A DNA stretch of 59,384 nt, taken from NCBI RefSeq assembly GCF_028716865.1, contig NZ_JAQUOY010000018.1:1-59384 (forward strand), given 5' to 3'. Position 1 is the stretch's first letter; each line of letters begins with the position of its first letter. Origin of the DNA: Candidatus Methylomirabilis sp. (GTDB lineage Bacteria > Methylomirabilota > Methylomirabilia > Methylomirabilales > Methylomirabilaceae). The translations under genes and the position numbers were made by a program. Positions 1 through 59,384 of the stretch are shown here, piece by piece. A model generated the notes under the pieces. The model ran no database searches. It saw only the letters and a program-made list of their open reading frames with translations, and was not told the origin of the DNA.

Positions 1-467
1 TGGAAATGCTGCGCGATGTTCCACTCCCGCCGATCCTCACCCCCCACCCTGGAGAACTCGCCCGTCTGCTCGGCATCGATCGGGATGAGGTGGTCCGGCA
101 CCGGATTCCGATCGCGCAAAAGGTCGCAACGAGCTTCGGTGTCCACCTGGTACTGAAGGGCGCCCGCACCCTGATAGCGAATCCGGAAGGGCGGGTGGCG
201 ATCAACATGACGGGGAATCCTGGTATGGCGACCGGTGGGACCGGTGACGTGCTGACGGGTCTGATCGCCGGGCTCCTTGCCCAAGGCGTGAGTGCCGGTC
301 TGACAGCCCAGGCCGCGGTCTACCTGCACGGCCTGGCCGGGGATCTCGCGGCCGAGGCGGTTGGCCAGGAGGCGATGGTGGCCTCCGATCTGATGGCGCA
401 GATCCCGGAGGCCATTCGACAACTGAAGTCCCGTGCAACAGCTCATGAGCTAAAGGCAGGTAGATAG
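1..467 (+). CDS. nnrD: NAD(P)H-hydrate dehydratase (C-terminal part, cut by window edge)
   Basis: This is the C-terminal part of an ADP-dependent (S)-NAD(P)H-hydrate dehydratase, the ribokinase-like domain that repairs hydrated NADH/NADPH. The reading frame is open to the left edge (a Glu codon precedes the first Met at position 6), so the start and any N-terminal epimerase domain lie outside the window. The visible part has the family's TPHPGE motif near the beginning and the signature GMATGGTGDVLTG around residues 72-84, which contributes the catalytic Asp and anion hole. In many bacteria the gene is a fusion with nnrE and sits next to tsaE, as here; whether this one is fused cannot be seen. 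It ends 96 bases before tsaE. Confidence 0.93.
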   Translation, partial: EMLRDVPLPPILTPHPGELARLLGIDRDEVVRHRIPIAQKVATSFGVHLVLKGARTLIANPEGRVAINMTGNPGMATGGTGDVLTGLIAGLLAQGVSAGLTAQAAVYLHGLAGDLAAEAVGQEAMVASDLMAQIPEAIRQLKSRATAHELKAGR

Positions 468-537
468 ACTAAAGGCTGAAGACTGAAGTCTGGAGGGAGT
501 AGGGAGCCATACCTAAAGATCTTCAGTCCTCAGTCTA
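462..537. repeat. Imperfect inverted repeat between nnrD and tsaE
   Basis: The end of nnrD is followed by a stretch beginning ATAGACTAAAGGCTGAAGAC, and just before tsaE comes CTTCAGTCCTCAGTCTAT, which is its imperfect reverse complement. The two arms are separated by about 30 bases. It could form a long RNA hairpin between the two genes and resembles a REP-type intergenic repeat. No T-tract follows, so a simple terminator is unlikely. Confidence 0.5.
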
Positions 538-563
538 TACCCCTGACCGCTATTTACAAAGGA

Positions 564-1091
564 ATGACTGGCTTGTTTGAGCAGGAGAGGGTGACCGTCT
601 ATCACTCCGCCTCGCCCGAGCAGACGCGCGCGCTGGGGGAGGCAGTGGGCAGACTTGCGGATGCGGGCGACGTGATCGCTCTCACCGGCGAGCTCGGAAC
701 AGGTAAAACCCTCTTTGTCGGGGGACTGGCCCGCGGGCTTGGTGTAGATCCGGCTGCGTACGTGAGTAGTCCGACCTTCACCATCATGCACCGACACCGT
801 GGCCGCCTCCCTCTCTACCATCTCGATCTGTACCGTATCGAGACCCCGGAGGCCTTTGCAAGCCTGGGGCTCGATGAGTATCTGGAGGGGGATGGTGTGG
901 CTGCGATCGAGTGGCCCGAACATGGCTGGGGATGCTTACCAAAGGAGATGCTGCTGTTCAGACTTCAGTATACCGGGTCGGATACGCGGTCGATCGAGAT
1001 TGTTCCGATCGGCGATCGATATATGAAGTTGGTTCAGGCGCTGACAGGCGATTTCCTGGCAGCTTCGGGTTGTCTCAAGGCGTCAACGTGA
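564..1091 (+). CDS. tsaE: tRNA threonylcarbamoyladenosine biosynthesis ATPase TsaE
   Basis: TsaE is the P-loop ATPase partner of TsaB and TsaD in synthesis of the universal t6A37 modification of ANN-decoding tRNAs in the cytoplasm. The Walker A motif GELGTGKT is at residues 42-49, followed by the family motifs SPTF (69-72), HLDLYR (86-91) and EWPE (116-119). At 175 residues it is slightly longer than the usual ~150 because of a short N-terminal and a C-terminal extension of low conservation. The ATG at 564 is the only good start before the conserved domain. Its functional partner tsaB lies two genes downstream, past an MFS permease gene, which supports a t6A/ribosome-modification cluster with rimI. 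Confidence 0.95.
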   Translation: MTGLFEQERVTVYHSASPEQTRALGEAVGRLADAGDVIALTGELGTGKTLFVGGLARGLGVDPAAYVSSPTFTIMHRHRGRLPLYHLDLYRIETPEAFASLGLDEYLEGDGVAAIEWPEHGWGCLPKEMLLFRLQYTGSDTRSIEIVPIGDRYMKLVQALTGDFLAASGCLKAST

Positions 1092-1146
1092 CACTGTGAG
1101 TGAACAACAGTAGTGGCGTGTGAGCTAAAAACTGATAGCTGATTGT

Positions 1147-2406
1147 ATGAATCGTCGTCAGGTGGTGGCCTGGACCCTGTACGATTTTGCAAACTCATCC
1201 TTTTCTGCGGTCATCGCGGCGACCATTTATGCGACCTACTATGCTCAGGTTGTCGTCGGAAACGTCCATGGGGAGGGTGATCTGTGGTGGGGACGACTGA
1301 TCTCCACTTCCATGGCCATTGTGGCGCTGACCTCCCCTATCTTGGGAAGCGTTGCTGATCGGGCCGGGATCCGCAAGCGTCTCTTCTTTGCTGCTACCTA
1401 CCTGAGCGTCGGCGCTACTGCATTGATGGCGACCGTGGAGCAGGGGATGGTTCTCCGGGGATTCGTGCTGGGCGTCCTCGGCATGGTGGGATTTGAAGGG
1501 GCGATGGTCTTCTATAACGCCTATCTCCCGGACATTGCGTCTCGGGAGTGGCAGGGGCGCGTCTCGGCCTACGGCTTTGCGGTCGGCTATGCCGGATCGA
1601 TCGCGGCCCTCCTCGTCGCCCTCCCATTTGTAAAGGCCGGTGCTTTTGGCTGGTGCTTCCTCTCCGCGGCGGCGCTCTTCGGGCTCTTCGCCCTCCCATC
1701 CTTTCTGGTCCTTCCAGGGGATCGGCCCGGCTATGCCGAGGTTAGTGACGCGGTACGCGAGAGCATTCGAGGCATAGTGCGGACCTTCCAGGACGTTCTC
1801 ACGTTCCGTGAGCTGCGGCGTTTCCTCGGGGCGTATCTGTTGTACGAAGATGGTGTGAATACGGTCATCTTCTTCTCCTCTATCTTCGCGGCCAGGACGC
1901 TTGGCTTTGGGATGGCGCAGTTGATCGGCCTATACGTCCTCGTTCAGGTCACGGCGTTGGTTGGGGCCTTCCTGTGGGGAAAGCCCACGGATCGCCTTGG
2001 CCCGAAGTTCGTCGTGGTTTGCATGTTGGTTCTCTGGATCGGCGTAGTGGTTGCCGCCTACTTCGTCGAAGCGCAACGCCAGTTCTACTTCCTTGCCGCC
2101 GTCGCCGGGTCCGGTCTCGGCGCTATCCAAGCCGCAAGCCGAACCTTTATGACCACACTGATTCCGAAGGGGCGAGAGGGAGAGTTCTTCGGCTGCTACG
2201 CCATCTGCGGGAAGACAGCCTCCATTCTTGGACCTCTCGTCTTCGGTGCAGTTTCTTATATTCTGGCAGGTAACCAGCGCGCGGCGATTCTCACCGTCGG
2301 TGTATTTTTCGTCATGGGTCTCATCCTGCTGTTGCGTGTGCAGGCCGGGGGACCGACCGGTCAGACTGGAGAGATAATCGTTGGCATCACGTGCACCAGG
2401 GCGTAA
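1147..2406 (+). CDS. MFS permease of the UMF1/Atg22-like family
   Basis: This 419-residue integral membrane protein looks like a major facilitator of the UMF1 (Atg22-like) family. It begins with the typical N-terminus VAWTLYDFANSSFSAVI and has about 12 hydrophobic segments, with the MFS loop 2-3 motif seen as GSVADRAGIRKR near residues 74-85. A second, similar loop (GKPTDRLGPKF) appears in the C-terminal half. The substrate is unknown; amino acid or nucleoside efflux has been suggested for relatives, which is only family-level knowledge. It is inserted between tsaE and tsaB on the same strand, so it may be co-transcribed with them without a functional link. Confidence 0.9.
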   Translation: MNRRQVVAWTLYDFANSSFSAVIAATIYATYYAQVVVGNVHGEGDLWWGRLISTSMAIVALTSPILGSVADRAGIRKRLFFAATYLSVGATALMATVEQGMVLRGFVLGVLGMVGFEGAMVFYNAYLPDIASREWQGRVSAYGFAVGYAGSIAALLVALPFVKAGAFGWCFLSAAALFGLFALPSFLVLPGDRPGYAEVSDAVRESIRGIVRTFQDVLTFRELRRFLGAYLLYEDGVNTVIFFSSIFAARTLGFGMAQLIGLYVLVQVTALVGAFLWGKPTDRLGPKFVVVCMLVLWIGVVVAAYFVEAQRQFYFLAAVAGSGLGAIQAASRTFMTTLIPKGREGEFFGCYAICGKTASILGPLVFGAVSYILAGNQRAAILTVGVFFVMGLILLLRVQAGGPTGQTGEIIVGITCTRA

Positions 2407-2458
2407 TTGCGTTGAGACCCTTGCCGGATCGAACCGTCTGTAGTATCGTCAAGTTGCC

Positions 2459-3163
2459 ATGCTGGTGATGGGGATAGACACGTCGACAATGCAGGGAGGA
2501 GTGGCCCTTTTATCAGGGCAGGGAGTGGTCTGCGAATATACGCTGAATGTCAAGGCGACCTACAGCGAGCGACTGCTGCCGTTGATTGATCGAGCCGTGC
2601 AGGATGCCGGGATCACGCTGGGCCAAGTCGAAGGTCTCGCCGTGGCTGTTGGGCCAGGCTCCTTCACAGGCTTACGAATCGGCCTGAGCACCGCCAAAGG
2701 CCTGGCGGTTGCAGGGGGGCAACCGCTTGTCGGCATATCGACCCTTGAAGCCATGGCGTGGACGCTCCCGTTCTGTGCTCACCCGATCTGTCCCATCCTT
2801 GATGCCAGGAAGGGTGAAATCTACTGCGCCCTGTTTCGCCACGAGGGGGATCGGCTGATCCGACTGATGGACGATGCGGCCGTCGCACCGGATAGGCTGT
2901 TGAGCTACATCCAACAGCCAACCGTGTTCCTGGGCGATGGGTTGGCCGTCTATGAAGGCCTGCTGCGATCCGAACTGAAGGAGTTGGCGCTCTTTTCCCC
3001 CCTTGCGGGGCGCAGAGGATGTGCCGCGGCTGTGGCAGAACTTGGACGCCGCCTTCTGCTGGATGGCCACCGGGATGATCTCGCACAACTGGCCCCCCAT
3101 TACTTGCGGCCGTCAGAGGCGGAGTTAAAGTATCTTGGCAGATTCGCCCCAGTGGGTTCGTAG
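2459..3163 (+). CDS. tsaB: tRNA threonylcarbamoyladenosine biosynthesis protein TsaB
   Basis: TsaB is the ASKHA-fold scaffold protein that dimerises with TsaD and recruits TsaE for t6A synthesis. The N-terminus MLVMGIDTST is the ATPase-fold phosphate-1 strand, and the diagnostic motif GPGSFTGLRIG is at residues 65-75, followed by STAKGLA. The length of 234 residues is normal. The reading frame ends at 3163 and rimI follows with little or no gap, the common tsaB-rimI arrangement. Together with tsaE it makes two of the three bacterial t6A-specific proteins; tsaD and tsaC are not in the window. Confidence 0.95.
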   Translation: MLVMGIDTSTMQGGVALLSGQGVVCEYTLNVKATYSERLLPLIDRAVQDAGITLGQVEGLAVAVGPGSFTGLRIGLSTAKGLAVAGGQPLVGISTLEAMAWTLPFCAHPICPILDARKGEIYCALFRHEGDRLIRLMDDAAVAPDRLLSYIQQPTVFLGDGLAVYEGLLRSELKELALFSPLAGRRGCAAAVAELGRRLLLDGHRDDLAQLAPHYLRPSEAELKYLGRFAPVGS

Positions 3164-3185
3164 TACCAAGAGATGCGCTAAAATA

Positions 3186-3665
3186 ATGACGATGAGTAAG
3201 ACAAGACTTGCAGTTACGTGCCATTCGATGGGCAGGGAAGACCTGCCGGAGGTATTGGTAATCGAGAGCCTCTCGTTCGCCGAACCGTGGACTGAGGAGA
3301 TGTTTCTGGGCGAGTTTAGCTCCGAGGGGATCGCCGAATCGCTCGTGGCGAGGGTAGACGAAGGTCCTGGAGAGCGAATCGTCGGCTTCCTGTGTGCGTG
3401 GGTGGTGGGCGGTGAGTTACATATCAATAATATCGGGGTGCACCCGAGCTATCGGCTCCGTGGAATCGCCTCTCAGCTTTTGGAAGAGGTGCTCCGTCGA
3501 GCCAGAGTAAAAGAGGCCACGGCAGGCTACTTGGAGGTGAGAGCGTCGAACGAGGCGGCTGCTGGGCTGTATAGGTGTTACGGTTTTCAGCCGATCGGCC
3601 GCCGCCGCAACTACTACGATCACCCGCAGGAAGATGCCATCGTAATGCGCAAGACGCCACTCTGA
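3186..3665 (+). CDS. rimI: Ribosomal-protein-alanine N-acetyltransferase RimI (GNAT)
   Basis: This is a GNAT-family acetyltransferase, probably RimI, which acetylates the N-terminal Ala of ribosomal protein S18. The acetyl-CoA binding motif A is VHPSYRLRGIASQLL with the R-x-x-G-x-A turn, followed by the YLEVRASNEAAAGLYRCYGF segment typical of RimI and ending near YYDHPQEDAIVM. An upstream start at 3135 would overlap tsaB by 29 bases; the ATG pair at 3186/3192, just after tsaB, gives a conventional N-terminus, but no strong ribosome site separates the choices. The neighbourhood with tsaB is typical of RimI rather than of other GNATs. Confidence 0.9.
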   Translation: MTMSKTRLAVTCHSMGREDLPEVLVIESLSFAEPWTEEMFLGEFSSEGIAESLVARVDEGPGERIVGFLCAWVVGGELHINNIGVHPSYRLRGIASQLLEEVLRRARVKEATAGYLEVRASNEAAAGLYRCYGFQPIGRRRNYYDHPQEDAIVMRKTPL

Positions 3666-3791
3666 CTTGACGGGGGCCTGGGAATTCCAGGCCTGTCTGG
3701 TCCATTTGGTCTCGACCAAACGACGAAACAGACCGAACAGACGAGATAGACCAGGTAGACGCAATAGATATTTTCTAAGGAAGGAGTAAAA

Positions 3792-3971
3792 ATGATCGAT
3801 AAGGAACTGCTTGAAATCCTGGCGTGTCCCGCCTGCAAGGCTGAGGTGGTGTTCGACGAGTCGGCAGCCAGGATCGTCTGCACTGCCTGCGGGCGGCGCT
3901 ATCCTGTCCGAGACGGTATCCCGGTCATGCTGATCGACGAGGCGGAAGCTGGTCCGCCGGCGAAGAAGTAA
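3792..3971 (+). CDS. Trm112-like small zinc-binding protein (UPF0434 type)
   Basis: A 59-residue protein reads MIDKELLEILACPACKAEVV and continues with a second Cys pair, giving a C12-x2-C15 ... C30-x2-C33 zinc knuckle, and a hydrophobic end DGIPVMLIDEAE. This is the Trm112/YcaR (UPF0434) pattern. In eukaryotes and archaea Trm112 activates methyltransferases; the bacterial role is not established. The ATG at 3792 is preceded by a strong ribosome-binding site, AAGGAAGGAG, at 3777-3786. It stops 8 bases before gltX, so the two are probably co-translated. The gene is below 60 codons and easily missed. Confidence 0.9.
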   Translation: MIDKELLEILACPACKAEVVFDESAARIVCTACGRRYPVRDGIPVMLIDEAEAGPPAKK

Positions 3972-3979
3972 GGTGGATC

Positions 3980-5428
3980 GTGGTGTCTAAGGTCAGGGTC
4001 AGATTCGCGCCAAGCCCAACAGGGTATCTGCACGTCGGTGGGGCCAGGACCGCCCTGTATAACTGGCTGTTCGCCCGCCATGAGCATGGAGTCTTCATCC
4101 TTCGGATTGAAGACACTGATGCCGAACGGTCTACGGATGAGTCGGTGACGACGATCCTCGACGCGCTCCGCTGGTTTGGCCTGGACTGGGATGAGGGGCC
4201 GGAGGTCGGCGGACCGGCTGGGCCGTACCGGCAGGCTGAGCGCTTGAAGCTATATCAGGAGCATGCCCAGAAACTCCTGGATGAAGGGAAGGCCTATTAC
4301 TGTACCTGTACGCCGGAGGAGCTGGAAGCCAGGCGTAAGGCTGCGCTTGCTGCCGGGACCTCCCCGAAGTACGACGGTCGCTGCCGTGAGCGGGGGAACG
4401 ACCTGACTGGAGTGGGCGGAAGAGGTGCTGTCGTCCGCCTGCAGGTCCGGGAGGAGGGGAGCGTTGAGATTGCCGATCTCGTTCACGGCCCCATTCGCTT
4501 TGAGACTGCCGATTTGGACGACTTCATCCTCCTTCGCTCCGATGGGATGCCGACGTATAATTTCGCTGTAGTGATAGACGATGTGCTCATGGAGATCAGT
4601 CACGTGATCAGGGGTGACGACCACATTTCCAATACGCCACGTCAGATCATACTCTACGAGGCGCTGGGTCTCCCAATCCCTCGCTTTGCCCATATCCCGA
4701 TGATCCTGGGGCCCGATCGCTCCCGCCTCTCAAAACGGCATGGTGCTACGTCGGTCTTGGCCTACCAGCAGATGGGCTACCTGCCTGAGGCGATGGTGAA
4801 CTACCTGGCGCGGCTTGGTTGGTCTCACGGTGATCAAGAGATCTTCACCCAGGAAGAGCTGGTTAGGCGATTCAGCCTCGAGAAGGTGGGCAAGACCCCC
4901 GCGGTCTTCGATCCGGTGAAGCTCGAGTGGCTGAATGGCCAGTACATCAAGCGTACCGCCCCTGATCGGCTGACGACATTGCTCAGGCCCTTCTGGGAGG
5001 CGGCTGGCGTGAGTCAACAAGAACTGTCTCAGAGGGACGAAGCCTGGTCGCATCGGGTTGCCGGCCTTTTTCAGGAACGGGCCAGGACCCTGACGGAGCT
5101 CGCAACCTCGTCCAGATTCGTATTCGACGGGAAGATCGAGCGCGATAAGGCAGTGGCCCAAAAGGTTCTAACCACGGAAACAAAAGAGAGGGTCCGCGCG
5201 CTCTTACTGGAGATTGAGACGCTGCCGACCTTCACTGCCGCAACCCTGGAGTCGCTCTTCCGGATGAGGGCGTCGGCCCTTGGCCTGAAGCTGGTCGACC
5301 TGGCTCAGCCGTTCAGGGTTGGGCTGTCTGGAAAAAGCGTCAGTCCCCCTATCTTCCCGATTATGGAGCTGATGGGATGGGATGCCGTGCGACGTCGGGT
5401 AGAAGAAGCACTGGAGGAGGAAGGATGA
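3980..5428 (+). CDS. gltX: Glutamate--tRNA ligase
   Basis: This class I aminoacyl-tRNA synthetase charges tRNA-Glu (possibly also tRNA-Gln if the organism uses the transamidation route). The HIGH-type motif is PSPTGYLHVGG at residues 11-21 and the KMSKS-type motif is SRLSKRHGATS near residue 249. The length of 482 residues is normal for a non-discriminating or discriminating GluRS; the two cannot be told apart here. It probably starts with GTG at 3980, because KVRVRFAPSPTG must be near the N-terminus. The stop codon overlaps the greA start (ATGA), so the two genes are translationally coupled. Confidence 0.96.
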   Translation: MVSKVRVRFAPSPTGYLHVGGARTALYNWLFARHEHGVFILRIEDTDAERSTDESVTTILDALRWFGLDWDEGPEVGGPAGPYRQAERLKLYQEHAQKLLDEGKAYYCTCTPEELEARRKAALAAGTSPKYDGRCRERGNDLTGVGGRGAVVRLQVREEGSVEIADLVHGPIRFETADLDDFILLRSDGMPTYNFAVVIDDVLMEISHVIRGDDHISNTPRQIILYEALGLPIPRFAHIPMILGPDRSRLSKRHGATSVLAYQQMGYLPEAMVNYLARLGWSHGDQEIFTQEELVRRFSLEKVGKTPAVFDPVKLEWLNGQYIKRTAPDRLTTLLRPFWEAAGVSQQELSQRDEAWSHRVAGLFQERARTLTELATSSRFVFDGKIERDKAVAQKVLTTETKERVRALLLEIETLPTFTAATLESLFRMRASALGLKLVDLAQPFRVGLSGKSVSPPIFPIMELMGWDAVRRRVEEALEEEG

Positions 5429-5925
5429 AGATTGAGGCATTGCTTGATAACCTTCGGCAGGAGTTCAACAAGCTCGATCGGGAGTTCAGGCAGGAAATTC
5501 CGAAGAAGATCCAGGCTGCCAGGGAGTTGGGTGATCTGCGGGAGAGCGGCGAGTACGAAACGATTAAGGATCGGCAGGGCTTTGTCAAAGCCAGGATGGC
5601 CTTTCTGCAACAGCGGATAGCGGAGATCAGTAAGATCGACCTGAGAGCGATCCCGAGAGACCGCGTCGCTCTGGGCAGCACCGTTCATCTTATCGACGAA
5701 GAGAGCGGGGAGGAAAGCGTCTACACCCTGGTCTTTCCCGAACTGATGGATAGCACACGTGGCTGGATTTCGGTTGCCTCGCCGATCGGGCGAAGCCTTA
5801 TCGGCAAGCAGGCCGGCGATCGGGTCGTGATGAATATGCCAAGCGGGACCAAGGCGTTCGAAATGATGAAGCTTCAGACGTTGCACGAAAGCTCGCAAAA
5901 CAACGCTGATGGGACAGGCTCATGA
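5425..5925 (+). CDS. greA: Transcription elongation factor GreA/GreB family
   Basis: This 166-residue Gre factor rescues backtracked RNA polymerase by stimulating transcript cleavage. The N-terminal coiled coil carries the acidic tip region ARELGDLRESGEYE (residues 31-44), the equivalent of the GreA D-L-x-E-N-x-E-Y tip that donates Mg-binding acids; the canonical Asn is Ser-Gly here. The C-terminal FKBP-like domain ends with SPIGRSLIGKQAGD, a hallmark of the family. The ATG at 5425 overlaps the gltX stop and has GAGGAAGG just upstream. A longer frame beginning at 5377 inside gltX lacks support. Confidence 0.92.
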   Translation: MKIEALLDNLRQEFNKLDREFRQEIPKKIQAARELGDLRESGEYETIKDRQGFVKARMAFLQQRIAEISKIDLRAIPRDRVALGSTVHLIDEESGEESVYTLVFPELMDSTRGWISVASPIGRSLIGKQAGDRVVMNMPSGTKAFEMMKLQTLHESSQNNADGTGS

Positions 5926-5952
5926 CACTACATCGCACCTTGTAAGACCGCA

Positions 5953-5986
5953 CGGTCATTTCGAGCGAAGTGAAGCAATCTCACTG
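5953..5986 (+). repeat. Dispersed intergenic repeat (GGTCATTTCGAGCGAAG type)
   Basis: The sequence between greA and the tRNA contains the motif GTCATTTCGAGCGAAGTGAA followed by GCAATCTCACT. This pattern is a very common dispersed intergenic repeat in many bacterial genomes. A related stretch (GGTCATTGCGAGGCCGAC) occurs at about 40370 in this window. It has no coding content. Confidence 0.5.
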
Positions 5987-5995
5987 TTTTTCACC

Positions 5996-6026
5996 TTGAC
6001 TTTTCTCGGCTGTTCCTCCATATTCT
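5996..6026 (+). promoter_or_regulatory. Putative sigma-70 promoter upstream of tRNA-Gln
   Basis: TTGACT at 5996-6001 is followed by a CATATT/TATTCT box around 6019-6026, giving spacings of 17 or 19 bases. It lies 40 bases upstream of the mature tRNA 5' end and immediately before a strong hairpin. It is a plausible tRNA promoter; the -10 match is only moderate. Confidence 0.4.
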
Positions 6027-6057
6027 GAACGTCCAAAGGGAGCCCCTTTGGACGTTC
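6027..6057 (+). terminator. Perfect 14-bp hairpin with ATTTTT tail between greA and tRNA-Gln
   Basis: GAACGTCCAAAGGG (6027-6040), a 3-base AGC loop and CCCTTTGGACGTTC (6044-6057) form a perfect 14-base-pair stem followed by ATTTTT. The structure fits an intrinsic terminator for the gltX-greA unit. Because the putative tRNA promoter lies just before it, it could instead be the 5' leader of the tRNA transcript. Confidence 0.7.
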
Positions 6058-6065
6058 ATTTTTGG

Positions 6066-6139
6066 TGGGGGGTCGTCCAATGGTAGGACGGCAGACTCTG
6101 GATCTGCTTATCGAGGTTCGAATCCTTGCCCCCCAGCCA
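6066..6139 (+). tRNA. tRNA-Gln (anticodon CTG)
   Basis: The cloverleaf folds completely: acceptor TGGGGGG (6066-6072) with CCCCCCA (6129-6135); D stem GTCC/GGAC (6075-6078/6086-6089); anticodon stem GCAGA/TCTGC with loop CTCTGGA, placing anticodon CTG at 6098-6100; a four-base variable loop; T arm CGAGG-TTCGAAT-CCTTG (6112-6128); discriminator G6136; and an encoded CCA (6137-6139). The anticodon CTG reads CAG, glutamine. An integrase remnant ends a few bases downstream with its C-terminus facing the tRNA, so the 3' end may once have been an attachment site. Confidence 0.96.
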
Positions 6140-6142
6140 CCT

Positions 6143-6538
6143 CTAACTCATTACATTCAATGGCTCGCTTGGCATTTTGCTGAGCGGGCCATTCGTGTCT
6201 TCAGGATGCGTGGGTGCGCCTGGGGTGCGGGTGGGCGCATCGTCGAGTCGATTGATCGCCGTTTGGTTCGTGGCAGGAAGGAGATAGCTGTAGAGGTCGA
6301 CGGTGACCTGGATTGAGGAGTGCCCCAGTTGTTTCTCGACAAAGGCGAGACTTTCCCCCTGTTCGAGGAGGAGGGTGGCAACGGTGTGCCGCAGGTCGTG
6401 AAAGCGAAGATGCTTAAGCCCGGCGCGTTGCAGTAGCGGACCCCAGACCCGCTTCGTAAAGTTGCCGGCGATGAGGCGGCCCCCTTCTGTATTTGTGAAG
6501 ACCCATGCGTTGGGATCCAGCGCCTCCCCTGACCTGAC
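6143..6538 (-). pseudogene. Tyrosine recombinase/phage integrase, C-terminal fragment
   Basis: Reading the minus strand from about 6538 down to a TAG at 6143-6145 gives an open frame with the C-terminal catalytic domain of a tyrosine recombinase. It includes the H-x-x-R box as HDLRH, followed by TVATLLLEQGESLAFVEKQ, then LGHSS and VTVDLYSY, which supplies the catalytic Tyr. The N-terminal domain and the first catalytic Arg are missing, and an in-frame TAG lies directly upstream of the break, so the gene is truncated and presumably dead. Its position next to the 3' end of tRNA-Gln is typical of an integrative element inserted at a tRNA. Confidence 0.8.
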
Positions 6539-6903
6539 CCCCTAAAATAGATCCAGGTATTATGAGAGTCTGAACCGCCCACGCGGGCAGGAGGGCTCTC
6601 GATGACACCTCCGTCATTGTATTTTACACGACTTTGGTGTCCAGTTTTTCCATCCTACCTCATATAGGTGTCTGGGGTGATATGAGTGATGGGCTGAGGG
6701 GATCCGCATTGTGAGACATGCGTATTGTGAATCGTGAGAATGGGTGGTGTAGGTGCGAGTGCTGGTCCGGGGGAAGTGTCGTGCTGGCGACTCATCACGT
6801 GTCTCCATGAAAGATGTTGGGGTTGTGAGGTGTGTGATCTGTTCGACGAACGTGATGAGTGTAGAAAATGGATTGTGAGCGCACAAGCGCACAAACGTGC
6901 AGG
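6539..6903. other. Non-coding stretch with possible IS3-type end
   Basis: No convincing gene is seen here. The integrase frame breaks at its left edge. At 6625-6660 the minus strand reads TGAGGTAGGATGGAAAAACT followed by GGACACC, which resembles the terminal repeat of IS3-family elements, but no transposase frame is present. A 99-codon minus-strand frame (6614-6913) is rich in Thr and His, as are shadow frames elsewhere in this region, and was not accepted. Confidence 0.35.
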
Positions 6904-8076
6904 TTATTGGCAAAGTAGCTGTGTGGAATTGATGGTTGGTGATGTAGTTTCTCGGTAAAAGATGAGTGCAAGTAATGCCAGACTATTGGCGTAGTAATCG
7001 TCCGTAGGTGTAAAGAGGCTCACGTCTTGGTTGAATGCGTGAGAGAGTTTCTCCATCACACCGGCTGAGATGGGACCATTCGATCTCGCCAGCGCTGACA
7101 GGCTCATGGCATAGGCGGCGACGTGTTCGTATTGCCCGGCTGGTCTGCCCTCGTACGTATATTCGGCAAAGAATCGACCGCCGCGCCTCTCCCACTCCTG
7201 CGTATAGAAATCCCTCATACCATCAAGGTAGCGTCTGGCCCGATTCTCCTCGAACCATAGTGCATCCATTCCGAGTCGCCATGGGGTTCGAATCGCATCC
7301 CAGCTAAATCGATCCGACAATCCTTGGGCACGCATCAGGGATCCGTCTGCAGTAAGGAGCAGCCAATCCGGTACCAAGCCCACGCCTGCGGTTCCGGCGA
7401 AGTGTTTCGAAACCGTCTCGATGAGGTAATAGCTTGCTTCGATTAGGTCGTTCCAACGTGGGTCTCTGGTACACGCAAAGAATATCCGGAAGTGGGCTGG
7501 CGACAGATAGGAGGGGTTGATGATGGAGGCGTTGTGTCCTGTTCTCCAGTTTCCCGGTAGGAGATACCTCCGTCCGTTGATTAGCGCTGTTTCCAGATCG
7601 AGCAGATCGCGCATGACCAATCGCGCTTTTTTAGTATAGCGTTCGTCGTGCCAGCGTGCGGAAGCGGTTATGAGCGCGAGGACATAATCGAGGTCGGCGT
7701 CGGACGCACTGTTCCAGTCCGTGACCCCACGACCTGGTTCCCAATGCCAGGCCAGCAGATGGTCGCCGGTGCGGCCCTTGCGCGAGAGGTGTGCGTCGGT
7801 CCAGTCCAGGACCTTGTCGAATGTCTGTCGGTCGTCAAGCAGCGAGGCGATGAGGAGCGCATACGCTTGTCCTTCGGAGACTGTATCGTCATTATTGCGC
7901 GGGCGAGAGACGCGTCCATGGGCATGAATAAATCGTGCGGTATATCCACCCCACGCCTTGGTGATGAGATCAGACAACGGATCGGTTGCTGTTGCCGGGC
8001 GAGTGGGCGTAACTCTGGCACACGCCGTGGCAAGGAGGATTGTCAGGAAGAGAGATAGGGGGATGGGTGTGCGCAT
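6904..8076 (-). CDS. bcsZ: Glycoside hydrolase family 8 lipoprotein (BcsZ-type endoglucanase)
   Basis: This 390-residue protein belongs to GH8, the family of BcsZ, a periplasmic endo-beta-1,4-glucanase that trims or releases nascent cellulose. The N-terminus is hydrophobic and ends in ATAC with Cys19, a probable lipobox, so it is likely a lipoprotein. The general acid Glu68 lies in VSEGQAYALL, and the acidic motif ASDADLDYVLAL (124-135) supplies the catalytic Asp. The region GNWRTGHNASIINPSYLSPAHFRIF is also typical of BcsZ. It is the last gene of the minus-strand cluster, 13 bases after the TPR/beta-barrel gene, which fits a role in polymer secretion. Confidence 0.88.
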   Translation of the reverse strand: MRTPIPLSLFLTILLATACARVTPTRPATATDPLSDLITKAWGGYTARFIHAHGRVSRPRNNDDTVSEGQAYALLIASLLDDRQTFDKVLDWTDAHLSRKGRTGDHLLAWHWEPGRGVTDWNSASDADLDYVLALITASARWHDERYTKKARLVMRDLLDLETALINGRRYLLPGNWRTGHNASIINPSYLSPAHFRIFFACTRDPRWNDLIEASYYLIETVSKHFAGTAGVGLVPDWLLLTADGSLMRAQGLSDRFSWDAIRTPWRLGMDALWFEENRARRYLDGMRDFYTQEWERRGGRFFAEYTYEGRPAGQYEHVAAYAMSLSALARSNGPISAGVMEKLSHAFNQDVSLFTPTDDYYANSLALLALIFYRETTSPTINSTQLLCQ

Positions 8077-8089
8077 AGGAGTCGTGGCG

Positions 8090-9610
8090 TTAGAATGTCA
8101 ATCGCATAAAGATTCCGGTATTCCATTCGTGATAGACACTTGATCGAATGATTTTGAGTGATGGAACCATGTCAAGCCGTTGTGTGAGCGGGTAGGAGAG
8201 CGTGCCGTGCCATTCGTGAAAGAGCTTGGCGTTACTATCGACGGAGACGCCGTAATAGACGGTATAGTGGTTACGTGGGGCTTCTGCAAGATGGTCTTTG
8301 TGGGTGGGGTAGCCGAGCCAGTGTTGAAATTCTATGGCGGCCGTATTGGTGGCGTAGGCGCCAGGGGAAAAGTACGAGGATGCGCGTTGGAATCCATACG
8401 CATTGACACGGTAGATGAGGCGAAGCGTCCGTGGGAACCAGAGCACCTGATATGACGTGAGGAACTCGCCCCCAAGTCGGGTGTTGTGATCAGAGTAGTT
8501 GGTGACGTCACCTCGGAGTGTCCAGTCGAGATGTCGACCGAGTGTTCCGCCGACATGTGTGGAGACGCGGTTCATGGCGATGCCATTGAGGACCGTTGTT
8601 CGATTTTCCCAGACATCTTTTCGTTCGAAGTCTATCCCGAGCTGTATTCCAGAGAGGGTCTCGTAGGAGAGGCCGATTCCTCCGTTGATATGGTCTCGTT
8701 CGCGTCCATTATAATGGAGTCCGCTGATGAATCCGTCGAGGTGAAGCCAGCGAGTGGGGTTGTAGCGCCATCGTCCGGTAATTGTGTGGGCTGTTGAGCC
8801 GAACGTGAAGTGTGTGTTGTCGTACGCGTAGCTGGTTGAGAGGGCATCAGAGAGTCGCAGTCGTTCTTCGATGCTGGCCAGTCCGTAGGTGATCGAGCGT
8901 GTGTTGTCGAAACCATGTTGGTTGATATAGGTATAGCCAAGTGTGAGCAGTGGTCGTTGGGAGAGCGTGCTGAGGTCTAGCGCCAGCCTGGCTTGTCGGT
9001 GTTCTGGGAGAAGGGATAAGAGCTGACGGTAGTGTGTGTGAGCGTCAAAAGGCCGGTCGTTTCGGGTGGCAAGTTGGCCAAGATCGAATAGGATGTCACT
9101 GTTGTGCGGTTCCAGTGTGGCAAGCTGTTCAAGCGCTGTCGTTGCCTGTCTGATGTGTCCACGCCATAAGGCCTCTTTTCCGTTGTATTCCAGTTGCACG
9201 GTCGTGTTGGTCGGAAATCGCTCGAGGATGGTCTGATAGGTGTCCAGGGCGGCGTCATAATCGGAGGTCCAGCTGTATGCCATGGCGGTGGTACGCCAAA
9301 GTGAGAGGTTGTTGGGGGCGAGTGTGGTGGCGGCTTCAAATTGGTGAATCGCCTCAAGGGGATGTCCGATGTCCAGGAAGAGCCATCCCAGTTCGGCCAC
9401 AGCGTCCCACTGTTCAGGATCGTGTGTAATGGCGAGCCCATAGCGGGCGATAGCACGGTCATAGGCGTGAAGCTTCCAGGCGTTTCGTGCGCCGAGCAGG
9501 AGGATGTCGCGGTTGCTGGGCTCCTGGGCTCTTGCGAGCGTCGTAGCCCAGACGCCAAGGAGACCCCAGATTAAGATCTGGATGGTGACTCGATGGTGTA
9601 TGTGGGACAT
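8090..9610 (-). CDS. TPR-containing outer-membrane beta-barrel exporter (BcsC/PgaA-like)
   Basis: The 506-residue protein has a signal peptide ending near ARA-Q29, then roughly 180 residues of TPR-like helices (repeats with EPSNRDILLLG, DPEQWDAVAELGWLFLDIG, APNNLSLWRTTAMAYSW, EPHNSDILFDLGQLA). The second half consists of alternating aromatic/polar beta strands and ends in GIFMRLTF, the C-terminal Phe signature of outer-membrane barrels. This is the architecture of BcsC, PgaA and AlgK/AlgE-type exporters that pass polysaccharide through the outer membrane. It is much shorter than BcsC (about 1,100 residues) because it has far fewer TPRs. It is the outer-membrane component of this cluster by inference from architecture and context. 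Confidence 0.8.
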   Translation of the reverse strand: MSHIHHRVTIQILIWGLLGVWATTLARAQEPSNRDILLLGARNAWKLHAYDRAIARYGLAITHDPEQWDAVAELGWLFLDIGHPLEAIHQFEAATTLAPNNLSLWRTTAMAYSWTSDYDAALDTYQTILERFPTNTTVQLEYNGKEALWRGHIRQATTALEQLATLEPHNSDILFDLGQLATRNDRPFDAHTHYRQLLSLLPEHRQARLALDLSTLSQRPLLTLGYTYINQHGFDNTRSITYGLASIEERLRLSDALSTSYAYDNTHFTFGSTAHTITGRWRYNPTRWLHLDGFISGLHYNGRERDHINGGIGLSYETLSGIQLGIDFERKDVWENRTTVLNGIAMNRVSTHVGGTLGRHLDWTLRGDVTNYSDHNTRLGGEFLTSYQVLWFPRTLRLIYRVNAYGFQRASSYFSPGAYATNTAAIEFQHWLGYPTHKDHLAEAPRNHYTVYYGVSVDSNAKLFHEWHGTLSYPLTQRLDMVPSLKIIRSSVYHEWNTGIFMRLTF

Positions 9611-9614
9611 CCGG

Positions 9615-10121
9615 CTACTCTCCCAACAGGACAGCGATGTGTCGTTCGGCGTCTACAAATTTTCCGCGGTTATGGAGTTCGAGTGCGAGTTGCATTCTCA
9701 TGTCTTTGCGGAGTGGTTCAAGGCCAACTAATCGGGTGAGTGTCGTGAGGATCTCGTCGTGCTTGTTGGTCTTTCGTAGGGTCTCAAGAAGACCCGTCCA
9801 CGCTTGTGTGTTGTCGGGATGCGCGTCAAGGACGAGTCGAAACTGTTGTTCCGCATCGGCAAGCTGTCCGGTGGCCATCAAGACCCATCCCAGCTCTTGC
9901 TGTATCTCGTGGAGGTGGGGGTTGCGTGTGAGTAAGGCGCGATAACGCTTGACGGCGACGTGAGGCATCCCAGCTTTTGTGGCGTTCCTGGCGCCCATGA
10001 GGAGGAGGAAGTGTTCGTCGATCTTTCCATCTGGTTCTTGAGCCGTAGCGAGTGAGGTGAAACCGACGAGGAGGAGGACAAAGAGCAGAGTTCGTGGTGT
10101 GGCATGGCAATGGTGTCTCAT
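9615..10121 (-). CDS. Small secreted TPR protein of the bcs-like cluster
   Basis: A 168-residue protein with a clear signal peptide (LLFVLLLVGFTSLATAQ, cleavage near residue 28) and about three TPR repeats in the mature part (RNPHLHEIQQELGWVLMATG, AHPDNTQAWTGLLETL, RKDMRMQLALELHNRG). Its mature N-terminus resembles the first repeat of the downstream exporter (GARNATKAGM versus GARNAWKLHAY), so it may be a duplicated piece of the TPR scaffold. Start and stop overlap the neighbours by four bases upstream and leave a four-base gap downstream, a tight operon. A periplasmic scaffold role is inferred. Confidence 0.75.
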   Translation of the reverse strand: MRHHCHATPRTLLFVLLLVGFTSLATAQEPDGKIDEHFLLLMGARNATKAGMPHVAVKRYRALLTRNPHLHEIQQELGWVLMATGQLADAEQQFRLVLDAHPDNTQAWTGLLETLRKTNKHDEILTTLTRLVGLEPLRKDMRMQLALELHNRGKFVDAERHIAVLLGE

Positions 10122-10540
10122 CGTGGGGAGTCTCCTAAGAGCGTGGAAAAGTGATGTTCGGCTTCGATGTATCGACCAGTGTGGTGGAGGGTCAGTGCCA
10201 GGCGCAGTCGTAATCCATGATTGTCAGGGACTGTGGCAACGACGCGGCGCCAGATGTCCAACGCAGCGTCTGTGGTGTTTGCTCGATCGAGGACCTCGCC
10301 AAGTTTGACAAAGGATTCAATGTCGTATCGGTGAAGCTGTGAGGGGGCCATCTGGCGGTAGAGGTGTTGTGCGATCACTGGATCTGGTGTTGTGGATGCC
10401 CTGGCGATTCGTTCAAGGGCAATGTCGGTTGAGTAGAACCAAGTGAAGGCTTCCCAAACAATAATGACCCAGAGGGTTCCACACAGGAGAAGGAGTCGTG
10501 GAGATGTGACAAGGTCGTGAGGGGTTATGCGGGGGAACAT
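10118..10540 (-). CDS. Small membrane-anchored TPR-like protein of the bcs-like cluster
   Basis: This 140-residue protein has one N-terminal membrane segment (LLLLCGTLWVIIVWEAFTWFY, residues 17-37) and a periplasmic helical region with two TPR-like units ending HTGRYIEAEHHFSTLLGD. It overlaps the end of the synthase gene by 16 bases and the next gene by four, so translation is coupled. By position it could tether the secretion scaffold to the inner-membrane synthase, a place normally filled by BcsB, to which it shows no resemblance. No named family is recognised. Confidence 0.7.
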   Translation of the reverse strand: MFPRITPHDLVTSPRLLLLCGTLWVIIVWEAFTWFYSTDIALERIARASTTPDPVIAQHLYRQMAPSQLHRYDIESFVKLGEVLDRANTTDAALDIWRRVVATVPDNHGLRLRLALTLHHTGRYIEAEHHFSTLLGDSPR

Positions 10541-12720
10541 GAGGAGTGCGCCTCAAGAAAGGTGGTCAGAGCATCGGATGCGTGTTCCGGTTGGGTCATG
10601 AATGATGCGGTGATTCGGTACCATCGTCCAACGACGATATCTTTACAGTGGTGGATGGTGATGGTCGTGGTGAATTGTCCCTGTGGGGTGAACAGGGTGA
10701 CCATGGTTTGTGTCTGTGGTGACAGAGGGGCGTAGGTGAGAAACGTCAGCGTGTCAGCCGTGATGTGTTCCGTAATAACGTAGTGTGGGGGAGTGGTATG
10801 AATGCGGAGTGGGAGTTGAGAAGTAGGCTGGTGGTCGGATGGGGGGGTGAACCAGCCGTGCGTGTATGAGAGAAGCCATCGCGTCAGCGAGGATGGTGTC
10901 GGATCAAATTGACGGAGGAAGATGGGCAGCATGTGATTGAAACAGAACTCAGTAATGGTGTCCTTGTCGATTCGACTGAGGTTGGTAAATTGGACACCGT
11001 ATCGGAAGATTCCCGTGGGAGATGTGGTTTTGTGGACGTAGAGGACGAGCCCGACACAGGTGAACAAGCGTGATCCTAAATGCAGTCGTAGGCGAATAGG
11101 TTCGCGAAGCGGGAGGGCGGTGAAGGTTGTTAACCCCATGCCGTCGGCAGTCAGATCTGTGACGGTACCCAACCCACTGACCGCACATCCATAGTCGTCA
11201 TGTTCGTACTGGACGGGGAGATTTCCTAGAAATCGCGATTCTTTTCGGCGGTGGAGCGGAGCGGTGACTTTTGTAATGACGGTCCAGGCAAGATAGGCAT
11301 TGACTGCGCTCCAGAAGATGCCGATCCCGAGTCCCAGCCAGTTGTGCGAGGTACCGTAGGCCCATTTAAGCCCCCCCCATTCGATGGCTGTTATACCTAA
11401 GATGATAATCGTGAATTGGGGGATGAGGGTAGAGAAGCGTGCGGTTTCACCGGCTCCCTTTACCGTCACGATGAATCGACCTTTTAAGCGGAGGAGGGCT
11501 TTGACCATGGCTTTCATTAAGACAAAGAAGTTCATCATGTTGTGGACCTCTTCATCGCGAATTCGGCTGTAGCCACGGCTGACAATCTTCACGGTGGCAA
11601 TGACCGCAGTCAGAAAGATGGTATAGCGCCAGATGAACGGCCAATTGAAGGGCACCACCGGATACCAGTTCGTGAGGAGCATGATGGCTGGGGTAATGAA
11701 GTAGATGAGTTTTGGGAGCCCGATGAACCAACTGAACACCGTGGCGAAGAAGCAGAGTCGTTGGGGCAGCGTGAGTGCTTTTGCAAAGAGTGGGTTATCG
11801 ACAAAGAGGAGACTAATATTGCCTTCAGCCCATCGGAGTTTTTGGATGTGGTAGTCCTTGAGATCGGTTGCCGCTAAACCACTTGAGAGTGGTTCGTTAT
11901 GGTAGATTCCTTTCCATCCACGTTTGTAGAGGCGGACGCTGGTATGGAGGTCCTCGGTAATAGTTTCGATGGCAAATCCGTTGACGTCGTCAATAGCGGT
12001 GCGCCGAAAGACGGCCGATGTGCCGGCGAAAAAGGCGGAATTCCAGTAGTCCATCCCGGGCATAATAAGGCGATAAAACATATCGCCTTCGTTCCATTTG
12101 ATATGTGTGGCTTGGTGAAATCGGAACGAAAAGGAATCAACGTTATAGTAATTCTGTGGGGTCTGGACGAACGCAACATGGGGATCCGTCAGATAGCCCA
12201 GTGTCTTGTCGAGAAAGTCTGGTTGGGGCACGTAGTCCGCATCGAAGATGGCAATAAAATCCCCCCTGGTAACCGAGAGGGCGTGATTGAGGTTGCCGGC
12301 CTTGGCGTGGACGCGTTCGGTTCGTGTCAGGTATTTGCACCCTAGTTCAGTGGCGAGCGCGGCACATTCGGGCCGATGGCCATCGTCAAGGATGTAAGTG
12401 GTATGGGGATAGGTGATATTGAGACAGCCCCGGACGGTTTTTCGGACAAGTTCGATATCTTCTTTGTAGGTGGGGATGTAGACATCGACGCGTAAGTTGG
12501 GTGGAGCTGGAGGCGGTGTGCGGGTCAGTGGATGCCAGATAAGAAAGAAGTAGAGGGTGAGCGACAGAAATCCGTGGAGTTCGGCATAGTAGAAGAGGAG
12601 CGAGAACCACCAGGCGTCCCAGTTGATGGTATAGACCAGACGATAGACGAGGTAATAGAGATAGATTGCGAGGGTGAGGACCATCACGGTTTGGTGAAAT
12701 CGTCGTGTCGATGGCGTCAT
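10525..12720 (-). CDS. bcsA: Cellulose synthase catalytic subunit BcsA (GT2 with PilZ domain)
   Basis: This 731-residue inner-membrane glycosyltransferase polymerises UDP-glucose and translocates the chain. It has N-terminal membrane helices, a GT2 domain with DDG (112-114), DAD (160-162), TED (255-257) and the product-binding QKLRW (293-297), a further block of membrane helices from about 318 to 485, and a PilZ domain with RxxxR at 492-496 (RKESR) and D-x-T-x-x-G at 522-527 (DLTADG). The PilZ motifs predict activation by cyclic di-GMP. It is the first gene of the cluster. The polymer is most likely cellulose, although a related beta-glucan cannot be excluded. No bcsB lies beside it. Confidence 0.93.
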   Translation of the reverse strand: MTPSTRRFHQTVMVLTLAIYLYYLVYRLVYTINWDAWWFSLLFYYAELHGFLSLTLYFFLIWHPLTRTPPPAPPNLRVDVYIPTYKEDIELVRKTVRGCLNITYPHTTYILDDGHRPECAALATELGCKYLTRTERVHAKAGNLNHALSVTRGDFIAIFDADYVPQPDFLDKTLGYLTDPHVAFVQTPQNYYNVDSFSFRFHQATHIKWNEGDMFYRLIMPGMDYWNSAFFAGTSAVFRRTAIDDVNGFAIETITEDLHTSVRLYKRGWKGIYHNEPLSSGLAATDLKDYHIQKLRWAEGNISLLFVDNPLFAKALTLPQRLCFFATVFSWFIGLPKLIYFITPAIMLLTNWYPVVPFNWPFIWRYTIFLTAVIATVKIVSRGYSRIRDEEVHNMMNFFVLMKAMVKALLRLKGRFIVTVKGAGETARFSTLIPQFTIIILGITAIEWGGLKWAYGTSHNWLGLGIGIFWSAVNAYLAWTVITKVTAPLHRRKESRFLGNLPVQYEHDDYGCAVSGLGTVTDLTADGMGLTTFTALPLREPIRLRLHLGSRLFTCVGLVLYVHKTTSPTGIFRYGVQFTNLSRIDKDTITEFCFNHMLPIFLRQFDPTPSSLTRWLLSYTHGWFTPPSDHQPTSQLPLRIHTTPPHYVITEHITADTLTFLTYAPLSPQTQTMVTLFTPQGQFTTTITIHHCKDIVVGRWYRITASFMTQPEHASDALTTFLEAHSSCSPA

Positions 12721-12998
12721 AAATATAGTGGTGTGTGTAATGGGTTGTTGGAACGGTTATCGGCAAATGTGGACGGGAAGTTGAGGACTGTGTGGCGAAA
12801 GAGTAGTCTAGACGGGTTCGATGATGGCTGCGGATAATGCCTGAGGGTCAACGTGGGTATAGAAGTGACTGGGATGCCGTGCGTCCGTACACAGATTGTC
12901 GCTGGCGGCAGGCGTATAATCAGGTTCGCCCACATAGCGCGCTGGGCTATCGGCTCCCCGCTCCAGAAGCCATCGAACCCCAACCGATGTACGCATGA
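12721..12998. other. Non-coding gap upstream of bcsA
   Basis: No confident gene was found. A 65-codon minus-strand frame (12808-13005) reads plausibly as protein (VGVRWLLERGADSPARYVGE) but matches no family I recognise and runs straight into the wreckage upstream. The bcs promoter should lie here; no clear -35/-10 pair was found on the minus strand. Confidence 0.3.
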
Positions 12999-13390
12999 CT
13001 AACATTGGGAGTGGTACAACAACTGGGGGCGGGTCAATCGACCTTCGCAGACACAGGGCGCTGTGGGAGGATTTCTACGACGGCCTTGTCTCTGATATGC
13101 TGCCCCCCTTGAGGAGTAGACAGCGCTTATGACAAACTGGGGCGACTCAACAAGGAGGTGCCGGGAGATAGCCAACCCTGCCAGCGGTACCCTGCCGCTC
13201 TGCAGCGCATCGACACGTGCCCTCAGCTCGTCGAGCAGTTCAGGGAGCCGTGCGTTGCATTCGTCGTAGGTCCTGGCCTGTGAGAGCATCCTGAGCATCG
13301 CAGCCTGGGCGCTCCCCCAAGCAGCTAGAGCAGAGGGGGAGGCTTGCTCGCGTCGCCCATGAGGCAGAAGAGGCAGATCGTGTACGTCGT
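12999..13390 (-). pseudogene. Remnant of a family B DNA polymerase C-terminus
   Basis: On the minus strand the frame around 13060-13330 reads AQAAMLRMLSQARTYDEC and continues through LPELLDELRARVDALQSG to VPLAGLAISRHL. This is the pattern of the C-terminal thumb region of bacterial family B polymerases (aE-ALxSGRVPLxELVISRRLS). No start, no exonuclease or palm motifs (DTDS, YGDT) are present, and the expected ending is lost after about residue 60. I read it as a decayed fragment. A short unrelated ORF cannot be excluded. Confidence 0.45.
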
Positions 13391-13422
13391 CACAAAGACT
13401 CGTAGGGGGTGTCGTGAAAGGA

Positions 13423-13739
13423 TTACGCGCTGCGCTTTAGCTCCCACAGCCTGCAGCGTGAGCACTCAGGACCCTCTGCTGTGGCTCTCCTTGACACTGT
13501 CGGGCAGATCTTCAAATCGCAAGAGAAACCGCGCCCAAGGTGAAGTTTCCAATAGCCGCTATTGTCGCTGTCCGTCTGCGCCTTTTCCATATAGCACCTC
13601 AATGAATGCTTTACGTCTCTTATCGGCAACAGGCACGAATTCCATTAGTCGTTGGCTCAACAGATTGAGGTTGTACTGCGAGCCGAGCGACTCGACGGGC
13701 GCGCCCGCCCTCACACGGACAAACAGCGCAGACCTCCAG
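13423..13739. other. Gap with no supported gene
   Basis: Several overlapping frames on both strands run through this stretch, including a 55-codon minus frame starting near 13590 with CPTVSRR and CSRCRLWELK. None has a recognisable domain or a good ribosome site. It lies between two gene remnants and is probably decayed sequence. Confidence 0.3.
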
Positions 13740-14034
13740 TTAGACGATACTGCTTGAGCGGTGGCGCCACAAGCGACGGTATCCCAGCGCATTAAGGACC
13801 AGAACCAGCACCCCAAGACCTATCTGCACCGATCGCGTCAGGGCTTGCGGATACAGGACCGGCAGCAGATAGTGCTCCACAAAACCACCGATGTAGCCGG
13901 CATCGCCGCCCAGTTTCCTGAATCGGTTTTCGATGGAGGTAAGTGGGCAGCCCCACCCGGCGAACTCGATGAGTACGCCCCACAGCACGCTTGGGAGATG
14001 GAACCAAGCCAGCCGTGGCCATCAGCCGGGGCAA
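13740..14034 (-). pseudogene. DUF2784 membrane protein, N-terminally truncated
   Basis: The minus strand encodes RLAWFHLPSVLWGVLIEF, then GWGCPLT, GGFVEHYLLPVLYP and a final hydrophobic helix, which is the typical C-terminal three quarters of a DUF2784 protein (about 125 residues in intact members). The first membrane helix is absent: directly upstream in frame is a TGA, and six bases further lies the stop codon of the DUF1330 gene. A deletion or rearrangement therefore removed the N-terminus. A shorter product from the GTG at 13988 (82 residues) is possible but unlikely to be functional. Confidence 0.65.
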
Positions 14035-14035
14035 G

Positions 14036-14443
14036 CTATTTGCCCACAGTACCGCTCACTTGGCTCCCGGCGATGAATGAACGATATTTGGACCCTTTGT
14101 CACGCATCGGAACGATCTTCTTATATTCTGGCGAATTACGATAGGCCTGCACTTTCTCCATACTATCGAATTCAATGATAGCGAAACGCTTAGGTGCGGG
14201 TCCATCGAGGGCCACTAAAGTTTCGCCGCGAGTCAGAAATCGGCCACCCGCGGCCTTAACAAGAGGCGTATTCGCATCGAGATATTTTTGGTAGGTCGCA
14301 GCATCGGTCACCTCAACCTCAGCAATCATATAGACTAACTGCTTGGTCTGAGCGTTGGCCACGGAAGTGCCTGCCAACGTCAATGCTAAGAGCGACATCA
14401 TTACTGAAAAGAATTTGACCGAATGACTCGTTATCGATCTCAA
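14036..14443 (-). CDS. Secreted DUF1330 family protein
   Basis: A 135-residue protein with a signal peptide (FFSVMMSLLALTLAGTSVANAQ, cleavage after about residue 32) followed by a DUF1330 ferredoxin-like domain. Diagnostic segments are YMIAEVEVTDAATYQKYLDA, GGRFLTRG and RFAIIEFDSMEKVQAYRNSPEY. DUF1330 proteins are small dimeric alpha-beta barrel proteins of unknown function; an exported form is less common than the cytoplasmic one. A ribosome-binding AGGAGG lies just before the start on the minus strand (AACCTCCTTG on the plus strand at 14451). Confidence 0.85.
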   Translation of the reverse strand: MRSITSHSVKFFSVMMSLLALTLAGTSVANAQTKQLVYMIAEVEVTDAATYQKYLDANTPLVKAAGGRFLTRGETLVALDGPAPKRFAIIEFDSMEKVQAYRNSPEYKKIVPMRDKGSKYRSFIAGSQVSGTVGK

Positions 14444-14663
14444 TTGAACCTCCTTGTGTTGGTGTTCCGCGTAGGAAAGGCATTACCGGCAGCCAAACGA
14501 CGCAGTAGCGTTCAGCACCGTGCGTATACCCTTGTCATCGATCGCGTGCCTGGCATATTAGCACAACAGGCCATTTAAACGGGTATTGCCCGCAAATTGA
14601 GAACATGCGGCGACCATCGCGCGACGAGTGCTGCCCGGTATTGGGTACCGTCCACCTATTGAG

Positions 14664-14679
14664 TAGACTGATCAGTCTA
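14664..14679. terminator. 16-bp perfect palindrome over the thiO stop codon
   Basis: TAGACTGATCAGTCTA is a perfect palindrome that includes the thiO stop codon (14677-14679). It may contribute to transcript ending, but the stem has almost no loop and no T-tract follows on the minus strand, so the call is weak. The remaining 14444-14663 stretch shows no gene. Confidence 0.3.
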
Positions 14680-15798
14680 TCCGGAGGACCCAAATCGATC
14701 GGGCGAGAAGGCTTGGAGGGAGAATTGCGGCTCCTTGCCAAGAATCAGGTCGGTAATTAACTCACCCGTCAGGGGACCGAGAAGGATGCCGCTGCGGTAG
14801 TGTCCCGCGGCGACGATCAGATTCGGAATATTCGCAAAGCGGCCGATAGCAGGCAGGCCATCCGGCAGACGCGGACGCAGTCCCGCCCATGTCCTGTCGA
14901 AGGGTGCGCTCATCAGGTCCGGCACCATTGTCCTGGCAGCCTCGCACAGCCCTGCCACACCTGCAAGGGTGGGGGTCGAAGCGAATCCCGCTTGTTCGAC
15001 GGTGGTTCCTATCAGGAGCTCCCCGTTCAGACGCGGAACAAGATATCCCACTGGGCCCCAGACGAGGTGGGTGAGTGGAGGGCGTTCGAACCGGGTTCGA
15101 ACGATCTGACCTCGCACCGGCTCCATGAGAAGTCTGTGGCCGATACGGTCCAAGAGACGGCCGGTCCAGGCACCGGCGCAGGCCACGATCGTATCAGCTA
15201 GGATCGTTTTGCCACCGACGTTGACCCCGCGCAGTCTGTCCTCATCCAGAACAAAGTCGAGCGCTTGGACGTTCTCCAGGATTTCGGCGCCGCCGGCTCG
15301 TGCCCCCGCCGCCAGCCCGGATACGACTGTGCAGGGTCGGACATGGGCCTCATCCGGAAAGAAGAGCGCGCCTCCGATCTCAGGATTCAGGATGGGCTCT
15401 AAGGCGCGTACCTCACGTCCGGAAAGCTCCTCGACGCGCAGTCCGGCTGCCCGCTGCCAGGCCGCACGTCCTTTGGCCGCTTCATGCTCAGTCGGATCGC
15501 TGAGGTACAGCAGTCCCCACTGACAATACTCAATATCTTCTCCCGTCCCGTCCCGAATTTCGTCGGCCAGCGTCCGATAACGATTCCTTGCGGCAAGACA
15601 GAGGTCAAAGAAGGGTCCAGGCCCTTCCGCCTCCCCCTGAGGCACCAACATGCCCGCGGAAGCCCGCGAAGCCTCTCGCCCGAGCCCTCCGCGTTCGACC
15701 AGCACCACACGCTTGACGTGCGCTCGCGTCAGCGCGTAGGCGGTCGCGACGCCGATAATCCCGCCACCGATGATAATGACATCCGCACCTTTAGCCAT
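14677..15798 (-). CDS. thiO: FAD-dependent glycine oxidase ThiO (DAO family)
   Basis: This 373-residue D-amino-acid-oxidase-type flavoprotein most resembles ThiO, which oxidises glycine to the imine for thiamine thiazole synthesis. The FAD-binding GGGIIGVATAYAL is at residues 12-24 with VERGGLGREASRASAGML following, the family's R-x-A-S-x-x-(A/S)-x-G-M pattern. The C-terminal part has FDRTWAGLRPRLPDGLPAIG and the FAD-closing HYRSGILLGP. It ends the coxB-coxA-coxC-coxD run, 37 bases after coxD on the same strand. No thiG or thiS is nearby, so the substrate is inferred. Confidence 0.87.
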   Translation of the reverse strand: MAKGADVIIIGGGIIGVATAYALTRAHVKRVVLVERGGLGREASRASAGMLVPQGEAEGPGPFFDLCLAARNRYRTLADEIRDGTGEDIEYCQWGLLYLSDPTEHEAAKGRAAWQRAAGLRVEELSGREVRALEPILNPEIGGALFFPDEAHVRPCTVVSGLAAGARAGGAEILENVQALDFVLDEDRLRGVNVGGKTILADTIVACAGAWTGRLLDRIGHRLLMEPVRGQIVRTRFERPPLTHLVWGPVGYLVPRLNGELLIGTTVEQAGFASTPTLAGVAGLCEAARTMVPDLMSAPFDRTWAGLRPRLPDGLPAIGRFANIPNLIVAAGHYRSGILLGPLTGELITDLILGKEPQFSLQAFSPDRFGSSG

Positions 15799-15835
15799 AG
15801 TTATAGAAAATCCTCACGTTGCGCCATACGTGCGC

Positions 15836-16114
15836 TTAATGGTGAAAGACGATGTCTGGAAAAAGCACCAAGGTCATAGCAATAACGAGCAGTACCGGAA
15901 CGATCGCCAGGGCATAGATCAGCCAATTCTCAGATTTCAGGTGCATGTAGTTCAGCGTGACCAGTACCGCCTTTACAGTTGCGACAGCAAAGATCAGACC
16001 GATGACAGCCGACTTTCCCAAGGGTAAACGGGTGGCGAGAACCCCGGCAACCAGCAACACAACCAGCCACACCCAGATCGCCACATAGTTCGAGTGAACC
16101 CGCTCGGTAGTCAT
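15836..16114 (-). CDS. coxD: Cytochrome c oxidase subunit IV (caa3/aa3 type)
   Basis: A 92-residue protein with three hydrophobic helices (YVAIWVWLVVLLVAGVLA, AVIGLIFAVATVKAVLVTLNYMHL, ALAIVPVLLVIAMTLVLF) and the NYMHLKSE motif of prokaryotic cytochrome oxidase subunit IV. This small subunit stabilises the CuB/haem centres in caa3-type enzymes. It follows coxC after 12 bases and is in the usual fourth position of the operon. Confidence 0.9.
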   Translation of the reverse strand: MTTERVHSNYVAIWVWLVVLLVAGVLATRLPLGKSAVIGLIFAVATVKAVLVTLNYMHLKSENWLIYALAIVPVLLVIAMTLVLFPDIVFHH

Positions 16115-16126
16115 CTGAGGTCTCCT

Positions 16127-16693
16127 TCAGTACGAAAGATAGAGAAGTGGAAAGAGAAAGATCCAGACGACGTCGACAAAGTGCCAGTACAGCCCAGCAA
16201 TCTCGATCCGATACCCGGTGCTCAGCCCCCTCCCGGCTGCCAGTAACAAGACGACGTTTACAATAATCCCAGCCAGAACGTGTAGCGCGTGCAGTCCCGT
16301 CAGCATGTAGTAGAAAGACCAGAAGGAACCGCTCCACGGTGCGACACCCTCCGTGATGTGGGAGGTATATTCATATGCCTTAATTCCGAGGAACGTGAGT
16401 CCGAGTAGGACGGTGAATAGCAGGAATCTTTGCACCCCACGCTGGTCCATCTTTTGGTAGGCGGCAAAGGCCATTGCCATGGTCATACTGCTGGTCAGCA
16501 GGACAAAGGTGTTGATCGTTGCCAGGGAGGTGCTCAGATGGGCGGCCTCTGCCGACCATCCCGGGCCGCCCGCCCGAGCCATGATATAACTGCCGACGGC
16601 GCCTCCAAAGATCATGACCTCAGAGGCAATCAACCACCAGATGGCGATCTTGCCGCGAAGCGCGGGATCGGGCTGTTCGGATACAACGGTCAT
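16127..16693 (-). CDS. coxC: Cytochrome c oxidase subunit III
   Basis: This 188-residue inner-membrane protein has five hydrophobic segments and the subunit III signature [11 protein letters not shown] followed by [23 protein letters not shown] near the C-terminus. It lacks the first two helices found in seven-helix versions, as is usual in caa3/bo3-like five-helix subunits. The ATG at 16693, six bases after the coxA stop, is preferred; longer frames reach back into coxA. It works with subunits I and II in the terminal oxidase. Confidence 0.93.
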
Positions 16694-16698
16694 GCGCG

Positions 16699-18435
16699 TC
16701 ACGACTTCTCCTCGGCAGTTCTTACAGCAAGGGCGCAATCCTGCGACAGATAATCTTCGCGAACCCCCGGAGGGCTGTACTCATACGGGCCGCGGTAGAC
16801 GGTCGGGATCGTTTCCCCCCAGTTGCCATGGGGCGGAGGCGAGGGGGCTGTCCACTCAAGCGTCGCCGCCTCCCACGGGTTAGGGTCCGCCTTCTTCCCG
16901 GCCACGATGCTCCAGGCAAAGTTGATCAGGAACGGAAGCTGGGCGGCGATGAGCCCGATCGCGCTGATCGTAATGTAGACGTTCCACGGTTGAATCGCTG
17001 TCAGAAACTCGTATTGGAGCGGGTTGGCGATGCGGCGCGGCATCCCGGCAAGGCCGACGGCATGCATCGGAAAAAAAGTCAGATTGAAGAAGATGAGGGT
17101 GAGTACAAAGTGCAGTTTTCCCAGAAGATTGTTCATCATCCGACCGAACATCTTTGGAAACCAGAAGTAGAGTCCGGTAAAACCGCCGAATATGACGACG
17201 CTTAACAGGACCGTATGAAAGTGGGCGACGACGAAGTAGGTACCGTGGACCTGGATGTTGACCGGCGCTGAACCAAGAACAATGCCGGTGAGACCTCCGC
17301 TGATAAACATCGCGATAAACCCCAAGGCCCAGAGCATCGGCGGCGCAAAGCGGATCGAGCCTTTCCACAGGGTCAGTATCATCGAGAAGATGATGAGCGC
17401 AATCGGGACGGAGATCAGGATGGTGCTGATGCTGAACGGCATGACGAGGCGGGGATCCATGCCGCTGACGAACATGTGATGCGCCCAGACGACAATACTG
17501 AGGAACCCTGTAGTGAGGGTCGAGTAGATGATCCATCGGTAGCCGAAGATCGGTTTCCTCGAGAAGACAGCCAGGACCTCCAGCACTGCCCCAAGCCCCG
17601 GCAACAGGAGGACGTACACCTCGGGATGGCCAAAGAACCAGAAGAGATGCTCCCAGAGCATGGGGTCGCCACCTCCTCCAGGTACAAAGAAGCTGGTGTC
17701 CAGGAGCCGATCCATCAACAGCATCACGGCTGCCGCGATCAGCGGTCCGACAGAGAGCAGGAAAATAACCGAAGCAGTGAGTAGTTGCCAGATCACGAGT
17801 GGAAGACGGAAAAAGGTCATTCCCGGTGCCCGCATGGTGATGGCGGTGGTGAGAAAATTGACGCCACCCATCAGGAAGGAGGCAAACTCAAGCGCGTGCG
17901 CCAGCAGCCAGAGATTGATCCCCCAGTTCACGTCGGTATACTCCGCCCTCGCGCTGAGCGGCGCATAGCCGGTCCAACCGGCAGAGGCCGCCCCACCGGG
18001 AACAAAGAATGATGCCAAGATCACGAAGGCGGAGACCGCAAGGATCCAAAAGGAGAGCATGTTGAGTCGTGGGAAGGCCATATCTCTGGCCCCGATCATC
18101 AGTGGGATCAGGAAGTTTCCGAACGATCCCAGCAAGATCGGCATGGCCACAAAGAATACCATGATCGTGCCGTGGTTGGTGATAAGTGCGTTGTAGGTCT
18201 CCGGTCCCACATAGCCGAATCCAGGGATCGACTCATCCGGAAAGGCAAGCTGCCAGCGCATGACGTAGGCCAGGTAGCCTCCCACAAATGCCATAAAGAG
18301 GCCAAGGAAGAGATATTGCTTGGCGATCGTTTTGTGGTCGGTCGAAAAAACATAGGTACGCCAGAAGCCACGCGCCTCATGCGCGGTATGGGCAACCGGC
18401 GTCGGAATGGGAGCCACCCTGGGGGGGGTTGTCAT
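16699..18435 (-). CDS. coxA: Cytochrome c oxidase subunit I
   Basis: This 578-residue haem-copper oxidase core reduces O2 and pumps protons. The sequence has the low-spin haem region with HGTIMVFF, the CuB-Tyr segment [12 protein letters not shown], the CuB histidines in WAHHMFVSG and the haem ligand region [14 protein letters not shown]. The segment [13 protein letters not shown] has the YS pair of the A2-type K channel in place of the Glu of A1-type enzymes. Twelve or more membrane helices are evident. It lies between coxB and coxC on the minus strand, so coxB-A-C-D is a complete caa3/aa3-type operon. Confidence 0.95.
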
Positions 18436-18460
18436 GGTTGGTCTATGTCCGTGAAATAAC

Positions 18461-19156
18461 TCAGCGTAGGATTGTCCTTTCCGAAGTGGAAGGCCACTGT
18501 TCCTTCACCCACTGATCGTACTCCTCAGCAGTATGGACGGTCAAATGTCCGATCATTCCGGAGTGGCCGAATCCACAGAGTTCCGTACAGGGAATAGCGA
18601 ATACGCCGGTCTTGGTAGCCTGGAACCAGGCATGAAACTCACGTCCGGGTACGACGTTCTGCTGCAGGCGCAAATTTGGCAAGAACAGGCTGTGGATGAC
18701 ATCCTTTGACCTGAGCGTGATACCGACAACCTTGTTGAGCGGGACGTGGAGCTCATTGTCGAGTTGAAGATCATCCGCCGTCCCAAACTGACCGTCCGGT
18801 CCTGGGTAGAGGATCTCCCAGTTGAACTGTTTTCCGGTCACCTGCACCTGAAGCTCGCTCGGCGGCACCTGAAGCTTGATCTTTGCCCACGCGTCGCCTC
18901 CACGAAAATCGATCCACAGGTCAATCGCGAGGACGAGTGCGGTTGGGATAAGTAACCATGCGGCATGCGAGAGTCTATCGCCGGTGATGTAGGCGGCGCG
19001 TTTCTCGCCGCGGCGGCGGAAGAGCAGCGCGAAGCTAAGGAGCGCTCCAACGGTTACGATGAACCAGGCCAGCGTGATGTAAAAGATCATCCAGAAGAGC
19101 GAGTCGATCTCACCCCCGTATGTTGAGATATTTTCAGGAAGCCAGTCAAGAAACAT
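18461..19156 (-). CDS. coxB: Cytochrome c oxidase subunit II
   Basis: This 231-residue subunit has two N-terminal membrane helices (residues 19-45 and 62-82) and a periplasmic cupredoxin domain with the CuA ligands: His in DVIHSLFLP and the cluster CTELCGFGHSGM (C-x3-C-x3-H-x2-M). It accepts electrons from cytochrome c. No C-terminal haem-c domain (CxxCH) is fused, so by this criterion it is an aa3-like rather than a true caa3 subunit II. It is the first gene of the operon with a good promoter just upstream. Confidence 0.95.
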   Translation of the reverse strand: MFLDWLPENISTYGGEIDSLFWMIFYITLAWFIVTVGALLSFALLFRRRGEKRAAYITGDRLSHAAWLLIPTALVLAIDLWIDFRGGDAWAKIKLQVPPSELQVQVTGKQFNWEILYPGPDGQFGTADDLQLDNELHVPLNKVVGITLRSKDVIHSLFLPNLRLQQNVVPGREFHAWFQATKTGVFAIPCTELCGFGHSGMIGHLTVHTAEEYDQWVKEQWPSTSERTILR

Positions 19157-19222
19157 GCGACACGCACCTTGATCAAAGCTGCCACGTTATGGCAGGCACA
19201 GCGTAAAGAAACACTCTAAGGG

Positions 19223-19250
19223 TTCTAACACTCGCCTCAGGCGGTGTCAA
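19223..19250 (-). promoter_or_regulatory. Sigma-70-type promoter of the cox operon
   Basis: On the minus strand TTGACA (19250-19245) is followed after 16 bases by TTAGAA (19228-19223). It lies 67 bases before the coxB start. The -35 hexamer is a perfect match and the -10 matches at four of six positions. Confidence 0.5.
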
Positions 19251-19498
19251 TGTTAATTCGGGCTAGGTGACCGTCGGGATTTGGACATCAGTCGCAGTGT
19301 TGCCGGAGGTCCCAGCAGGAGTGGCTGCGTGGCTACCGGCGGCGTATCCGGGGGAGCAATCAGTACTTGCGCCAGCTTTGTGGCGTTGCTATGATTCGCG
19401 GGATCGGTATTGTCACAATGATTCGCGCTCCCTCACATCTCACACAGGAGAACTCGGCGGTCTATACCGCCCGCGATTCCGAGCAACCTCGAGCTGGT
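19251..19498. other. Gap between coxB and the Mrr-like gene
   Basis: No supported gene is seen. A 95-codon plus-strand frame (19267-19554) starts inside the gap but has no family features and runs antiparallel into the Mrr-like gene, so it was not accepted. Confidence 0.3.
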
Positions 19499-19999
19499 TT
19501 AGGGCGAAGCGATCCTATATTCCCCCAGGATCTGTCGAAGGCGCTGGCCGTTGATGAGCTCGAGGGCTGCCCCCTCGGTGAGTTTCGGAACCTCTTCAGA
19601 GAAGAAGCCGGTTGTGATGAAGATGCCCTTCAATGCCCTTTCGGCAAGTACCGTGTCGCTCAGGGCAATAATCTGAGCGGAGGTGATCGGCACCTCAGGC
19701 GGGATCAGGACGCAACGTACGATATAGCTGCCGCCGGTGATTGGTTGGGGATTGAGGGCGGTGATGTCGATCTCCCCTTGTTTGTTGCGATGGCAACTCG
19801 TGATGGACAGTCCCATCTGCTCCAGGAGGCGGAAACAGAGGCGTTCGAACTGTTCGGGGGCGAGCCGTTCCAGTCGCTGCTGTTCGACGCCCCTGGGTTG
19901 GTAGTAGGCCTTTTCGACGGCTACCGGTGGCGAAGAACGATTGAGCAAAAGAATAAGGCCCAAGCCGAGCAGGATCGCCATTGTAACGAGAATAAACAT
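19499..19999 (-). CDS. Membrane-anchored Mrr-like restriction endonuclease-fold protein
   Basis: A 166-residue protein begins with one membrane helix (residues 2-19) and continues with a PD-(D/E)xK-like Mrr_cat domain: LAPEQFERLCFRLLEQMG, then the acidic GEIDITAL (Glu76, Asp78), and later KGIFITTGFFSEEV and the family ending LINGQRLRQIL. In active Mrr proteins the next strand reads VQCK-like with the catalytic Lys; here it is IVRCVL (93-98), so the Q and K are lost and catalysis is doubtful. It follows the 55-residue membrane peptide by 47 bases on the same strand. A signalling or structural role for the fold is possible. Confidence 0.75.
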   Translation of the reverse strand: MFILVTMAILLGLGLILLLNRSSPPVAVEKAYYQPRGVEQQRLERLAPEQFERLCFRLLEQMGLSITSCHRNKQGEIDITALNPQPITGGSYIVRCVLIPPEVPITSAQIIALSDTVLAERALKGIFITTGFFSEEVPKLTEGAALELINGQRLRQILGEYRIASP

Positions 20000-20046
20000 G
20001 CACCGTGCTCTTCAGGGACCAACTGAGATGAACAGACAGGGAGTTT

Positions 20047-20214
20047 CTATTTGTACATCTCTTCGAAGATTCGATCTTTCTGGCCTTTTTGGATCAAGCG
20101 GTCATGGCGAAATGCTTGTTTCATTGCGCTTCCAAGGCAGACTAAGATCAGGATGAGCATTCCGATGATCGGGATGTTGTCCGGCTGCGTCGCAATAGCA
20201 ATAACATTCTCCAT
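20047..20214 (-). CDS. Small single-pass membrane protein, 55 residues
   Basis: On the minus strand an ATG at 20214 is preceded by the perfect ribosome site AAGGAGG and opens MENVIAIATQPDNIPIIGML, a hydrophobic helix continuing to CLGSA, then a basic/polar tail AFRHDRLIQKGQKDR. The product would be a one-helix inner-membrane protein with its charged tail in the cytoplasm. I recall similar small membrane proteins from environmental genomes next to respiratory genes but can name no family. It is the likely first gene of a two-gene unit with the Mrr-like protein. Confidence 0.75.
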   Translation of the reverse strand: MENVIAIATQPDNIPIIGMLILILVCLGSAMKQAFRHDRLIQKGQKDRIFEEMYK

Positions 20215-20358
20215 GCAGAGCCTCCTTTCAGTCGAGATTCTAACACCACTACACGTGAGGGCAAGTCTTTTGTCTGAAACTCTACCTCCTCAGATTCAGA
20301 AGCGTCATCTTCTTCGATGGAAGACTCCTGGAAACGAGGTAAGGGTGGGAGGCGACTG

Positions 20359-21417
20359 ATGCAGTGGTCGATTCGTATCCTTGTGCTCAGCTTGTTTCTG
20401 GTCGAGCACGCCTGGGGGGCTCAGCCGGTGCCGGCTCGGCCCGGTGAGGCCGACCAAGCGTACCGACTTGGCGTACGTTTGCAGCAGGAGGGACGATTGG
20501 CGGAGGCGATTGAGGCATTCCGATCCACCCTTCGGCTTAACCCTATGCGTACCGTCGCCTATGTGAGGCTCAAGGAAGTATATGGTCGTGGTCGGACGAG
20601 CGATCAGGTGGTTGCAGAGCTCAAACAGCAGACTGATCAGGACGACACCGACTTTGTATCGTGGAATCTGCTTGGTATCCTCTATGCCAAGCAAAGGCGC
20701 TGGGCTGACGCCATGGCCGCATTGCAGCGAGCAGTGCAGATTCAGCCTGCAGATGTCGATGCATGGACGAGTCTCGGGTGGCTCTCGTCGGAATTAGGGC
20801 AGATCGAAAAGGGCCGCGAAGCCTTCCGTCGAGCCCTTGTTCTCGATCCTGCCTATGGGCGCGCTCATGCCGGCCTGGCTGGGCTGTATGCGGAGACGGG
20901 TGGTAGCTATGATAAGGCGATAGAGGAGTATCGGCTCGCGTTATCGGTTGAGCCGGATAATCCGGCCTACCTGTATGATATGGGGTGGGTCTACTACCGG
21001 AAGGGGATGACCGATGAAGCGCTGAAGATCTTGACGGAGGCGTCAATCCTCAGTCCGGACGATGCGACAGGGCGGGCGAAGATCGGGTGGGCGCGGCTTC
21101 GTCGCAAGGAGTACAGGGCTGCTATGGAGGAGTTTGAGCGGGCGTTGCGCATACAGCCGACCTATGCCTTTGCTCGGTTCGGGCTGGCGCGAGCGCTTCA
21201 GGCAGAGGGAAACGACGAAGCGGCTGCTTTGGAGTACAAGCGGGCATGGCGGGAAGCCGATAACGATATCTATCTGTTGTACCTTATTAAGCTCTCCTTG
21301 CAACGAAACCTTTGGGTAGTTTTCCTGGTAGTGGCATCGGCGATGGGTCTGACGCTGCTATGGCTCATGCGGCGCAGAGGTCCCCCTGAGGCTTCTAGGC
21401 CTGAGCCTGGAAAGTGA
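20359..21417 (+). CDS. Exported TPR-repeat protein with C-terminal membrane anchor
   Basis: This 352-residue protein has a signal peptide (MQWSIRILVLSLFLVEHAWGAQ), then about eight tandem TPR units covering residues 30-310, for example ADVDAWTSLGWLSSELGQIEK, DPAYGRAHAGLAGLYAETGG and EPDNPAYLYDMGWVYYRKG. A membrane helix (LWVVFLVVASAMGLTLLWLM) and an Arg-rich end close it, so the TPR domain sits in the periplasm tethered to the inner membrane. The start at 20359 has GGGAGG seven bases upstream; an earlier in-frame start at 20317 lacks a site. The partner is unknown. Confidence 0.85.
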   Translation: MQWSIRILVLSLFLVEHAWGAQPVPARPGEADQAYRLGVRLQQEGRLAEAIEAFRSTLRLNPMRTVAYVRLKEVYGRGRTSDQVVAELKQQTDQDDTDFVSWNLLGILYAKQRRWADAMAALQRAVQIQPADVDAWTSLGWLSSELGQIEKGREAFRRALVLDPAYGRAHAGLAGLYAETGGSYDKAIEEYRLALSVEPDNPAYLYDMGWVYYRKGMTDEALKILTEASILSPDDATGRAKIGWARLRRKEYRAAMEEFERALRIQPTYAFARFGLARALQAEGNDEAAALEYKRAWREADNDIYLLYLIKLSLQRNLWVVFLVVASAMGLTLLWLMRRRGPPEASRPEPGK

Positions 21418-21700
21418 TGGTGATGAACGAATAGGCCGCACTATCTTCGGAACCGAAAATGCTCTTGCCGCAACCTCACCTTCGTCAACAGGAAATTTCC
21501 GCTAGAACGCATTTTGCGCTTGACAAGTACTATATGTCGTAGTAATTAAAGTCCAGTTATACAATATATGGTGTGATGGTGCGAATGAGCGTGTACCTAA
21601 GACGTTGGAGATAGATAGCTTCATCGTGCGTATTACATTGAGTGCTCGGGATTCAAGCATGTTCAAGTTGCCACAAACAGCCCAGATAGAGGAGGACGCA
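21418..21700. other. Leader region of nrdJ
   Basis: Only regulatory sequence is seen here: a promoter at 21520-21548 and an upstream in-frame extension of nrdJ from 21605 that I judge untranslated. No riboswitch pattern, such as a cobalamin box, was recognised. Confidence 0.35.
21520..21548 (+). promoter_or_regulatory. Sigma-70-type promoter of nrdJ
   Basis: TTGACA at 21520-21525 and TAATTA at 21543-21548 are separated by 17 bases, the optimal spacing. It lies about 150 bases before the nrdJ start. Confidence 0.6.
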
Positions 21701-24130
21701 ATGCTTGGTAAGACGGGCGAGTCAACGTTTCGCGAGATTGAGCAGGGAGGAGACGTGACGCAGGCGTTTGGACCGCGTCCGGCGAAGACCGGTCAGTGGA
21801 GTGAATCGGCCCTCCGCGTCCTCAAAGAGCGTTACCTGATGAGGGACGCGACAGGTGTCAAAGAGACGCCGGAGGAGATGTGCTGGCGTGTCGCGGTAGC
21901 CATAGCCAAGGCTGAAGGGCAGTGGGGGAGAAGTGAGGCGGAAGCTCTTCAGGTAGCAGAATCGTTTTACGATGTGATGGTTGAAGGGAAGTTCCTTCCT
22001 AACTCTCCCACGATGATGAATGCCGGCAAAGAGAACGGGATGCAGTATTCGGCCTGTTTTGTGCTTCCCGTCGAGGATTCCATGGAGGGGATCTTCGAGG
22101 CGGTGAAAAGGGCGGCGATCATCCATCAGTCCGGCGGCGGGACCGGCTTTGCGTTCTCGCGCCTCAGGCCGAAGGATACCCTTGTCAAGTCAACGGGCGG
22201 CAAAGCGAGCGGTCCTATCAGCTTCCTTCGAGTTTTTAATGCCGCCACCGAGGCTGTCAAACAAGGAGGTGCCAGACGTGGCGCCAACATGGGGATTCTC
22301 AAGGTGGATCATCCTGACATCCTGGAGTTCATCGACTGTAAGCTGGACGGCGGGATTACCAACTTTAATATCTCCGTAGCTGCCACCAAAACCTTCATGG
22401 ACGCCCTCGAGAAGGACGAGACCTACGAGTTGGTCGATCCTCATACCAAGTTCGTCACCGGCCACCTGCGAGCCGGTGAGGTCTTTCAGCGGATCGTTCA
22501 GGCGGCCTGGCGGACCGGCGACCCTGGGATGATCTTCATCGATCGCATCAACGCAAGTCCGTCCAATCCGATCCCACAGGATGAGGTGATCGAGGCCACG
22601 AATCCCTGTGGTGAGCAGCCGCTTGGGCCCAATGATGCCTGTAACCTGGGTTCGGTCAATCTGGCCAGATTTTACCTCCCCTCGATTCCCGTAGATTCCG
22701 GGGTGACGGAGCGAATCGATTGGGTTGGCCTGGAGCAGGTGGTGCAGACGGCGGTCCGCTTCCTAGATGACGTGATTGACGTGAACCCTTATCCGCTGCA
22801 GGATATTACTGAGGAGGTTCATAAGAATCGGCGGATCGGCCTCGGCGTTATGGGCTGGGCCGACCTGTTGCTTGAGCTTGGCCTTCCATACGACAGCGAC
22901 GAGGCGGTCACGTTGGGTGAGGAGATCATGGGCTTCATTCGGCGAATCGGCCACGATGCCTCCGCGAAGTTGGCGGAGGCGCGTGGGCCGTTTCCTCGCT
23001 GGTCACGGAGTATTTATAAAGGCAAGAAACCTCTTCGCAACTCTACCGTCACGACTATTGCGCCTACCGGGACGATCAGTATTATCGTGGGTTGCTCTTC
23101 CGGGATCGAGCCGATCTTTGCTGTCGCGTTCAGCCACATCGTAGGAGATCGGCACCTGACCTTCGTGAATCCGATCTTCGAGGAGATTGCGAAGCGGCGC
23201 GGCTTCTACAGTGAAGAGCTGATGCGCCGGGTGGCCGAGCGAGGGACGGTTCGCGGGCTTGAAGGCGTGCCGGAGGACGTTCAGCGAGTCTTCGTCACAG
23301 CTCACGAGATCGCGCCTGCCTGGCATGTCAAGATGCAGGCAGCCTTCCAGAAGCAGACCGATAATGGCGTTTCTAAGACGATCAACCTGCCTAACTCGGC
23401 GACGCCTGAAGACATCGCCAAGGCCTATATGACGGCGTATGAGCTTGGCTGCCTCGGGATCACAGTCTTCCGCGACGGCTGTAAGGACACACAGGTCTTG
23501 CATCTCGGCACCGGCGCCAAGCCCGCCCTGAGCCCAGCCGAAGAGCCTGCCTTGAGTGCGGCCGAAGTAGTGGCACAGCAGGAGGCGCCGCAAGCGATCC
23601 CAATCGTTATGAAGACGGGCCTAGAGGCGGCGCTCAAGGTCAAGCCGAGGCCGCGGACCATGAAGGGCGTCACATACAGGGCGGAGACGCCGCTTGGGAC
23701 CGCCTTCGTTACCGTCAATCAGAACGGCGAAGGTGAGCCGTTTGAGGTCTTCGCCAGCGTCGGGAAGGCCGGAAGCGATACCTCTGCGGTGTCCGAGGCG
23801 ATCGGTCGACTCCTCTCGATGATCCTCAGGCTGCCGTCATCGATGTCGCCCAGAGAGCGAGTTGAGCAGATTGTGAGCCAACTCTCAGGCATCGGCGGCC
23901 GGCGGCCGATGGGCTTTGGTAAGGATCGGGTCCGGTCGCTTCCGGATGCCATCGCCCAGGTCCTGGCCGAGCATATCGGCCTCACCGAGCCAGGCGTGCA
24001 AGAGATGCAGGCAGCTCGCGGCAAGACGACCGAGAAAGCAGGCGACATGTGCCCGGACTGCGGCTCGGCGACCCTCGTCTACGAAGAGGGTTGCCAGAAG
24101 TGCTACTCCTGCGGATTTAGTGAATGTTAG
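21701..24130 (+). CDS. nrdJ: Vitamin B12-dependent (class II) ribonucleotide reductase
   Basis: This 809-residue enzyme reduces ribonucleotides to deoxyribonucleotides with adenosylcobalamin, independent of oxygen. The substrate-site Cys is in YSACFVLP, the radical-site region reads [23 protein letters not shown], and [17 protein letters not shown] is typical of NrdJ. The last 25 residues form the C-terminal zinc-ribbon CPDCG...CQKCYSCG. A low-complexity linker ([15 protein letters not shown]) precedes a TSCPD domain (residues ~640-780). The start at 21701 is chosen for its GAGGAGG site; upstream in-frame ATGs at 21605 and 21659 would add 32 or 14 residues. dcd follows, a second DNA-precursor gene. 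Confidence 0.95.
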
Positions 24131-24205
24131 ATTGTATGTCGAATATTGCTCAACCTTACGTAGTTCGGCACTATGGAGACTTGAGGTCTCGCAGGAGGAC
24201 GTCCT

Positions 24206-24760
24206 ATGTCGATTAAATCAGATGCGTGGATCAAGCGGATGGCGGTGGAGCAGCAGATGATTGCCCCGTTCGAGGAGGGGCAGGTCAGAAACGGGGTGAT
24301 CTCCTATGGCCTCTCGTCGTATGGGTACGACATCCGGGTGGCAGACGAGTTTAAGATCTTTACGAATGTCAACACGACCATCGTAGATCCCAAGAACTTC
24401 GATGAGCGGTCCTTTGTCGATTTCAAGGGCGATATCTGCATCGTCCCACCCAACTCCTTTGCGCTCGCTAGAACCGTCGAGTATTTCAGGATTCCCCGTA
24501 ACGTGATGACTGTATGTCTGGGAAAGTCCTCGTATGCACGCTGTGGAGTCATCCTCAATGTGACTCCGTTCGAGCCGGAGTGGGAGGGGTTTGCGACTCT
24601 TGAGATCAGTAATACGACACCGCTGCCTGCCAAGATCTATGCCAACGAAGGGATCGCGCAAGTCCTCTTTTTCGAGGGCGATGAGCCGTGTCTTGTGTCG
24701 TATGCCGACAAAAAAGGGAAATACCAGGCTCAGCAAGACATCACACTGCCAAGAATCTAA
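24206..24760 (+). CDS. dcd: dCTP deaminase
   Basis: This 184-residue trimeric enzyme converts dCTP to dUTP, feeding dTTP synthesis; a bifunctional deaminase-dUTPase is also possible. The family motifs [19 protein letters not shown] and the catalytic-Glu segment [17 protein letters not shown] are all present, and the end Q-DITLPRI is typical. It lies 75 bases after nrdJ on the same strand, with AGGAGG before the ATG, so the two nucleotide genes are likely one unit. Confidence 0.95.
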
Positions 24761-24850
24761 TAGTTCCCCTCTGCGTTCTAACTCGGTACAACGACTGCTG
24801 AAGTGAGTAGAGAGCGTGCAAACAAAATTTAAATTTTTGTACGATTTCTG

Positions 24851-24880
24851 TTGACACAGGTAGAACGGTCGTTGTAAAGA
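24851..24880 (+). promoter_or_regulatory. Sigma-70-type promoter of the wHTH/HEPN pair
   Basis: TTGACA (24851-24856) and TAAAGA (24875-24880) with 18-base spacing lie 25 bases before the TTG start. The operator-like inverted repeat begins immediately after the -10 box. Confidence 0.55.
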
Positions 24881-24881
24881 T

Positions 24882-24912
24882 ATCAACAACGATGAGGTGG
24901 GCTGTTGTTGAT
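24882..24912. promoter_or_regulatory. Operator-like 9-bp inverted repeat spanning a start codon
   Basis: ATCAACAAC (24882-24890) and GTTGTTGAT (24904-24912) are exact reverse complements separated by 13 bases. The right arm covers the TTG start codon of the wHTH gene and the left arm abuts the -10 box. A dimeric winged-helix protein binding here would block its own transcription, and an RNA hairpin of the same arms would bury the start codon. Confidence 0.6.
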
Positions 24913-25474
24913 CCGGTTGTTTTCGTCAGAGACACGTGTAAGTCTCCTCACTTTTCTTTTCACTAGGTTGGATAAGCGCTTTTATGTGAGAGAGTTGGCG
25001 CGACACCTTGGACGGGATATCTCTGGGGTCAAGCGGGAGTTGGACAATCTTGAGAGGGCTGGCGTAGTGACGAGTGAAAAGGTTGGGAATCTTCGGTACT
25101 ACCGGGTAAATAAGGCGTCGCCCCTTTACACCGAGCTCAAGGGGATCATCGCGAAGACCACCGGCATTCACGCGAGTCTCCGAGAAGGACTCAGAAAGAT
25201 CAAAGGAATCCAACGAGCCTTGGTCTATGGAACGGGGCAGCACGAGGTCGAAGAAGGCCTCGGCCCCATTCGGTTGATGGTTATTGGTCGGGTCGATTTG
25301 AACGATCTTAACGATGCGATAAGGGGATTGGAAAGCCGCCTGAATCGCGAGATTAACTACCTCGTATTTGACGAAGCCGAATATCAGCGGAGAAAGGCAG
25401 AGGATGACCCGTTCCTGGTTGAAGTCCTTAAGGGCCGAAAGTCAATCCTGATCGGAACGGACGATGGCCTATGA
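24905..25474 (+). CDS. Winged-helix regulator fused to a degenerate nucleotidyltransferase-like domain
   Basis: This 189-residue protein has an N-terminal ArsR-like winged helix (residues 1-75; RFYVRELARHLGRDISGVKRELDNLERAG) and a C-terminal MNT-like domain. In active nucleotidyltransferases the second domain reads G-S-x8-D-x-D; here it is YGTGQHEVEEGLG then PIRLMVIG (108-128), so Ser and both Asps are lost. It starts with TTG at 24905 inside an inverted repeat, and its end overlaps the HEPN gene by 11 bases. The pair resembles MNT/HEPN toxin-antitoxin modules with an added DNA-binding domain, which would allow autoregulation. Confidence 0.8.
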   Translation: MLIRLFSSETRVSLLTFLFTRLDKRFYVRELARHLGRDISGVKRELDNLERAGVVTSEKVGNLRYYRVNKASPLYTELKGIIAKTTGIHASLREGLRKIKGIQRALVYGTGQHEVEEGLGPIRLMVIGRVDLNDLNDAIRGLESRLNREINYLVFDEAEYQRRKAEDDPFLVEVLKGRKSILIGTDDGL

Positions 25475-25913
25475 GGAGCTTCGGGAACGTGGGCTGGTTG
25501 AGGAAATTCGACCTGACTTCCGCCAGGTGTCGCTACTACTCGCACGAGCGTTGAAAGATCTGTCGACGGCCAGGGCCAACGTTGATATCGATAAGGAGTG
25601 GGCATACACTATCGCCTATCAGGGGATGGTGAGGGCAGCGAAGGCGTTGGTAATGGCCGAAGGGTGGCGACCAAGGGGTCGTGATCAAGCCAGGACGATC
25701 GTAATGTTGGTAGGGGAGCTATTGGGTGAAGAGGGACGCGCTTTGGTCAATGGTTTCGATCGTATGCGTCGCAAGCGGCAGGACTTCATGGAGGAACCGC
25801 AAACCCCGATTCCCCGGTATGAGGTCGAAGGAGCGCTGAAAGATGCGGCGGCCTTAATTGAAAGGCTCGTAGGCCTTGCACGCGAGAAAAATCCGCAGTT
25901 AGCGTTCTTGTAG
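25464..25913 (+). CDS. HEPN-domain protein, putative toxin or nuclease partner
   Basis: A 149-residue, largely helical protein with HEPN-like features: DKEWAYTIAYQGMVRAAKALVMAEGWRP resembles the helix 2-3 region of HEPN domains, and MRRKRQDFME (101-110) takes the place of the Rx4-6H RNase motif, with Asp107 where His would be. In MNT/HEPN modules the HEPN protein is often an RNase toxin; here the missing His makes catalysis uncertain. It overlaps the upstream wHTH/MNT gene by 11 bases, so translation is coupled. Confidence 0.75.
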   Translation: MAYEELRERGLVEEIRPDFRQVSLLLARALKDLSTARANVDIDKEWAYTIAYQGMVRAAKALVMAEGWRPRGRDQARTIVMLVGELLGEEGRALVNGFDRMRRKRQDFMEEPQTPIPRYEVEGALKDAAALIERLVGLAREKNPQLAFL

Positions 25914-25941
25914 TGAGATCGACCAGGGAGTCGATAGCGTC

Positions 25942-25976
25942 GAAAGGGGGTGAGAATCTCAATGGCAGCGAAGAAG
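25942..25976 (+). repeat. 35-bp direct repeat, copy 1 (ribosome site plus gene start)
   Basis: The stretch from GAAAGGGGGTGAGAATCTCA through the following ATG and four codons is repeated exactly at 26087-26121. It includes the ribosome site GGGGGTGA and the first five codons of a Lys/Ala-rich mini-gene. Confidence 0.9.
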
Positions 25977-26054
25977 CCGGCAGCGAAGAAGGCGGCGCCA
26001 AAGAAGGCGGCGCCAAAGAAGGCAGCAGCGAAGAAGACAGGGAAAGGGTGCTAG
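25962..26054 (+). CDS. Lys/Ala-rich mini-protein, 30 residues (histone H1-like tail)
   Basis: The frame opens MAAKKPAAKKAAPKKAAPKK and ends AAAKKTGKGC, a run of AAKK/APKK units like the tails of bacterial histone H1-like (Hc1/AlgP-type) proteins that bind DNA or RNA. The ribosome site GGGGGTGA is well placed. At 30 residues it lacks a folded domain, so the whole protein would be a basic, disordered peptide. A second, shorter copy follows 53 bases later with the same leader. Confidence 0.6.
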   Translation: MAAKKPAAKKAAPKKAAPKKAAAKKTGKGC

Positions 26055-26086
26055 TCTCGATTAGCGGTGTCACAAAACGTGATGTG

Positions 26087-26121
26087 GAAAGGGGGTGAGA
26101 ATCTCAATGGCAGCGAAGAAG
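26087..26121 (+). repeat. 35-bp direct repeat, copy 2
   Basis: This is the exact second copy of the 25942-25976 sequence, again holding a ribosome site, ATG and the codons for MAAKK. Confidence 0.9.
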
Positions 26122-26158
26122 AAGGCAGCGGCGAAGAAGGCGACTAAGAAGAAGTAGT
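26108..26158 (+). CDS. Lys/Ala-rich mini-protein, 16 residues
   Basis: The frame reads MAAKKKAAAKKATKKK and stops. It has the same leader and first five codons as the 30-residue gene upstream, so it arose by duplication. Whether such a short basic peptide accumulates is unknown; it may be a truncated copy of a longer repeat protein. Confidence 0.45.
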
Positions 26159-26291
26159 TACACTGTACGGCCTTGGTGGCCGAATCGACCCCAATGAGCT
26201 GGATGTGAAACAGCTCGGCGTTGAGCGGCTTGGGGTTGATTGCCAGCAAAAGTCAGTCGGTTCTCATTACGGTGAAGATGGGCCGCTCACT

Positions 26292-26315
26292 GCTGGGGGG
26301 GCATTCCCCCCCAGC
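26292..26315 (+). terminator. Perfect 10-bp hairpin downstream of the mini-genes
   Basis: GCTGGGGGGG (26292-26301), CATT loop and CCCCCCCAGC (26306-26315) make a perfect stem. The following sequence CGTCATTATCATTATAATG is AT-rich but lacks a T-run. It is a plausible terminator for the preceding genes. Confidence 0.6.
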
Positions 26316-26713
26316 CGTCATTATCATTATAATGATCATATCTTAAGCTTCTGGACATCAGAGCTGAACGGTTGAATCAAACGCGTGTAACGTTGCAACT
26401 GAGGAGTTGGAAATTATTCATCAGAATGCCGGGAGGAAGTGATGGTTAAGTAGTCGGTCCTGCTATATCATTCATATTGTGCGTGAGGAACGTCTCTGAG
26501 TTCATCTTATTGATATCCAGAAATATCTCTCTGCTGAGGACCCCAGGAATCTCTATTCTGCGTGACAAGCGTTCTCGTTACCCCCCTCGCCGTTACGTCT
26601 ATCCTGCGATGACGAATTCCGCTTTCTGATCGCCGAGGTGCTATGGTTCTCGCATAGCCATGTGTACTGGTTGCGGTCACGGTCCTGCCGCATGCCATTC
26701 TAACCATCCGGAC

Positions 26714-26722
26714 TGGTATAAT
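26714..26722 (+). promoter_or_regulatory. Extended -10 promoter of the lptC-rpoN operon
   Basis: TGGTATAAT provides both the TG extension (26714-26715) and a perfect TATAAT (26717-26722). No good -35 is found, as expected for extended -10 promoters. It lies 119 bases before lptC. Confidence 0.5.
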
Positions 26723-26840
26723 GGCAGGGCCTTTCTTCTTCCTCGTCAGGATTACCTCAATGCGAAGAGAACGAAACCAGTAGATGACCGTTCCACATCT
26801 CTTTACATCATCTTCACTTTGTGCTATTAGGAAGACGGGA

Positions 26841-27452
26841 ATGCGAACGACTAGGTATGTATGGTTAGGATGGATCGTGGTGGTATCGGTAGCCGCATTT
26901 TTTGCTTTTGGGCCGGCCAACCGTACGTCATCGGCATTTGGGGAGGGAAAACCTGACCCCACGGCAGATGTCAAGATTACCAGGTTCCATCTAGTGGAAA
27001 CAAAGAACGGTAAGACGATCTGGGAAGTTTGGGGCGATCGCGGTGAGGTTTTTGAGAAGACAGGCATGGCGAAGGTGATGAAGACCACTAATCCGGTGAC
27101 CGTCATCCTCTATTCTGAGCAGGGCAAACTGACGGTCCGGTCGGATAGTGCCACGTTGAACACGCGGACGAAGAATATCCATATGGAGCGTAACGTGAGG
27201 GCGATTTCGGAGCAGGGTAATAGCCTGCAGACCCAGTCCCTGGACTGGTCGGCCAGGGACCATCGGGTGTACACTCGATCGCCTGTTACGTTAGTACGGG
27301 GCGGGCTGACGAGTTCGGGAGTGGGATTGGAGGCAGAGACCGATCTTGAACGTGTGAGATTTTTAAGTCGCGTACAGTCGCATCTGCTTCCCGGGAGTGC
27401 CGAGCTGGCGACTAAAGCCCGCTCTGGCTCGCAAAACGGAGGAACTCGATGA
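26841..27452 (+). CDS. lptC: LPS export protein LptC
   Basis: LptC is the single-pass inner-membrane protein that passes lipopolysaccharide from LptB2FG to LptA. The 203-residue product has a membrane helix (TTRYVWLGWIVVVSVAAFFAFG), then the beta-jellyroll: DVKITRFHLVETKNGKTIWEVWGDRGEVFE and VRSDSATLNTRTKNIHMERNVRA. The ATG at 26841 starts just before the helix; a frame from 26784 adds unsupported residues. Its last codons overlap the lptA start (ATGA). Confidence 0.9.
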   Translation: MRTTRYVWLGWIVVVSVAAFFAFGPANRTSSAFGEGKPDPTADVKITRFHLVETKNGKTIWEVWGDRGEVFEKTGMAKVMKTTNPVTVILYSEQGKLTVRSDSATLNTRTKNIHMERNVRAISEQGNSLQTQSLDWSARDHRVYTRSPVTLVRGGLTSSGVGLEAETDLERVRFLSRVQSHLLPGSAELATKARSGSQNGGTR

Positions 27453-28012
27453 ATTACCGCGGCTGGGCTACCACAGTTATTGTGCTGGTGAATCTTGTCT
27501 GGCTGGTCGGTTCTGCGCGCGCCCAGGAGCAGCAGAAAGGAAAGAACCCGATTACGATTACCTCTGATCGCTTGGAGGTCAACCGGAAGCTCCATTCTGC
27601 GGTCTATGTAGGGAACGTGATGGTTGATGACAAGGAGAAGGATCTGGTTATTCTCTCTGACACGATGGAGTTCCTCTTCGATGAGAAGATGGAGCGGATC
27701 GAAAAGGGAGTGGCCGCCGGCAACGTCAGGATCACCAAAGGGGAGAAAAAGGGCACCGGCGACCAGCTCGAGTTGTTTCGCGATGAAAACAGGGTAGTCC
27801 TCACAGGAGATCCCAGGGTCTGGCAAGATAACGATCTGATCACCGGAACGAAGGTTACCGTTTTCTTGAAGGAGGACAGGGCAATTGTTGAAGGCGGTCC
27901 CTCAAAGCGCGTAACGGCTATCCTGTACCCCAAGGCTGAGGGGGCGGAGCGGTCGAAGTCGGAAGCGCCGAGCAAGGCTGACCAACCGGCAGCGTCGAAG
28001 GGGGGTTCCTGA
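27449..28012 (+). CDS. lptA: LPS transport periplasmic protein LptA
   Basis: This 187-residue periplasmic protein bridges LptC and the outer-membrane LptD. It has a signal peptide (ATTVIVLVNLVWLVGSARAQ) and OstA-type strands PITITSDRLEVNRKLHSAVYVGNVMV and KGTGDQLELFRDENRVVLTGDPRVWQDNDLITGTKVTVFL. The tail is a disordered Glu/Ser/Ala/Lys-rich segment (GAERSKSEAPSKADQPAASK), longer than in E. coli. It is coupled to lptC by a four-base overlap and followed by lptB. Confidence 0.93.
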   Translation: MNYRGWATTVIVLVNLVWLVGSARAQEQQKGKNPITITSDRLEVNRKLHSAVYVGNVMVDDKEKDLVILSDTMEFLFDEKMERIEKGVAAGNVRITKGEKKGTGDQLELFRDENRVVLTGDPRVWQDNDLITGTKVTVFLKEDRAIVEGGPSKRVTAILYPKAEGAERSKSEAPSKADQPAASKGGS

Positions 28013-28018
28013 ATCGGG

Positions 28019-28744
28019 ATGGAGCGGACCCTTCGGGCAGACAACCTCGTTAAGTCGTTCAAGGGTCGAAAGGTCGTTGCAGGCGTTAGTATCAGCCTCG
28101 AAGCCGGGGAGGTAGTTGGCCTGCTGGGGCCCAATGGCGCCGGAAAGACGACGACCTTCTATATGGTCCTTGGGCTGTTGAAGCCTGATCTGGGTCGTGT
28201 CATGTTAAATGGGGAAGACGTCACCGATCTCCCAGTGTACAAACGGGCCCGTAAGGGTTTAGGGTTTCTTCCGCAGGAGCCCTCAATCTTCCGCAAACTT
28301 ACAGTGGAACAGAATGTGATGGCTATTCTCGAGATCCTGGACCTGTCAGAAGAAGAACGACGGGCACGGCTTGAGGGCCTTCTTCAGGAACTGGATCTCA
28401 CCCACCTCGCCAAGAGCAAGGCCTACACGCTATCAGGTGGCGAACGCCGCCGAGCGGAGATCACCAGGGCCCTTGTGACCTCTCCGGATTTCATGCTGCT
28501 GGACGAGCCGTTCGCGGGAATTGATCCTATCGCGATAGCCGATATCCAGGCTATCATTGCCCGGCTCAAAGTGAAGGGTGTTGGAGTGTTAATAACCGAT
28601 CACAATGTACGAGAGACCTTGCAGATTGTTGATCGCGCCTATCTGATCCATGAAGGCAAGGTGTTGGTCTCCGGCACCGCCAACGAGCTGGCATCAGACG
28701 AGCGGGCCAGGGAGATCTACCTGGGTGAACGGTTTAGCCTGTAA
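28019..28744 (+). CDS. lptB: LPS export ABC transporter ATP-binding protein LptB
   Basis: This 241-residue ABC ATPase powers LPS extraction with LptF and LptG, which are not in the window. Walker A is GPNGAGKTT (39-47), the signature is LSGGERRR, Walker B is [13 protein letters not shown] and the H-loop is TDHN. The segment [16 protein letters not shown] is characteristic of LptB. It begins six bases after lptA and ends two bases before rpoN, the widespread lptB-rpoN-hpf order. Confidence 0.96.
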
Positions 28745-28746
28745 GG

Positions 28747-30180
28747 ATGAACGCTATGGCCTTTGAAGCGAAACTCAGCCTACGACAGGCGCAGAAGATG
28801 GTTATGACGCCGATGCTGCAGCAGGCGATTAACCTCTTGCAGCTATCGCGGCTGGAATTGCTTCAGGCGGTACGGCAGGAGGTGGAGGAGAATCCTGTCC
28901 TGGAAGAGACAATAGAGGAAACGGAGGAGTTGGATGATGTACCGGCGTTGAAGTCCGTTGTCGAGGAGCCGACGATCGAACGTAATGGGGAAGGGCAGGT
29001 CGCAGAAATCGATTGGGAAAGTTATCTGCAGGACGCCTCAGACTATCGGCCATCTATCCAATACGAGTCGGTCGATCGGTTCGATAGCGAGAGCATGCTC
29101 ACCAGGCCTGGCTCCCTCCAGGACCATCTGCTCTTCCAGCTTCACCTGACCGTTAGAGATCAGGAACTCCTCAGACTGGGCTGCCTCATCGCCGGAGAGC
29201 TGGACGATAACGGATACCTTCGCAGCAGCATCGAGGAGCTGGCGTCGCTGGCTGGCGCTTCCGTGGAGTCGATGGAGTCGGCCCTTCGGCTTGTCCAGGG
29301 TTTTGATCCTGCCGGGGTGGGGGCGCGGGATCTTCAGGAATGCCTGCTCATTCAGCTTAGGACGCGACCGGAAGGACATGCGCTGGCTGAGGCCATTGTC
29401 GGCAATCATCTCCATGATCTGGAGCGCCACCGATTCGGAAAGATTGCGGCTGCGCTGGGGGTCTCGCTCAGCGAGGTGCAAGAAGCGGTGACGCTCATCG
29501 CTTCTTTGGAACCCAAACCAGGAAAGAACTACAGCAGTGAGGAGCCGCAATATATTACGCCTGATGTGTATATTCTCAAGGTCGATGGACGATTGGTGGT
29601 GGCGCTGAATGAAGACGGTCTTCCGCGCCTTCGAGTTAGTCGATATTATCGGCAGATCCTTTCCAAGCAAGCGCTTGCCCCTCGCGAGGCCCGTGGTTAC
29701 GTCGAAGAGAAGATGCGCTCTGCCCTCTGGTTCATCCGGAGCATTGAACAGCGGAAACGGACGCTTATCAAGGTCACCGAAAGCCTGGTGAAATACCAGA
29801 GGGATTTCTTCGAGTTCGGGATCTCCCACCTCAAGCCCCTGACGCTGCGCGAAGTGGCCGATGATATCTCGATGCATGAGTCTACCATCAGTCGCGTGAC
29901 CACGAACAAGCATGTCCAGACTCCGCAGGGACTGTTTGGGCTGAAATACTTTTTTCACCGTGGTGTGTCATCAACCGTTGGTGAAGCCGTCTCTTCTCGA
30001 AGGGTGAAGGACATGGTTCGGCGATACTTGACGGAAGAAGACTCTCACAAACCGCTGAGTGACCAGAAGATCGTGGAGATCCTAGCGAGGGTTCACGGGG
30101 TCGAGATCGCCCGTCGAACCGTAGCCAAGTATCGTGGTCAGCTCAAGATCCCCTCATCCAATCAACGTCGCTACGTGTAA
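28747..30180 (+). CDS. rpoN: RNA polymerase sigma-54 factor
   Basis: Sigma-54 directs RNA polymerase to -24/-12 promoters that need AAA+ activators. The 477-residue protein has the Gln/Leu-rich region I (SLRQAQKMVMTPMLQQAINLLQLSRLEL), an acidic region II (EETIEETEELDD), the core-binding and HTH parts (LREVADDISMHESTISRVTTNK) and the RpoN box ARRTVAKYR near the end. No -24/-12 promoter was recognised by eye in the window. Transcribed with lptB and hpf. Confidence 0.96.
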   Translation: MNAMAFEAKLSLRQAQKMVMTPMLQQAINLLQLSRLELLQAVRQEVEENPVLEETIEETEELDDVPALKSVVEEPTIERNGEGQVAEIDWESYLQDASDYRPSIQYESVDRFDSESMLTRPGSLQDHLLFQLHLTVRDQELLRLGCLIAGELDDNGYLRSSIEELASLAGASVESMESALRLVQGFDPAGVGARDLQECLLIQLRTRPEGHALAEAIVGNHLHDLERHRFGKIAAALGVSLSEVQEAVTLIASLEPKPGKNYSSEEPQYITPDVYILKVDGRLVVALNEDGLPRLRVSRYYRQILSKQALAPREARGYVEEKMRSALWFIRSIEQRKRTLIKVTESLVKYQRDFFEFGISHLKPLTLREVADDISMHESTISRVTTNKHVQTPQGLFGLKYFFHRGVSSTVGEAVSSRRVKDMVRRYLTEEDSHKPLSDQKIVEILARVHGVEIARRTVAKYRGQLKIPSSNQRRYV

Positions 30181-30222
30181 GACGGTGTACAGGCATCTCA
30201 CTCTCTGTCGAGGAGTCAACTG

Positions 30223-30765
30223 ATGCAGATTACCATTACGACACGCAATATCGAGAACACTGAAGCTCTCAAACGTTACGCGGAGGAGAAGATCGCCCGT
30301 CTGCAGAAGTTCGTGGATCAGATTACCTCAGTCCATATCATCCTCTCAGTCGAGAAGCATCGACAGATCGCGGAGGTGACGCTCCACGTACGAGAGCTGA
30401 CCATCCGGGGAGAAGAATCAAGCACTGATCTGTATTCCGCCATTGACCTCGTGGCCGATAAGATCGAACGTCAGATCCTTCGCTATAAGGAGAAGATTGT
30501 CGACCACTCCGGTCGGGGCTTGGGCCGGTTGCGGTCTAAGGAAGAGACGGTGTCTGCAGAGGCTGAGCCCTCCTGGGAAGAGGGCCCCCGCATCGTCAAG
30601 ACCAAGCATTTCGCCATGAAACCGCTATCTCCTGATGAGGCCGCCATACAGATGGACTTGGTAGGCCACAATTTTTTTGTGTTCCGAAATGCTCGGACAC
30701 AGGAGGTTAATGTCCTGTATCGACGACGTGATGGGGATTATGGCTTGATCGAACCCAGGAGTTGA
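30223..30765 (+). CDS. hpf: Ribosome hibernation promoting factor, long form
   Basis: The 180-residue length and two-domain structure identify the long HPF, which dimerises 70S ribosomes to inactive 100S particles. The N-terminal RaiA/YfiA domain reads MQITITTRNIENTEALKRYAEEKI and continues to about residue 105; the C-terminal dimerisation domain has IVKTKHFAMKPLSPDEAAIQMDLVGHNFFVFRNA and VLYRRRDGDYGLIEP. It follows rpoN by 42 bases, the usual place. Confidence 0.95.
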   Translation: MQITITTRNIENTEALKRYAEEKIARLQKFVDQITSVHIILSVEKHRQIAEVTLHVRELTIRGEESSTDLYSAIDLVADKIERQILRYKEKIVDHSGRGLGRLRSKEETVSAEAEPSWEEGPRIVKTKHFAMKPLSPDEAAIQMDLVGHNFFVFRNARTQEVNVLYRRRDGDYGLIEPRS

Positions 30766-30782
30766 GCGCTCTTACCTGTAAG

Positions 30783-30845
30783 CGTCAGGCGTGAGGGTAA
30801 GGTGTGGAGGGATGGTCTTTTCACCTCTTACGCTTCACGCTCACG
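30783..30845. repeat. REP-like imperfect inverted repeat between hpf and rapZ
   Basis: CGTCAGGCGTGAGGGTAAG (30783-30801) and CTTACGCTTCACGCTCACG (30827-30845) are imperfect reverse complements separated by 25 bases. The layout is that of an intergenic REP element; it may also attenuate transcription between hpf and rapZ. Confidence 0.5.
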
Positions 30846-30964
30846 AATGTGTTTGCTGAAAGTCGATGGGATAGCTGAACACTTAGTTGTAGACACGTCG
30901 ATATTGCTCCGAAGATTCGGTGACAGGGTAGTCATGTGATGGCGAATGCAAAGGGTGCGATGCG

Positions 30965-31831
30965 GTGAAGGCGGCCGAGGTTGTGATTATTACCGGTGTA
31001 TCCGGGGCCGGTAAGAGTCAGGCGATTAAGTGTTTAGAGGACATTGGCTTTTTCTGTATCGATAACCTACCGACTACATTAATCCCCACCTTCGTTCGGC
31101 TCTGCACGCAATCTGAGCATGCGATCGAGCGGGTTGCCCTTGTCATCGACGTTCGGGAGGGAGAGTTTCTGGCCCCGGTGTTCGACATCCTGGCGATGCT
31201 TCGGGCTGACGGGCATACCGTCAAGATTGTTTTCCTGGACGCAAGCAATGAGGTCCTTGTGCGGCGCTTTAGCGAGAGTCGACGCCCACACCCCCTTGCG
31301 GCCGGAAAGTCGGTCCTGTCAGGGATCGCGGCGGAGCGACAGTTGTTGACTCGCCTCCGTGATGAGGCGAATCTCACTATTGATACGAGCAGTCTGACCA
31401 TTCATGACCTGAAGCGGTTCCTTTCGCAGGCATTCGTCATGGAGCGGCCCACAGCCAAGATTGCCCTCTCCCTGGTCTCTTTCGGCTATAAACATGGACT
31501 GCCCTTTGACGCCGATCTGATCTTTGATACTCGGTTCCTACCCAGCCCTCACTTTATCGATGACCTGCGGCCACTGACCGGACTTGATTCCAGGATCGGC
31601 GAGTTTCTCATGCGGGCTTCTGTAACCACGCCTTACCTTGAGCGTCTGATGGATTTGCTTGACTTTGTGACCCCTCTCTGTGAGGAGGAAGGGCGTGCCT
31701 ATCTGACCATCGCGATCGGCTGCACCGGTGGCCGTCATCGTTCGGTCTTTCTGGTGGAACAGCTTGCCGGCCATTTTCGGGAGTGCGGCTATCTGATCAA
31801 CGTCCGACACCGTGACATCGAAAGAGCCTGA
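30965..31831 (+). CDS. rapZ: RNase adapter protein RapZ (P-loop, YvcJ family)
   Basis: This 288-residue P-loop protein belongs to the RapZ/YvcJ family, which in E. coli controls GlmZ small RNA decay and elsewhere affects envelope sugar metabolism. Walker A is TGVSGAGKSQA (10-20), followed by EDIGFFCIDNLP, and the C-terminal signature is AIGCTGGRHRSVFLVEQLA with HRD at the end. It starts with GTG at 30965. It lies downstream of rpoN-hpf, a common order. The nucleotide-dependent partner in this organism is unknown. Confidence 0.94.
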   Translation: MKAAEVVIITGVSGAGKSQAIKCLEDIGFFCIDNLPTTLIPTFVRLCTQSEHAIERVALVIDVREGEFLAPVFDILAMLRADGHTVKIVFLDASNEVLVRRFSESRRPHPLAAGKSVLSGIAAERQLLTRLRDEANLTIDTSSLTIHDLKRFLSQAFVMERPTAKIALSLVSFGYKHGLPFDADLIFDTRFLPSPHFIDDLRPLTGLDSRIGEFLMRASVTTPYLERLMDLLDFVTPLCEEEGRAYLTIAIGCTGGRHRSVFLVEQLAGHFRECGYLINVRHRDIERA

Positions 31832-31933
31832 TCATGCGCTCAGCCTGTGCAAACTAGGGGAGAGCGTGTAGGCGACGCAGGATTCCTCGACCAGGATCTC
31901 CAAGGAAGGGATCTGACCGATGGGGGTTGGGGG

Positions 31934-32728
31934 ATGCCTTACACAGGCCGACTTCTGAGGATGGACGTTGCTACCGGCCCCACCAACATGGGGGTTGACG
32001 AAGCGCTTGCCACCCTATGCCGCGAGAGTGCCACCCTGCGCTTTTACGCATGGGAGGCTCCGACGCTTTCCATCGGTTACTCTCAGCGCAGCAATGACAT
32101 CGATCCGTCGGCCTGCCGCAAATCCACGGTGTATCTGGTACGCCGTCCTACGGGCGGTCGAGCTGTACTCCACCGGCAGGAGTTGACTTACAGCCTGGTT
32201 CTTCCCCTGCGTCCACCCTGGACGAAGATCTCGATCGTAGAGAGTTACCGCCAGATCAATGCCTGCCTGCTTCGGGGCCTTGAACTGCTCGGTCTGGAGG
32301 TACGGGTTGGGCGCCGCCCAAGACCCGTTGATGGTGCGCTGTCGGCGTTCTGTTTTTCGGCCATCTCGCAATATGAGGTTTTGGTGGGCAGGAAAAAGGT
32401 GATCGGCTCCGCGCAGCGGCGATTTCCCACGGCACTTCTCCAGCAGGGAAGTATCCTGTTGGATTTCGACCCTGTCGGTATCCTTGATCTTCTGCGTCCC
32501 ACCGAGCGGGCTGCCGCCGCCGATGCTCTCGGGACAGTGGGCTCACTGCGGGAAGCGCTGGGACGGCTTCCTCATCGCCTGGAAGTAGAGACGGCGATCA
32601 GGAACGGCTTTGCTGAGGAGATGGGGGTCGAATTCGTGGAAGGTGAGCTTCGGCCAGAGGAGTTGCGGCTATCCGTGGAGTTAGCCACCACCCGCTATGG
32701 CTCAGAGGACTGGACCTTCCGTCGTTGA
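31934..32728 (+). CDS. lipM: Lipoyl-octanoyl transferase of the LipM / lipoate-protein ligase family
   Basis: This 264-residue protein of the BPL/LPL fold probably transfers octanoyl or lipoyl groups to carrier proteins. It has RRPTGGRAVLH, the ligand-binding loop, and CFSAISQYEVLVGRKKVIGSAQRR, where the Cys aligns with the catalytic Cys of LipM octanoyltransferases and the Lys in GRKKVIG binds the acyl-adenylate in ligases. LipM is therefore preferred over LplA. The start at 31934 (MPYTGRLLRMDVATGPTNMG) matches the family N-terminus; a longer frame from 31847 lacks support. Confidence 0.82.
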   Translation: MPYTGRLLRMDVATGPTNMGVDEALATLCRESATLRFYAWEAPTLSIGYSQRSNDIDPSACRKSTVYLVRRPTGGRAVLHRQELTYSLVLPLRPPWTKISIVESYRQINACLLRGLELLGLEVRVGRRPRPVDGALSAFCFSAISQYEVLVGRKKVIGSAQRRFPTALLQQGSILLDFDPVGILDLLRPTERAAAADALGTVGSLREALGRLPHRLEVETAIRNGFAEEMGVEFVEGELRPEELRLSVELATTRYGSEDWTFRR

Positions 32729-32982
32729 TAGCGTGTGGGATCAACCTTGACAGTTTCCTTGAGCCTTTGCTACGGTATCGTTGTAACGTTATACTCGAAT
32801 CTGTAAAAGCGTGTGCGCCACGAGAGTGCGGGTAGTGAGTAGTAAGAAGTGGAAGGGCATTCAAAGGGTGATAGCTCGGAGCCAGTCAGCTCCACAGGAA
32901 GAGAAGAGTGGTTGAGCACGGCAGACGCGGTCAAAAGGCGTCGACGGAAGTCACGCCGGGTTTCAAAGGGCCAAAAGCTCTC
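32729..32982. other. Leader region of the pgsA-plsY-lysC operon
   Basis: No gene is seen. A TTGACA box at 32747-32752 with TACGGT at 32771-32776 gives a possible promoter. The in-frame extension of pgsA back to 32908 lacks conserved residues. Confidence 0.35.
32747..32776 (+). promoter_or_regulatory. Putative promoter upstream of pgsA
   Basis: TTGACA (32747-32752) is followed after 18 bases by TACGGT (32771-32776). The -35 is perfect and the -10 weak. It is the only reasonable pair between lipM and pgsA. Confidence 0.4.
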
Positions 32983-33531
32983 ATGAACCTGCCCAACAAG
33001 CTCACGCTGGGCCGAATCTTTCTGGTTCCTATTATCATCGTATTCCTGGTCGTGGGGGAGAAAGTCCCCAATTACACCGCCGGTGTCATCTTTCTCGCCG
33101 CGGTCTTGACCGACTGGCTGGATGGCCGGATCGCCCGGAACACGCGGCAGGTGACGACGTTGGGCAAGTTGCTCGACCCTATCGCCGATAAGCTGCTCAT
33201 CTCAACCGCGCTCATTGCGCTAGTGCAGGTGGGCCGCGCACCGGCCTGGATGGTTGTTCTGATTGTGGGTCGTGAACTGGCCATCACCGGGCTCAGGACG
33301 GTTGCGGCCTCACAGAGCGTCATTATCCACGCCAGCGACTTCGGAAAGCATAAGATGCTTGCAGAGGTGGCGGCGGTAACCTTCTTGATCCTCGACTGGC
33401 CTGCGCAGTGGAGTTTTATGACGATTCCCTCCCTGGGGGTTCTCTGCCTGTGGGGGGCGGTTGTGTTGAGCATTGTCTCGGGTGTCGATTATTTCTTGAA
33501 GTTCTGGAAGGTTATCGATCTGAGCCGATAA
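32983..33531 (+). CDS. pgsA: CDP-diacylglycerol--glycerol-3-phosphate 3-phosphatidyltransferase
   Basis: PgsA makes phosphatidylglycerol phosphate, the precursor of phosphatidylglycerol, in the inner membrane. The CDP-alcohol phosphotransferase motif D-G-x2-A-R-x8-G-x3-D-x3-D is complete in DGRIARNTRQVTTLGKLLDP and the following IAD. The start MNLPNKLTLGRIFLVP at 32983 is the family N-terminus; the frame is open back to 32908. Five or more membrane helices and a length of 182 residues are normal. A second, paralogous gene lies at 51861. Confidence 0.92.
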   Translation: MNLPNKLTLGRIFLVPIIIVFLVVGEKVPNYTAGVIFLAAVLTDWLDGRIARNTRQVTTLGKLLDPIADKLLISTALIALVQVGRAPAWMVVLIVGRELAITGLRTVAASQSVIIHASDFGKHKMLAEVAAVTFLILDWPAQWSFMTIPSLGVLCLWGAVVLSIVSGVDYFLKFWKVIDLSR

Positions 33532-33553
33532 ACCTTTTGGTATCTGGAGGGCG

Positions 33554-34186
33554 ATGAGCGTACACTTGTGGCTCGTTCCGCTGGGGTATCTTGCGGGCTC
33601 TATCCCGTTCGGTCTCCTGATCGCCAAGGCATCGAAAGGAGTGGATGTACGGAAAGCCGGGAGCGGCAATATCGGCGCCACCAATGTCCTTCGCGTTGTG
33701 GGCTCTGGAGCCGGCGCTCTTACCCTTGCCCTGGACGCGTTGAAAGGGTGGGCGCCGGTTGCTTTAAGTAAGCTCCTTGGCGCGCCGGAGTTGCTCATTG
33801 CTACGGTGGGGCTGGCTGCATTTCTGGGGCATCTGTATCCGCTCTTTCTCGGCTTTCGTGGGGGAAAGGGAGTCGCCACCGCCCTGGGGGTCCTGCTTGC
33901 GCTGTTTGCAAAGATCGCGTTGCTGATCGTGGGTGTCTGGTTCTTGATTGCCGCCCTTTTTCGCTATTCGTCTCTTGCCGCCCTCACTGCCTCCATCGCG
34001 TGCCCCCTTTTCGTGTGGGCCCTTGATGGCCGACCGGCCTATGTGGGACTGGCGATCATTATCTGCGGTTTGATCCTCATCCGGCACCGCGAGAACCTGG
34101 GGCGTCTTATGGCTGGGGAAGAGGGCAAGATCGGACAAAAACTGCAAGAAGCGGATCTGCCTCGGCATGATCGGCTTGCCTTGTAG
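33554..34186 (+). CDS. plsY: Acyl-phosphate glycerol-3-phosphate acyltransferase PlsY
   Basis: PlsY is the polytopic membrane enzyme that acylates glycerol-3-phosphate from acyl phosphate, the first step of phospholipid synthesis. Its three cytoplasmic motifs are visible: GSGNIGATNVLR, FLGFRGGKGVATALG and HRENLGRLMAGEE. The 210-residue length and about five membrane helices are normal. It follows pgsA, so the two phospholipid genes are together, and it ends ten bases before lysC. Confidence 0.95.
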   Translation: MSVHLWLVPLGYLAGSIPFGLLIAKASKGVDVRKAGSGNIGATNVLRVVGSGAGALTLALDALKGWAPVALSKLLGAPELLIATVGLAAFLGHLYPLFLGFRGGKGVATALGVLLALFAKIALLIVGVWFLIAALFRYSSLAALTASIACPLFVWALDGRPAYVGLAIIICGLILIRHRENLGRLMAGEEGKIGQKLQEADLPRHDRLAL

Positions 34187-34195
34187 GAGCGAAAT

Positions 34196-35428
34196 ATGTC
34201 TCTCATCGTTCAGAAATACGGCGGTAGTTCCGTCGCGGATGTGGAGCGGATCAAGCAGGTGGCCCGCCGGGTGGTAGAGACGAAGATCCAGGGAAATGAC
34301 TTGGTCGTGGTGGTCTCAGCTATGGCCGGAGAGACAGACCGCCTGTTACGCCTTGCCGCCCAGATTTCCGATGCGCCGGATGAACGGGAACTTGACGTCA
34401 TCGTGGCCACGGGGGAACAGATCTCGATCGGTCTCCTGTCACTGGCCATCCAACAGCATGGGCACAAGGCCCGTTCTTTTACCGGGAGCCAGGTCAGGAT
34501 CCAGACCGATACCGCCTACACCAAAGCAAAGATTGTGAGTGTCGAGGTTGATCGGGCACAACAGGCGCTGCGGGAAGGAGCCGTCGTTATCGTCGCCGGG
34601 TTCCAGGGGGTGACGGCGGAAGATGACGTGACAACGCTCGGGCGTGGCGGATCAGACCTGACGGCGGTAGCCATGGCGGCGGCCCTGAAGGCCGACCTCT
34701 GCGAGATTTATACCGATGTGGAAGGGGTCTATACCGCTGACCCGAATATTGTTCCGGAGGCGAGGAAGCTCGAAAAGATCTCCTACGATGAGATGCTCGA
34801 GATGGCCAGCCTCGGGGCAAAGGTGCTTCAGGCCCGGTCGGTAGAGTATGCCAAAAATTACGCCGTGCCGGTTCATGTTCGTTCCAGTTTCAATGCAAGC
34901 CAGGGGACGCTGGTGGTCCAGGAGGATGCGGAGATGGAGAAGGTGGTGGTCTCGGGGATCGCCTGCGACAAGAACGAGGCGAAGATCACCGTACTGCGCG
35001 TAGCGGATCGGCCGGGGATCGCGGCCAAGCTGTTCGGCCGTGTCGCGGAAGCCAACATTGTAGTGGATATGATCGTCCAGAACATCAGTCAGGATGGGAC
35101 CACTGATATCTCGTTCACGGTCCCGAAGTCGGACTTCCCGAAGGCGATGTGGCTTGTGAACGGACTGGCCGAGGAGATCGGCGCTCAGCAGGTTGAGGGT
35201 GACGACAAAATCGCCAAGGTCTCCATCGTTGGGGTGGGGATGCGGACTCACTCCGGGGTGGCGGCGAGGATGTTTGAGGCCCTGGCGCGCGAGAACATTA
35301 ACATCATGATGATTAGCACCTCTGAGATCAAGGTCTCCTGCGTCATCGATGCGAAATATGGCGAGCTGGCTGTCCGGATTCTGCATGAGATCTTCGGCCT
35401 GGCCGGGCGTACCGTAGTCGGGGAATAG
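34196..35428 (+). CDS. lysC: Aspartate kinase
   Basis: This 410-residue aspartokinase starts the lysine/threonine/methionine pathway. The catalytic domain has [13 protein letters not shown] (8-20), [26 protein letters not shown] and [11 protein letters not shown]. Two ACT domains follow: [17 protein letters not shown] and [34 protein letters not shown], which bind feedback inhibitors such as lysine and threonine. It is the monofunctional type without homoserine dehydrogenase. Confidence 0.96.
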
Positions 35429-35430
35429 TT

Positions 35431-35832
35431 GTGAGCGGGGTGTATACCAGACGCGAGGCGATCGCCGCCGGCCTCCTTGGCGTCGCGGTTGCCGGCATTG
35501 TGTGGGGTCCCGTCATCCTCCGTCCGTTCGGCTCTGCCCCCGCCATTGATCTTCGAACACTCCATCTTCAGGAAGATCGGCCTGCTGTGCAGGCCCACCC
35601 GTCGTCGTCGGCCAGAGTCGCAAAGGCGAAACCGACCAGCCGGGTGGACATTAATCATGCGGATGCCGCAACGCTTCAGACGCTGCCAGGGATCGGTCCG
35701 ACACTGGCCCAGCGGATTATCACTTATCGGAAGGACCATGGTCGCTTTACAGACGCTGACGGCCTGATGGAGGTTGAAGGGATCGGTCCGGGACGATTTG
35801 AGAAGCTTGAGCCCTGGATCGAGGCGCGCTGA
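35431..35832 (+). CDS. ComEA-type helix-hairpin-helix protein
   Basis: A 133-residue protein with an N-terminal membrane segment (IAAGLLGVAVAGIVWGPVIL) and a C-terminal double helix-hairpin-helix: VDINHADAATLQTLPGIGPTLAQRIITYRKDHGRFTDADGLMEVEGIGPGRFEKL. This is the ComEA DNA-receptor architecture of competence systems. It starts with GTG right after the lysC stop and is followed by scpA after four bases. No other competence genes lie near, so it may have a different DNA-binding role. Confidence 0.87.
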   Translation: MSGVYTRREAIAAGLLGVAVAGIVWGPVILRPFGSAPAIDLRTLHLQEDRPAVQAHPSSSARVAKAKPTSRVDINHADAATLQTLPGIGPTLAQRIITYRKDHGRFTDADGLMEVEGIGPGRFEKLEPWIEAR

Positions 35833-35835
35833 GCG

Positions 35836-36573
35836 ATGAGTTATCGCGTTCGCTTGGAGATGTTTGAGGGCCCCCTGGATCTCTTGCTCTATCTGATTCA
35901 GGTGAACGAGATCGACATCTACGATATCCCCATTGCCAAGATTACCCAGGAATACCTGGGATGCTTGGCCCGGATGGAGGAGCTGGATCTGAAGGTCGCC
36001 GGAGAGTTCCTGGTACTGGCTGCCACGCTCATCCATATTAAGTCGAAGATGCTGATCCCGGTGCAGGAGTTGGAAGCAGAGGGGGTGTCTGCGGAAGACC
36101 CGCGACAGGAGTTGGTGGAACGCCTCCTGGAGTACAGGCGGTTCAAGGAGGCGGCTATGGAGTTTGAGGAGCTGGAGGCAGGGCAGGCGCTGCTCTATGG
36201 CAGGCCTGGTGATCTTTCAGTTCCGATCGTCGAGGGCCCCCTTGAGGTCAGTCTCTCTGCGCTGCTCCGCGCGTTCATGGCGGTCATGCAGCGAGCGCCA
36301 GAGACGATGGCTGTCGAAATTACTCCGGAAACGATCAACGTGGGAGAGCGAATGGTGGCGGTGTTGGATCGGTTGACCCTTCAGAGTCCGGTACCGTTCC
36401 TGGCCCTGTTCGAGGGGGTAACGACGCGCGCGCTATTAATTGCCACCTTCCTTGGGCTGCTCGAGCTATTGCGTCGGGGCCTGGTGCGGGCCAGACAATC
36501 GGAGCCTGGGAGCGAGATTACGATCTATCGAACTGTAGAAACGGCGGTGGGGGCTGATGGACACCAAGGCTGA
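35836..36573 (+). CDS. scpA: Segregation and condensation protein A
   Basis: ScpA is the kleisin of the SMC-ScpA-ScpB condensin that organises the chromosome. The N-terminus YRVRLEMFEGPLDLLLYLIQVNEIDIYDIPIAKITQEYL is diagnostic. The C-terminal winged helix binds the SMC head. It has 245 residues and overlaps scpB by 17 bases, so they are translationally coupled; smc is not in the window. Confidence 0.95.
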   Translation: MSYRVRLEMFEGPLDLLLYLIQVNEIDIYDIPIAKITQEYLGCLARMEELDLKVAGEFLVLAATLIHIKSKMLIPVQELEAEGVSAEDPRQELVERLLEYRRFKEAAMEFEELEAGQALLYGRPGDLSVPIVEGPLEVSLSALLRAFMAVMQRAPETMAVEITPETINVGERMVAVLDRLTLQSPVPFLALFEGVTTRALLIATFLGLLELLRRGLVRARQSEPGSEITIYRTVETAVGADGHQG

Positions 36574-37150
36574 TCTCAGCTCGCTTGGGGTTCTTGAGGC
36601 TTTACTGTTTGTCTCCGAGGAACCGCTGTCACTGGAACGGATCGAGGAACTGCTCGACGGATGCTCAAGGGCAGAGGTAAACCGGTTGCTCGCCGACTTG
36701 CAGGAAAGATGCCGGGATCGGGATCGAGGAGTAGTCGTGACCGAGGTTGCCGGGGGCTATCGCCTGACAACCAAACCCGAGGCGGCCCCGTGGATCCAGC
36801 GGCTTCGTGGATCCAAACCGGCCAGGCTATCCAGGGCCGCGCTCGAGACCCTGGCCATCATTGCCTATAAGCAGCCGATCACAAAGCCGGAGGTCGAGGT
36901 GATCCGAGGGGTCATGGTGGACGGGGTGTTAAAGACCCTCGTAGAGCGGGATCTGGTCCGGATTCTTGGACGGAAGGCGGAGGTGGGCAGGCCGATCCTG
37001 TATGGGACCAGCCGGTCCTTTTTGGAGTATTTTGGATTCAAAGATCTCTCTGAGCTGCCGACCCTGAAGGAGATTGAGACGCTGACCCCGAACGTAGTCG
37101 AGAAGGAGGCTTCGCACGAGGACGTTGATCAAACCGAAAAGACGGAATGA
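36557..37150 (+). CDS. scpB: Segregation and condensation protein B
   Basis: ScpB forms a dimer of tandem winged helices that binds ScpA. The 197-residue protein carries VLEALLFVSEEPLSLERIEELL, ALETLAIIAYKQPITKPEVEVIRGV and RKAEVGRPILYGTSRSFLEYFGF, the typical ScpB signatures. It overlaps scpA and is followed at once by rluB, the common scpA-scpB-rluB order. Confidence 0.95.
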   Translation: MDTKADLSSLGVLEALLFVSEEPLSLERIEELLDGCSRAEVNRLLADLQERCRDRDRGVVVTEVAGGYRLTTKPEAAPWIQRLRGSKPARLSRAALETLAIIAYKQPITKPEVEVIRGVMVDGVLKTLVERDLVRILGRKAEVGRPILYGTSRSFLEYFGFKDLSELPTLKEIETLTPNVVEKEASHEDVDQTEKTE

Positions 37151-37151
37151 G

Positions 37152-37937
37152 GTGACTGGCCGGCCTGTGCCGGCACGGCAGACAGGCGCTGAACAGGAAC
37201 GGCTGCAGCGGTATCTGGCCCGCGCCGGGATCAGCTCGCGCAGGAGCTGCGAGAGGCTGATCCTCGAAGGGAGGGTCAGTGTCAATGGGCGGGTCGTCAT
37301 CCAGCTTGGGACCAAGGTCTCACCGGGTTTCGATAAGGTGACGTGTGATGGCAGATCCGTCACACCCTCAGCCAGCCTCGTCTACCTCATACTGAATAAA
37401 CCGGCAGGCGTGCTGACCACCTTGTCCGATCCGCGAGGGCGACCCGTTATTCGTGATCTGTTGCCGCCACAGGGGCTGCCCAGGCTCTTTCCTGTCGGGC
37501 GTCTTGACTATCAGACAGAAGGACTCGTACTTCTGACAAACGATGGGACGCTTGCCTACGGGCTCATGCATCCCAGCTTCGAGGTCGAGAAGGAGTATCT
37601 TGCCAAGGTGCGTGGTTGCCCTACGCCCGCCGATCTGGTCAAGTTGAAGGCGGGGGTGATGTCGAAGGGGGAAAGACTACGGGCCACCCAAGCCAAGATC
37701 GTCAGTCGTGGGGTTGGTTCCGCATGGCTTAAACTTGTCGTACACGAGGGGCGGTATCACGAGATTCGACGGCTATGCGACGCCATCGGGTACCCGGTGC
37801 TGCGGCTCCAAAGGGTTCGCCTTGGGCCGATCGTTTTAGGGAAGCTGCCCAAAGGATACTGGCGACGACTTTCCCCCGTAGAGCTTACCAGCATGCGTCG
37901 CGCAGTGGAACGGAGCCATACGTGTGGGGACCAGTAG
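37152..37937 (+). CDS. rluB: 23S rRNA pseudouridine synthase RluB/RsuA family
   Basis: This enzyme converts uridines in rRNA (RluB modifies U2605 in E. coli 23S rRNA). The N-terminal S4 domain is QERLQRYLARAGISSRRSCERLILEGRVSVNG, and the catalytic motif is FPVGRLDYQTEGLVLLTNDG with the catalytic Asp. RsuA, RluB, RluE and RluF are not separable by eye. The GTG at 37152 follows the scpB stop by one base; an alternative TTG at 37125 would overlap scpB. Confidence 0.9.
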   Translation: MTGRPVPARQTGAEQERLQRYLARAGISSRRSCERLILEGRVSVNGRVVIQLGTKVSPGFDKVTCDGRSVTPSASLVYLILNKPAGVLTTLSDPRGRPVIRDLLPPQGLPRLFPVGRLDYQTEGLVLLTNDGTLAYGLMHPSFEVEKEYLAKVRGCPTPADLVKLKAGVMSKGERLRATQAKIVSRGVGSAWLKLVVHEGRYHEIRRLCDAIGYPVLRLQRVRLGPIVLGKLPKGYWRRLSPVELTSMRRAVERSHTCGDQ

Positions 37938-37977
37938 CGGAAAGTAGCGCACGCCCCCTGGAGGGCCGGAGAGCCGG

Positions 37978-39054
37978 ATGAAGATTACGAGGTTACGACA
38001 GAAGATCGATCAGATCGACTCCAAGATCATGTCGCTGCTTGGCGAGCGGGCCGAGGTGGTGTTCAGGATCGGACATGAAAAGGCAAAGGCGAATATGGAA
38101 CTGCACGTTCCACAGCGCGAGGAGGAGATCTTTGCTCGACTGATCCGGGAGAACACGGGTCGCTTTCCCGCTCACGCGATTCGACCTGTCTTTCGTGAGA
38201 TTATCTCAGCCTGTCGATCCCTGGAGGGTCCGTTAAAACTGGCCTACCTTGGCCCGGAGGGGACGTTTACTCACTTGGCCTGCGCGCGGCGGTTCGGGGT
38301 GTCGGCCCACTTTGTGCCGGTCCGCTCAATCGGTGATGTCTTTGTCGAAGTAGAGAAGGGAAATGTCGAGTACGGGGTGGTGCCGATCGAGAACTCTAGC
38401 GAAGGTGTGGTCAGCCATACCCTGGATATGTTTGTGGAGTCGGATCTGAAGATCTGTGGGGAGATTCTACTGGAGGTGTCTCATAGCCTCCTGTCCAAAT
38501 CAGGCGACTTGAAGAAGGTCAAAAAGGTCTATTCGCACCCGCATGCCTTCGCCCAGTGCAGGAAATGGCTGGAGGCGAATCTACCCCGAGTTCCGCTCTA
38601 TGAGGCTTCGAGTACGGCTGCGGCGGCGAAGCTCGCGACAAAGGAGCTGACAGCGGCTGCCATTGCGAGTGAACTGGCTGCCAGCCTGTATAAACTTAAC
38701 GTTATTTCTCGGAAAATAGAGGATACCTCTCGTAATTTCACACGATTCTTGATAATATGTCGGACCCAAACTGCACCCACTCGTCGCGATAAAACCTCCT
38801 TGATGTTCTCGATCAAAGATCGGGTCGGGGCACTCTATCGCATCCTTGAACCGTTCGCGAAGTATCAGATTAACCTGACCAAAGTCGAATCCCGGCCATC
38901 CAAGACCAAAGCCTGGGAGTACATTTTCTATTTGGACATTGAGGGACACGTTGCCGACGAACCCGTGAAGGCGGCGCTCGCACTCCTGCAGGAGGAGTGC
39001 CTCTTCCTGAAGGTCCTCGGCTCGTACCCCAGGGGCAACTCGATCGAGGCCTAG
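37978..39054 (+). CDS. pheA: Bifunctional chorismate mutase / prephenate dehydratase
   Basis: This 358-residue P-protein makes phenylpyruvate from chorismate in two steps. The AroQ chorismate mutase domain occupies residues 1-80 (ITRLRQKIDQIDSKIMSLLGER). The dehydratase domain has AYLGPEGTFTHLA and the catalytic TSRNFTRF. The C-terminal ACT domain (SIKDRVGALYRILEPFAKYQINLTKVESRP) with ESRP is the phenylalanine feedback site. hisC follows after 16 bases. Confidence 0.95.
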   Translation: MKITRLRQKIDQIDSKIMSLLGERAEVVFRIGHEKAKANMELHVPQREEEIFARLIRENTGRFPAHAIRPVFREIISACRSLEGPLKLAYLGPEGTFTHLACARRFGVSAHFVPVRSIGDVFVEVEKGNVEYGVVPIENSSEGVVSHTLDMFVESDLKICGEILLEVSHSLLSKSGDLKKVKKVYSHPHAFAQCRKWLEANLPRVPLYEASSTAAAAKLATKELTAAAIASELAASLYKLNVISRKIEDTSRNFTRFLIICRTQTAPTRRDKTSLMFSIKDRVGALYRILEPFAKYQINLTKVESRPSKTKAWEYIFYLDIEGHVADEPVKAALALLQEECLFLKVLGSYPRGNSIEA

Positions 39055-39070
39055 GAGAACCGTCAGCGTC

Positions 39071-40168
39071 ATGGCCAAGTCGTTGGAAGAGCTTGCCTCT
39101 CCATATCTTCATGGACTTTTGCCTTACATCCCTGGGAAGCCTATTGGGGAGGTAGAGCGGGAGCTTGGGATCACAGGAGTCGTTAAGCTGGCGTCAAATG
39201 AGAACCCGCTGGGTCCTTCGCCGCTGGCGCTCTGCGCCCTCCGGGAAGCGCTGCCGGAGAGCCACCGCTATCCCGATGGTGGCGGCTATTACTTGAAGGG
39301 GAGGCTGGCTGCTTGCCTTGGGCTGACGCCAGGCCACCTGATCCTGGGGAACGGCTGTAACGAACTCCTGGAACTGATGGCCCGCGCCTTCCTGCTTCCT
39401 GGAGACGAAGTCGTCATCGCCGATCCGGCCTTTGTCATCTACGGAATGCTGGCCCATCTGCAAGGGTGTACCACGGTCCGCGTACCGCTGAAGGCGTGGA
39501 CCCACGACCTTGAGGCCATGGCGAAGGCTGTCACCACCAGGACCAAGATGGTCTTTCTCGGTAATCCGAATAATCCCACCGGTACGGCGGTGAGACCAAC
39601 AGAGCTGAAGGCGTTTATGGACGCAGTCCCGGAAGAGGTCATTGTCGTCATCGATGAGGCGTATATCGAGTACGTCCCGCAAGAGCTGGTTCCGGATTCC
39701 CTTGGATACGTCCGGCAGGGGCGATGGGTGATCGTCCTTCGGACCTTCTCCAAAATTTATGGCTTGGCGGGACTGAGGATCGGATATGGGATGGCGCCGC
39801 CCTCGATGGTGGAACTCCTCGAACGGGTTCGCGCGCCTTTTAACGTCAATAGCCTGGCGCAGCGGGCTGCGCTGGCCGCCCTCGATGACCAAGCCCATCT
39901 ATCGAGCAGCCGACAGGTGAATGATCTGGGCAAGGCCTACCTGTCCGGTGAGTTGCATCGTCTTGGGCTTCAGTTCCCGCCGTCAGTAGCGAATTTCCTG
40001 CTGGTCGATCTGAAGCAGGACGGACGGGCCGTGGCCGATGCGCTGCTCCGAATGGGCGTCATCGTGCGCCCACTTCAGGGAGCATACCTGAAGACCCACA
40101 TCCGTGTGACCATCGGAACGCCCCCGGAGAACGAACGATTCATCCAGGCGCTCAAAGCCGTGCTCTAG
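39071..40168 (+). CDS. hisC: Histidinol-phosphate / aromatic aminotransferase
   Basis: This 365-residue class II PLP aminotransferase has the family motifs KLASNENPLGPSPLA, GNGCNELLE, NPNNPTGT, DEAYIEYV and FSKIYGLAGLRIGYG with the PLP Lys. It is annotated as HisC by sequence, but its position between pheA and (originally) aroF-tyrA suggests that it also, or mainly, transaminates phenylpyruvate and hydroxyphenylpyruvate. Its end at 40168 is followed by the repeat-rich junction to the restriction island. Confidence 0.93.
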   Translation: MAKSLEELASPYLHGLLPYIPGKPIGEVERELGITGVVKLASNENPLGPSPLALCALREALPESHRYPDGGGYYLKGRLAACLGLTPGHLILGNGCNELLELMARAFLLPGDEVVIADPAFVIYGMLAHLQGCTTVRVPLKAWTHDLEAMAKAVTTRTKMVFLGNPNNPTGTAVRPTELKAFMDAVPEEVIVVIDEAYIEYVPQELVPDSLGYVRQGRWVIVLRTFSKIYGLAGLRIGYGMAPPSMVELLERVRAPFNVNSLAQRAALAALDDQAHLSSSRQVNDLGKAYLSGELHRLGLQFPPSVANFLLVDLKQDGRAVADALLRMGVIVRPLQGAYLKTHIRVTIGTPPENERFIQALKAVL

Positions 40169-40199
40169 TCGGAGTGTGGTCTCCGTTCGTAACAGTGGA

Positions 40200-40225
40200 C
40201 TACCCCGCAGCAAGCCGCGGGGTAG
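40200..40225 (+). terminator. Perfect 9-bp hairpin after hisC
   Basis: CTACCCCGC (40200-40208), an 8-base loop and GCGGGGTAG (40217-40225) form a perfect stem 32 bases after the hisC stop. There is no T-run, so termination is possible but not clear. Confidence 0.45.
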
Positions 40226-40243
40226 CACCTTCTCTTCTAGCCC

Positions 40244-40308
40244 GTCATTCCGTGCTTGACACGGAATCCAGTCGGGCCCTCTGGATACCGGCTTCCGCCG
40301 GTATGACG
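40244..40308. repeat. GTCATTCC...GGAATGAC-type palindromic repeat, copy 1
   Basis: The element starts GTCATTCCGTGCTTGACACG then GAATCCAG and ends CTGGATACCGGCTTCCGCCG then GTATGACG; the two halves are inverted repeats with GTCAT/ATGAC ends. It belongs to the MITE/NEMIS-like dispersed repeats common in bacteria. A second copy lies at 48614-48702, on the other side of the restriction island. Confidence 0.75.
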
Positions 40309-40444
40309 AACTTGCGGCAAGCCGCGGCGAATGAACCCTCCCTGTAGATTCGAACGGATTACGTAAGGGGTCATTGCGAGGCCGACAACCTCGGCCGAAG
40401 CAAAAGGGGCGAGACTTCATCATGAAGAACCCGCAGCCACACGC

Positions 40445-42481
40445 ATGAAGCTCACACTCCAGCAACTTGAAGCCCATCTGTGGGGTGCGGCGAATATCCT
40501 GCGCGGCAAGACCGCGGGGCAGGACTACAAGAACTACATCTTGTCCCTGATGTTCTACAAGCGCCTCTGCGACCAGTGGGAGTGCGAGGCCGACGACGCC
40601 ATCACTGAGTTGGAGCGGCAGCAGGGCCGCGCCTTCAGCGAGAAAGAGAAGGCGGTCTTCCGCAAGCGCGGCGAGCACCGTTTCAAGATCCCGGACGCCT
40701 CGCGCTGGGGCGACGTGAAGGCCGCGTCGACGAACATCGGTGAGGTCCTAACGAAGGCGATGCGCGCCGTGGCCGACGCGAACGACGAACTCCGTGGCGT
40801 CTTCACCGTGGACTGGAACCAGCCTGCGCCCGACGGCTCCGGCAAGCCGCTCATCCCGAACGAGGTCGTCCACGCGCTCATCCAGCACTTCGATGAGCAC
40901 GATCTGTCGAACAAGAGCGTCCCGTCGGACGTCCTGGGCCGGGCCTACGAGTACCTCATTAAGATGTTCGCGGACGACGCGGGCGCCAAGGCGGGCGAGT
41001 TCTTCACGCCGCCGGAAGTCGTGGACACACTCGTGCGAATTCTCGAACCGCGCCCTGGCGACACGGTCTACGATCCCACGTCCGGTTCGCTCGGCATGCT
41101 GGTGCACACGGCCGACTACCTCCGCGAGCAGGGCCACCACGCCACGAGCGCCCGCTACTTCGCACAGGAGATGAATTGGGGCAACGCCGCCATCGGCAAG
41201 ATCAACTCCGTACTGCACGGCCTCGAAGCCAATATTAAGGCAGGCGCCAGCACGATCATCGACCCGCAGTTCCTCGAAGACGGGCGAGTGAAGAAGTTCT
41301 CGCTGGTCCTCGCCAATTTCCCGTTTTCCGACGAGTTCTGGTGGCTGAAGCCGGAGCAACAGACCGACGACAAGAAAAAGAAGGACAAGCTCAAGAAGGA
41401 GATCTTCGGCAAGGAGGGCTTCAAAGACCCGTTCGGCCGCTTCGGCCGCGGCACCGGCTTCAAGGCGCCTCCGGCCGGCTACGGTGACTACGCGTTCATC
41501 CTCCACATCCTGGCCTCGCTGACCGATGATGGCCGTGCCGGCATTGTCTGCCCGCAGGGCGTGCTCTTCCGCGGCCAGCCAGAGGTTGAGGAGGAGACGG
41601 GCGAGTTTGACGACGACGGCAACCCGAAGGTGAAGCGCCGTAAAGCCGATGACGAACACCTCATCCGCAAGGCGCTCCTCGAGTCGCGGCTGATCGACGC
41701 CGTGATTTCCCTCCCGCTCAACGTCTTCTATGGCGCCGGCGTTCCCGCGTGCCTGCTCATCCTCCGCAAGCAGCGTCCGGACGCGCGCCGTAACCACGTG
41801 TTGCTCCTCTACGCCGCGCGGCACTACCGGGAGCTCTCGGCACAGAACGAACTCCGTCCGCAGGACGTGATGCGGATGCTCGTCCACTATCACGCCTACG
41901 GGGACGCCGCAAAGGTGCCTGGCCTCGTGGCCGCGCACGGCGGGCGCATCTACAGGCAGATTGACCTGCGCGAGGAGGACGAAGTCGGACGGCTCGAGGC
42001 GGAATACCAGCCTCATGCCGACAAGCTGGCGGCGCTGGACGCCGAGCTTGCCGGGGCATGCATGCGGCGAAGTACAGCCAGGACGAAGGGCGAGAAGGCA
42101 AAGGCCGCGACCGCCCTCGCCAAAGTGGAGAAGCAGCGCGAGAAGATTGCCGCAAAGGTGGCCGAACGTGACGAGCGCATCGCCGAGGCGCGGCGCCGCG
42201 CCGAGGATGACCGCAAGGACGTGGCCGCGGTGGGCGATGAGATCCTCGCCCTCTACGCCGATCCGGACGAGTTGCTCAAGCATGCGCGCGTTGTTGGCTT
42301 CGCTGAAATTGAGGAGAACGAGTTCAACCTTAACATCCCGCGCTACGTAGATACGTTTGAGCCGGAGCCTAGGATCGAGGTCAAGGACGCGCTGAGGGCG
42401 CTCGCCGAGGCAGAGGCGGCGGCGAACAACGCCAGGGGGGAGCTATCGCGACTCGTGAAGGAAGCCGGCTATGCAGAATGA
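40445..42481 (+). CDS. hsdM: Type I restriction-modification system, methyltransferase subunit HsdM
   Basis: This 678-residue N6-adenine methyltransferase works with HsdS (specificity) and HsdR. The N-terminal helical domain (LWGAANILRGKTAGQDYKNYILSLMFYKRLCDQWE) is typical, then AGEFFTPPEVVDTLV, the SAM motif DPTSGSLGML (canonical DPxxGSGxxL) and the catalytic ANFPFSDEFWW (canonical NPPF). The C-terminal third has a long Arg/Glu/Ala coiled coil (residues ~520-600). The N-P-P-F core reading N-F-P-F is seen in some HsdM relatives but deserves a check. It overlaps hsdS by 11 bases. Confidence 0.94.
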   Translation: MKLTLQQLEAHLWGAANILRGKTAGQDYKNYILSLMFYKRLCDQWECEADDAITELERQQGRAFSEKEKAVFRKRGEHRFKIPDASRWGDVKAASTNIGEVLTKAMRAVADANDELRGVFTVDWNQPAPDGSGKPLIPNEVVHALIQHFDEHDLSNKSVPSDVLGRAYEYLIKMFADDAGAKAGEFFTPPEVVDTLVRILEPRPGDTVYDPTSGSLGMLVHTADYLREQGHHATSARYFAQEMNWGNAAIGKINSVLHGLEANIKAGASTIIDPQFLEDGRVKKFSLVLANFPFSDEFWWLKPEQQTDDKKKKDKLKKEIFGKEGFKDPFGRFGRGTGFKAPPAGYGDYAFILHILASLTDDGRAGIVCPQGVLFRGQPEVEEETGEFDDDGNPKVKRRKADDEHLIRKALLESRLIDAVISLPLNVFYGAGVPACLLILRKQRPDARRNHVLLLYAARHYRELSAQNELRPQDVMRMLVHYHAYGDAAKVPGLVAAHGGRIYRQIDLREEDEVGRLEAEYQPHADKLAALDAELAGACMRRSTARTKGEKAKAATALAKVEKQREKIAAKVAERDERIAEARRRAEDDRKDVAAVGDEILALYADPDELLKHARVVGFAEIEENEFNLNIPRYVDTFEPEPRIEVKDALRALAEAEAAANNARGELSRLVKEAGYAE

Positions 42482-43742
42482 CTGCTTTCCCGAAGCCGCC
42501 ACTGAATGGTCGAAGGCGTTTGTAGGTAGACTAGCTGACGTCAACCCGCGGTATCGAGTAAAGAAGGGAAGAGACTATCCCTTCATCGAAATGGCTGCGG
42601 TCGGTGAGAACTTCCGAGGCATCCTGAGCCTGGACAGCAGGATGCTCGAAGGCTCGGGACTGTCGCGCTTTCGGGTGGGCGACACGCTGTTCGCGAAGAT
42701 CACGCCGTGTCCGGAAAACGGGAAAGTGGCCTTCGTGTCCTATCTCCCGGACGATGTCGGTCTCGGTTCTACCGAGTTCATCGTTCTTTCCCCGCGTCCC
42801 GGGATCGATCCGCGTTTTCTCTATCACCTGGCGTGCTCACACCCCGTGCGGGGCCGTGCCGCCGCACGCATGGAAGGCTCAACGGGTCGTCAGCGAGTCC
42901 CCGAGGAAGTGTTCACCAGGCGCCTCCTTGTTCCGATTCCGAATTCGTTCGAGCAAGCCGCCATCGCCCGCATCCTCGACGCCGTGGACACGGCACTGGA
43001 GCGCACGCGCGCGGCGGTCGATCGGGCGCGGGAGCTCCGTCGTGGATTGCTCCAAGCTGCCTTCGAGTTCGTGAACTCACAGGAGCCGGAGCAAGACTCC
43101 GATTCAGGACGGATTCCTCGATCCTGGGACGCCATCAAAAGCAAACAAGCCTTTGTCATTGTCACGGGCGGGTGCAGCAGCGTCGATGCTTTAAGGTTGC
43201 CTCGGGACGGAGAGACTCCGGATTCATGGTTCATGAAGGTGGATGACTTCAACGCCCTCGCTAACCGTCGAACGATTGTCCAGACGAAGCTTGGGTTTCG
43301 TGAGGCCGACAATCGCCTCTTCAAGGTGCTTCCGCCTGGAACGCTGGTAATTGCGAAACGTGGCGCTGCCATTCTAAAGAACCGTGTCCGAATGACGGCC
43401 GTTCCGGTCGCGCTCGACCCAAACCTCATGGCGCTCCAGGTGCTACCAGGAATGCGGGCTGAGTTCCTGCGGTATCAGCTGGAGTGGCGCAATCTCTCGC
43501 GTTACGTCGAGGATTCCGGGGTACCGCAACTCAACAATAAAGATCTATACCCTCGGTACTTCCTGCGGGCGCCAGACGACCGCCAGCGGGAGATCATTGA
43601 GACTGTCGGGGCAGCGGAGGTGCTCGAACATGCCCTGATTGCAAAGTGCGATGCGTTCGAGGCGCTCAAGAAGTCCCTGATGTACGACCTTTTCACCGGC
43701 CGGGTCCGCGTGAGCAACGAAGCGAAGGCAGCCGCGTCATGA
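42471..43742 (+). CDS. hsdS: Type I restriction-modification system, specificity subunit HsdS
   Basis: HsdS recognises a bipartite DNA site through two target-recognition domains joined by coiled coils. The 423-residue protein shows TRD1 (residues ~10-165, GRLADVNPRYRVKKGRDYPFIEMAAVG), a first spacer helix (FEQAAIARILDAVDTALERTRAAVDRARELRRGLLQ), TRD2 (~205-370) and a second helix (RQREIIETVGAAEVLEHALIAKCDAFEALKKSLMYDLFTGR). The site cannot be predicted. It overlaps hsdM by 11 and hsdR by 4 bases. Confidence 0.93.
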   Translation: MQNDCFPEAATEWSKAFVGRLADVNPRYRVKKGRDYPFIEMAAVGENFRGILSLDSRMLEGSGLSRFRVGDTLFAKITPCPENGKVAFVSYLPDDVGLGSTEFIVLSPRPGIDPRFLYHLACSHPVRGRAAARMEGSTGRQRVPEEVFTRRLLVPIPNSFEQAAIARILDAVDTALERTRAAVDRARELRRGLLQAAFEFVNSQEPEQDSDSGRIPRSWDAIKSKQAFVIVTGGCSSVDALRLPRDGETPDSWFMKVDDFNALANRRTIVQTKLGFREADNRLFKVLPPGTLVIAKRGAAILKNRVRMTAVPVALDPNLMALQVLPGMRAEFLRYQLEWRNLSRYVEDSGVPQLNNKDLYPRYFLRAPDDRQREIIETVGAAEVLEHALIAKCDAFEALKKSLMYDLFTGRVRVSNEAKAAAS

Positions 43743-46700
43743 GCGAGTACAGCTATGTCGAGCAGCCCATCCTCACCTGGCTCTGCGGGGAGCCTAAGGC
43801 CACGTACCGGGCGGGCGGCCTTGGCTGGACGTACCGGGACGAGGAGGCCATGACGCTGTACGAGCGGCCACTGGAAGATCCACTTGTGGAGAAACTGCTG
43901 GTCGCAGCGATTCTGCGCATCAACCTGGAGGTGAAGACCGAGACGCAGGCGAAACTGGCGGTGGCGGCGCTGCGAAAGACGATGTCCCACCCGGACCGGC
44001 TCACGGCCAATCGCCAGACCCTCGACCTGCTGCGGGACGGCGCCAGGGTTATGCTCACTCCGGGCGAAAACGCGACGACCGTGCATTTCATTGAATTCGA
44101 TCCCGGGAGGCAGAACCAGAACGATTTTACCGCGACCAACCAGTATCGGGTGCAGGGCATCAAGCGGTGCCGCGAGGACACGGTGCTGCTGGTGAACGGC
44201 ATCCCGCTTGTGATCGCCGAATACAAGAGCTACGTCGCGAGCGGCAAGGACTGGCGCGAAGCTGTTCAACAGCTCCACCGCTACCAGCGGCAGGCGCCGC
44301 TGATGCTGACGCCGAACGTCTTTTGTGTAGCGGCCGACGAGGACGAGTTCCGCTACGGCACCGTGCTCTTTCAGGACGCGAGCAAGGAAGAGATCGAGCG
44401 GCACCTCGACCTCTGGGGGCGTTGGCTCAGCCTGTATCCCGATCATCGCGGCTGGTGGAACGATCCGGAAGCCGCCGACCCGGACGATCCGCTGGAGGCG
44501 CCGGTCAAGGGCCTGCTTCGGCTCAAACCGGCGCACCTTCTCGACTTTCTCCAGCACTTCGTTGTTTTCGAGACCAAGAAGGGGAAGACGACCAAGAAGA
44601 TTGCGCGCTACCAGCAGTTCGAGGCCGTGAACGAACTGGTCGACCGCACGGTATCGCTTGTGGGCTGCCCGGCAACAGCTCAGGATCGCACCGGTCTCAT
44701 TTGGCACACCCAGGGGTCCGGGAAGTCGCTCACCATGATCTTCGCCGGCCAGAAGCTACGGCGGCACCCGGCGCTCAACAACCCCACGGTCCTGATCGTG
44801 GTCGACCGCCGCGACCTGAAGACGCAGCTTTCCGATGACTTCGACGCCTGCGACTATCCCAATGTGGAGAAGGCGCTCGGGGTCGAGGACCTCAAGAGGA
44901 GGCTCCGCGCCGAGTGGCAGGGCACGCTGGTGACGACCGTACAGTCGTTCCAGAACATGGGCGACCTCGCCCCGCTCACCCGCGACAATATCATCAGTAT
45001 GGTGGACGAATGCCATCGCTCGCAAAAGGGTGACGGTACCGAGAGCTACGCGATGACCATGCGGGTCAAGCTCGCGAACGGGTTCCGCTATGGCTTCACC
45101 GGCACGCCGATCGACCGGACGATGCAGAACACGCACCGCGACTTTGGACCGCTGAAGGATGGCGTGCAGGAACGCTACCTTAGCTATTACGGCATCCGGC
45201 GCGCGATCCAGGACGGGGCCACGCTGGAGGTACACTACATTCGCGACAAGGTTCCGTTCACGGTCGATGAAGCCACACTGAACGTCGGTTTCGAGCAGAT
45301 GTGCGCCGAGATGGAGTTGGAGGACGAGGAAGCGAAGGACTTTGTCCAGCGCCAGCGCTCGCGGTGGAAGGAGCTGGCCCGCCATCCGGAACGCGTGGAC
45401 ATCGTGCTCGACAGGATGCTCACACACTTCCTGGAACATCCCGACCCGAACGGCTTCAAGGCCCAGCTCGTCGCCGTCGATCGCAAGGCGTGTGCGGTCT
45501 ACAAGGACGCGCTCGATGCCAAACTGAAGGCGCGCGGCCTGCCGCCCGAATGGTCGGACGTGATCATCTCCGCGGCCCAGAACAGCGAGCCTGACGTCGA
45601 ACGCTTCGAGTATCCGAAGGCGAAGCAGGACGAACTGATCGACTACTTCAAGCTCACGCCGGCGGAGTGGGAGGTGTGGAACTGCGAGCGGCACGGGGAG
45701 GATCGCAGCCGGTGGCGGCCGCCCCTCAAGATCCTCATCGTCTGCGACCGATTACTGACCGGGTTCGACGCCCCGGTCGAGCAGGTGATGTACCTCGACA
45801 AGCCGTTGCGCGACCACAACCTGCTCCAGGCGATCGCTCGGACCAATCGCCCGCTGCCGTCGATGAAGAAGCGCACGGGCATCGTCGTGGACTACTTCGG
45901 CGTCTTCACCAACCTGGAGAAGGCCCTCAACTTCGACGAGAATATCCGCGAGGAATCGCTGATCGACTGGGACGCGCTGCGGGCGACGGTGCCGGGCGAG
46001 GTGGCCCGGTGTATGGAAACCTTTGCGGGCATCACGCGGGCGGATACGCGCGAGTGCCTACTGGCGGCGCTGAGACGGCTGCGCGATCCGGAGACGGCTA
46101 AGAACTTCGAGCACAACTTTCGGAGCCTCGAGCGGCTCTGGGAGGCCATCTCGCCGGACCCATGCCTCTATCCGCACCGTCACGAGTACAACTGGCTCTG
46201 CGGCATCTACGTCGCCCACCGCCGTCGGCAACGCGGAAGCAAGGACACCTACGGCGAGCTGTCGGCGAAGACCCGGCAGCTCATCCAGGAGAACACGACC
46301 TTCCTCGACATTGCGGAGTCGCTGCCGGTCTTCAAGATCGACAAGGACTACGTGAGCAAGCTCGACGAACTGCCCACGCCGGCCGACAAGGCAGCCGCCC
46401 TCGAGGCCATTCTCACCGGCGAGCTGTCCGAGGACGACCCGAGCTTCATCTACCGGCAACTCGGCGAGCGGTTGCAACGTGTCAAGGAGCGCCGGGATGC
46501 GGGCGACGAGGCAACAGCGACGCGTCTGCGGGAGCTGGAAGAGATCGCAGCGGCGGTCGCTGCGACCAAGCAGGAGCCGAAGCGCCTCAACCTGAGGCAG
46601 CCGGGGGAATATGGGTTGTACACGGTCCTGCGGGCTCACGCTCCGTGCGCCGATGAGACCTACGTCGCGGATTGTGCGCGCCGCATGGTGAAGCACTTGC

Positions 46701-46888
46701 ATACTCACCAGCTGTTGGGGCCCGGCTGGAGTGCCTCAGTCGGTGGTCGGCAAGCTGTTGAGCGATCCCTGTTGGCCGAGTCGTGGAACTCAACTTATGG
46801 GGCGCTTGGGTTCGAGGAAGGCGCTGAGCATCCGCTATTCCTGCCGTCGGCAGTAGAGGAGCTTGCCAAGGCGGACAGGTTGAGCTGA
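43739..46888 (+). CDS. hsdR: Type I restriction-modification system, restriction subunit HsdR
   Basis: This 1049-residue subunit translocates DNA and cuts it. The PD-(D/E)xK nuclease motif is GIPLVIAEYKSY near residue 157, the helicase Walker A is HTQGSGKSLTM, motif II is DECHRS, motif III lies in FTGTPI and motif VI is QAIARTNRP. A C-terminal helical domain follows. It starts at the ATG at 43739 that overlaps the hsdS stop; an open frame back to 43646 is inside hsdS. No frameshift is seen, so the system appears intact. Confidence 0.95.
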   Translation: MSEYSYVEQPILTWLCGEPKATYRAGGLGWTYRDEEAMTLYERPLEDPLVEKLLVAAILRINLEVKTETQAKLAVAALRKTMSHPDRLTANRQTLDLLRDGARVMLTPGENATTVHFIEFDPGRQNQNDFTATNQYRVQGIKRCREDTVLLVNGIPLVIAEYKSYVASGKDWREAVQQLHRYQRQAPLMLTPNVFCVAADEDEFRYGTVLFQDASKEEIERHLDLWGRWLSLYPDHRGWWNDPEAADPDDPLEAPVKGLLRLKPAHLLDFLQHFVVFETKKGKTTKKIARYQQFEAVNELVDRTVSLVGCPATAQDRTGLIWHTQGSGKSLTMIFAGQKLRRHPALNNPTVLIVVDRRDLKTQLSDDFDACDYPNVEKALGVEDLKRRLRAEWQGTLVTTVQSFQNMGDLAPLTRDNIISMVDECHRSQKGDGTESYAMTMRVKLANGFRYGFTGTPIDRTMQNTHRDFGPLKDGVQERYLSYYGIRRAIQDGATLEVHYIRDKVPFTVDEATLNVGFEQMCAEMELEDEEAKDFVQRQRSRWKELARHPERVDIVLDRMLTHFLEHPDPNGFKAQLVAVDRKACAVYKDALDAKLKARGLPPEWSDVIISAAQNSEPDVERFEYPKAKQDELIDYFKLTPAEWEVWNCERHGEDRSRWRPPLKILIVCDRLLTGFDAPVEQVMYLDKPLRDHNLLQAIARTNRPLPSMKKRTGIVVDYFGVFTNLEKALNFDENIREESLIDWDALRATVPGEVARCMETFAGITRADTRECLLAALRRLRDPETAKNFEHNFRSLERLWEAISPDPCLYPHRHEYNWLCGIYVAHRRRQRGSKDTYGELSAKTRQLIQENTTFLDIAESLPVFKIDKDYVSKLDELPTPADKAAALEAILTGELSEDDPSFIYRQLGERLQRVKERRDAGDEATATRLRELEEIAAAVAATKQEPKRLNLRQPGEYGLYTVLRAHAPCADETYVADCARRMVKHLHTHQLLGPGWSASVGGRQAVERSLLAESWNSTYGALGFEEGAEHPLFLPSAVEELAKADRLS

Positions 46889-46891
46889 CGA

Positions 46892-47770
46892 ATGAAGGTT
46901 GCAACCCAACATCAAACCCGGCTTGGTGGCCGCCGCGTCGACTACCGGGTGATGCGTTCGAGGGCCGCACGGAAGCTGCGCGTCCGCGTGGGACCGAACG
47001 GCGTGGAGGTCGTACAACCGACCGCGCGTGATGGTGAGGATGTGTCGGCCTTCCTGGACAGCAACAAGGCGTGGATTCTTGATCAGCTTCAACGCGTAGA
47101 TCGACTTCGCAACGTGCGGCGGCCTGTGCAGCGTCGAGTTGGCGTGATTCTCTTTCGTGGGGAACTGACGCAGGTGCGCGTCGAGACGACGGAGACTCGA
47201 GGGCGAGGAAACATTGTCGATTTCATCGATGGTGAAATCGTCGTGCGGCGGGGAGCCGAGTCGCAAACACCGGCGGCGCGCGGCCTCGAGAACTGGTTAC
47301 GCAAGCAAGCACGCGCCGAGATTGAGAAGCATCTCGCAATCACGACCACCCGCATTCGACAGAACTCGCAGCGACTATACATAATGGGGCAGCGTACCAA
47401 GTGGGGAAACTGCTCTCCAGAAAGGAATCTGTCGTTCAACTGGCGGTTGATCCTTGCGCCTGAGTTCGTCCTCCGCTATCTCGTTACGCATGAAGCGGTA
47501 CACCTGGTCGTGCCGGACCACTCCTCGAAATTCTGGCTCACGGTACAGAGCCTGTGTCCTGAGACAGAGAAGGCAAAGCAGTGGTTGTGCAGGCATCAAG
47601 CACAGTTAACGGTCGACCTTGGAAGTGTTGTGAAACTAGCCACTGGGTTGAGTGGGAGGGCAAACGCCCGAGGTGCTATCGTATCCCGGGGACGCGGGCA
47701 CCGGCGGATCAGCGCCAGGGCGTTAGAGGAATCGACAAGCGATCACGATTGGCGTAGAATGCCTCTATGA
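46892..47770 (+). CDS. YgjP-like metallopeptidase (DUF45/SprT-like zincin)
   Basis: A 292-residue protein of the YgjP/DUF45 family. The zinc site is HEAVH at residues 200-204 (LVTHEAVHLVVPDHSSKFW), preceded by MGQRTKWGNCSPERNLSFNWRLILAP, the family signature. The N-terminal DYRVMRSRAARKLRVRV strand is also typical. Members often sit directly behind hsdR in type I systems; the function there is unknown. A C-terminal Arg/Ser-rich tail of ~45 residues is specific to this protein. It starts three bases after hsdR and overlaps hicA by four. Confidence 0.88.
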   Translation: MKVATQHQTRLGGRRVDYRVMRSRAARKLRVRVGPNGVEVVQPTARDGEDVSAFLDSNKAWILDQLQRVDRLRNVRRPVQRRVGVILFRGELTQVRVETTETRGRGNIVDFIDGEIVVRRGAESQTPAARGLENWLRKQARAEIEKHLAITTTRIRQNSQRLYIMGQRTKWGNCSPERNLSFNWRLILAPEFVLRYLVTHEAVHLVVPDHSSKFWLTVQSLCPETEKAKQWLCRHQAQLTVDLGSVVKLATGLSGRANARGAIVSRGRGHRRISARALEESTSDHDWRRMPL

Positions 47771-48021
47771 GCAAGGACACGGTGCTGGAGCGCGTCCTCA
47801 GTCGGACCTCCGACGCGAACATCCGGTTTGATGATCTGTGTCACTTGCTCAGGAGCCTTGGTTTTGAGATGCGCGTCCATAGCAGTCACCACATCTTCCG
47901 CAAGGGAGGAGTAGAGGAGAAGATCAATCTTCAGCGCGAGGGCAGTGAGGCGAAGCCATACCAAGTGCGTCAGGTGCGGGCCGTGATCCTGAAGTATGGG
48001 CTTGGAGGTCAGACGTCATGA
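47767..48021 (+). CDS. hicA: HicA-like mRNA interferase toxin
   Basis: An 84-residue protein with the HicA dsRBD-like fold: a helix (FDDLCHLLRSLGFEM) and the catalytic strand HSSHHIFRKGG with His41/42, ending KPYQVRQVRAVILKY. It carries an N-terminal ~18-residue extension (SKDTVLERVLSRTSDANI) compared with minimal HicA. The start overlaps the YgjP-like gene and the end overlaps hicB, so this module is translated as part of the restriction operon. Confidence 0.85.
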   Translation: MSKDTVLERVLSRTSDANIRFDDLCHLLRSLGFEMRVHSSHHIFRKGGVEEKINLQREGSEAKPYQVRQVRAVILKYGLGGQTS

Positions 48022-48230
48022 ACAAGTACGAGATAATCATCTATTGGAGTGAAGAAGATCAGGTATTCGTCGCAGACGTACCCGAGTTGCCTGGCTGTTC
48101 GGCGCACGGCGCAACGCACGAGGCCGCACTGACCAATGCTCAAGAGGCCATCCGCCTCTGGATCGATACGGCGCGAGAATTCGGTGATCCTATTCCCGTA
48201 CCGAAGGGGCGGCGACTGATCTTCGCGTAG
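48018..48230 (+). CDS. hicB: HicB-like antitoxin, short form
   Basis: A 70-residue protein with the degenerate RNase H-like HicB fold: IIIYWSEEDQVFVADVPELPGCSAHGATHEAALTNAQEAIRLWIDTA. The C-terminal DNA-binding (RHH or HTH) domain of longer HicB proteins is absent, so it may neutralise the toxin without autoregulating. It overlaps hicA by four bases. Confidence 0.87.
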   Translation: MNKYEIIIYWSEEDQVFVADVPELPGCSAHGATHEAALTNAQEAIRLWIDTAREFGDPIPVPKGRRLIFA

Positions 48231-48269
48231 TCTCAGAATCCGTCGAACAAGCACATGGAGAGGGTCGTT

Positions 48270-48584
48270 ATGAGCATCCCGAATACAAGGGAAAGGAAGG
48301 TTCGCCCAACCCATCCCGGAGAGATGCTTCGCGAGGATTTTCTTCCGGATTATGGGCTGACGGTGAGCGGATTTGCAAAGGCTCTGGGGGTGTCGCGCCA
48401 GACCGCCAACGAGTTGCTCCGCGAGCGTCGCGCCGTGAGTCCTCCTATGGCCTTGTGTCTTTCCCGGTTGTTCGGCACCAGCCCAGAGTTTTGGCTCAAC
48501 GCTCAACGAGCCGTTGACCTTTGGGATGCGACAAAGTCGATTAAGAAGAGGATTGAGCGAATTACTCCGTTAAATGCCGCATAA
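48270..48584 (+). CDS. higA: HigA-family XRE antitoxin/regulator (VapI-like)
   Basis: This 104-residue HTH protein has the HigA/VapI pattern RPTHPGEMLREDFLPDYGLTVSGFAKALGVSRQTANELLRERRAVSPPMALCLSRLFGTSPEFWLNAQRAVDLW. The preferred ATG at 48270 follows GAGAGGG; one at 48255 would add five residues. No HigB toxin is beside it; hicAB, with a HicB lacking a DNA-binding domain, precedes it. It may act as the repressor of the hicAB unit. Confidence 0.85.
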   Translation: MSIPNTRERKVRPTHPGEMLREDFLPDYGLTVSGFAKALGVSRQTANELLRERRAVSPPMALCLSRLFGTSPEFWLNAQRAVDLWDATKSIKKRIERITPLNAA

Positions 48585-48613
48585 ACATGTCATCGTAACT
48601 TACAACAATGGAC

Positions 48614-48702
48614 GTCATTCCCGCGAAGCTTGTCCCGGTACGTTTTAAGCCGGGAGCAGGAATCCAGAAAGGCGCTGGATTCCGGGTCAAGCACGGAATG
48701 AC
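48614..48702. repeat. GTCATTCC...GGAATGAC-type palindromic repeat, copy 2
   Basis: The element begins GTCATTCCCGCGAAGCTTG and ends CGGGTCAAGCACGGAATGAC, with inverted GTCATTCC/GGAATGAC termini and internal GAATCCAG/CTGGATTC pairs. It is the counterpart of the 40244-40308 copy and lies 36 bases before aroF. Confidence 0.75.
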
Positions 48703-48737
48703 AAACTGCCTGAAACTGACCGCTGGGGACTAACTCA

Positions 48738-49751
48738 ATGATCGTTATTTTGAAACCAAACGCGACTGAGGCCGAGATTGCCTTGGTCGTCAAGAAGATC
48801 GAAAGCTTTGGCTTGGCCGCCCACATCTCGAAAGGGACGGAGCGGACCATCATCGGCGCGATCGGCGACGAGCGGGTTCTGCAGGAGGGACCATTAGAGG
48901 CATTCCCCTTTGTGGAACAGGTCCTGCCTGTACTGAAGCCGTACAAACTGGCGAGCCGTGAATTCAAGCCCGACGGCTCGATTGTCAACGTCGACGGGGT
49001 GCTGGTTGGTGGCAAACAGGTCGTCGTCATGGCCGGGCCGTGCGCCGTCGAGAATCGGGATAACCTGCTGCAGGTCGCCAGGTGCGTGAAGGATGCCGGA
49101 GGGCACATCCTGCGAGGTGGCGCCTATAAGCCTCGGACCTCCCCGTATACCTTTCAAGGTCTTGGTGAAGAGGGGCTGGCCTATTTGTCAGAGGCCAAGA
49201 GGGAGACCGGCTTGCCGATCGCGACCGAGCTGATGGACGCCAGGGACGCCCCCCAGGTCTATCAGTGCGCCGATCTGATCCAGATCGGGGCGCGGAACAT
49301 GCAGAACTTCAAGCTCCTGAAGGAGGTGGGGTGCCGTCGAAAGCCGGTCCTCTTGAAGCGGGGGCTGAGCTGTACCGTCAAAGATCTGTTGCTTGCGGCC
49401 GAGTACATCTTGTCGGAGGGCAACTACGACGTCATCCTGTGTGAACGCGGGATCAGGACCTTTGAAGACGCTACCCGTAACACCCTGGATCTGTCGGCGG
49501 TCCCCCTGATCAAGCGGCTTTCGCACCTGCCGGTGGTTGTCGACCCGAGCCATGCAACGGGCAAATGGCACCTGGTCTCGCCGATGGCCTTGGCTGCGGT
49601 GGCTGCCGGTGCCGACGGCATCATGGTAGAGATTCATCCCCACCCGGAGGAAGCCCTGTCCGATGGACCGCAGGCGCTGCTGCCCAGCACATTCGAGAAA
49701 TTGATGGACGATCTCAGCAGGGTAGCCAAGGCCGTAGGGCGGTCGCTGTGA
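48738..49751 (+). CDS. aroF: 3-deoxy-7-phosphoheptulonate synthase (type I beta, AroF/AroG-like)
   Basis: DAHP synthase condenses PEP and erythrose-4-phosphate, opening the shikimate pathway. The 337-residue protein has the N-terminal ferredoxin-like regulatory domain ([25 protein letters not shown]) and the TIM barrel with [50 protein letters not shown] and VDPSHATGK. It starts the second half of the interrupted aromatic operon and its stop overlaps the tyrA start. Confidence 0.95.
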
Positions 49752-50695
49752 CGATGGGATCAAGGCTGGAGTCTTCTGGTGCTACCGCCTCGTCGTCTTC
49801 ACCCCTTGTGAAGCGACTGACGATCATTGGCTTGGGCCTGATCGGCGCAAGCGTGGGACTCGCCTGTCGCGCCCGTGGTCTGGCCGGAGAAATTCGTGGA
49901 GCCGACGAAGAGCCGGATCATTGCACACATGCTATCGCGCTGGGCATGGTAGATCAGGTCTTTTCGGACGCCGCGTCTGCTGTTGAGGGGGCCGACATGG
50001 TTGTTCTCGCCGTGCCGGTCGGCGCGATTGCCGATACGATCGAGCGGATCGCCCCGCATCTCGCTCCGGGTGCGGTGGTGACTGATGTGGGAAGCGTGAA
50101 AGGGCCGGTGGCGTCCGCAATGGAGCGATTGCTGCCGGGCGGCAACGGGGTTCCCGGCCACCCGATCGCCGGGCGTGAAACATCCGGGCCGCAGGCGGCA
50201 GCGGCCGAGCTGTTTGTTGGCGCGAAGTGCGCCCTCACGCCGAGCCGGTCGACCGATCCGGCTGCCGTGACGCGGGTACGCGCCCTATGGAGGGCCATAG
50301 GATCAGAGGTGCTGGAGATGAGTCCGGAGCGGCATGATGAGATCTTCGCCGCCGTCAGCCACCTGCCGCACGTCGTCGCGTATGCGCTCATGGGCGCGAT
50401 ACTCGATTTAGCTGAGAGCGGCGAGGATCTGCGGGAATGTGCGGGAGGGGGCCTCAAAGACTTCACGCGCGTGGCGATGAGCCATCCGGTTATGTGGCGG
50501 GATATCTGCCTGGCGAACCGCCAACCGATTCTTGAGATGATCGGACGGTTCCAGGTTGCCCTTGACCAACTGACAGTGATGATCCGTGCCGAAGACGGAG
50601 AAGGACTCTACCGAAAGTTTGAGAGGGCGAAGGCCTGTCGAGACGGCTTGAATAGTATCAATGAGGTCGGTGATCGTAAACACACAGCTCAGTGA
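49748..50695 (+). CDS. tyrA: Prephenate / arogenate dehydrogenase
   Basis: TyrA oxidatively decarboxylates prephenate on the way to tyrosine. The NAD-binding motif is TIIGLGLIGASVGLA (residues 25-39), followed by VVLAVPVGAI, DVGSVKG, GHPIAGRETSGP and the helical domain HDEIFAAVSHLPHVVAYALM. The GTG at 49748 overlaps the aroF stop by four bases; an ATG at 49754 would also do. The product is 315 residues and overlaps hflX by 35 bases. Confidence 0.93.
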   Translation: MTMGSRLESSGATASSSSPLVKRLTIIGLGLIGASVGLACRARGLAGEIRGADEEPDHCTHAIALGMVDQVFSDAASAVEGADMVVLAVPVGAIADTIERIAPHLAPGAVVTDVGSVKGPVASAMERLLPGGNGVPGHPIAGRETSGPQAAAAELFVGAKCALTPSRSTDPAAVTRVRALWRAIGSEVLEMSPERHDEIFAAVSHLPHVVAYALMGAILDLAESGEDLRECAGGGLKDFTRVAMSHPVMWRDICLANRQPILEMIGRFQVALDQLTVMIRAEDGEGLYRKFERAKACRDGLNSINEVGDRKHTAQ

Positions 50696-51836
50696 GAAAA
50701 AGGAACGGGCGCTGCTGGTAGGGATTCACTGCAAGCGCAACCCCCGCTGGGAGGCTGAAGAGTCGTTGGAGGAGTTGGCTCGTCTGGCGGAATCAGCAGG
50801 GGCCACCGTAGCCGGGAGTATCTTGCAGGAACGGGACGCGCCGGACCCGCGATATCTGATCGGGAAGGGCAAGGCGCAGGAGATGAAGGCGCAATGGGGT
50901 GGGACGGTCGATCTGTTGGTGATGGATGAGGAGTTGTCCGGCTCGCAGCAGCGCAACCTGGAGGAACTGATCGGATGGAAAACTGTTGATCGTCCCTTGC
51001 TCATCCTGGATATCTTTGCCCAGCGCGCGAGGAGCCGGGAAGGCAAACTCCAGGTGGAGTTGGCCCAACTCGACTACCTGCTGCCGCGCCTCGTCGGGCG
51101 AGGGGTTGAGCTGTCGCGTCTGGGTGGCGGCATCGGGACCCGTGGCCCAGGCGAAACTAAGTTGGAGACTGATCGTCGGACGATCCGCCGCCGCATGGCG
51201 AAGGTCCGGGAGGAGCTTGCCAAGGTCCGTCGGCATCGGGCGCTCTTGAGGCGGCCTCGAAAACGCCATGCTATCCCGATCGTGGCCTTGGTCGGCTACA
51301 CTAATGCCGGGAAGTCCACGCTCTTCAATGCCCTTACGCACTCGGGTGTCCGGACCGACGACGCGCTCTTTGTGACCCTTGATCCCATCCTGCGTCGGGT
51401 GACCACAGCCGACGGATTCAGCTTTTTGCTCTCCGATACCGTGGGGTTCATCCGGCGCCTCCCCGCACAATTGGTGACGGCGTTCAAGGCTACCCTTGAG
51501 GAGTTGGACGAGGCCGACCTCCTGCTGCATATGATCGACGCCAGCCATCCCCAGATGATGGAACAGAAACAGGCCGTCGACACGATCCTCATGGAGCTCG
51601 GGCTTTCGACCAAGCCGATCGTTGAGGTCTTCAACAAGGTCGATCTTTTGGCGACCGAGATTGGGCAATCCTTCGTTAGTGGCAAGACGATGGTGCCGCG
51701 AGTGGCTGTATCCGCTCTGACTGGGTTTGGCCTCGATCGACTGCGAGAGGTGGTACACCAGGCACTGTTAGCCGCGGAAGACCAGGCGACAGGCCCCGCA
51801 TGGGCAGGCTATATCCCCGCCCACGCGGGAAGCTGA
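50661..51836 (+). CDS. hflX: GTPase HflX
   Basis: HflX is a ribosome-associated GTPase that splits stalled or heat-damaged 70S ribosomes. The 391-residue protein has the N-terminal HflX domain (DPRYLIGKGKAQEM, DRPLLILDIFAQRARSREGKLQVELAQL, LGGGIGTRGPGETKLETDRR) and the G domain with GYTNAGKST, DTVGFIRRLP and NKVD. It overlaps tyrA by 35 bases, showing that the aromatic operon continues into hflX. Confidence 0.96.
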   Translation: MRSVIVNTQLSEKKERALLVGIHCKRNPRWEAEESLEELARLAESAGATVAGSILQERDAPDPRYLIGKGKAQEMKAQWGGTVDLLVMDEELSGSQQRNLEELIGWKTVDRPLLILDIFAQRARSREGKLQVELAQLDYLLPRLVGRGVELSRLGGGIGTRGPGETKLETDRRTIRRRMAKVREELAKVRRHRALLRRPRKRHAIPIVALVGYTNAGKSTLFNALTHSGVRTDDALFVTLDPILRRVTTADGFSFLLSDTVGFIRRLPAQLVTAFKATLEELDEADLLLHMIDASHPQMMEQKQAVDTILMELGLSTKPIVEVFNKVDLLATEIGQSFVSGKTMVPRVAVSALTGFGLDRLREVVHQALLAAEDQATGPAWAGYIPAHAGS

Positions 51837-51860
51837 TCCCTGTATGGAAGCGGCTACGGT

Positions 51861-52403
51861 ATGGGCCTGCGGATGATCAATCTCGCCAACAGCCTCACAA
51901 TTTTCAGAATCCTGATGGCCCCAGTCATCTCGATCCTGCTGGTCTACAAGTATTGGCGACTTGGCCTGGCGATCTTTCTGCTGGCAGGGATTACCGATGC
52001 ACTGGATGGATTCATCGCGCGTTCGAGGGGCCAGCGGACAGAGCTGGGGACGATCCTCGATCCGCTGGCCGACAAGCTGCTGCTTTTTGCTACCTTCATG
52101 ACACTGGTCTACATACGACAGATCCCCCAGTGGCTCTTCATCATCGTCGTCAGCCGTGACCTGATCCTGATCGGTGGCTTTCTCGTGCTGTATATTTTTA
52201 CCGGCAAGACGACGGTTTCGGTCTCCAAGATGGGGAAGCTTACCACCGGCCTGCAGGTTACGACCGTGTTGACAACCCTGCTGGCGCGCCTGTCCAGCGG
52301 GGTCGGATTCTACTTGTCTTGGCTTATCTATCTGGCAGCCGCAGTGACCATTTTATCCGGACTCGATTACGTCAGGCGAGGCGCGAAAGTTCTCAGCCAG
52401 TGA
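51861..52403 (+). CDS. CDP-alcohol phosphatidyltransferase, second PgsA-like protein
   Basis: A 180-residue inner-membrane protein with the complete motif DGFIARSRGQRTELGTILDP and LAD and five or six membrane helices. It opens with MINLANSLTIFRILMAPVI, the PgsA N-terminus. It is a paralogue of the pgsA at 32983. One may be the PG phosphate synthase and the other a cardiolipin- or PS-type enzyme; they cannot be assigned by eye. The start at 51861 lies 24 bases after hflX. Confidence 0.87.
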   Translation: MGLRMINLANSLTIFRILMAPVISILLVYKYWRLGLAIFLLAGITDALDGFIARSRGQRTELGTILDPLADKLLLFATFMTLVYIRQIPQWLFIIVVSRDLILIGGFLVLYIFTGKTTVSVSKMGKLTTGLQVTTVLTTLLARLSSGVGFYLSWLIYLAAAVTILSGLDYVRRGAKVLSQ

Positions 52404-52486
52404 AGAGGACCGCTATCGTCTGCCCCCGCCAAAAGTGGGTCCGGCAGTCTTTTGCACGATAACCTATCCCATTGGAGAGAACTGCG

Positions 52487-53806
52487 ATGCCCCTTCCTGT
52501 TGTCACGATCGTTGGTCGGCCCAACGTAGGAAAATCGACCCTGTTCAACCGGCTGGTGGGTGGGCGAAGGGCGATTGTGCATGACGAACCCGGCGTGACC
52601 AGGGACCGACTCTACGCGACGGTCGAGTGGAAGGGCCGCGCGTTCATCCTGGGTGATACCGGGGGGTACGAGCCGGGTGTCAAAAGCGGTCTGGCAGCTC
52701 AGGTGCTCGCCCAGGTTCAGCAGGCGGTTCAGGAGACCGCCCTCGTCATCTTCGTCGTTGACGCTCGCGAAGGGCTGACCCCACTGGACGAGGAGATCGC
52801 CCGGATGCTTCGGCACGATGTGCGCGCCCGCATCGTCGTGGCGCCGAATAAGGTCGATCGACCGACCCACGAGACGCTAGCGGCTGAATTCTTTCGGATG
52901 GGATTCGACGAGATCTGCCCGATCTCCGCTGAGCATGGCCTGGGTATCGCAGAGCTCTGCGACCTGATCGTCGAGACGCTGCCCCCGGCAGAGACCGCAC
53001 CTGAGCAGAAGGCCATCCGTGTGGCGGTGGTCGGTCGCCCGAATGTAGGAAAATCATCGCTGGTCAACGGGCTACTGGGACAGGAGCGCGTCATCGTGAG
53101 CGACCAGCCCGGCACAACAAGGGACGCGATCGATACCCCGTTCACCCACAACGACACCCCGTACATCCTGATCGACACCGCGGGGCTCCGATCGCGCAGC
53201 AAGGTTCAAAAGCCATTGGAACGGTTCAGCGTGGCGAGGGCGCTCAGAGCCATTGAGCGGAGCGATGTCGTCGTGATCCTGCTGGACGCAACAGGGGAGA
53301 TCGCAGACCAGGATGCCAAGATCGCCGCCTTCGTTCAGGACACTGGGTGTGGCGCCATCGTTGTTGCGAATAAGTGGGACCTGATGCCCCCAGGTGCCGA
53401 TGCTCAGCAACAGTTCACGCTCAAGGTCCGCGAGCGCCTGCGGCACCTGGACTATGCGCCTATCGCGTTCGTCTCAGCCCTCACCGGTTATCACGTGCTC
53501 ACGTTGTTCCCGATGCTTCAGACCGTCGCGCAGTCGCGTGCTCACCGTGTACCGACTCACGAGATCAACGAACTTATCGGTGACGCGGTACAGAAGTACC
53601 CCCCGCCGGCCCACGGTAAGCGCCCCGTCCGGTTTCACTATGCCACCCAGGCTGCATCTCTTCCCCCAACCTTCCTACTCTTCGTGAGTGATCCGCGCGG
53701 TGTGCGAGTCGCCTACCGGCGCTATCTGGTCAACCAGATCAGGGCAGCGTACGGCTTTGTCGGCACCCCCATCCGCCTGGTTTTGAAAGGCAAGGACTCA
53801 AAATAG
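52487..53806 (+). CDS. der: Ribosome-assembly GTPase Der (EngA)
   Basis: Der has two tandem GTPase domains and a KH-like domain and is essential for 50S maturation. The 439-residue protein has GRPNVGKST (9-17), DTGGYEPG, NKVD; then GRPNVGKSS, DTAGLR, NKWD; and the KH domain ending IRLVLKGKDSK. The ATG at 52487 follows GGAGAG; an in-frame TTG at 52472 is less likely. Its last ~200 bases reappear, degraded, at 54380-54580. Confidence 0.95.
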   Translation: MPLPVVTIVGRPNVGKSTLFNRLVGGRRAIVHDEPGVTRDRLYATVEWKGRAFILGDTGGYEPGVKSGLAAQVLAQVQQAVQETALVIFVVDAREGLTPLDEEIARMLRHDVRARIVVAPNKVDRPTHETLAAEFFRMGFDEICPISAEHGLGIAELCDLIVETLPPAETAPEQKAIRVAVVGRPNVGKSSLVNGLLGQERVIVSDQPGTTRDAIDTPFTHNDTPYILIDTAGLRSRSKVQKPLERFSVARALRAIERSDVVVILLDATGEIADQDAKIAAFVQDTGCGAIVVANKWDLMPPGADAQQQFTLKVRERLRHLDYAPIAFVSALTGYHVLTLFPMLQTVAQSRAHRVPTHEINELIGDAVQKYPPPAHGKRPVRFHYATQAASLPPTFLLFVSDPRGVRVAYRRYLVNQIRAAYGFVGTPIRLVLKGKDSK

Positions 53807-53867
53807 ATGTGGGAGTACCTGTTAGCCATACCATGGATACTGCATCTACCGCCTTTCAGATTTTGAA

Positions 53868-53876
53868 TGGTATACT
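53868..53876 (+). promoter_or_regulatory. Extended -10 promoter upstream of hicA2
   Basis: TGGTATACT has the TG extension and a near-consensus -10 (TATACT at 53871-53876), 70 bases before the hicA start. A similar ATGGATACTGC sequence 35 bases upstream may be a second recognition half. Confidence 0.4.
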
Positions 53877-53945
53877 GCGGGAGTGCGGGGCAAAACACTC
53901 AGCAGTTAGGCAGCATTCAATTGATCACCCTGGAAAATTCAAAAC

Positions 53946-54143
53946 ATGCCTCGGAAAATTCGCGAGCTTATCAGAGACCTCGAAGGAGCTGGGTTTGTGA
54001 ATCGTGGAGGCAAGGGAGATCACAGGAATTTTGTACATCCCAACGTCGCAAAACCGGTGACTATCTCCGGCAAAGCCAGCGGTGATGCAAAGCACTACCA
54101 GGAAAGGGCTGTGAGGGCTGCAATAGAGGAGTCGAAACGATGA
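53946..54143 (+). CDS. hicA: HicA mRNA interferase toxin
   Basis: A 65-residue minimal HicA: MPRKIRELIRDLEGAGFVNR, then the catalytic GGKGDHRNFVHPN with His26 and the strand KPVTISGKASGDAKHYQERAV. HicA cleaves mRNA without ribosomes. It sits 139 bases after der and overlaps hicB by four bases (ATGA), a toxin-first module. Confidence 0.92.
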   Translation: MPRKIRELIRDLEGAGFVNRGGKGDHRNFVHPNVAKPVTISGKASGDAKHYQERAVRAAIEESKR

Positions 54144-54379
54144 CAGAGAGCGCGCGGTATGTCAAGATTGTTGAATGGTCTGAGGAGGACCAGTGCTTCG
54201 TGGGGAGCTGTCCAGGATTGTTCTATGGCGGCTGCCACGGGGACGATGAAAGAGCCGTATTCGCAGAACTGTGCGAGATTGTAAGAGAAACGATTGAACT
54301 TTATAAAAAATCTGGAAAGCCCTTACCCCCGCCAACGGCCGGCAAGGACTATGCGAACAGGATGCTGAACGTTGCCTAA
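54140..54379 (+). CDS. hicB: HicB antitoxin
   Basis: This 79-residue HicB-like antitoxin has YVKIVEWSEEDQCFVGSCPGLFYGGCHGDDERAVFAELCEIVRETIELYKKSGKPLPPP, the partial RNase H fold with its usual Pro-rich end. It lacks an added DNA-binding domain. It ends directly where the degraded der copy begins. Confidence 0.92.
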   Translation: MTESARYVKIVEWSEEDQCFVGSCPGLFYGGCHGDDERAVFAELCEIVRETIELYKKSGKPLPPPTAGKDYANRMLNVA

Positions 54380-54580
54380 TCGAGGCGGTCCGTAAGTACC
54401 CTCCTCCCAGCAAAGCGAACCGTCCAGTCTCGTTTCACTGCGCCACCCAGGCCGCTTCCCTTCCCCCCACCTTCCTGCTCTTCGTGAGCAATCCGCGCGG
54501 TGTGCCCAGGCGCTATCTGGTCAACTAGGTCAGGGTAGCATACGGCGCTTGGTCTTAAAAGGCAAGAGCACCTCATAAAT
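54380..54580 (+). pseudogene. Degraded duplicate of the der 3' end
   Basis: Starting right after the hicB stop, the DNA follows the last ~230 bases of der: AAGTACC...CCGCC-type start, CGTTTCACTGCGCCACCCAG, then CCCACCTTCCTGCTCTTCGT and GCGCTATCTGGTCAAC, and ends with AAAAGGCAAGAGCACCTC. Compared with der it has many substitutions, a 6-base and a ~15-base deletion and an in-frame TAG in place of the Gln codon after LVN. It encodes no usable protein. It shows that the hicAB module lies between two copies of the same sequence. Confidence 0.88.
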
Positions 54581-54595
54581 GGCTCGGCTTTCTGC

Positions 54596-54627
54596 TTGAC
54601 ATGAATACAAAGGGAAGACTACCTTTG
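54596..54627 (+). promoter_or_regulatory. Promoter/operator of the brnT-like pair
   Basis: TTGACA (54596-54601) is followed after 18 bases by TACCTT (54620-54625). The inverted repeat CAAAGG (54608-54613) / CCTTTG (54622-54627) overlaps the -10, suggesting autoregulation by the antitoxin as in BrnTA systems. Confidence 0.45.
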
Positions 54628-54674
54628 GTTAACTTTACCACGCATTTCAGTTGCAACTACCAGGAGCACTTTAA

Positions 54675-55179
<505 letters not shown>

Positions 55180-55213
55180 ATTTGACGTTATGCGTACTCG
55201 ACTTGAGTCGAGT

Positions 55214-55296
55214 AGGTCGGGTTAGCGCAGCGTAACCCGACGAAGCACATGTGATACCGACGCACATTCATTCTAACCCGGTCAAACACGGGCTTG
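55214..55296. repeat. About 80-bp direct repeat, copy 1 (GGTCGGGTTAGCGCAGCGTA type)
   Basis: The repeat begins with a 26-base near-palindrome (55216-55241, GTCGGGTTA...TAACCCGAC) and continues to TAACCCGGTCAAACACGGGC. A second copy, roughly four fifths identical by eye, lies at 59179-59258 in the same orientation. The palindrome also occurs inverted at 55421-55455. Confidence 0.8.
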
Positions 55297-55481
55297 TGCC
55301 ATCCGCGATGGAGTGGCCGTATTCCAGCTTTCGCCGGTATTGAGGCGGTGGTGCATCCAGCGGATTGGGGACAGGGTGCGATGGATTTCGAGAGGGTGAG
55401 GCATGAGTGATGGAATCGGATCGTCGGGTTACGCTGCGCTAACCCGACCTACGATGCTACGATGCTGATGGAGGGCTGAGT
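55297..55481. other. Gap before the 58-residue gene
   Basis: No gene is seen. It contains a fragment like the GTATTCCAGCTTTCGCCGGT half of the repeat at 40281-40308 and, at 55421-55455, an inverted copy of the GTCGGGTTA palindrome. Confidence 0.4.
55421..55455. repeat. Inverted copy of the GTCGGGTTA palindrome
   Basis: TCGTCGGGTTACGCTGCGC followed by TAACCCGACCTACGAT is the reverse complement of the head of the 55214 repeat. It can fold into a 9-bp stem with an 8-base loop. Confidence 0.75.
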
Positions 55482-55658
55482 ATGTGGCGAGATCCCATCG
55501 TGGAAGAGACGCGGAAATGTCGCGACGAATACGCGGCGAAATTCAATCACGATCCGGATGCAATCTTTGAAGACATTCGCAAGCGCCAGAGTCAGATCGG
55601 GAAGAAACTCGTATCCTTTCGCGCCCGGAAGCCAAGACCCAAACCAACTGTCGCATGA
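55482..55658 (+). CDS. Small hypothetical protein, 58 residues
   Basis: An ATG at 55482, preceded by GGAGGG, opens MWRDPIVEETRKCRDEYAAK and continues FNHDPDAIFEDIRKRQSQ, ending with a basic Pro-rich tail (RARKPRPKPTVA). The pattern (W-D-P-I-V-E-E-x-R-x-x-R-D-E-Y-A-x-x-F) is a recurring family of short proteins I have seen in cyanobacteria and environmental genomes, often beside toxin genes such as RelE or VapC; here it stands alone. Function unknown. Confidence 0.75.
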   Translation: MWRDPIVEETRKCRDEYAAKFNHDPDAIFEDIRKRQSQIGKKLVSFRARKPRPKPTVA

Positions 55659-55884
55659 CCATAATTATGCCGCTGGCCGGACGCCGGGAAAAATGTGCGC
55701 GTGCGCTTTGTAGCAGACTTAGCGACCAGCACGCGTTACCGCCAAGACCCCCGCAGCCACGCGGCGATGGGCCCCCAGGGGAGATGGGACCCTTGCCAGA
55801 CTAGGCAACGAGCCCATCGGTCCTAAACAGATTAGGTCGGTCTGTCTAATTTGAGTTAGGCATCGGAACGTAACGTCCAGTCAA
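55659..55884. other. Intergenic spacer ending in a GTTAGGC box
   Basis: No gene is seen. Near its right end (55855-55861) it has GTTAGGC, a match to the integron core-site consensus GTTRRRY, 24 bases before the HNH gene. A matching left arm could not be found by eye, so I do not call a full attC here. Confidence 0.4.
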
Positions 55885-56742
55885 ATGCCGCGGCAATGCT
55901 ACAACTGCGGGAAGAACATCCCGGACGAACCCGCGTTGGAGGGTTTCAAGGGGCTGCTGTGCTTTCCGTGCCGATACAGGTTCGACGAAAGAGGCGGCGA
56001 GCAGTTCGTCATTGATTCGCAGAGGCATCAAACAGAATTGATTGCATGGGAGGCGCGGTACGGTCAGCGCTGGAAGACCTATCAGAAGCTACGCCGATGG
56101 TCTGACGCGGTTCTCACTTTGCCTGGTCTCAGCGTCCTCTTGCTCATAGTTTGTTTCGGAGTCAAGAACGACAAGCTAGTTCAGATATTCGGGCCGGTCG
56201 TTCTCGTCATCTGCGCAGTTGGTATCGTCGCCAAGGTGGCACTCTCAGCAGTTGTCAGCCGATATTCTTGTCCGCCGCCACCATTTGCGCCATCCAAACC
56301 CTCAGATACGCTGGACTCCAAGCCCCGAGTGATTTTAGGTTCTACCTACGGATGGGACGGGGAGCCAGAGTGTGTGCATTTTCAAAACGGTTATCCCCCT
56401 GATTGGAGCGAGCGCCAGGCACGGTGTTTGGAGCGGGACGGCCATCAGTGTCGTCTTTGTGGCTCTCGAGAGAGATTGCATGTTCACCATGTAAAACCGA
56501 TTTCGTTTGGCGGCACGCACACCCTCCAGAATTTGATTACACTATGCAGACGGTGTCACATGCGCCAGCGGTATTACGAGCACAAGAACTTGGTCGAGCA
56601 TAATATTCGAGCCAAACGGCGATATTGGGTCGAGGGATTCACCAGGTCTGACGGAGTTGCAGTCAGTGGACATTCACGGCGAGTTGGTCGACGTGGGAAG
56701 TTTTGGAGAAGAGTTCGACGGTCCCGTGAGAAACCGTTGTAG
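55885..56742 (+). CDS. Zinc-ribbon, two-helix membrane protein with C-terminal HNH nuclease domain
   Basis: This 285-residue protein has an unusual order: an N-terminal Cys4 zinc ribbon (C5-x2-C8, C26-x2-C29), two membrane helices (about 75-92 and 98-123), a Pro-rich linker, and an HNH endonuclease domain at 175-232 with HQCRLCGSRERLHVHHVKPISFGGTHTLQNLITLCRRCH: Cys189/192, His201/202, Asn216 and Cys221/224, His225. A basic tail (RRVGRRGKFWRRVRRSRE) could bind DNA. The nuclease would face the cytoplasm at the membrane, which fits attack on incoming DNA. It is followed by a strong inverted repeat that I read as an integron recombination site. Confidence 0.8.
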   Translation: MPRQCYNCGKNIPDEPALEGFKGLLCFPCRYRFDERGGEQFVIDSQRHQTELIAWEARYGQRWKTYQKLRRWSDAVLTLPGLSVLLLIVCFGVKNDKLVQIFGPVVLVICAVGIVAKVALSAVVSRYSCPPPPFAPSKPSDTLDSKPRVILGSTYGWDGEPECVHFQNGYPPDWSERQARCLERDGHQCRLCGSRERLHVHHVKPISFGGTHTLQNLITLCRRCHMRQRYYEHKNLVEHNIRAKRRYWVEGFTRSDGVAVSGHSRRVGRRGKFWRRVRRSREKPL

Positions 56743-56754
56743 CATCCACCGAAT

Positions 56755-56880
56755 GCCTAAAACGCTCCACACGAACCGCCGCCCCGCTCTCGGCGTCGGC
56801 TTGAGTCTCGGGACATTCGACACTGATCGGTGTCATCACGTCAGCGTCAGGGCGGCGGTCGGTGAGCTTGGTCGTTAGGC
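56755..56880 (+). other. Candidate integron attC recombination site (126 bases)
   Basis: The left end starts GCCTAA (56755) and the right end is GTTAGGC (56874-56880), the R''/R' pair of an attC. The 30-base left arm ending ACCGCCGCCC and the 31-base right arm starting GGGCGGCGGT pair imperfectly, with an unpaired A in the inner stem and an unpaired middle. Length, boxes and asymmetry fit attC sites. No integrase is in the window. Confidence 0.55.
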
Positions 56881-56925
56881 GAACCCAATGTGGGTTGGGC
56901 GGCGGAACGTGCCCGGGGAGTGGTA

Positions 56926-57492
56926 ATGGCCGATGTGTTTATTAGCTTCATCCATGAGGAACAGCGCATTGCCGAGGCGGTGCAAGCCTACTTGAAGGGG
57001 CACCTCAAACGCCTCGTGCCCAACGGTGTCTTCTTGTCTGCAGACGACTGGACAGTCTTCGCCGGCGAGGTCTGGTTGGAGCGAATCAGGCAAGAGCTAC
57101 AGGAGGCGTCGGTAGTTGTCCTTATGCTAAGCCAGCAGTCCGTCCAACGTCCATGGATCAACTTCGAAGCTGGAGCGGCCTGGTTGGCCAACAAGGCCCT
57201 GATCCCTGTTTGCTTTGGAGGTCTAACGAAGGGCGATATGCCGAAACCATATTCTGGCATCCAGGGCCTCGATCTCCCAGACGACGCGTTTTATCTCCTC
57301 CGCTCCGTGCAACATCATCTCGATCCCAAGGGGGTGCTGCCGCCTCCGCCGCCCGAGGACCGTTATCTTGCTGAGATCAGAGCAGCGTTGAAAGGGGAGC
57401 ATCGAGTTGTCTCGCCGCCCCCTCCACCATTGCCTCATCAGAAGACCGCCCCGGAACCACGCTCGATGCCGGAGGAAAAAGAGACCCAATGA
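56926..57492 (+). CDS. TIR-domain protein
   Basis: A 188-residue protein with one TIR domain (residues 1-125): ADVFISFIHEEQRIAEAVQAYL (strand A), VFLSADDW (BB loop region), ASVVVLMLSQQSV and PWINFEAGAAWLANKALIPVCF, where Glu81 matches the catalytic Glu of NAD-cleaving TIR enzymes. The C-terminal tail is Pro-rich (GVLPPPPPEDRYLAEIRAAL; VVSPPPPPLPHQ) and may link to a partner. The ATG at 56926 follows GGGGAG. Bacterial TIR proteins often deplete NAD or make signalling nucleotides during phage infection. No adaptor (for example ThsA or Sir2) is adjacent. Confidence 0.88.
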   Translation: MADVFISFIHEEQRIAEAVQAYLKGHLKRLVPNGVFLSADDWTVFAGEVWLERIRQELQEASVVVLMLSQQSVQRPWINFEAGAAWLANKALIPVCFGGLTKGDMPKPYSGIQGLDLPDDAFYLLRSVQHHLDPKGVLPPPPPEDRYLAEIRAALKGEHRVVSPPPPPLPHQKTAPEPRSMPEEKETQ

Positions 57493-57509
57493 GATTCGCG
57501 GGTACCGCC

Positions 57510-57648
57510 GGAACACTACGCTGAAGTTGACGAGGCCGCAGGTCAGTCTAGGTCTCACTCTAGTATCAATCTGCGCATGTCTCGATCCCGTTGTGCCGTG
57601 AGGCCGAGTGGGCGCGGCCTCGCAACTTATCGCCAGTGTCCGTTATAC
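57510..57648 (+). other. Second candidate attC-like inverted repeat
   Basis: The left arm GGAACACTACGCTGAAGTTG continuing ACGAGGCCGC (57510-57539) pairs with the right arm GCGGCCTCGCAACTTATCGC continuing CAGTGTCC (57614-57641), with one extra A in the left arm. The right end is GTTATAC (57642-57648), a looser GTTRRRY. It lies between the TIR and HEPN genes. The left R box is not clear. Confidence 0.4.
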
Positions 57649-57673
57649 GCTCTAGCCGGAGAGGTCGAGGCTG

Positions 57674-58435
57674 ATGGACGACATTGCAGGCTTGGTCAGA
57701 AGACTCCTTCGAGGTCCGGAGCTCGTCATCGCAAGCCAAGAAACAATTGAAGAGTTAAGGCACAAGGGTGAGCAAATCGAGGAGATCCCGTCCATTCCGC
57801 TCAATGAGGCCCTTGATAAGCTCTTCACTCTCAGACGGCAGAATGCATCGGATATCGTATTCAAACTCCCCGCTTGTCCGTCCACAGAAGCACCTGTGCT
57901 GTATCTCTATGACGAAATTAGGCAGTGCATTCTCTTCGGCTTAAACGGCACCGCGATTACCCTCTCTGGTATTCTCGTGGAGTTCATGCTGAAGTACGCC
58001 ACATTCAGGAACGAGCAGGGTGGAAAGGTAGAGTTCGACTCGGAAGTGTGGAAGAGGTTCGAGGACAAGCTGACCATGCGTCCTGCAATCGATAGAGCAA
58101 AGCGGAATGGATTGATATCTGACCCTCAAGCAGTAGACCTTCACCGGTTCGCAGACTCAATTCGCAACACTTATGCTCACTTCAATATTCAGAGGTTGAC
58201 GTCAGGGGCTGTATTCCGGAAGGTACGTGTCCGCAGCATCCGAACTGGGGAAGAGGAGCTGAAAGACATCCCCGCCACACAGAGCCCAGCGTTTCAGATT
58301 CTTGCTAAGGCACGGATCGATTCGGAGAACGTGCTCAAGATCTTCGAGTTCGCGGATAGTGTCGTTCGGCACTTGACTGCGGTGGCTTCGGGAGAAGCGA
58401 ACGCAGGATTGAAGAGTGACCGGCCGGGGAGATAG
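57674..58435 (+). CDS. HEPN-like protein with Rx4H motif
   Basis: A 253-residue, mostly helical protein without a named family that I can recognise. Residues 85-185 have the pattern of a HEPN domain, with a hydrophobic helix pair (IRQCILFGLNGTAITLSGILVEFMLKYA) and the motif RNTYAHF (164-170), in which Arg164 and His169 fit Rx4H of HEPN RNases. The N-terminal 70 residues form a charged helix region. It starts with ATG at 57674, 26 bases after an attC-like box. An RNase toxin or effector role is plausible but inferred. Confidence 0.6.
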   Translation: MDDIAGLVRRLLRGPELVIASQETIEELRHKGEQIEEIPSIPLNEALDKLFTLRRQNASDIVFKLPACPSTEAPVLYLYDEIRQCILFGLNGTAITLSGILVEFMLKYATFRNEQGGKVEFDSEVWKRFEDKLTMRPAIDRAKRNGLISDPQAVDLHRFADSIRNTYAHFNIQRLTSGAVFRKVRVRSIRTGEEELKDIPATQSPAFQILAKARIDSENVLKIFEFADSVVRHLTAVASGEANAGLKSDRPGR

Positions 58436-58671
58436 GTAACAAAATAGTCCGGGGACATGGGTGACACCTTCAGACGTGTTAATCTACCATCATATTCATC
58501 CTCGATGCGCATGTGCCGGCCACGTGAGCACGCTCGCGCATCGGCCTGTCGTTGACCCGCAGCCGCGTTACGCATACTTTGCCAGAGGAAAGACGCAGCT
58601 TGAGAGGGATCACTTCTTCGATATTACGTGCAACCGATCGCGTCTCAGGTAGCGATCAAACATTGAAGCGA
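58436..58671. other. Spacer before the macro-domain gene
   Basis: No gene is seen. It starts with TAGTCCGGGGACATGGGTGA, a sequence found widely as a dispersed or IS-end remnant, and contains GCGTTACGC near 58564, a poor core-site match. An in-frame extension of the macro gene back to 58552 has no conserved residues. Confidence 0.35.
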
Positions 58672-59190
58672 ATGGCGATTCTCAGAGCAATACAAACCGA
58701 CATTACAGCATTGGCTGTCGATGTGATTGTGAACGCTGCCAATTCGTCGTTGCTGGGCGGAGGTGGGGTGGATGGTGCGATTCACCGAGCGGCCGGGCCT
58801 GGACTGCTGAACGAGTGCCGTTTGCTGGGTGGATGTCATCCCGGCGATGCCAAGATGACGAAGGGCTATCGGCTGCCTGCGAAGCATGTTATCCATACCG
58901 TCGGCCCGATATGGCAAGGCGGCACTCACGGTGAGCAAGAGGTCCTTGCCTCCTGCTATACCAGATCGTTACGGCTGGCCGTCGCCGCTGGGCTGTCCAG
59001 TGTAGCCTTTCCGTGTATCAGTACCGGTGTCTATGGATATCCGAAGGAATTGGCCGCACAGGTCGCTGTAGACACGGTTCGCGATGTTGTTGGGAAAGAA
59101 CAGACAGTGAAGGAGGTGATCTTTGTCTGCTTCTCTGCCGCTGACCTTGGAACGTACACCGCGTTGCTTGCTGATAATAGGTCGGGTTAG
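58672..59190 (+). CDS. Macro-domain protein (ADP-ribose / O-acetyl-ADP-ribose hydrolase)
   Basis: This 172-residue stand-alone macro domain is of the YmdB/MacroD type. It has [26 protein letters not shown] (residues 17-42), with the ADP-ribose binding Asn and the Gly-rich loop, VIHTVGPIW, and [15 protein letters not shown]. Such enzymes remove ADP-ribose from proteins or nucleic acids or deacetylate O-acetyl-ADP-ribose. The final residues NRSG and stop lie inside the 80-bp repeat, so the C-terminus was changed or created by it. The start at 58672 matches the family N-terminus. Confidence 0.92.
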
Positions 59191-59258
59191 CGCAGCGTAA
59201 CCCGACGGGTCAGAGATACCGGCGTGCGTTCATACTAACCCGGTCAAACACGGGCTTG
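59179..59258. repeat. About 80-bp direct repeat, copy 2
   Basis: This is the same repeat as 55214-55296, with the GTCGGGTTA palindrome at 59181-59206 and the TAACCCGGTCAAACACGGGC end. It supplies the stop codon of the macro gene and is followed at once by the end of an insertion sequence. Confidence 0.8.
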
Positions 59259-59384
59259 AGTACCTCCCCCAATAAAGTGGACACCCACACCTAACAATGG
59301 AGGGGGGTCCAATGCGAGGCGTCAAGCGCTGTCAGGTGTCCACAGGACGGATGAAGAAGCATCGCTACAGCAATGAGTTCAAGG
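59259..59384 (+). mobile_element. Left end of an IS3-family insertion sequence (cut by window edge)
   Basis: The sequence GTACCTCCCCCAATAAAGTG followed by GACACC resembles the terminal inverted repeat of IS3-family elements. The element continues past the window. Repeated GTGGACACC / GGTGTCCAC boxes lie within the first 75 bases. Confidence 0.65.
59351..59384 (+). CDS. IS3-family transposase OrfA (first 11 codons)
   Basis: An ATG at 59351 starts MKKHRYSNEFK, the usual N-terminus of IS3-family OrfA (M-K-x-x-R-Y-S-x-E-F-K), the helix-turn-helix half of the transposase. The rest is beyond the window. A possible start upstream was not seen. Confidence 0.75.
   Translation, partial: MKKHRYSNEFK

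Follow-up and report, generated by a model that had tools for sequence, protein, structure and literature searches.

Which protein, if any, takes the part of BcsB in an operon that encodes a BcsA-type synthase and no BcsB? BcsB is regarded as a fixed part of bacterial cellulose synthase, and what BcsB really contributes becomes testable in a natural system that lacks it. We looked into this question in a contig of 59,384 nucleotides (here called the window) from a 2.54-Mb Candidatus Methylomirabilis genome that is 99.98% complete. In this contig, the gene after bcsA encodes a candidate BcsB-replacing partner of just 140 residues (T140).

The operon and its synthase

The open reading frames of the window and their translations revealed a compact operon of five genes in the order BcsA-T140-T168-OMP-GH8 (Table 1). 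Pfam and NCBIfam profiles identified a BcsA-type GT2 enzyme with PilZ, three TPR proteins (T140, T168, and OMP), and a GH8 protein. BcsA and T140 overlap by 16 bp and T140 and T168 by 4 bp (ATGA), and the remaining junctions are gaps of 4 bp (T168 to OMP) and 13 bp (OMP to GH8). The compact five-gene operon without BcsB that a preliminary description had reported was thus recovered at the same positions on the minus strand, with gaps of at most 13 bp. That description had also proposed looking for the same gene order in other genomes, and the order was found in two genus-mates (G005 and G008). Compared with related genomes, all five genes had dN/dS ratios of 0.09 to 0.29, with dS saturated in most comparisons. 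Because the order is kept in two related genomes and the dN/dS ratios lie in this range, the five genes are not chance open reading frames, and sequence comparison indicates that purifying selection acts on all of them.

Table 1. Genes of the operon, with positions in the window
Gene	Predicted product	Position	Strand	Basis
BcsA	BcsA-type processive GT2 with PilZ, 731 aa	10525..12720	-	ORF, domain calls, motifs
T140	140 aa, one N-terminal TM helix and ~2.3 TPRs, candidate BcsB substitute	10118..10540	-	domain calls, co-occurrence, selection
T168	168 aa, signal peptide and ~4 TPRs	9615..10121	-	domain calls, relatives, selection
OMP	exporter of BcsC/PgaA/PelB type, 506 aa, with signal peptide, ~5 TPRs, and a 16-strand beta barrel	8090..9610	-	model, fold match
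GH8	GH8 endoglucanase (BcsZ type)	6904..8076	-	GH8 domain E 2.8e-49, residue alignment

The synthase has the GT2 motifs and the PilZ domain of a canonical BcsA. Its motifs DDG 112, DAD 160, TED 255, and QKLRW 293 and its gating loop (FIVTVK 416) are intact and keep the general patterns DxD, QxxRW, and FxVTxK, and the PilZ motifs RKESR 492 and DLTADG 522 (patterns RxxxR and DxTxxG) are intact as well. Tandem PilZ domains are found in this BcsA subfamily: two PilZ stretches were present in 7 of the 7 relatives tested, and the second retains RxxxR and [DN]xSxxG in most relatives. In the window BcsA, one PilZ stretch was detected and the second PilZ-like domain is degenerate (about aa 620 to 715, in the C-terminal stretch of aa 620 to 731). 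The model of a relative, in which BcsA was fused to T140 (locus L004), contains two six-strand PilZ-like barrels. Proteins with GGDEF domains are encoded in the window's genome. Among the relatives' loci, one Brocadia operon has a PAS/GAF/GGDEF diguanylate cyclase gene upstream of it, on the opposite strand (L005, 3832 to 5814), and another has a gene for a PAS hybrid histidine kinase after bcsA-T140 (L003, 12035 to 15463).

Distribution of BcsB and T140

Canonical Bcs systems contain BcsB, for which we searched with the profile PF03170. Both positive controls (E. coli and B. subtilis) were matched. The preliminary description had named a bcsB elsewhere in the genome as the finding that would speak against it, and none turned up: there was no match across the window's own genome or in 16 other T140-bearing genomes (3 genus-mates, 12 Brocadiia, and one “Nitrospinae”-labeled metagenome-assembled genome with locus L009), bearing in mind that an extremely divergent BcsB could escape a sequence profile. 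Such a BcsB, or another periplasmic partner encoded elsewhere (e.g., an HlyD-like protein), could do the job of BcsB and leave T140 an accessory role, and type IV cyanobacterial operons, which lack bcsB and for which HlyD-like proteins have been proposed instead, provide a precedent (PMC12430437). However, PF03170 matches B. subtilis and, strongly, the Brocadiia of the other type described below, yet it matched 0 of 17 T140 genomes, and none of the operon genes seen in the window or in relatives' loci resembles BcsB; we therefore consider an unseen partner improbable.

Next, we evaluated how T140 and the window's BcsA subfamily were distributed in relation to each other. In the Brocadiia (the class of Ca. 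Brocadia sapporoensis, 75 genomes; T140 profile threshold, 1e-12), T140 was matched in 12 genomes, all at E values of ≤7.4e-57, and the BcsA subfamily was matched at E values of ≤4e-175 in precisely those 12. The two also coincided in the same four genomes when the 60 closest relatives of the window's genome were scanned, and their genome sets were identical overall (16 of 135 scanned). The nominal probability of the overlap in the Brocadiia arising by chance is 4e-14, which overstates the significance since the genomes are not independent. Furthermore, all four Brocadiia genomes with a distant BcsA (E value of about 1e-90) lacked T140 and had BcsB (E value of ≤1.3e-104), while the presence of the subfamily BcsA and T140 and the absence of BcsB held in 17 of 17 genomes. 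T140 and BcsB are therefore mutually exclusive among BcsA-bearing Brocadiia genomes. The T140 profile matched none of 398 Pseudomonadota.

In a phylogenetic tree, the T140-linked BcsAs formed one clade (support, 98/98) on a long branch (1.16 changes per column), and the BcsB-linked BcsAs of the same class grouped with E. coli BcsA, apart from that clade. A large survey took a functional locus to be one in which bcsA and bcsB are both present (PMC7112194) and could overlook the T140-linked clade. One further BcsA (genome G026) was excluded as a family member, as its genome lacks T140 and the protein itself falls among the BcsB-linked BcsAs in the tree; it carries two PilZ stretches and is encoded beside a BcsS-like barrel (L020, 6732 to 11058) in a genome without BcsB.

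T140 overlaps BcsA or starts within about 160 bp after it in nearly all loci, and this adjacency holds also where regulators, rather than the exporter and GH8, come next. In one locus (L036), T140 sits between two bcsA genes, and L034 is an exception in which other open reading frames separate BcsA from T140. Tandem bcsA pairs occur in many Brocadiia loci (L004, L005, L006, L007, and L010). Some bcsA copies are broken by stops or frameshifts (L006, 7551 to 9792; L010, 11245 to 12985; L034; and L038), through either decay or assembly error.

Plant CesA and hyaluronan synthases function without BcsB, and BcsA of this clade might likewise need no partner for catalysis, with T140 being a mere periplasmic adaptor between the synthase side and the TPR exporter. 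The architecture of T140, which resembles that of an anchored TPR adaptor, would fit this explanation, and the long branch of the clade means that partner dependence may differ. Nevertheless, T140 adjoins BcsA even at loci where no exporter gene follows, and its constant presence with the subfamily BcsA is a tighter bond than an adaptor alone needs, which makes the explanation rather unlikely. The proposal of the preliminary description, that the membrane-anchored TPR protein occupies the place of BcsB, gained support from the shared gene order elsewhere and from the mutual exclusion of T140 and BcsB.

A further possibility is a decaying, nonworking operon from which bcsB and the central part of bcsC have disappeared. 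The exporter is short and its TPR part is split in the window's genus, and stops and frameshifts are present in some Brocadiia bcsA copies, as decay would predict. Against this stand the retention of the gene set in genus-mates with dN/dS ratios as given above, the intact catalytic, gating-loop, and PilZ motifs, and the lack of BcsB throughout the clade, which spans two phyla or more. Decay is thus very improbable.

The exporter and the glucanase

The model of OMP (pLDDT, 85) comprises a signal helix, about five TPRs, and 16 strands, and its best structural match was E. coli BcsC (E value, 3.6e-16), with PgaA and PelB also among the best matches. Its predicted fold is thus that of the canonical BcsC-type exporter, with TPRs and a 16-strand barrel; the Pfam BCSC_C match was weak. 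Because the BcsC-specific profile PF05420 matched just one of seven exporter barrels, and weakly, the exporter was placed by its fold. In Pfam, the OMP barrel is as close to PgaA as to BcsC.

Where an exporter was found in the Brocadiia loci and in L009, it is a single chain of 1206 to 1624 aa, long and BcsC-like. T168 corresponds to the N-terminal TPRs of this long protein and OMP corresponds to its C terminus. A split gene or assembly artifact was rejected, as T168 and OMP each begin with a separate start and signal sequence, and G005 and G008 have the two-piece exporter too. The short form is limited to the window's genus. The “reduced secretion machine” suggested in the preliminary description therefore holds for the exporter of this genus but not for the system overall, given the length of the exporters in the other loci.

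GH8 corresponds to the BcsZ endoglucanase of canonical systems, and its residues E68, D126, and D260 align with the three catalytic residues of E. coli BcsZ (E55, D116, and D243). A possible lipobox (LATAC) is present in the window GH8, and a possible lipobox cysteine is also present in the GH8 proteins of L005 and L007; judging from these motifs, all three enzymes are possible lipoproteins, in contrast to E. coli BcsZ.

The exporter and the glucanase, together with the synthase, also bear on the nature of the polymer. Another GT2 product, such as a mixed-linkage or altered glucan, would place the system outside the BcsB rules for cellulose and would be compatible with T140 replacing BcsB. In keeping with another product, the window BcsA scored 390 bits, below the CelA equivalog cutoff of 699 bits, and the barrel is equally PgaA-like and BcsC-like in Pfam. 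On the other hand, the closest solved structures to the window BcsA are the E. coli and R. sphaeroides BcsAs, and the operon has a BcsZ-type GH8 whose catalytic residues are kept; we regard another polymer as unlikely.

T140 as a candidate replacement for BcsB

Near the N terminus, every T140 member has a single hydrophobic segment rich in aromatic residues, followed by about 2.3 TPRs; in the window T140, this single segment is the transmembrane helix at about aa 10 to 32. A few basic residues precede the segment in most members, and the whole layout suggests a topology with the N terminus in the cytoplasm and the TPRs in the periplasm. T140 has neither the domains of the BcsB family (two carbohydrate-binding and two flavodoxin-like) nor its C-terminal tail anchor. 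Because the T140 helix is predicted to run N-in/C-out, the reverse of the BcsB anchor, any replacement of BcsB by T140 would be analogous and not homologous. Moreover, T140 has no carbohydrate-binding domains, so the chain-guiding role of BcsB is left without an obvious substitute. In L004, T140 is in frame 9 bp past the BcsA stop, and BcsA and T140 were modeled as one chain via in-frame read-through of L004/L006; the L004 model was of moderate confidence (mean pLDDT, 69; pTM, 0.57), carries no interface score, and is not counted here in favor of a contact. Judging from its translation, window positions 20317 to 21417 encode a further TPR protein, unlinked to the operon, whose membrane helix is at the C terminus.

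We propose that T140 is most likely a stand-in for BcsB, both as the membrane partner of the synthase and as the periplasmic dock for the TPR exporter, and that the operon probably encodes a c-di-GMP-regulated, synthase-dependent system that secretes cellulose or another, closely related beta-glucan. This explanation is based on gene content, conservation, the absence of BcsB, co-occurrence, mutual exclusion, the modeled exporter fold, and the intact catalytic and PilZ motifs. BcsA would polymerize UDP-glucose and extrude the chain once c-di-GMP binds PilZ. BcsA with the BcsB tail anchor alone is active in vitro, and that anchor occupies a groove of BcsA TM1-3 (PMC11470070); similarly, the N-terminal helix of T140 may pack on the membrane part of BcsA. 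The apex of BcsB binds TPR#1 of BcsC (PMC11379886), and the periplasmic TPRs of T140 may bind those of the exporter (T168 and OMP here, the long BcsC-like N terminus in relatives), which would bring the synthase into line with the pore of 16 strands in the outer membrane, while GH8 would trim the glucan. T140 could thus perform two minimal jobs, providing a helix for BcsA and a TPR partner for the exporter TPRs. More broadly, we lean slightly toward a new type of cellulose secretion in Methylomirabilis-type, anammox-type, and “Nitrospinae”-labeled bacteria. In this type, the tandem-PilZ synthase would have a one-helix TPR protein, in place of BcsB, as its obligate partner, and a chain of TPRs would link the synthase to the pore.

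We compared the system with those already described. Like canonical Bcs types I to III (BcsA-BcsB-BcsC/BcsK-BcsZ), it combines a PilZ-regulated BcsA, a TPR/16-strand barrel exporter, and a GH8 enzyme in one operon; unlike them, it has no BcsB, has T140 beside BcsA, has tandem PilZ domains in the BcsA subfamily, has an exporter in two pieces in the window's genus, and shows no BcsD, E, G, or Q in the window operon. Cyanobacteria provide known examples of BcsA systems that lack BcsB, and these involve HlyD-like proteins (PMC12430437). Their type IV system (XcsA-XcsB[HlyD]-TolC) likewise has a BcsA-like synthase and another membrane protein in place of BcsB, but T140 is a TPR protein rather than HlyD-like, no HlyD-like gene is present among the genes of the window operon, and the exporter is a BcsC-like TPR barrel rather than TolC (PMC12430437). 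BcsK of type III operons is also a TPR-rich periplasmic scaffold encoded apart from an outer-membrane barrel, but it replaces BcsC where BcsB exists, whereas the window system lacks BcsB and has the barrel (PMC11470070). PgaA and PelB share the TPR and outer-membrane barrel fold of OMP, but the partner enzymes of OMP are a BcsA-type synthase and GH8 and not Pga or Pel proteins.

In the literature searched, which was mostly openly accessible, we found no description of a TPR-anchor type of BcsB-less system and, on cellulose synthase in Methylomirabilis or Brocadia or on systems lacking BcsB, nothing relevant except type IV. The operon and the recurrence of the swap in anammox bacteria thus point to a variant, not yet described, of the machinery with which bacteria secrete cellulose. 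If the explanation holds, a glucan under c-di-GMP control would be expected in anammox-type bacteria and in nitrite-dependent methane oxidizers, whose aggregation matters for engineering. Elsewhere in the window (40445 to 47770), translations read as a type I restriction-modification-like locus (methylase, specificity, and helicase-nuclease subunits) with a metallopeptidase-like gene.
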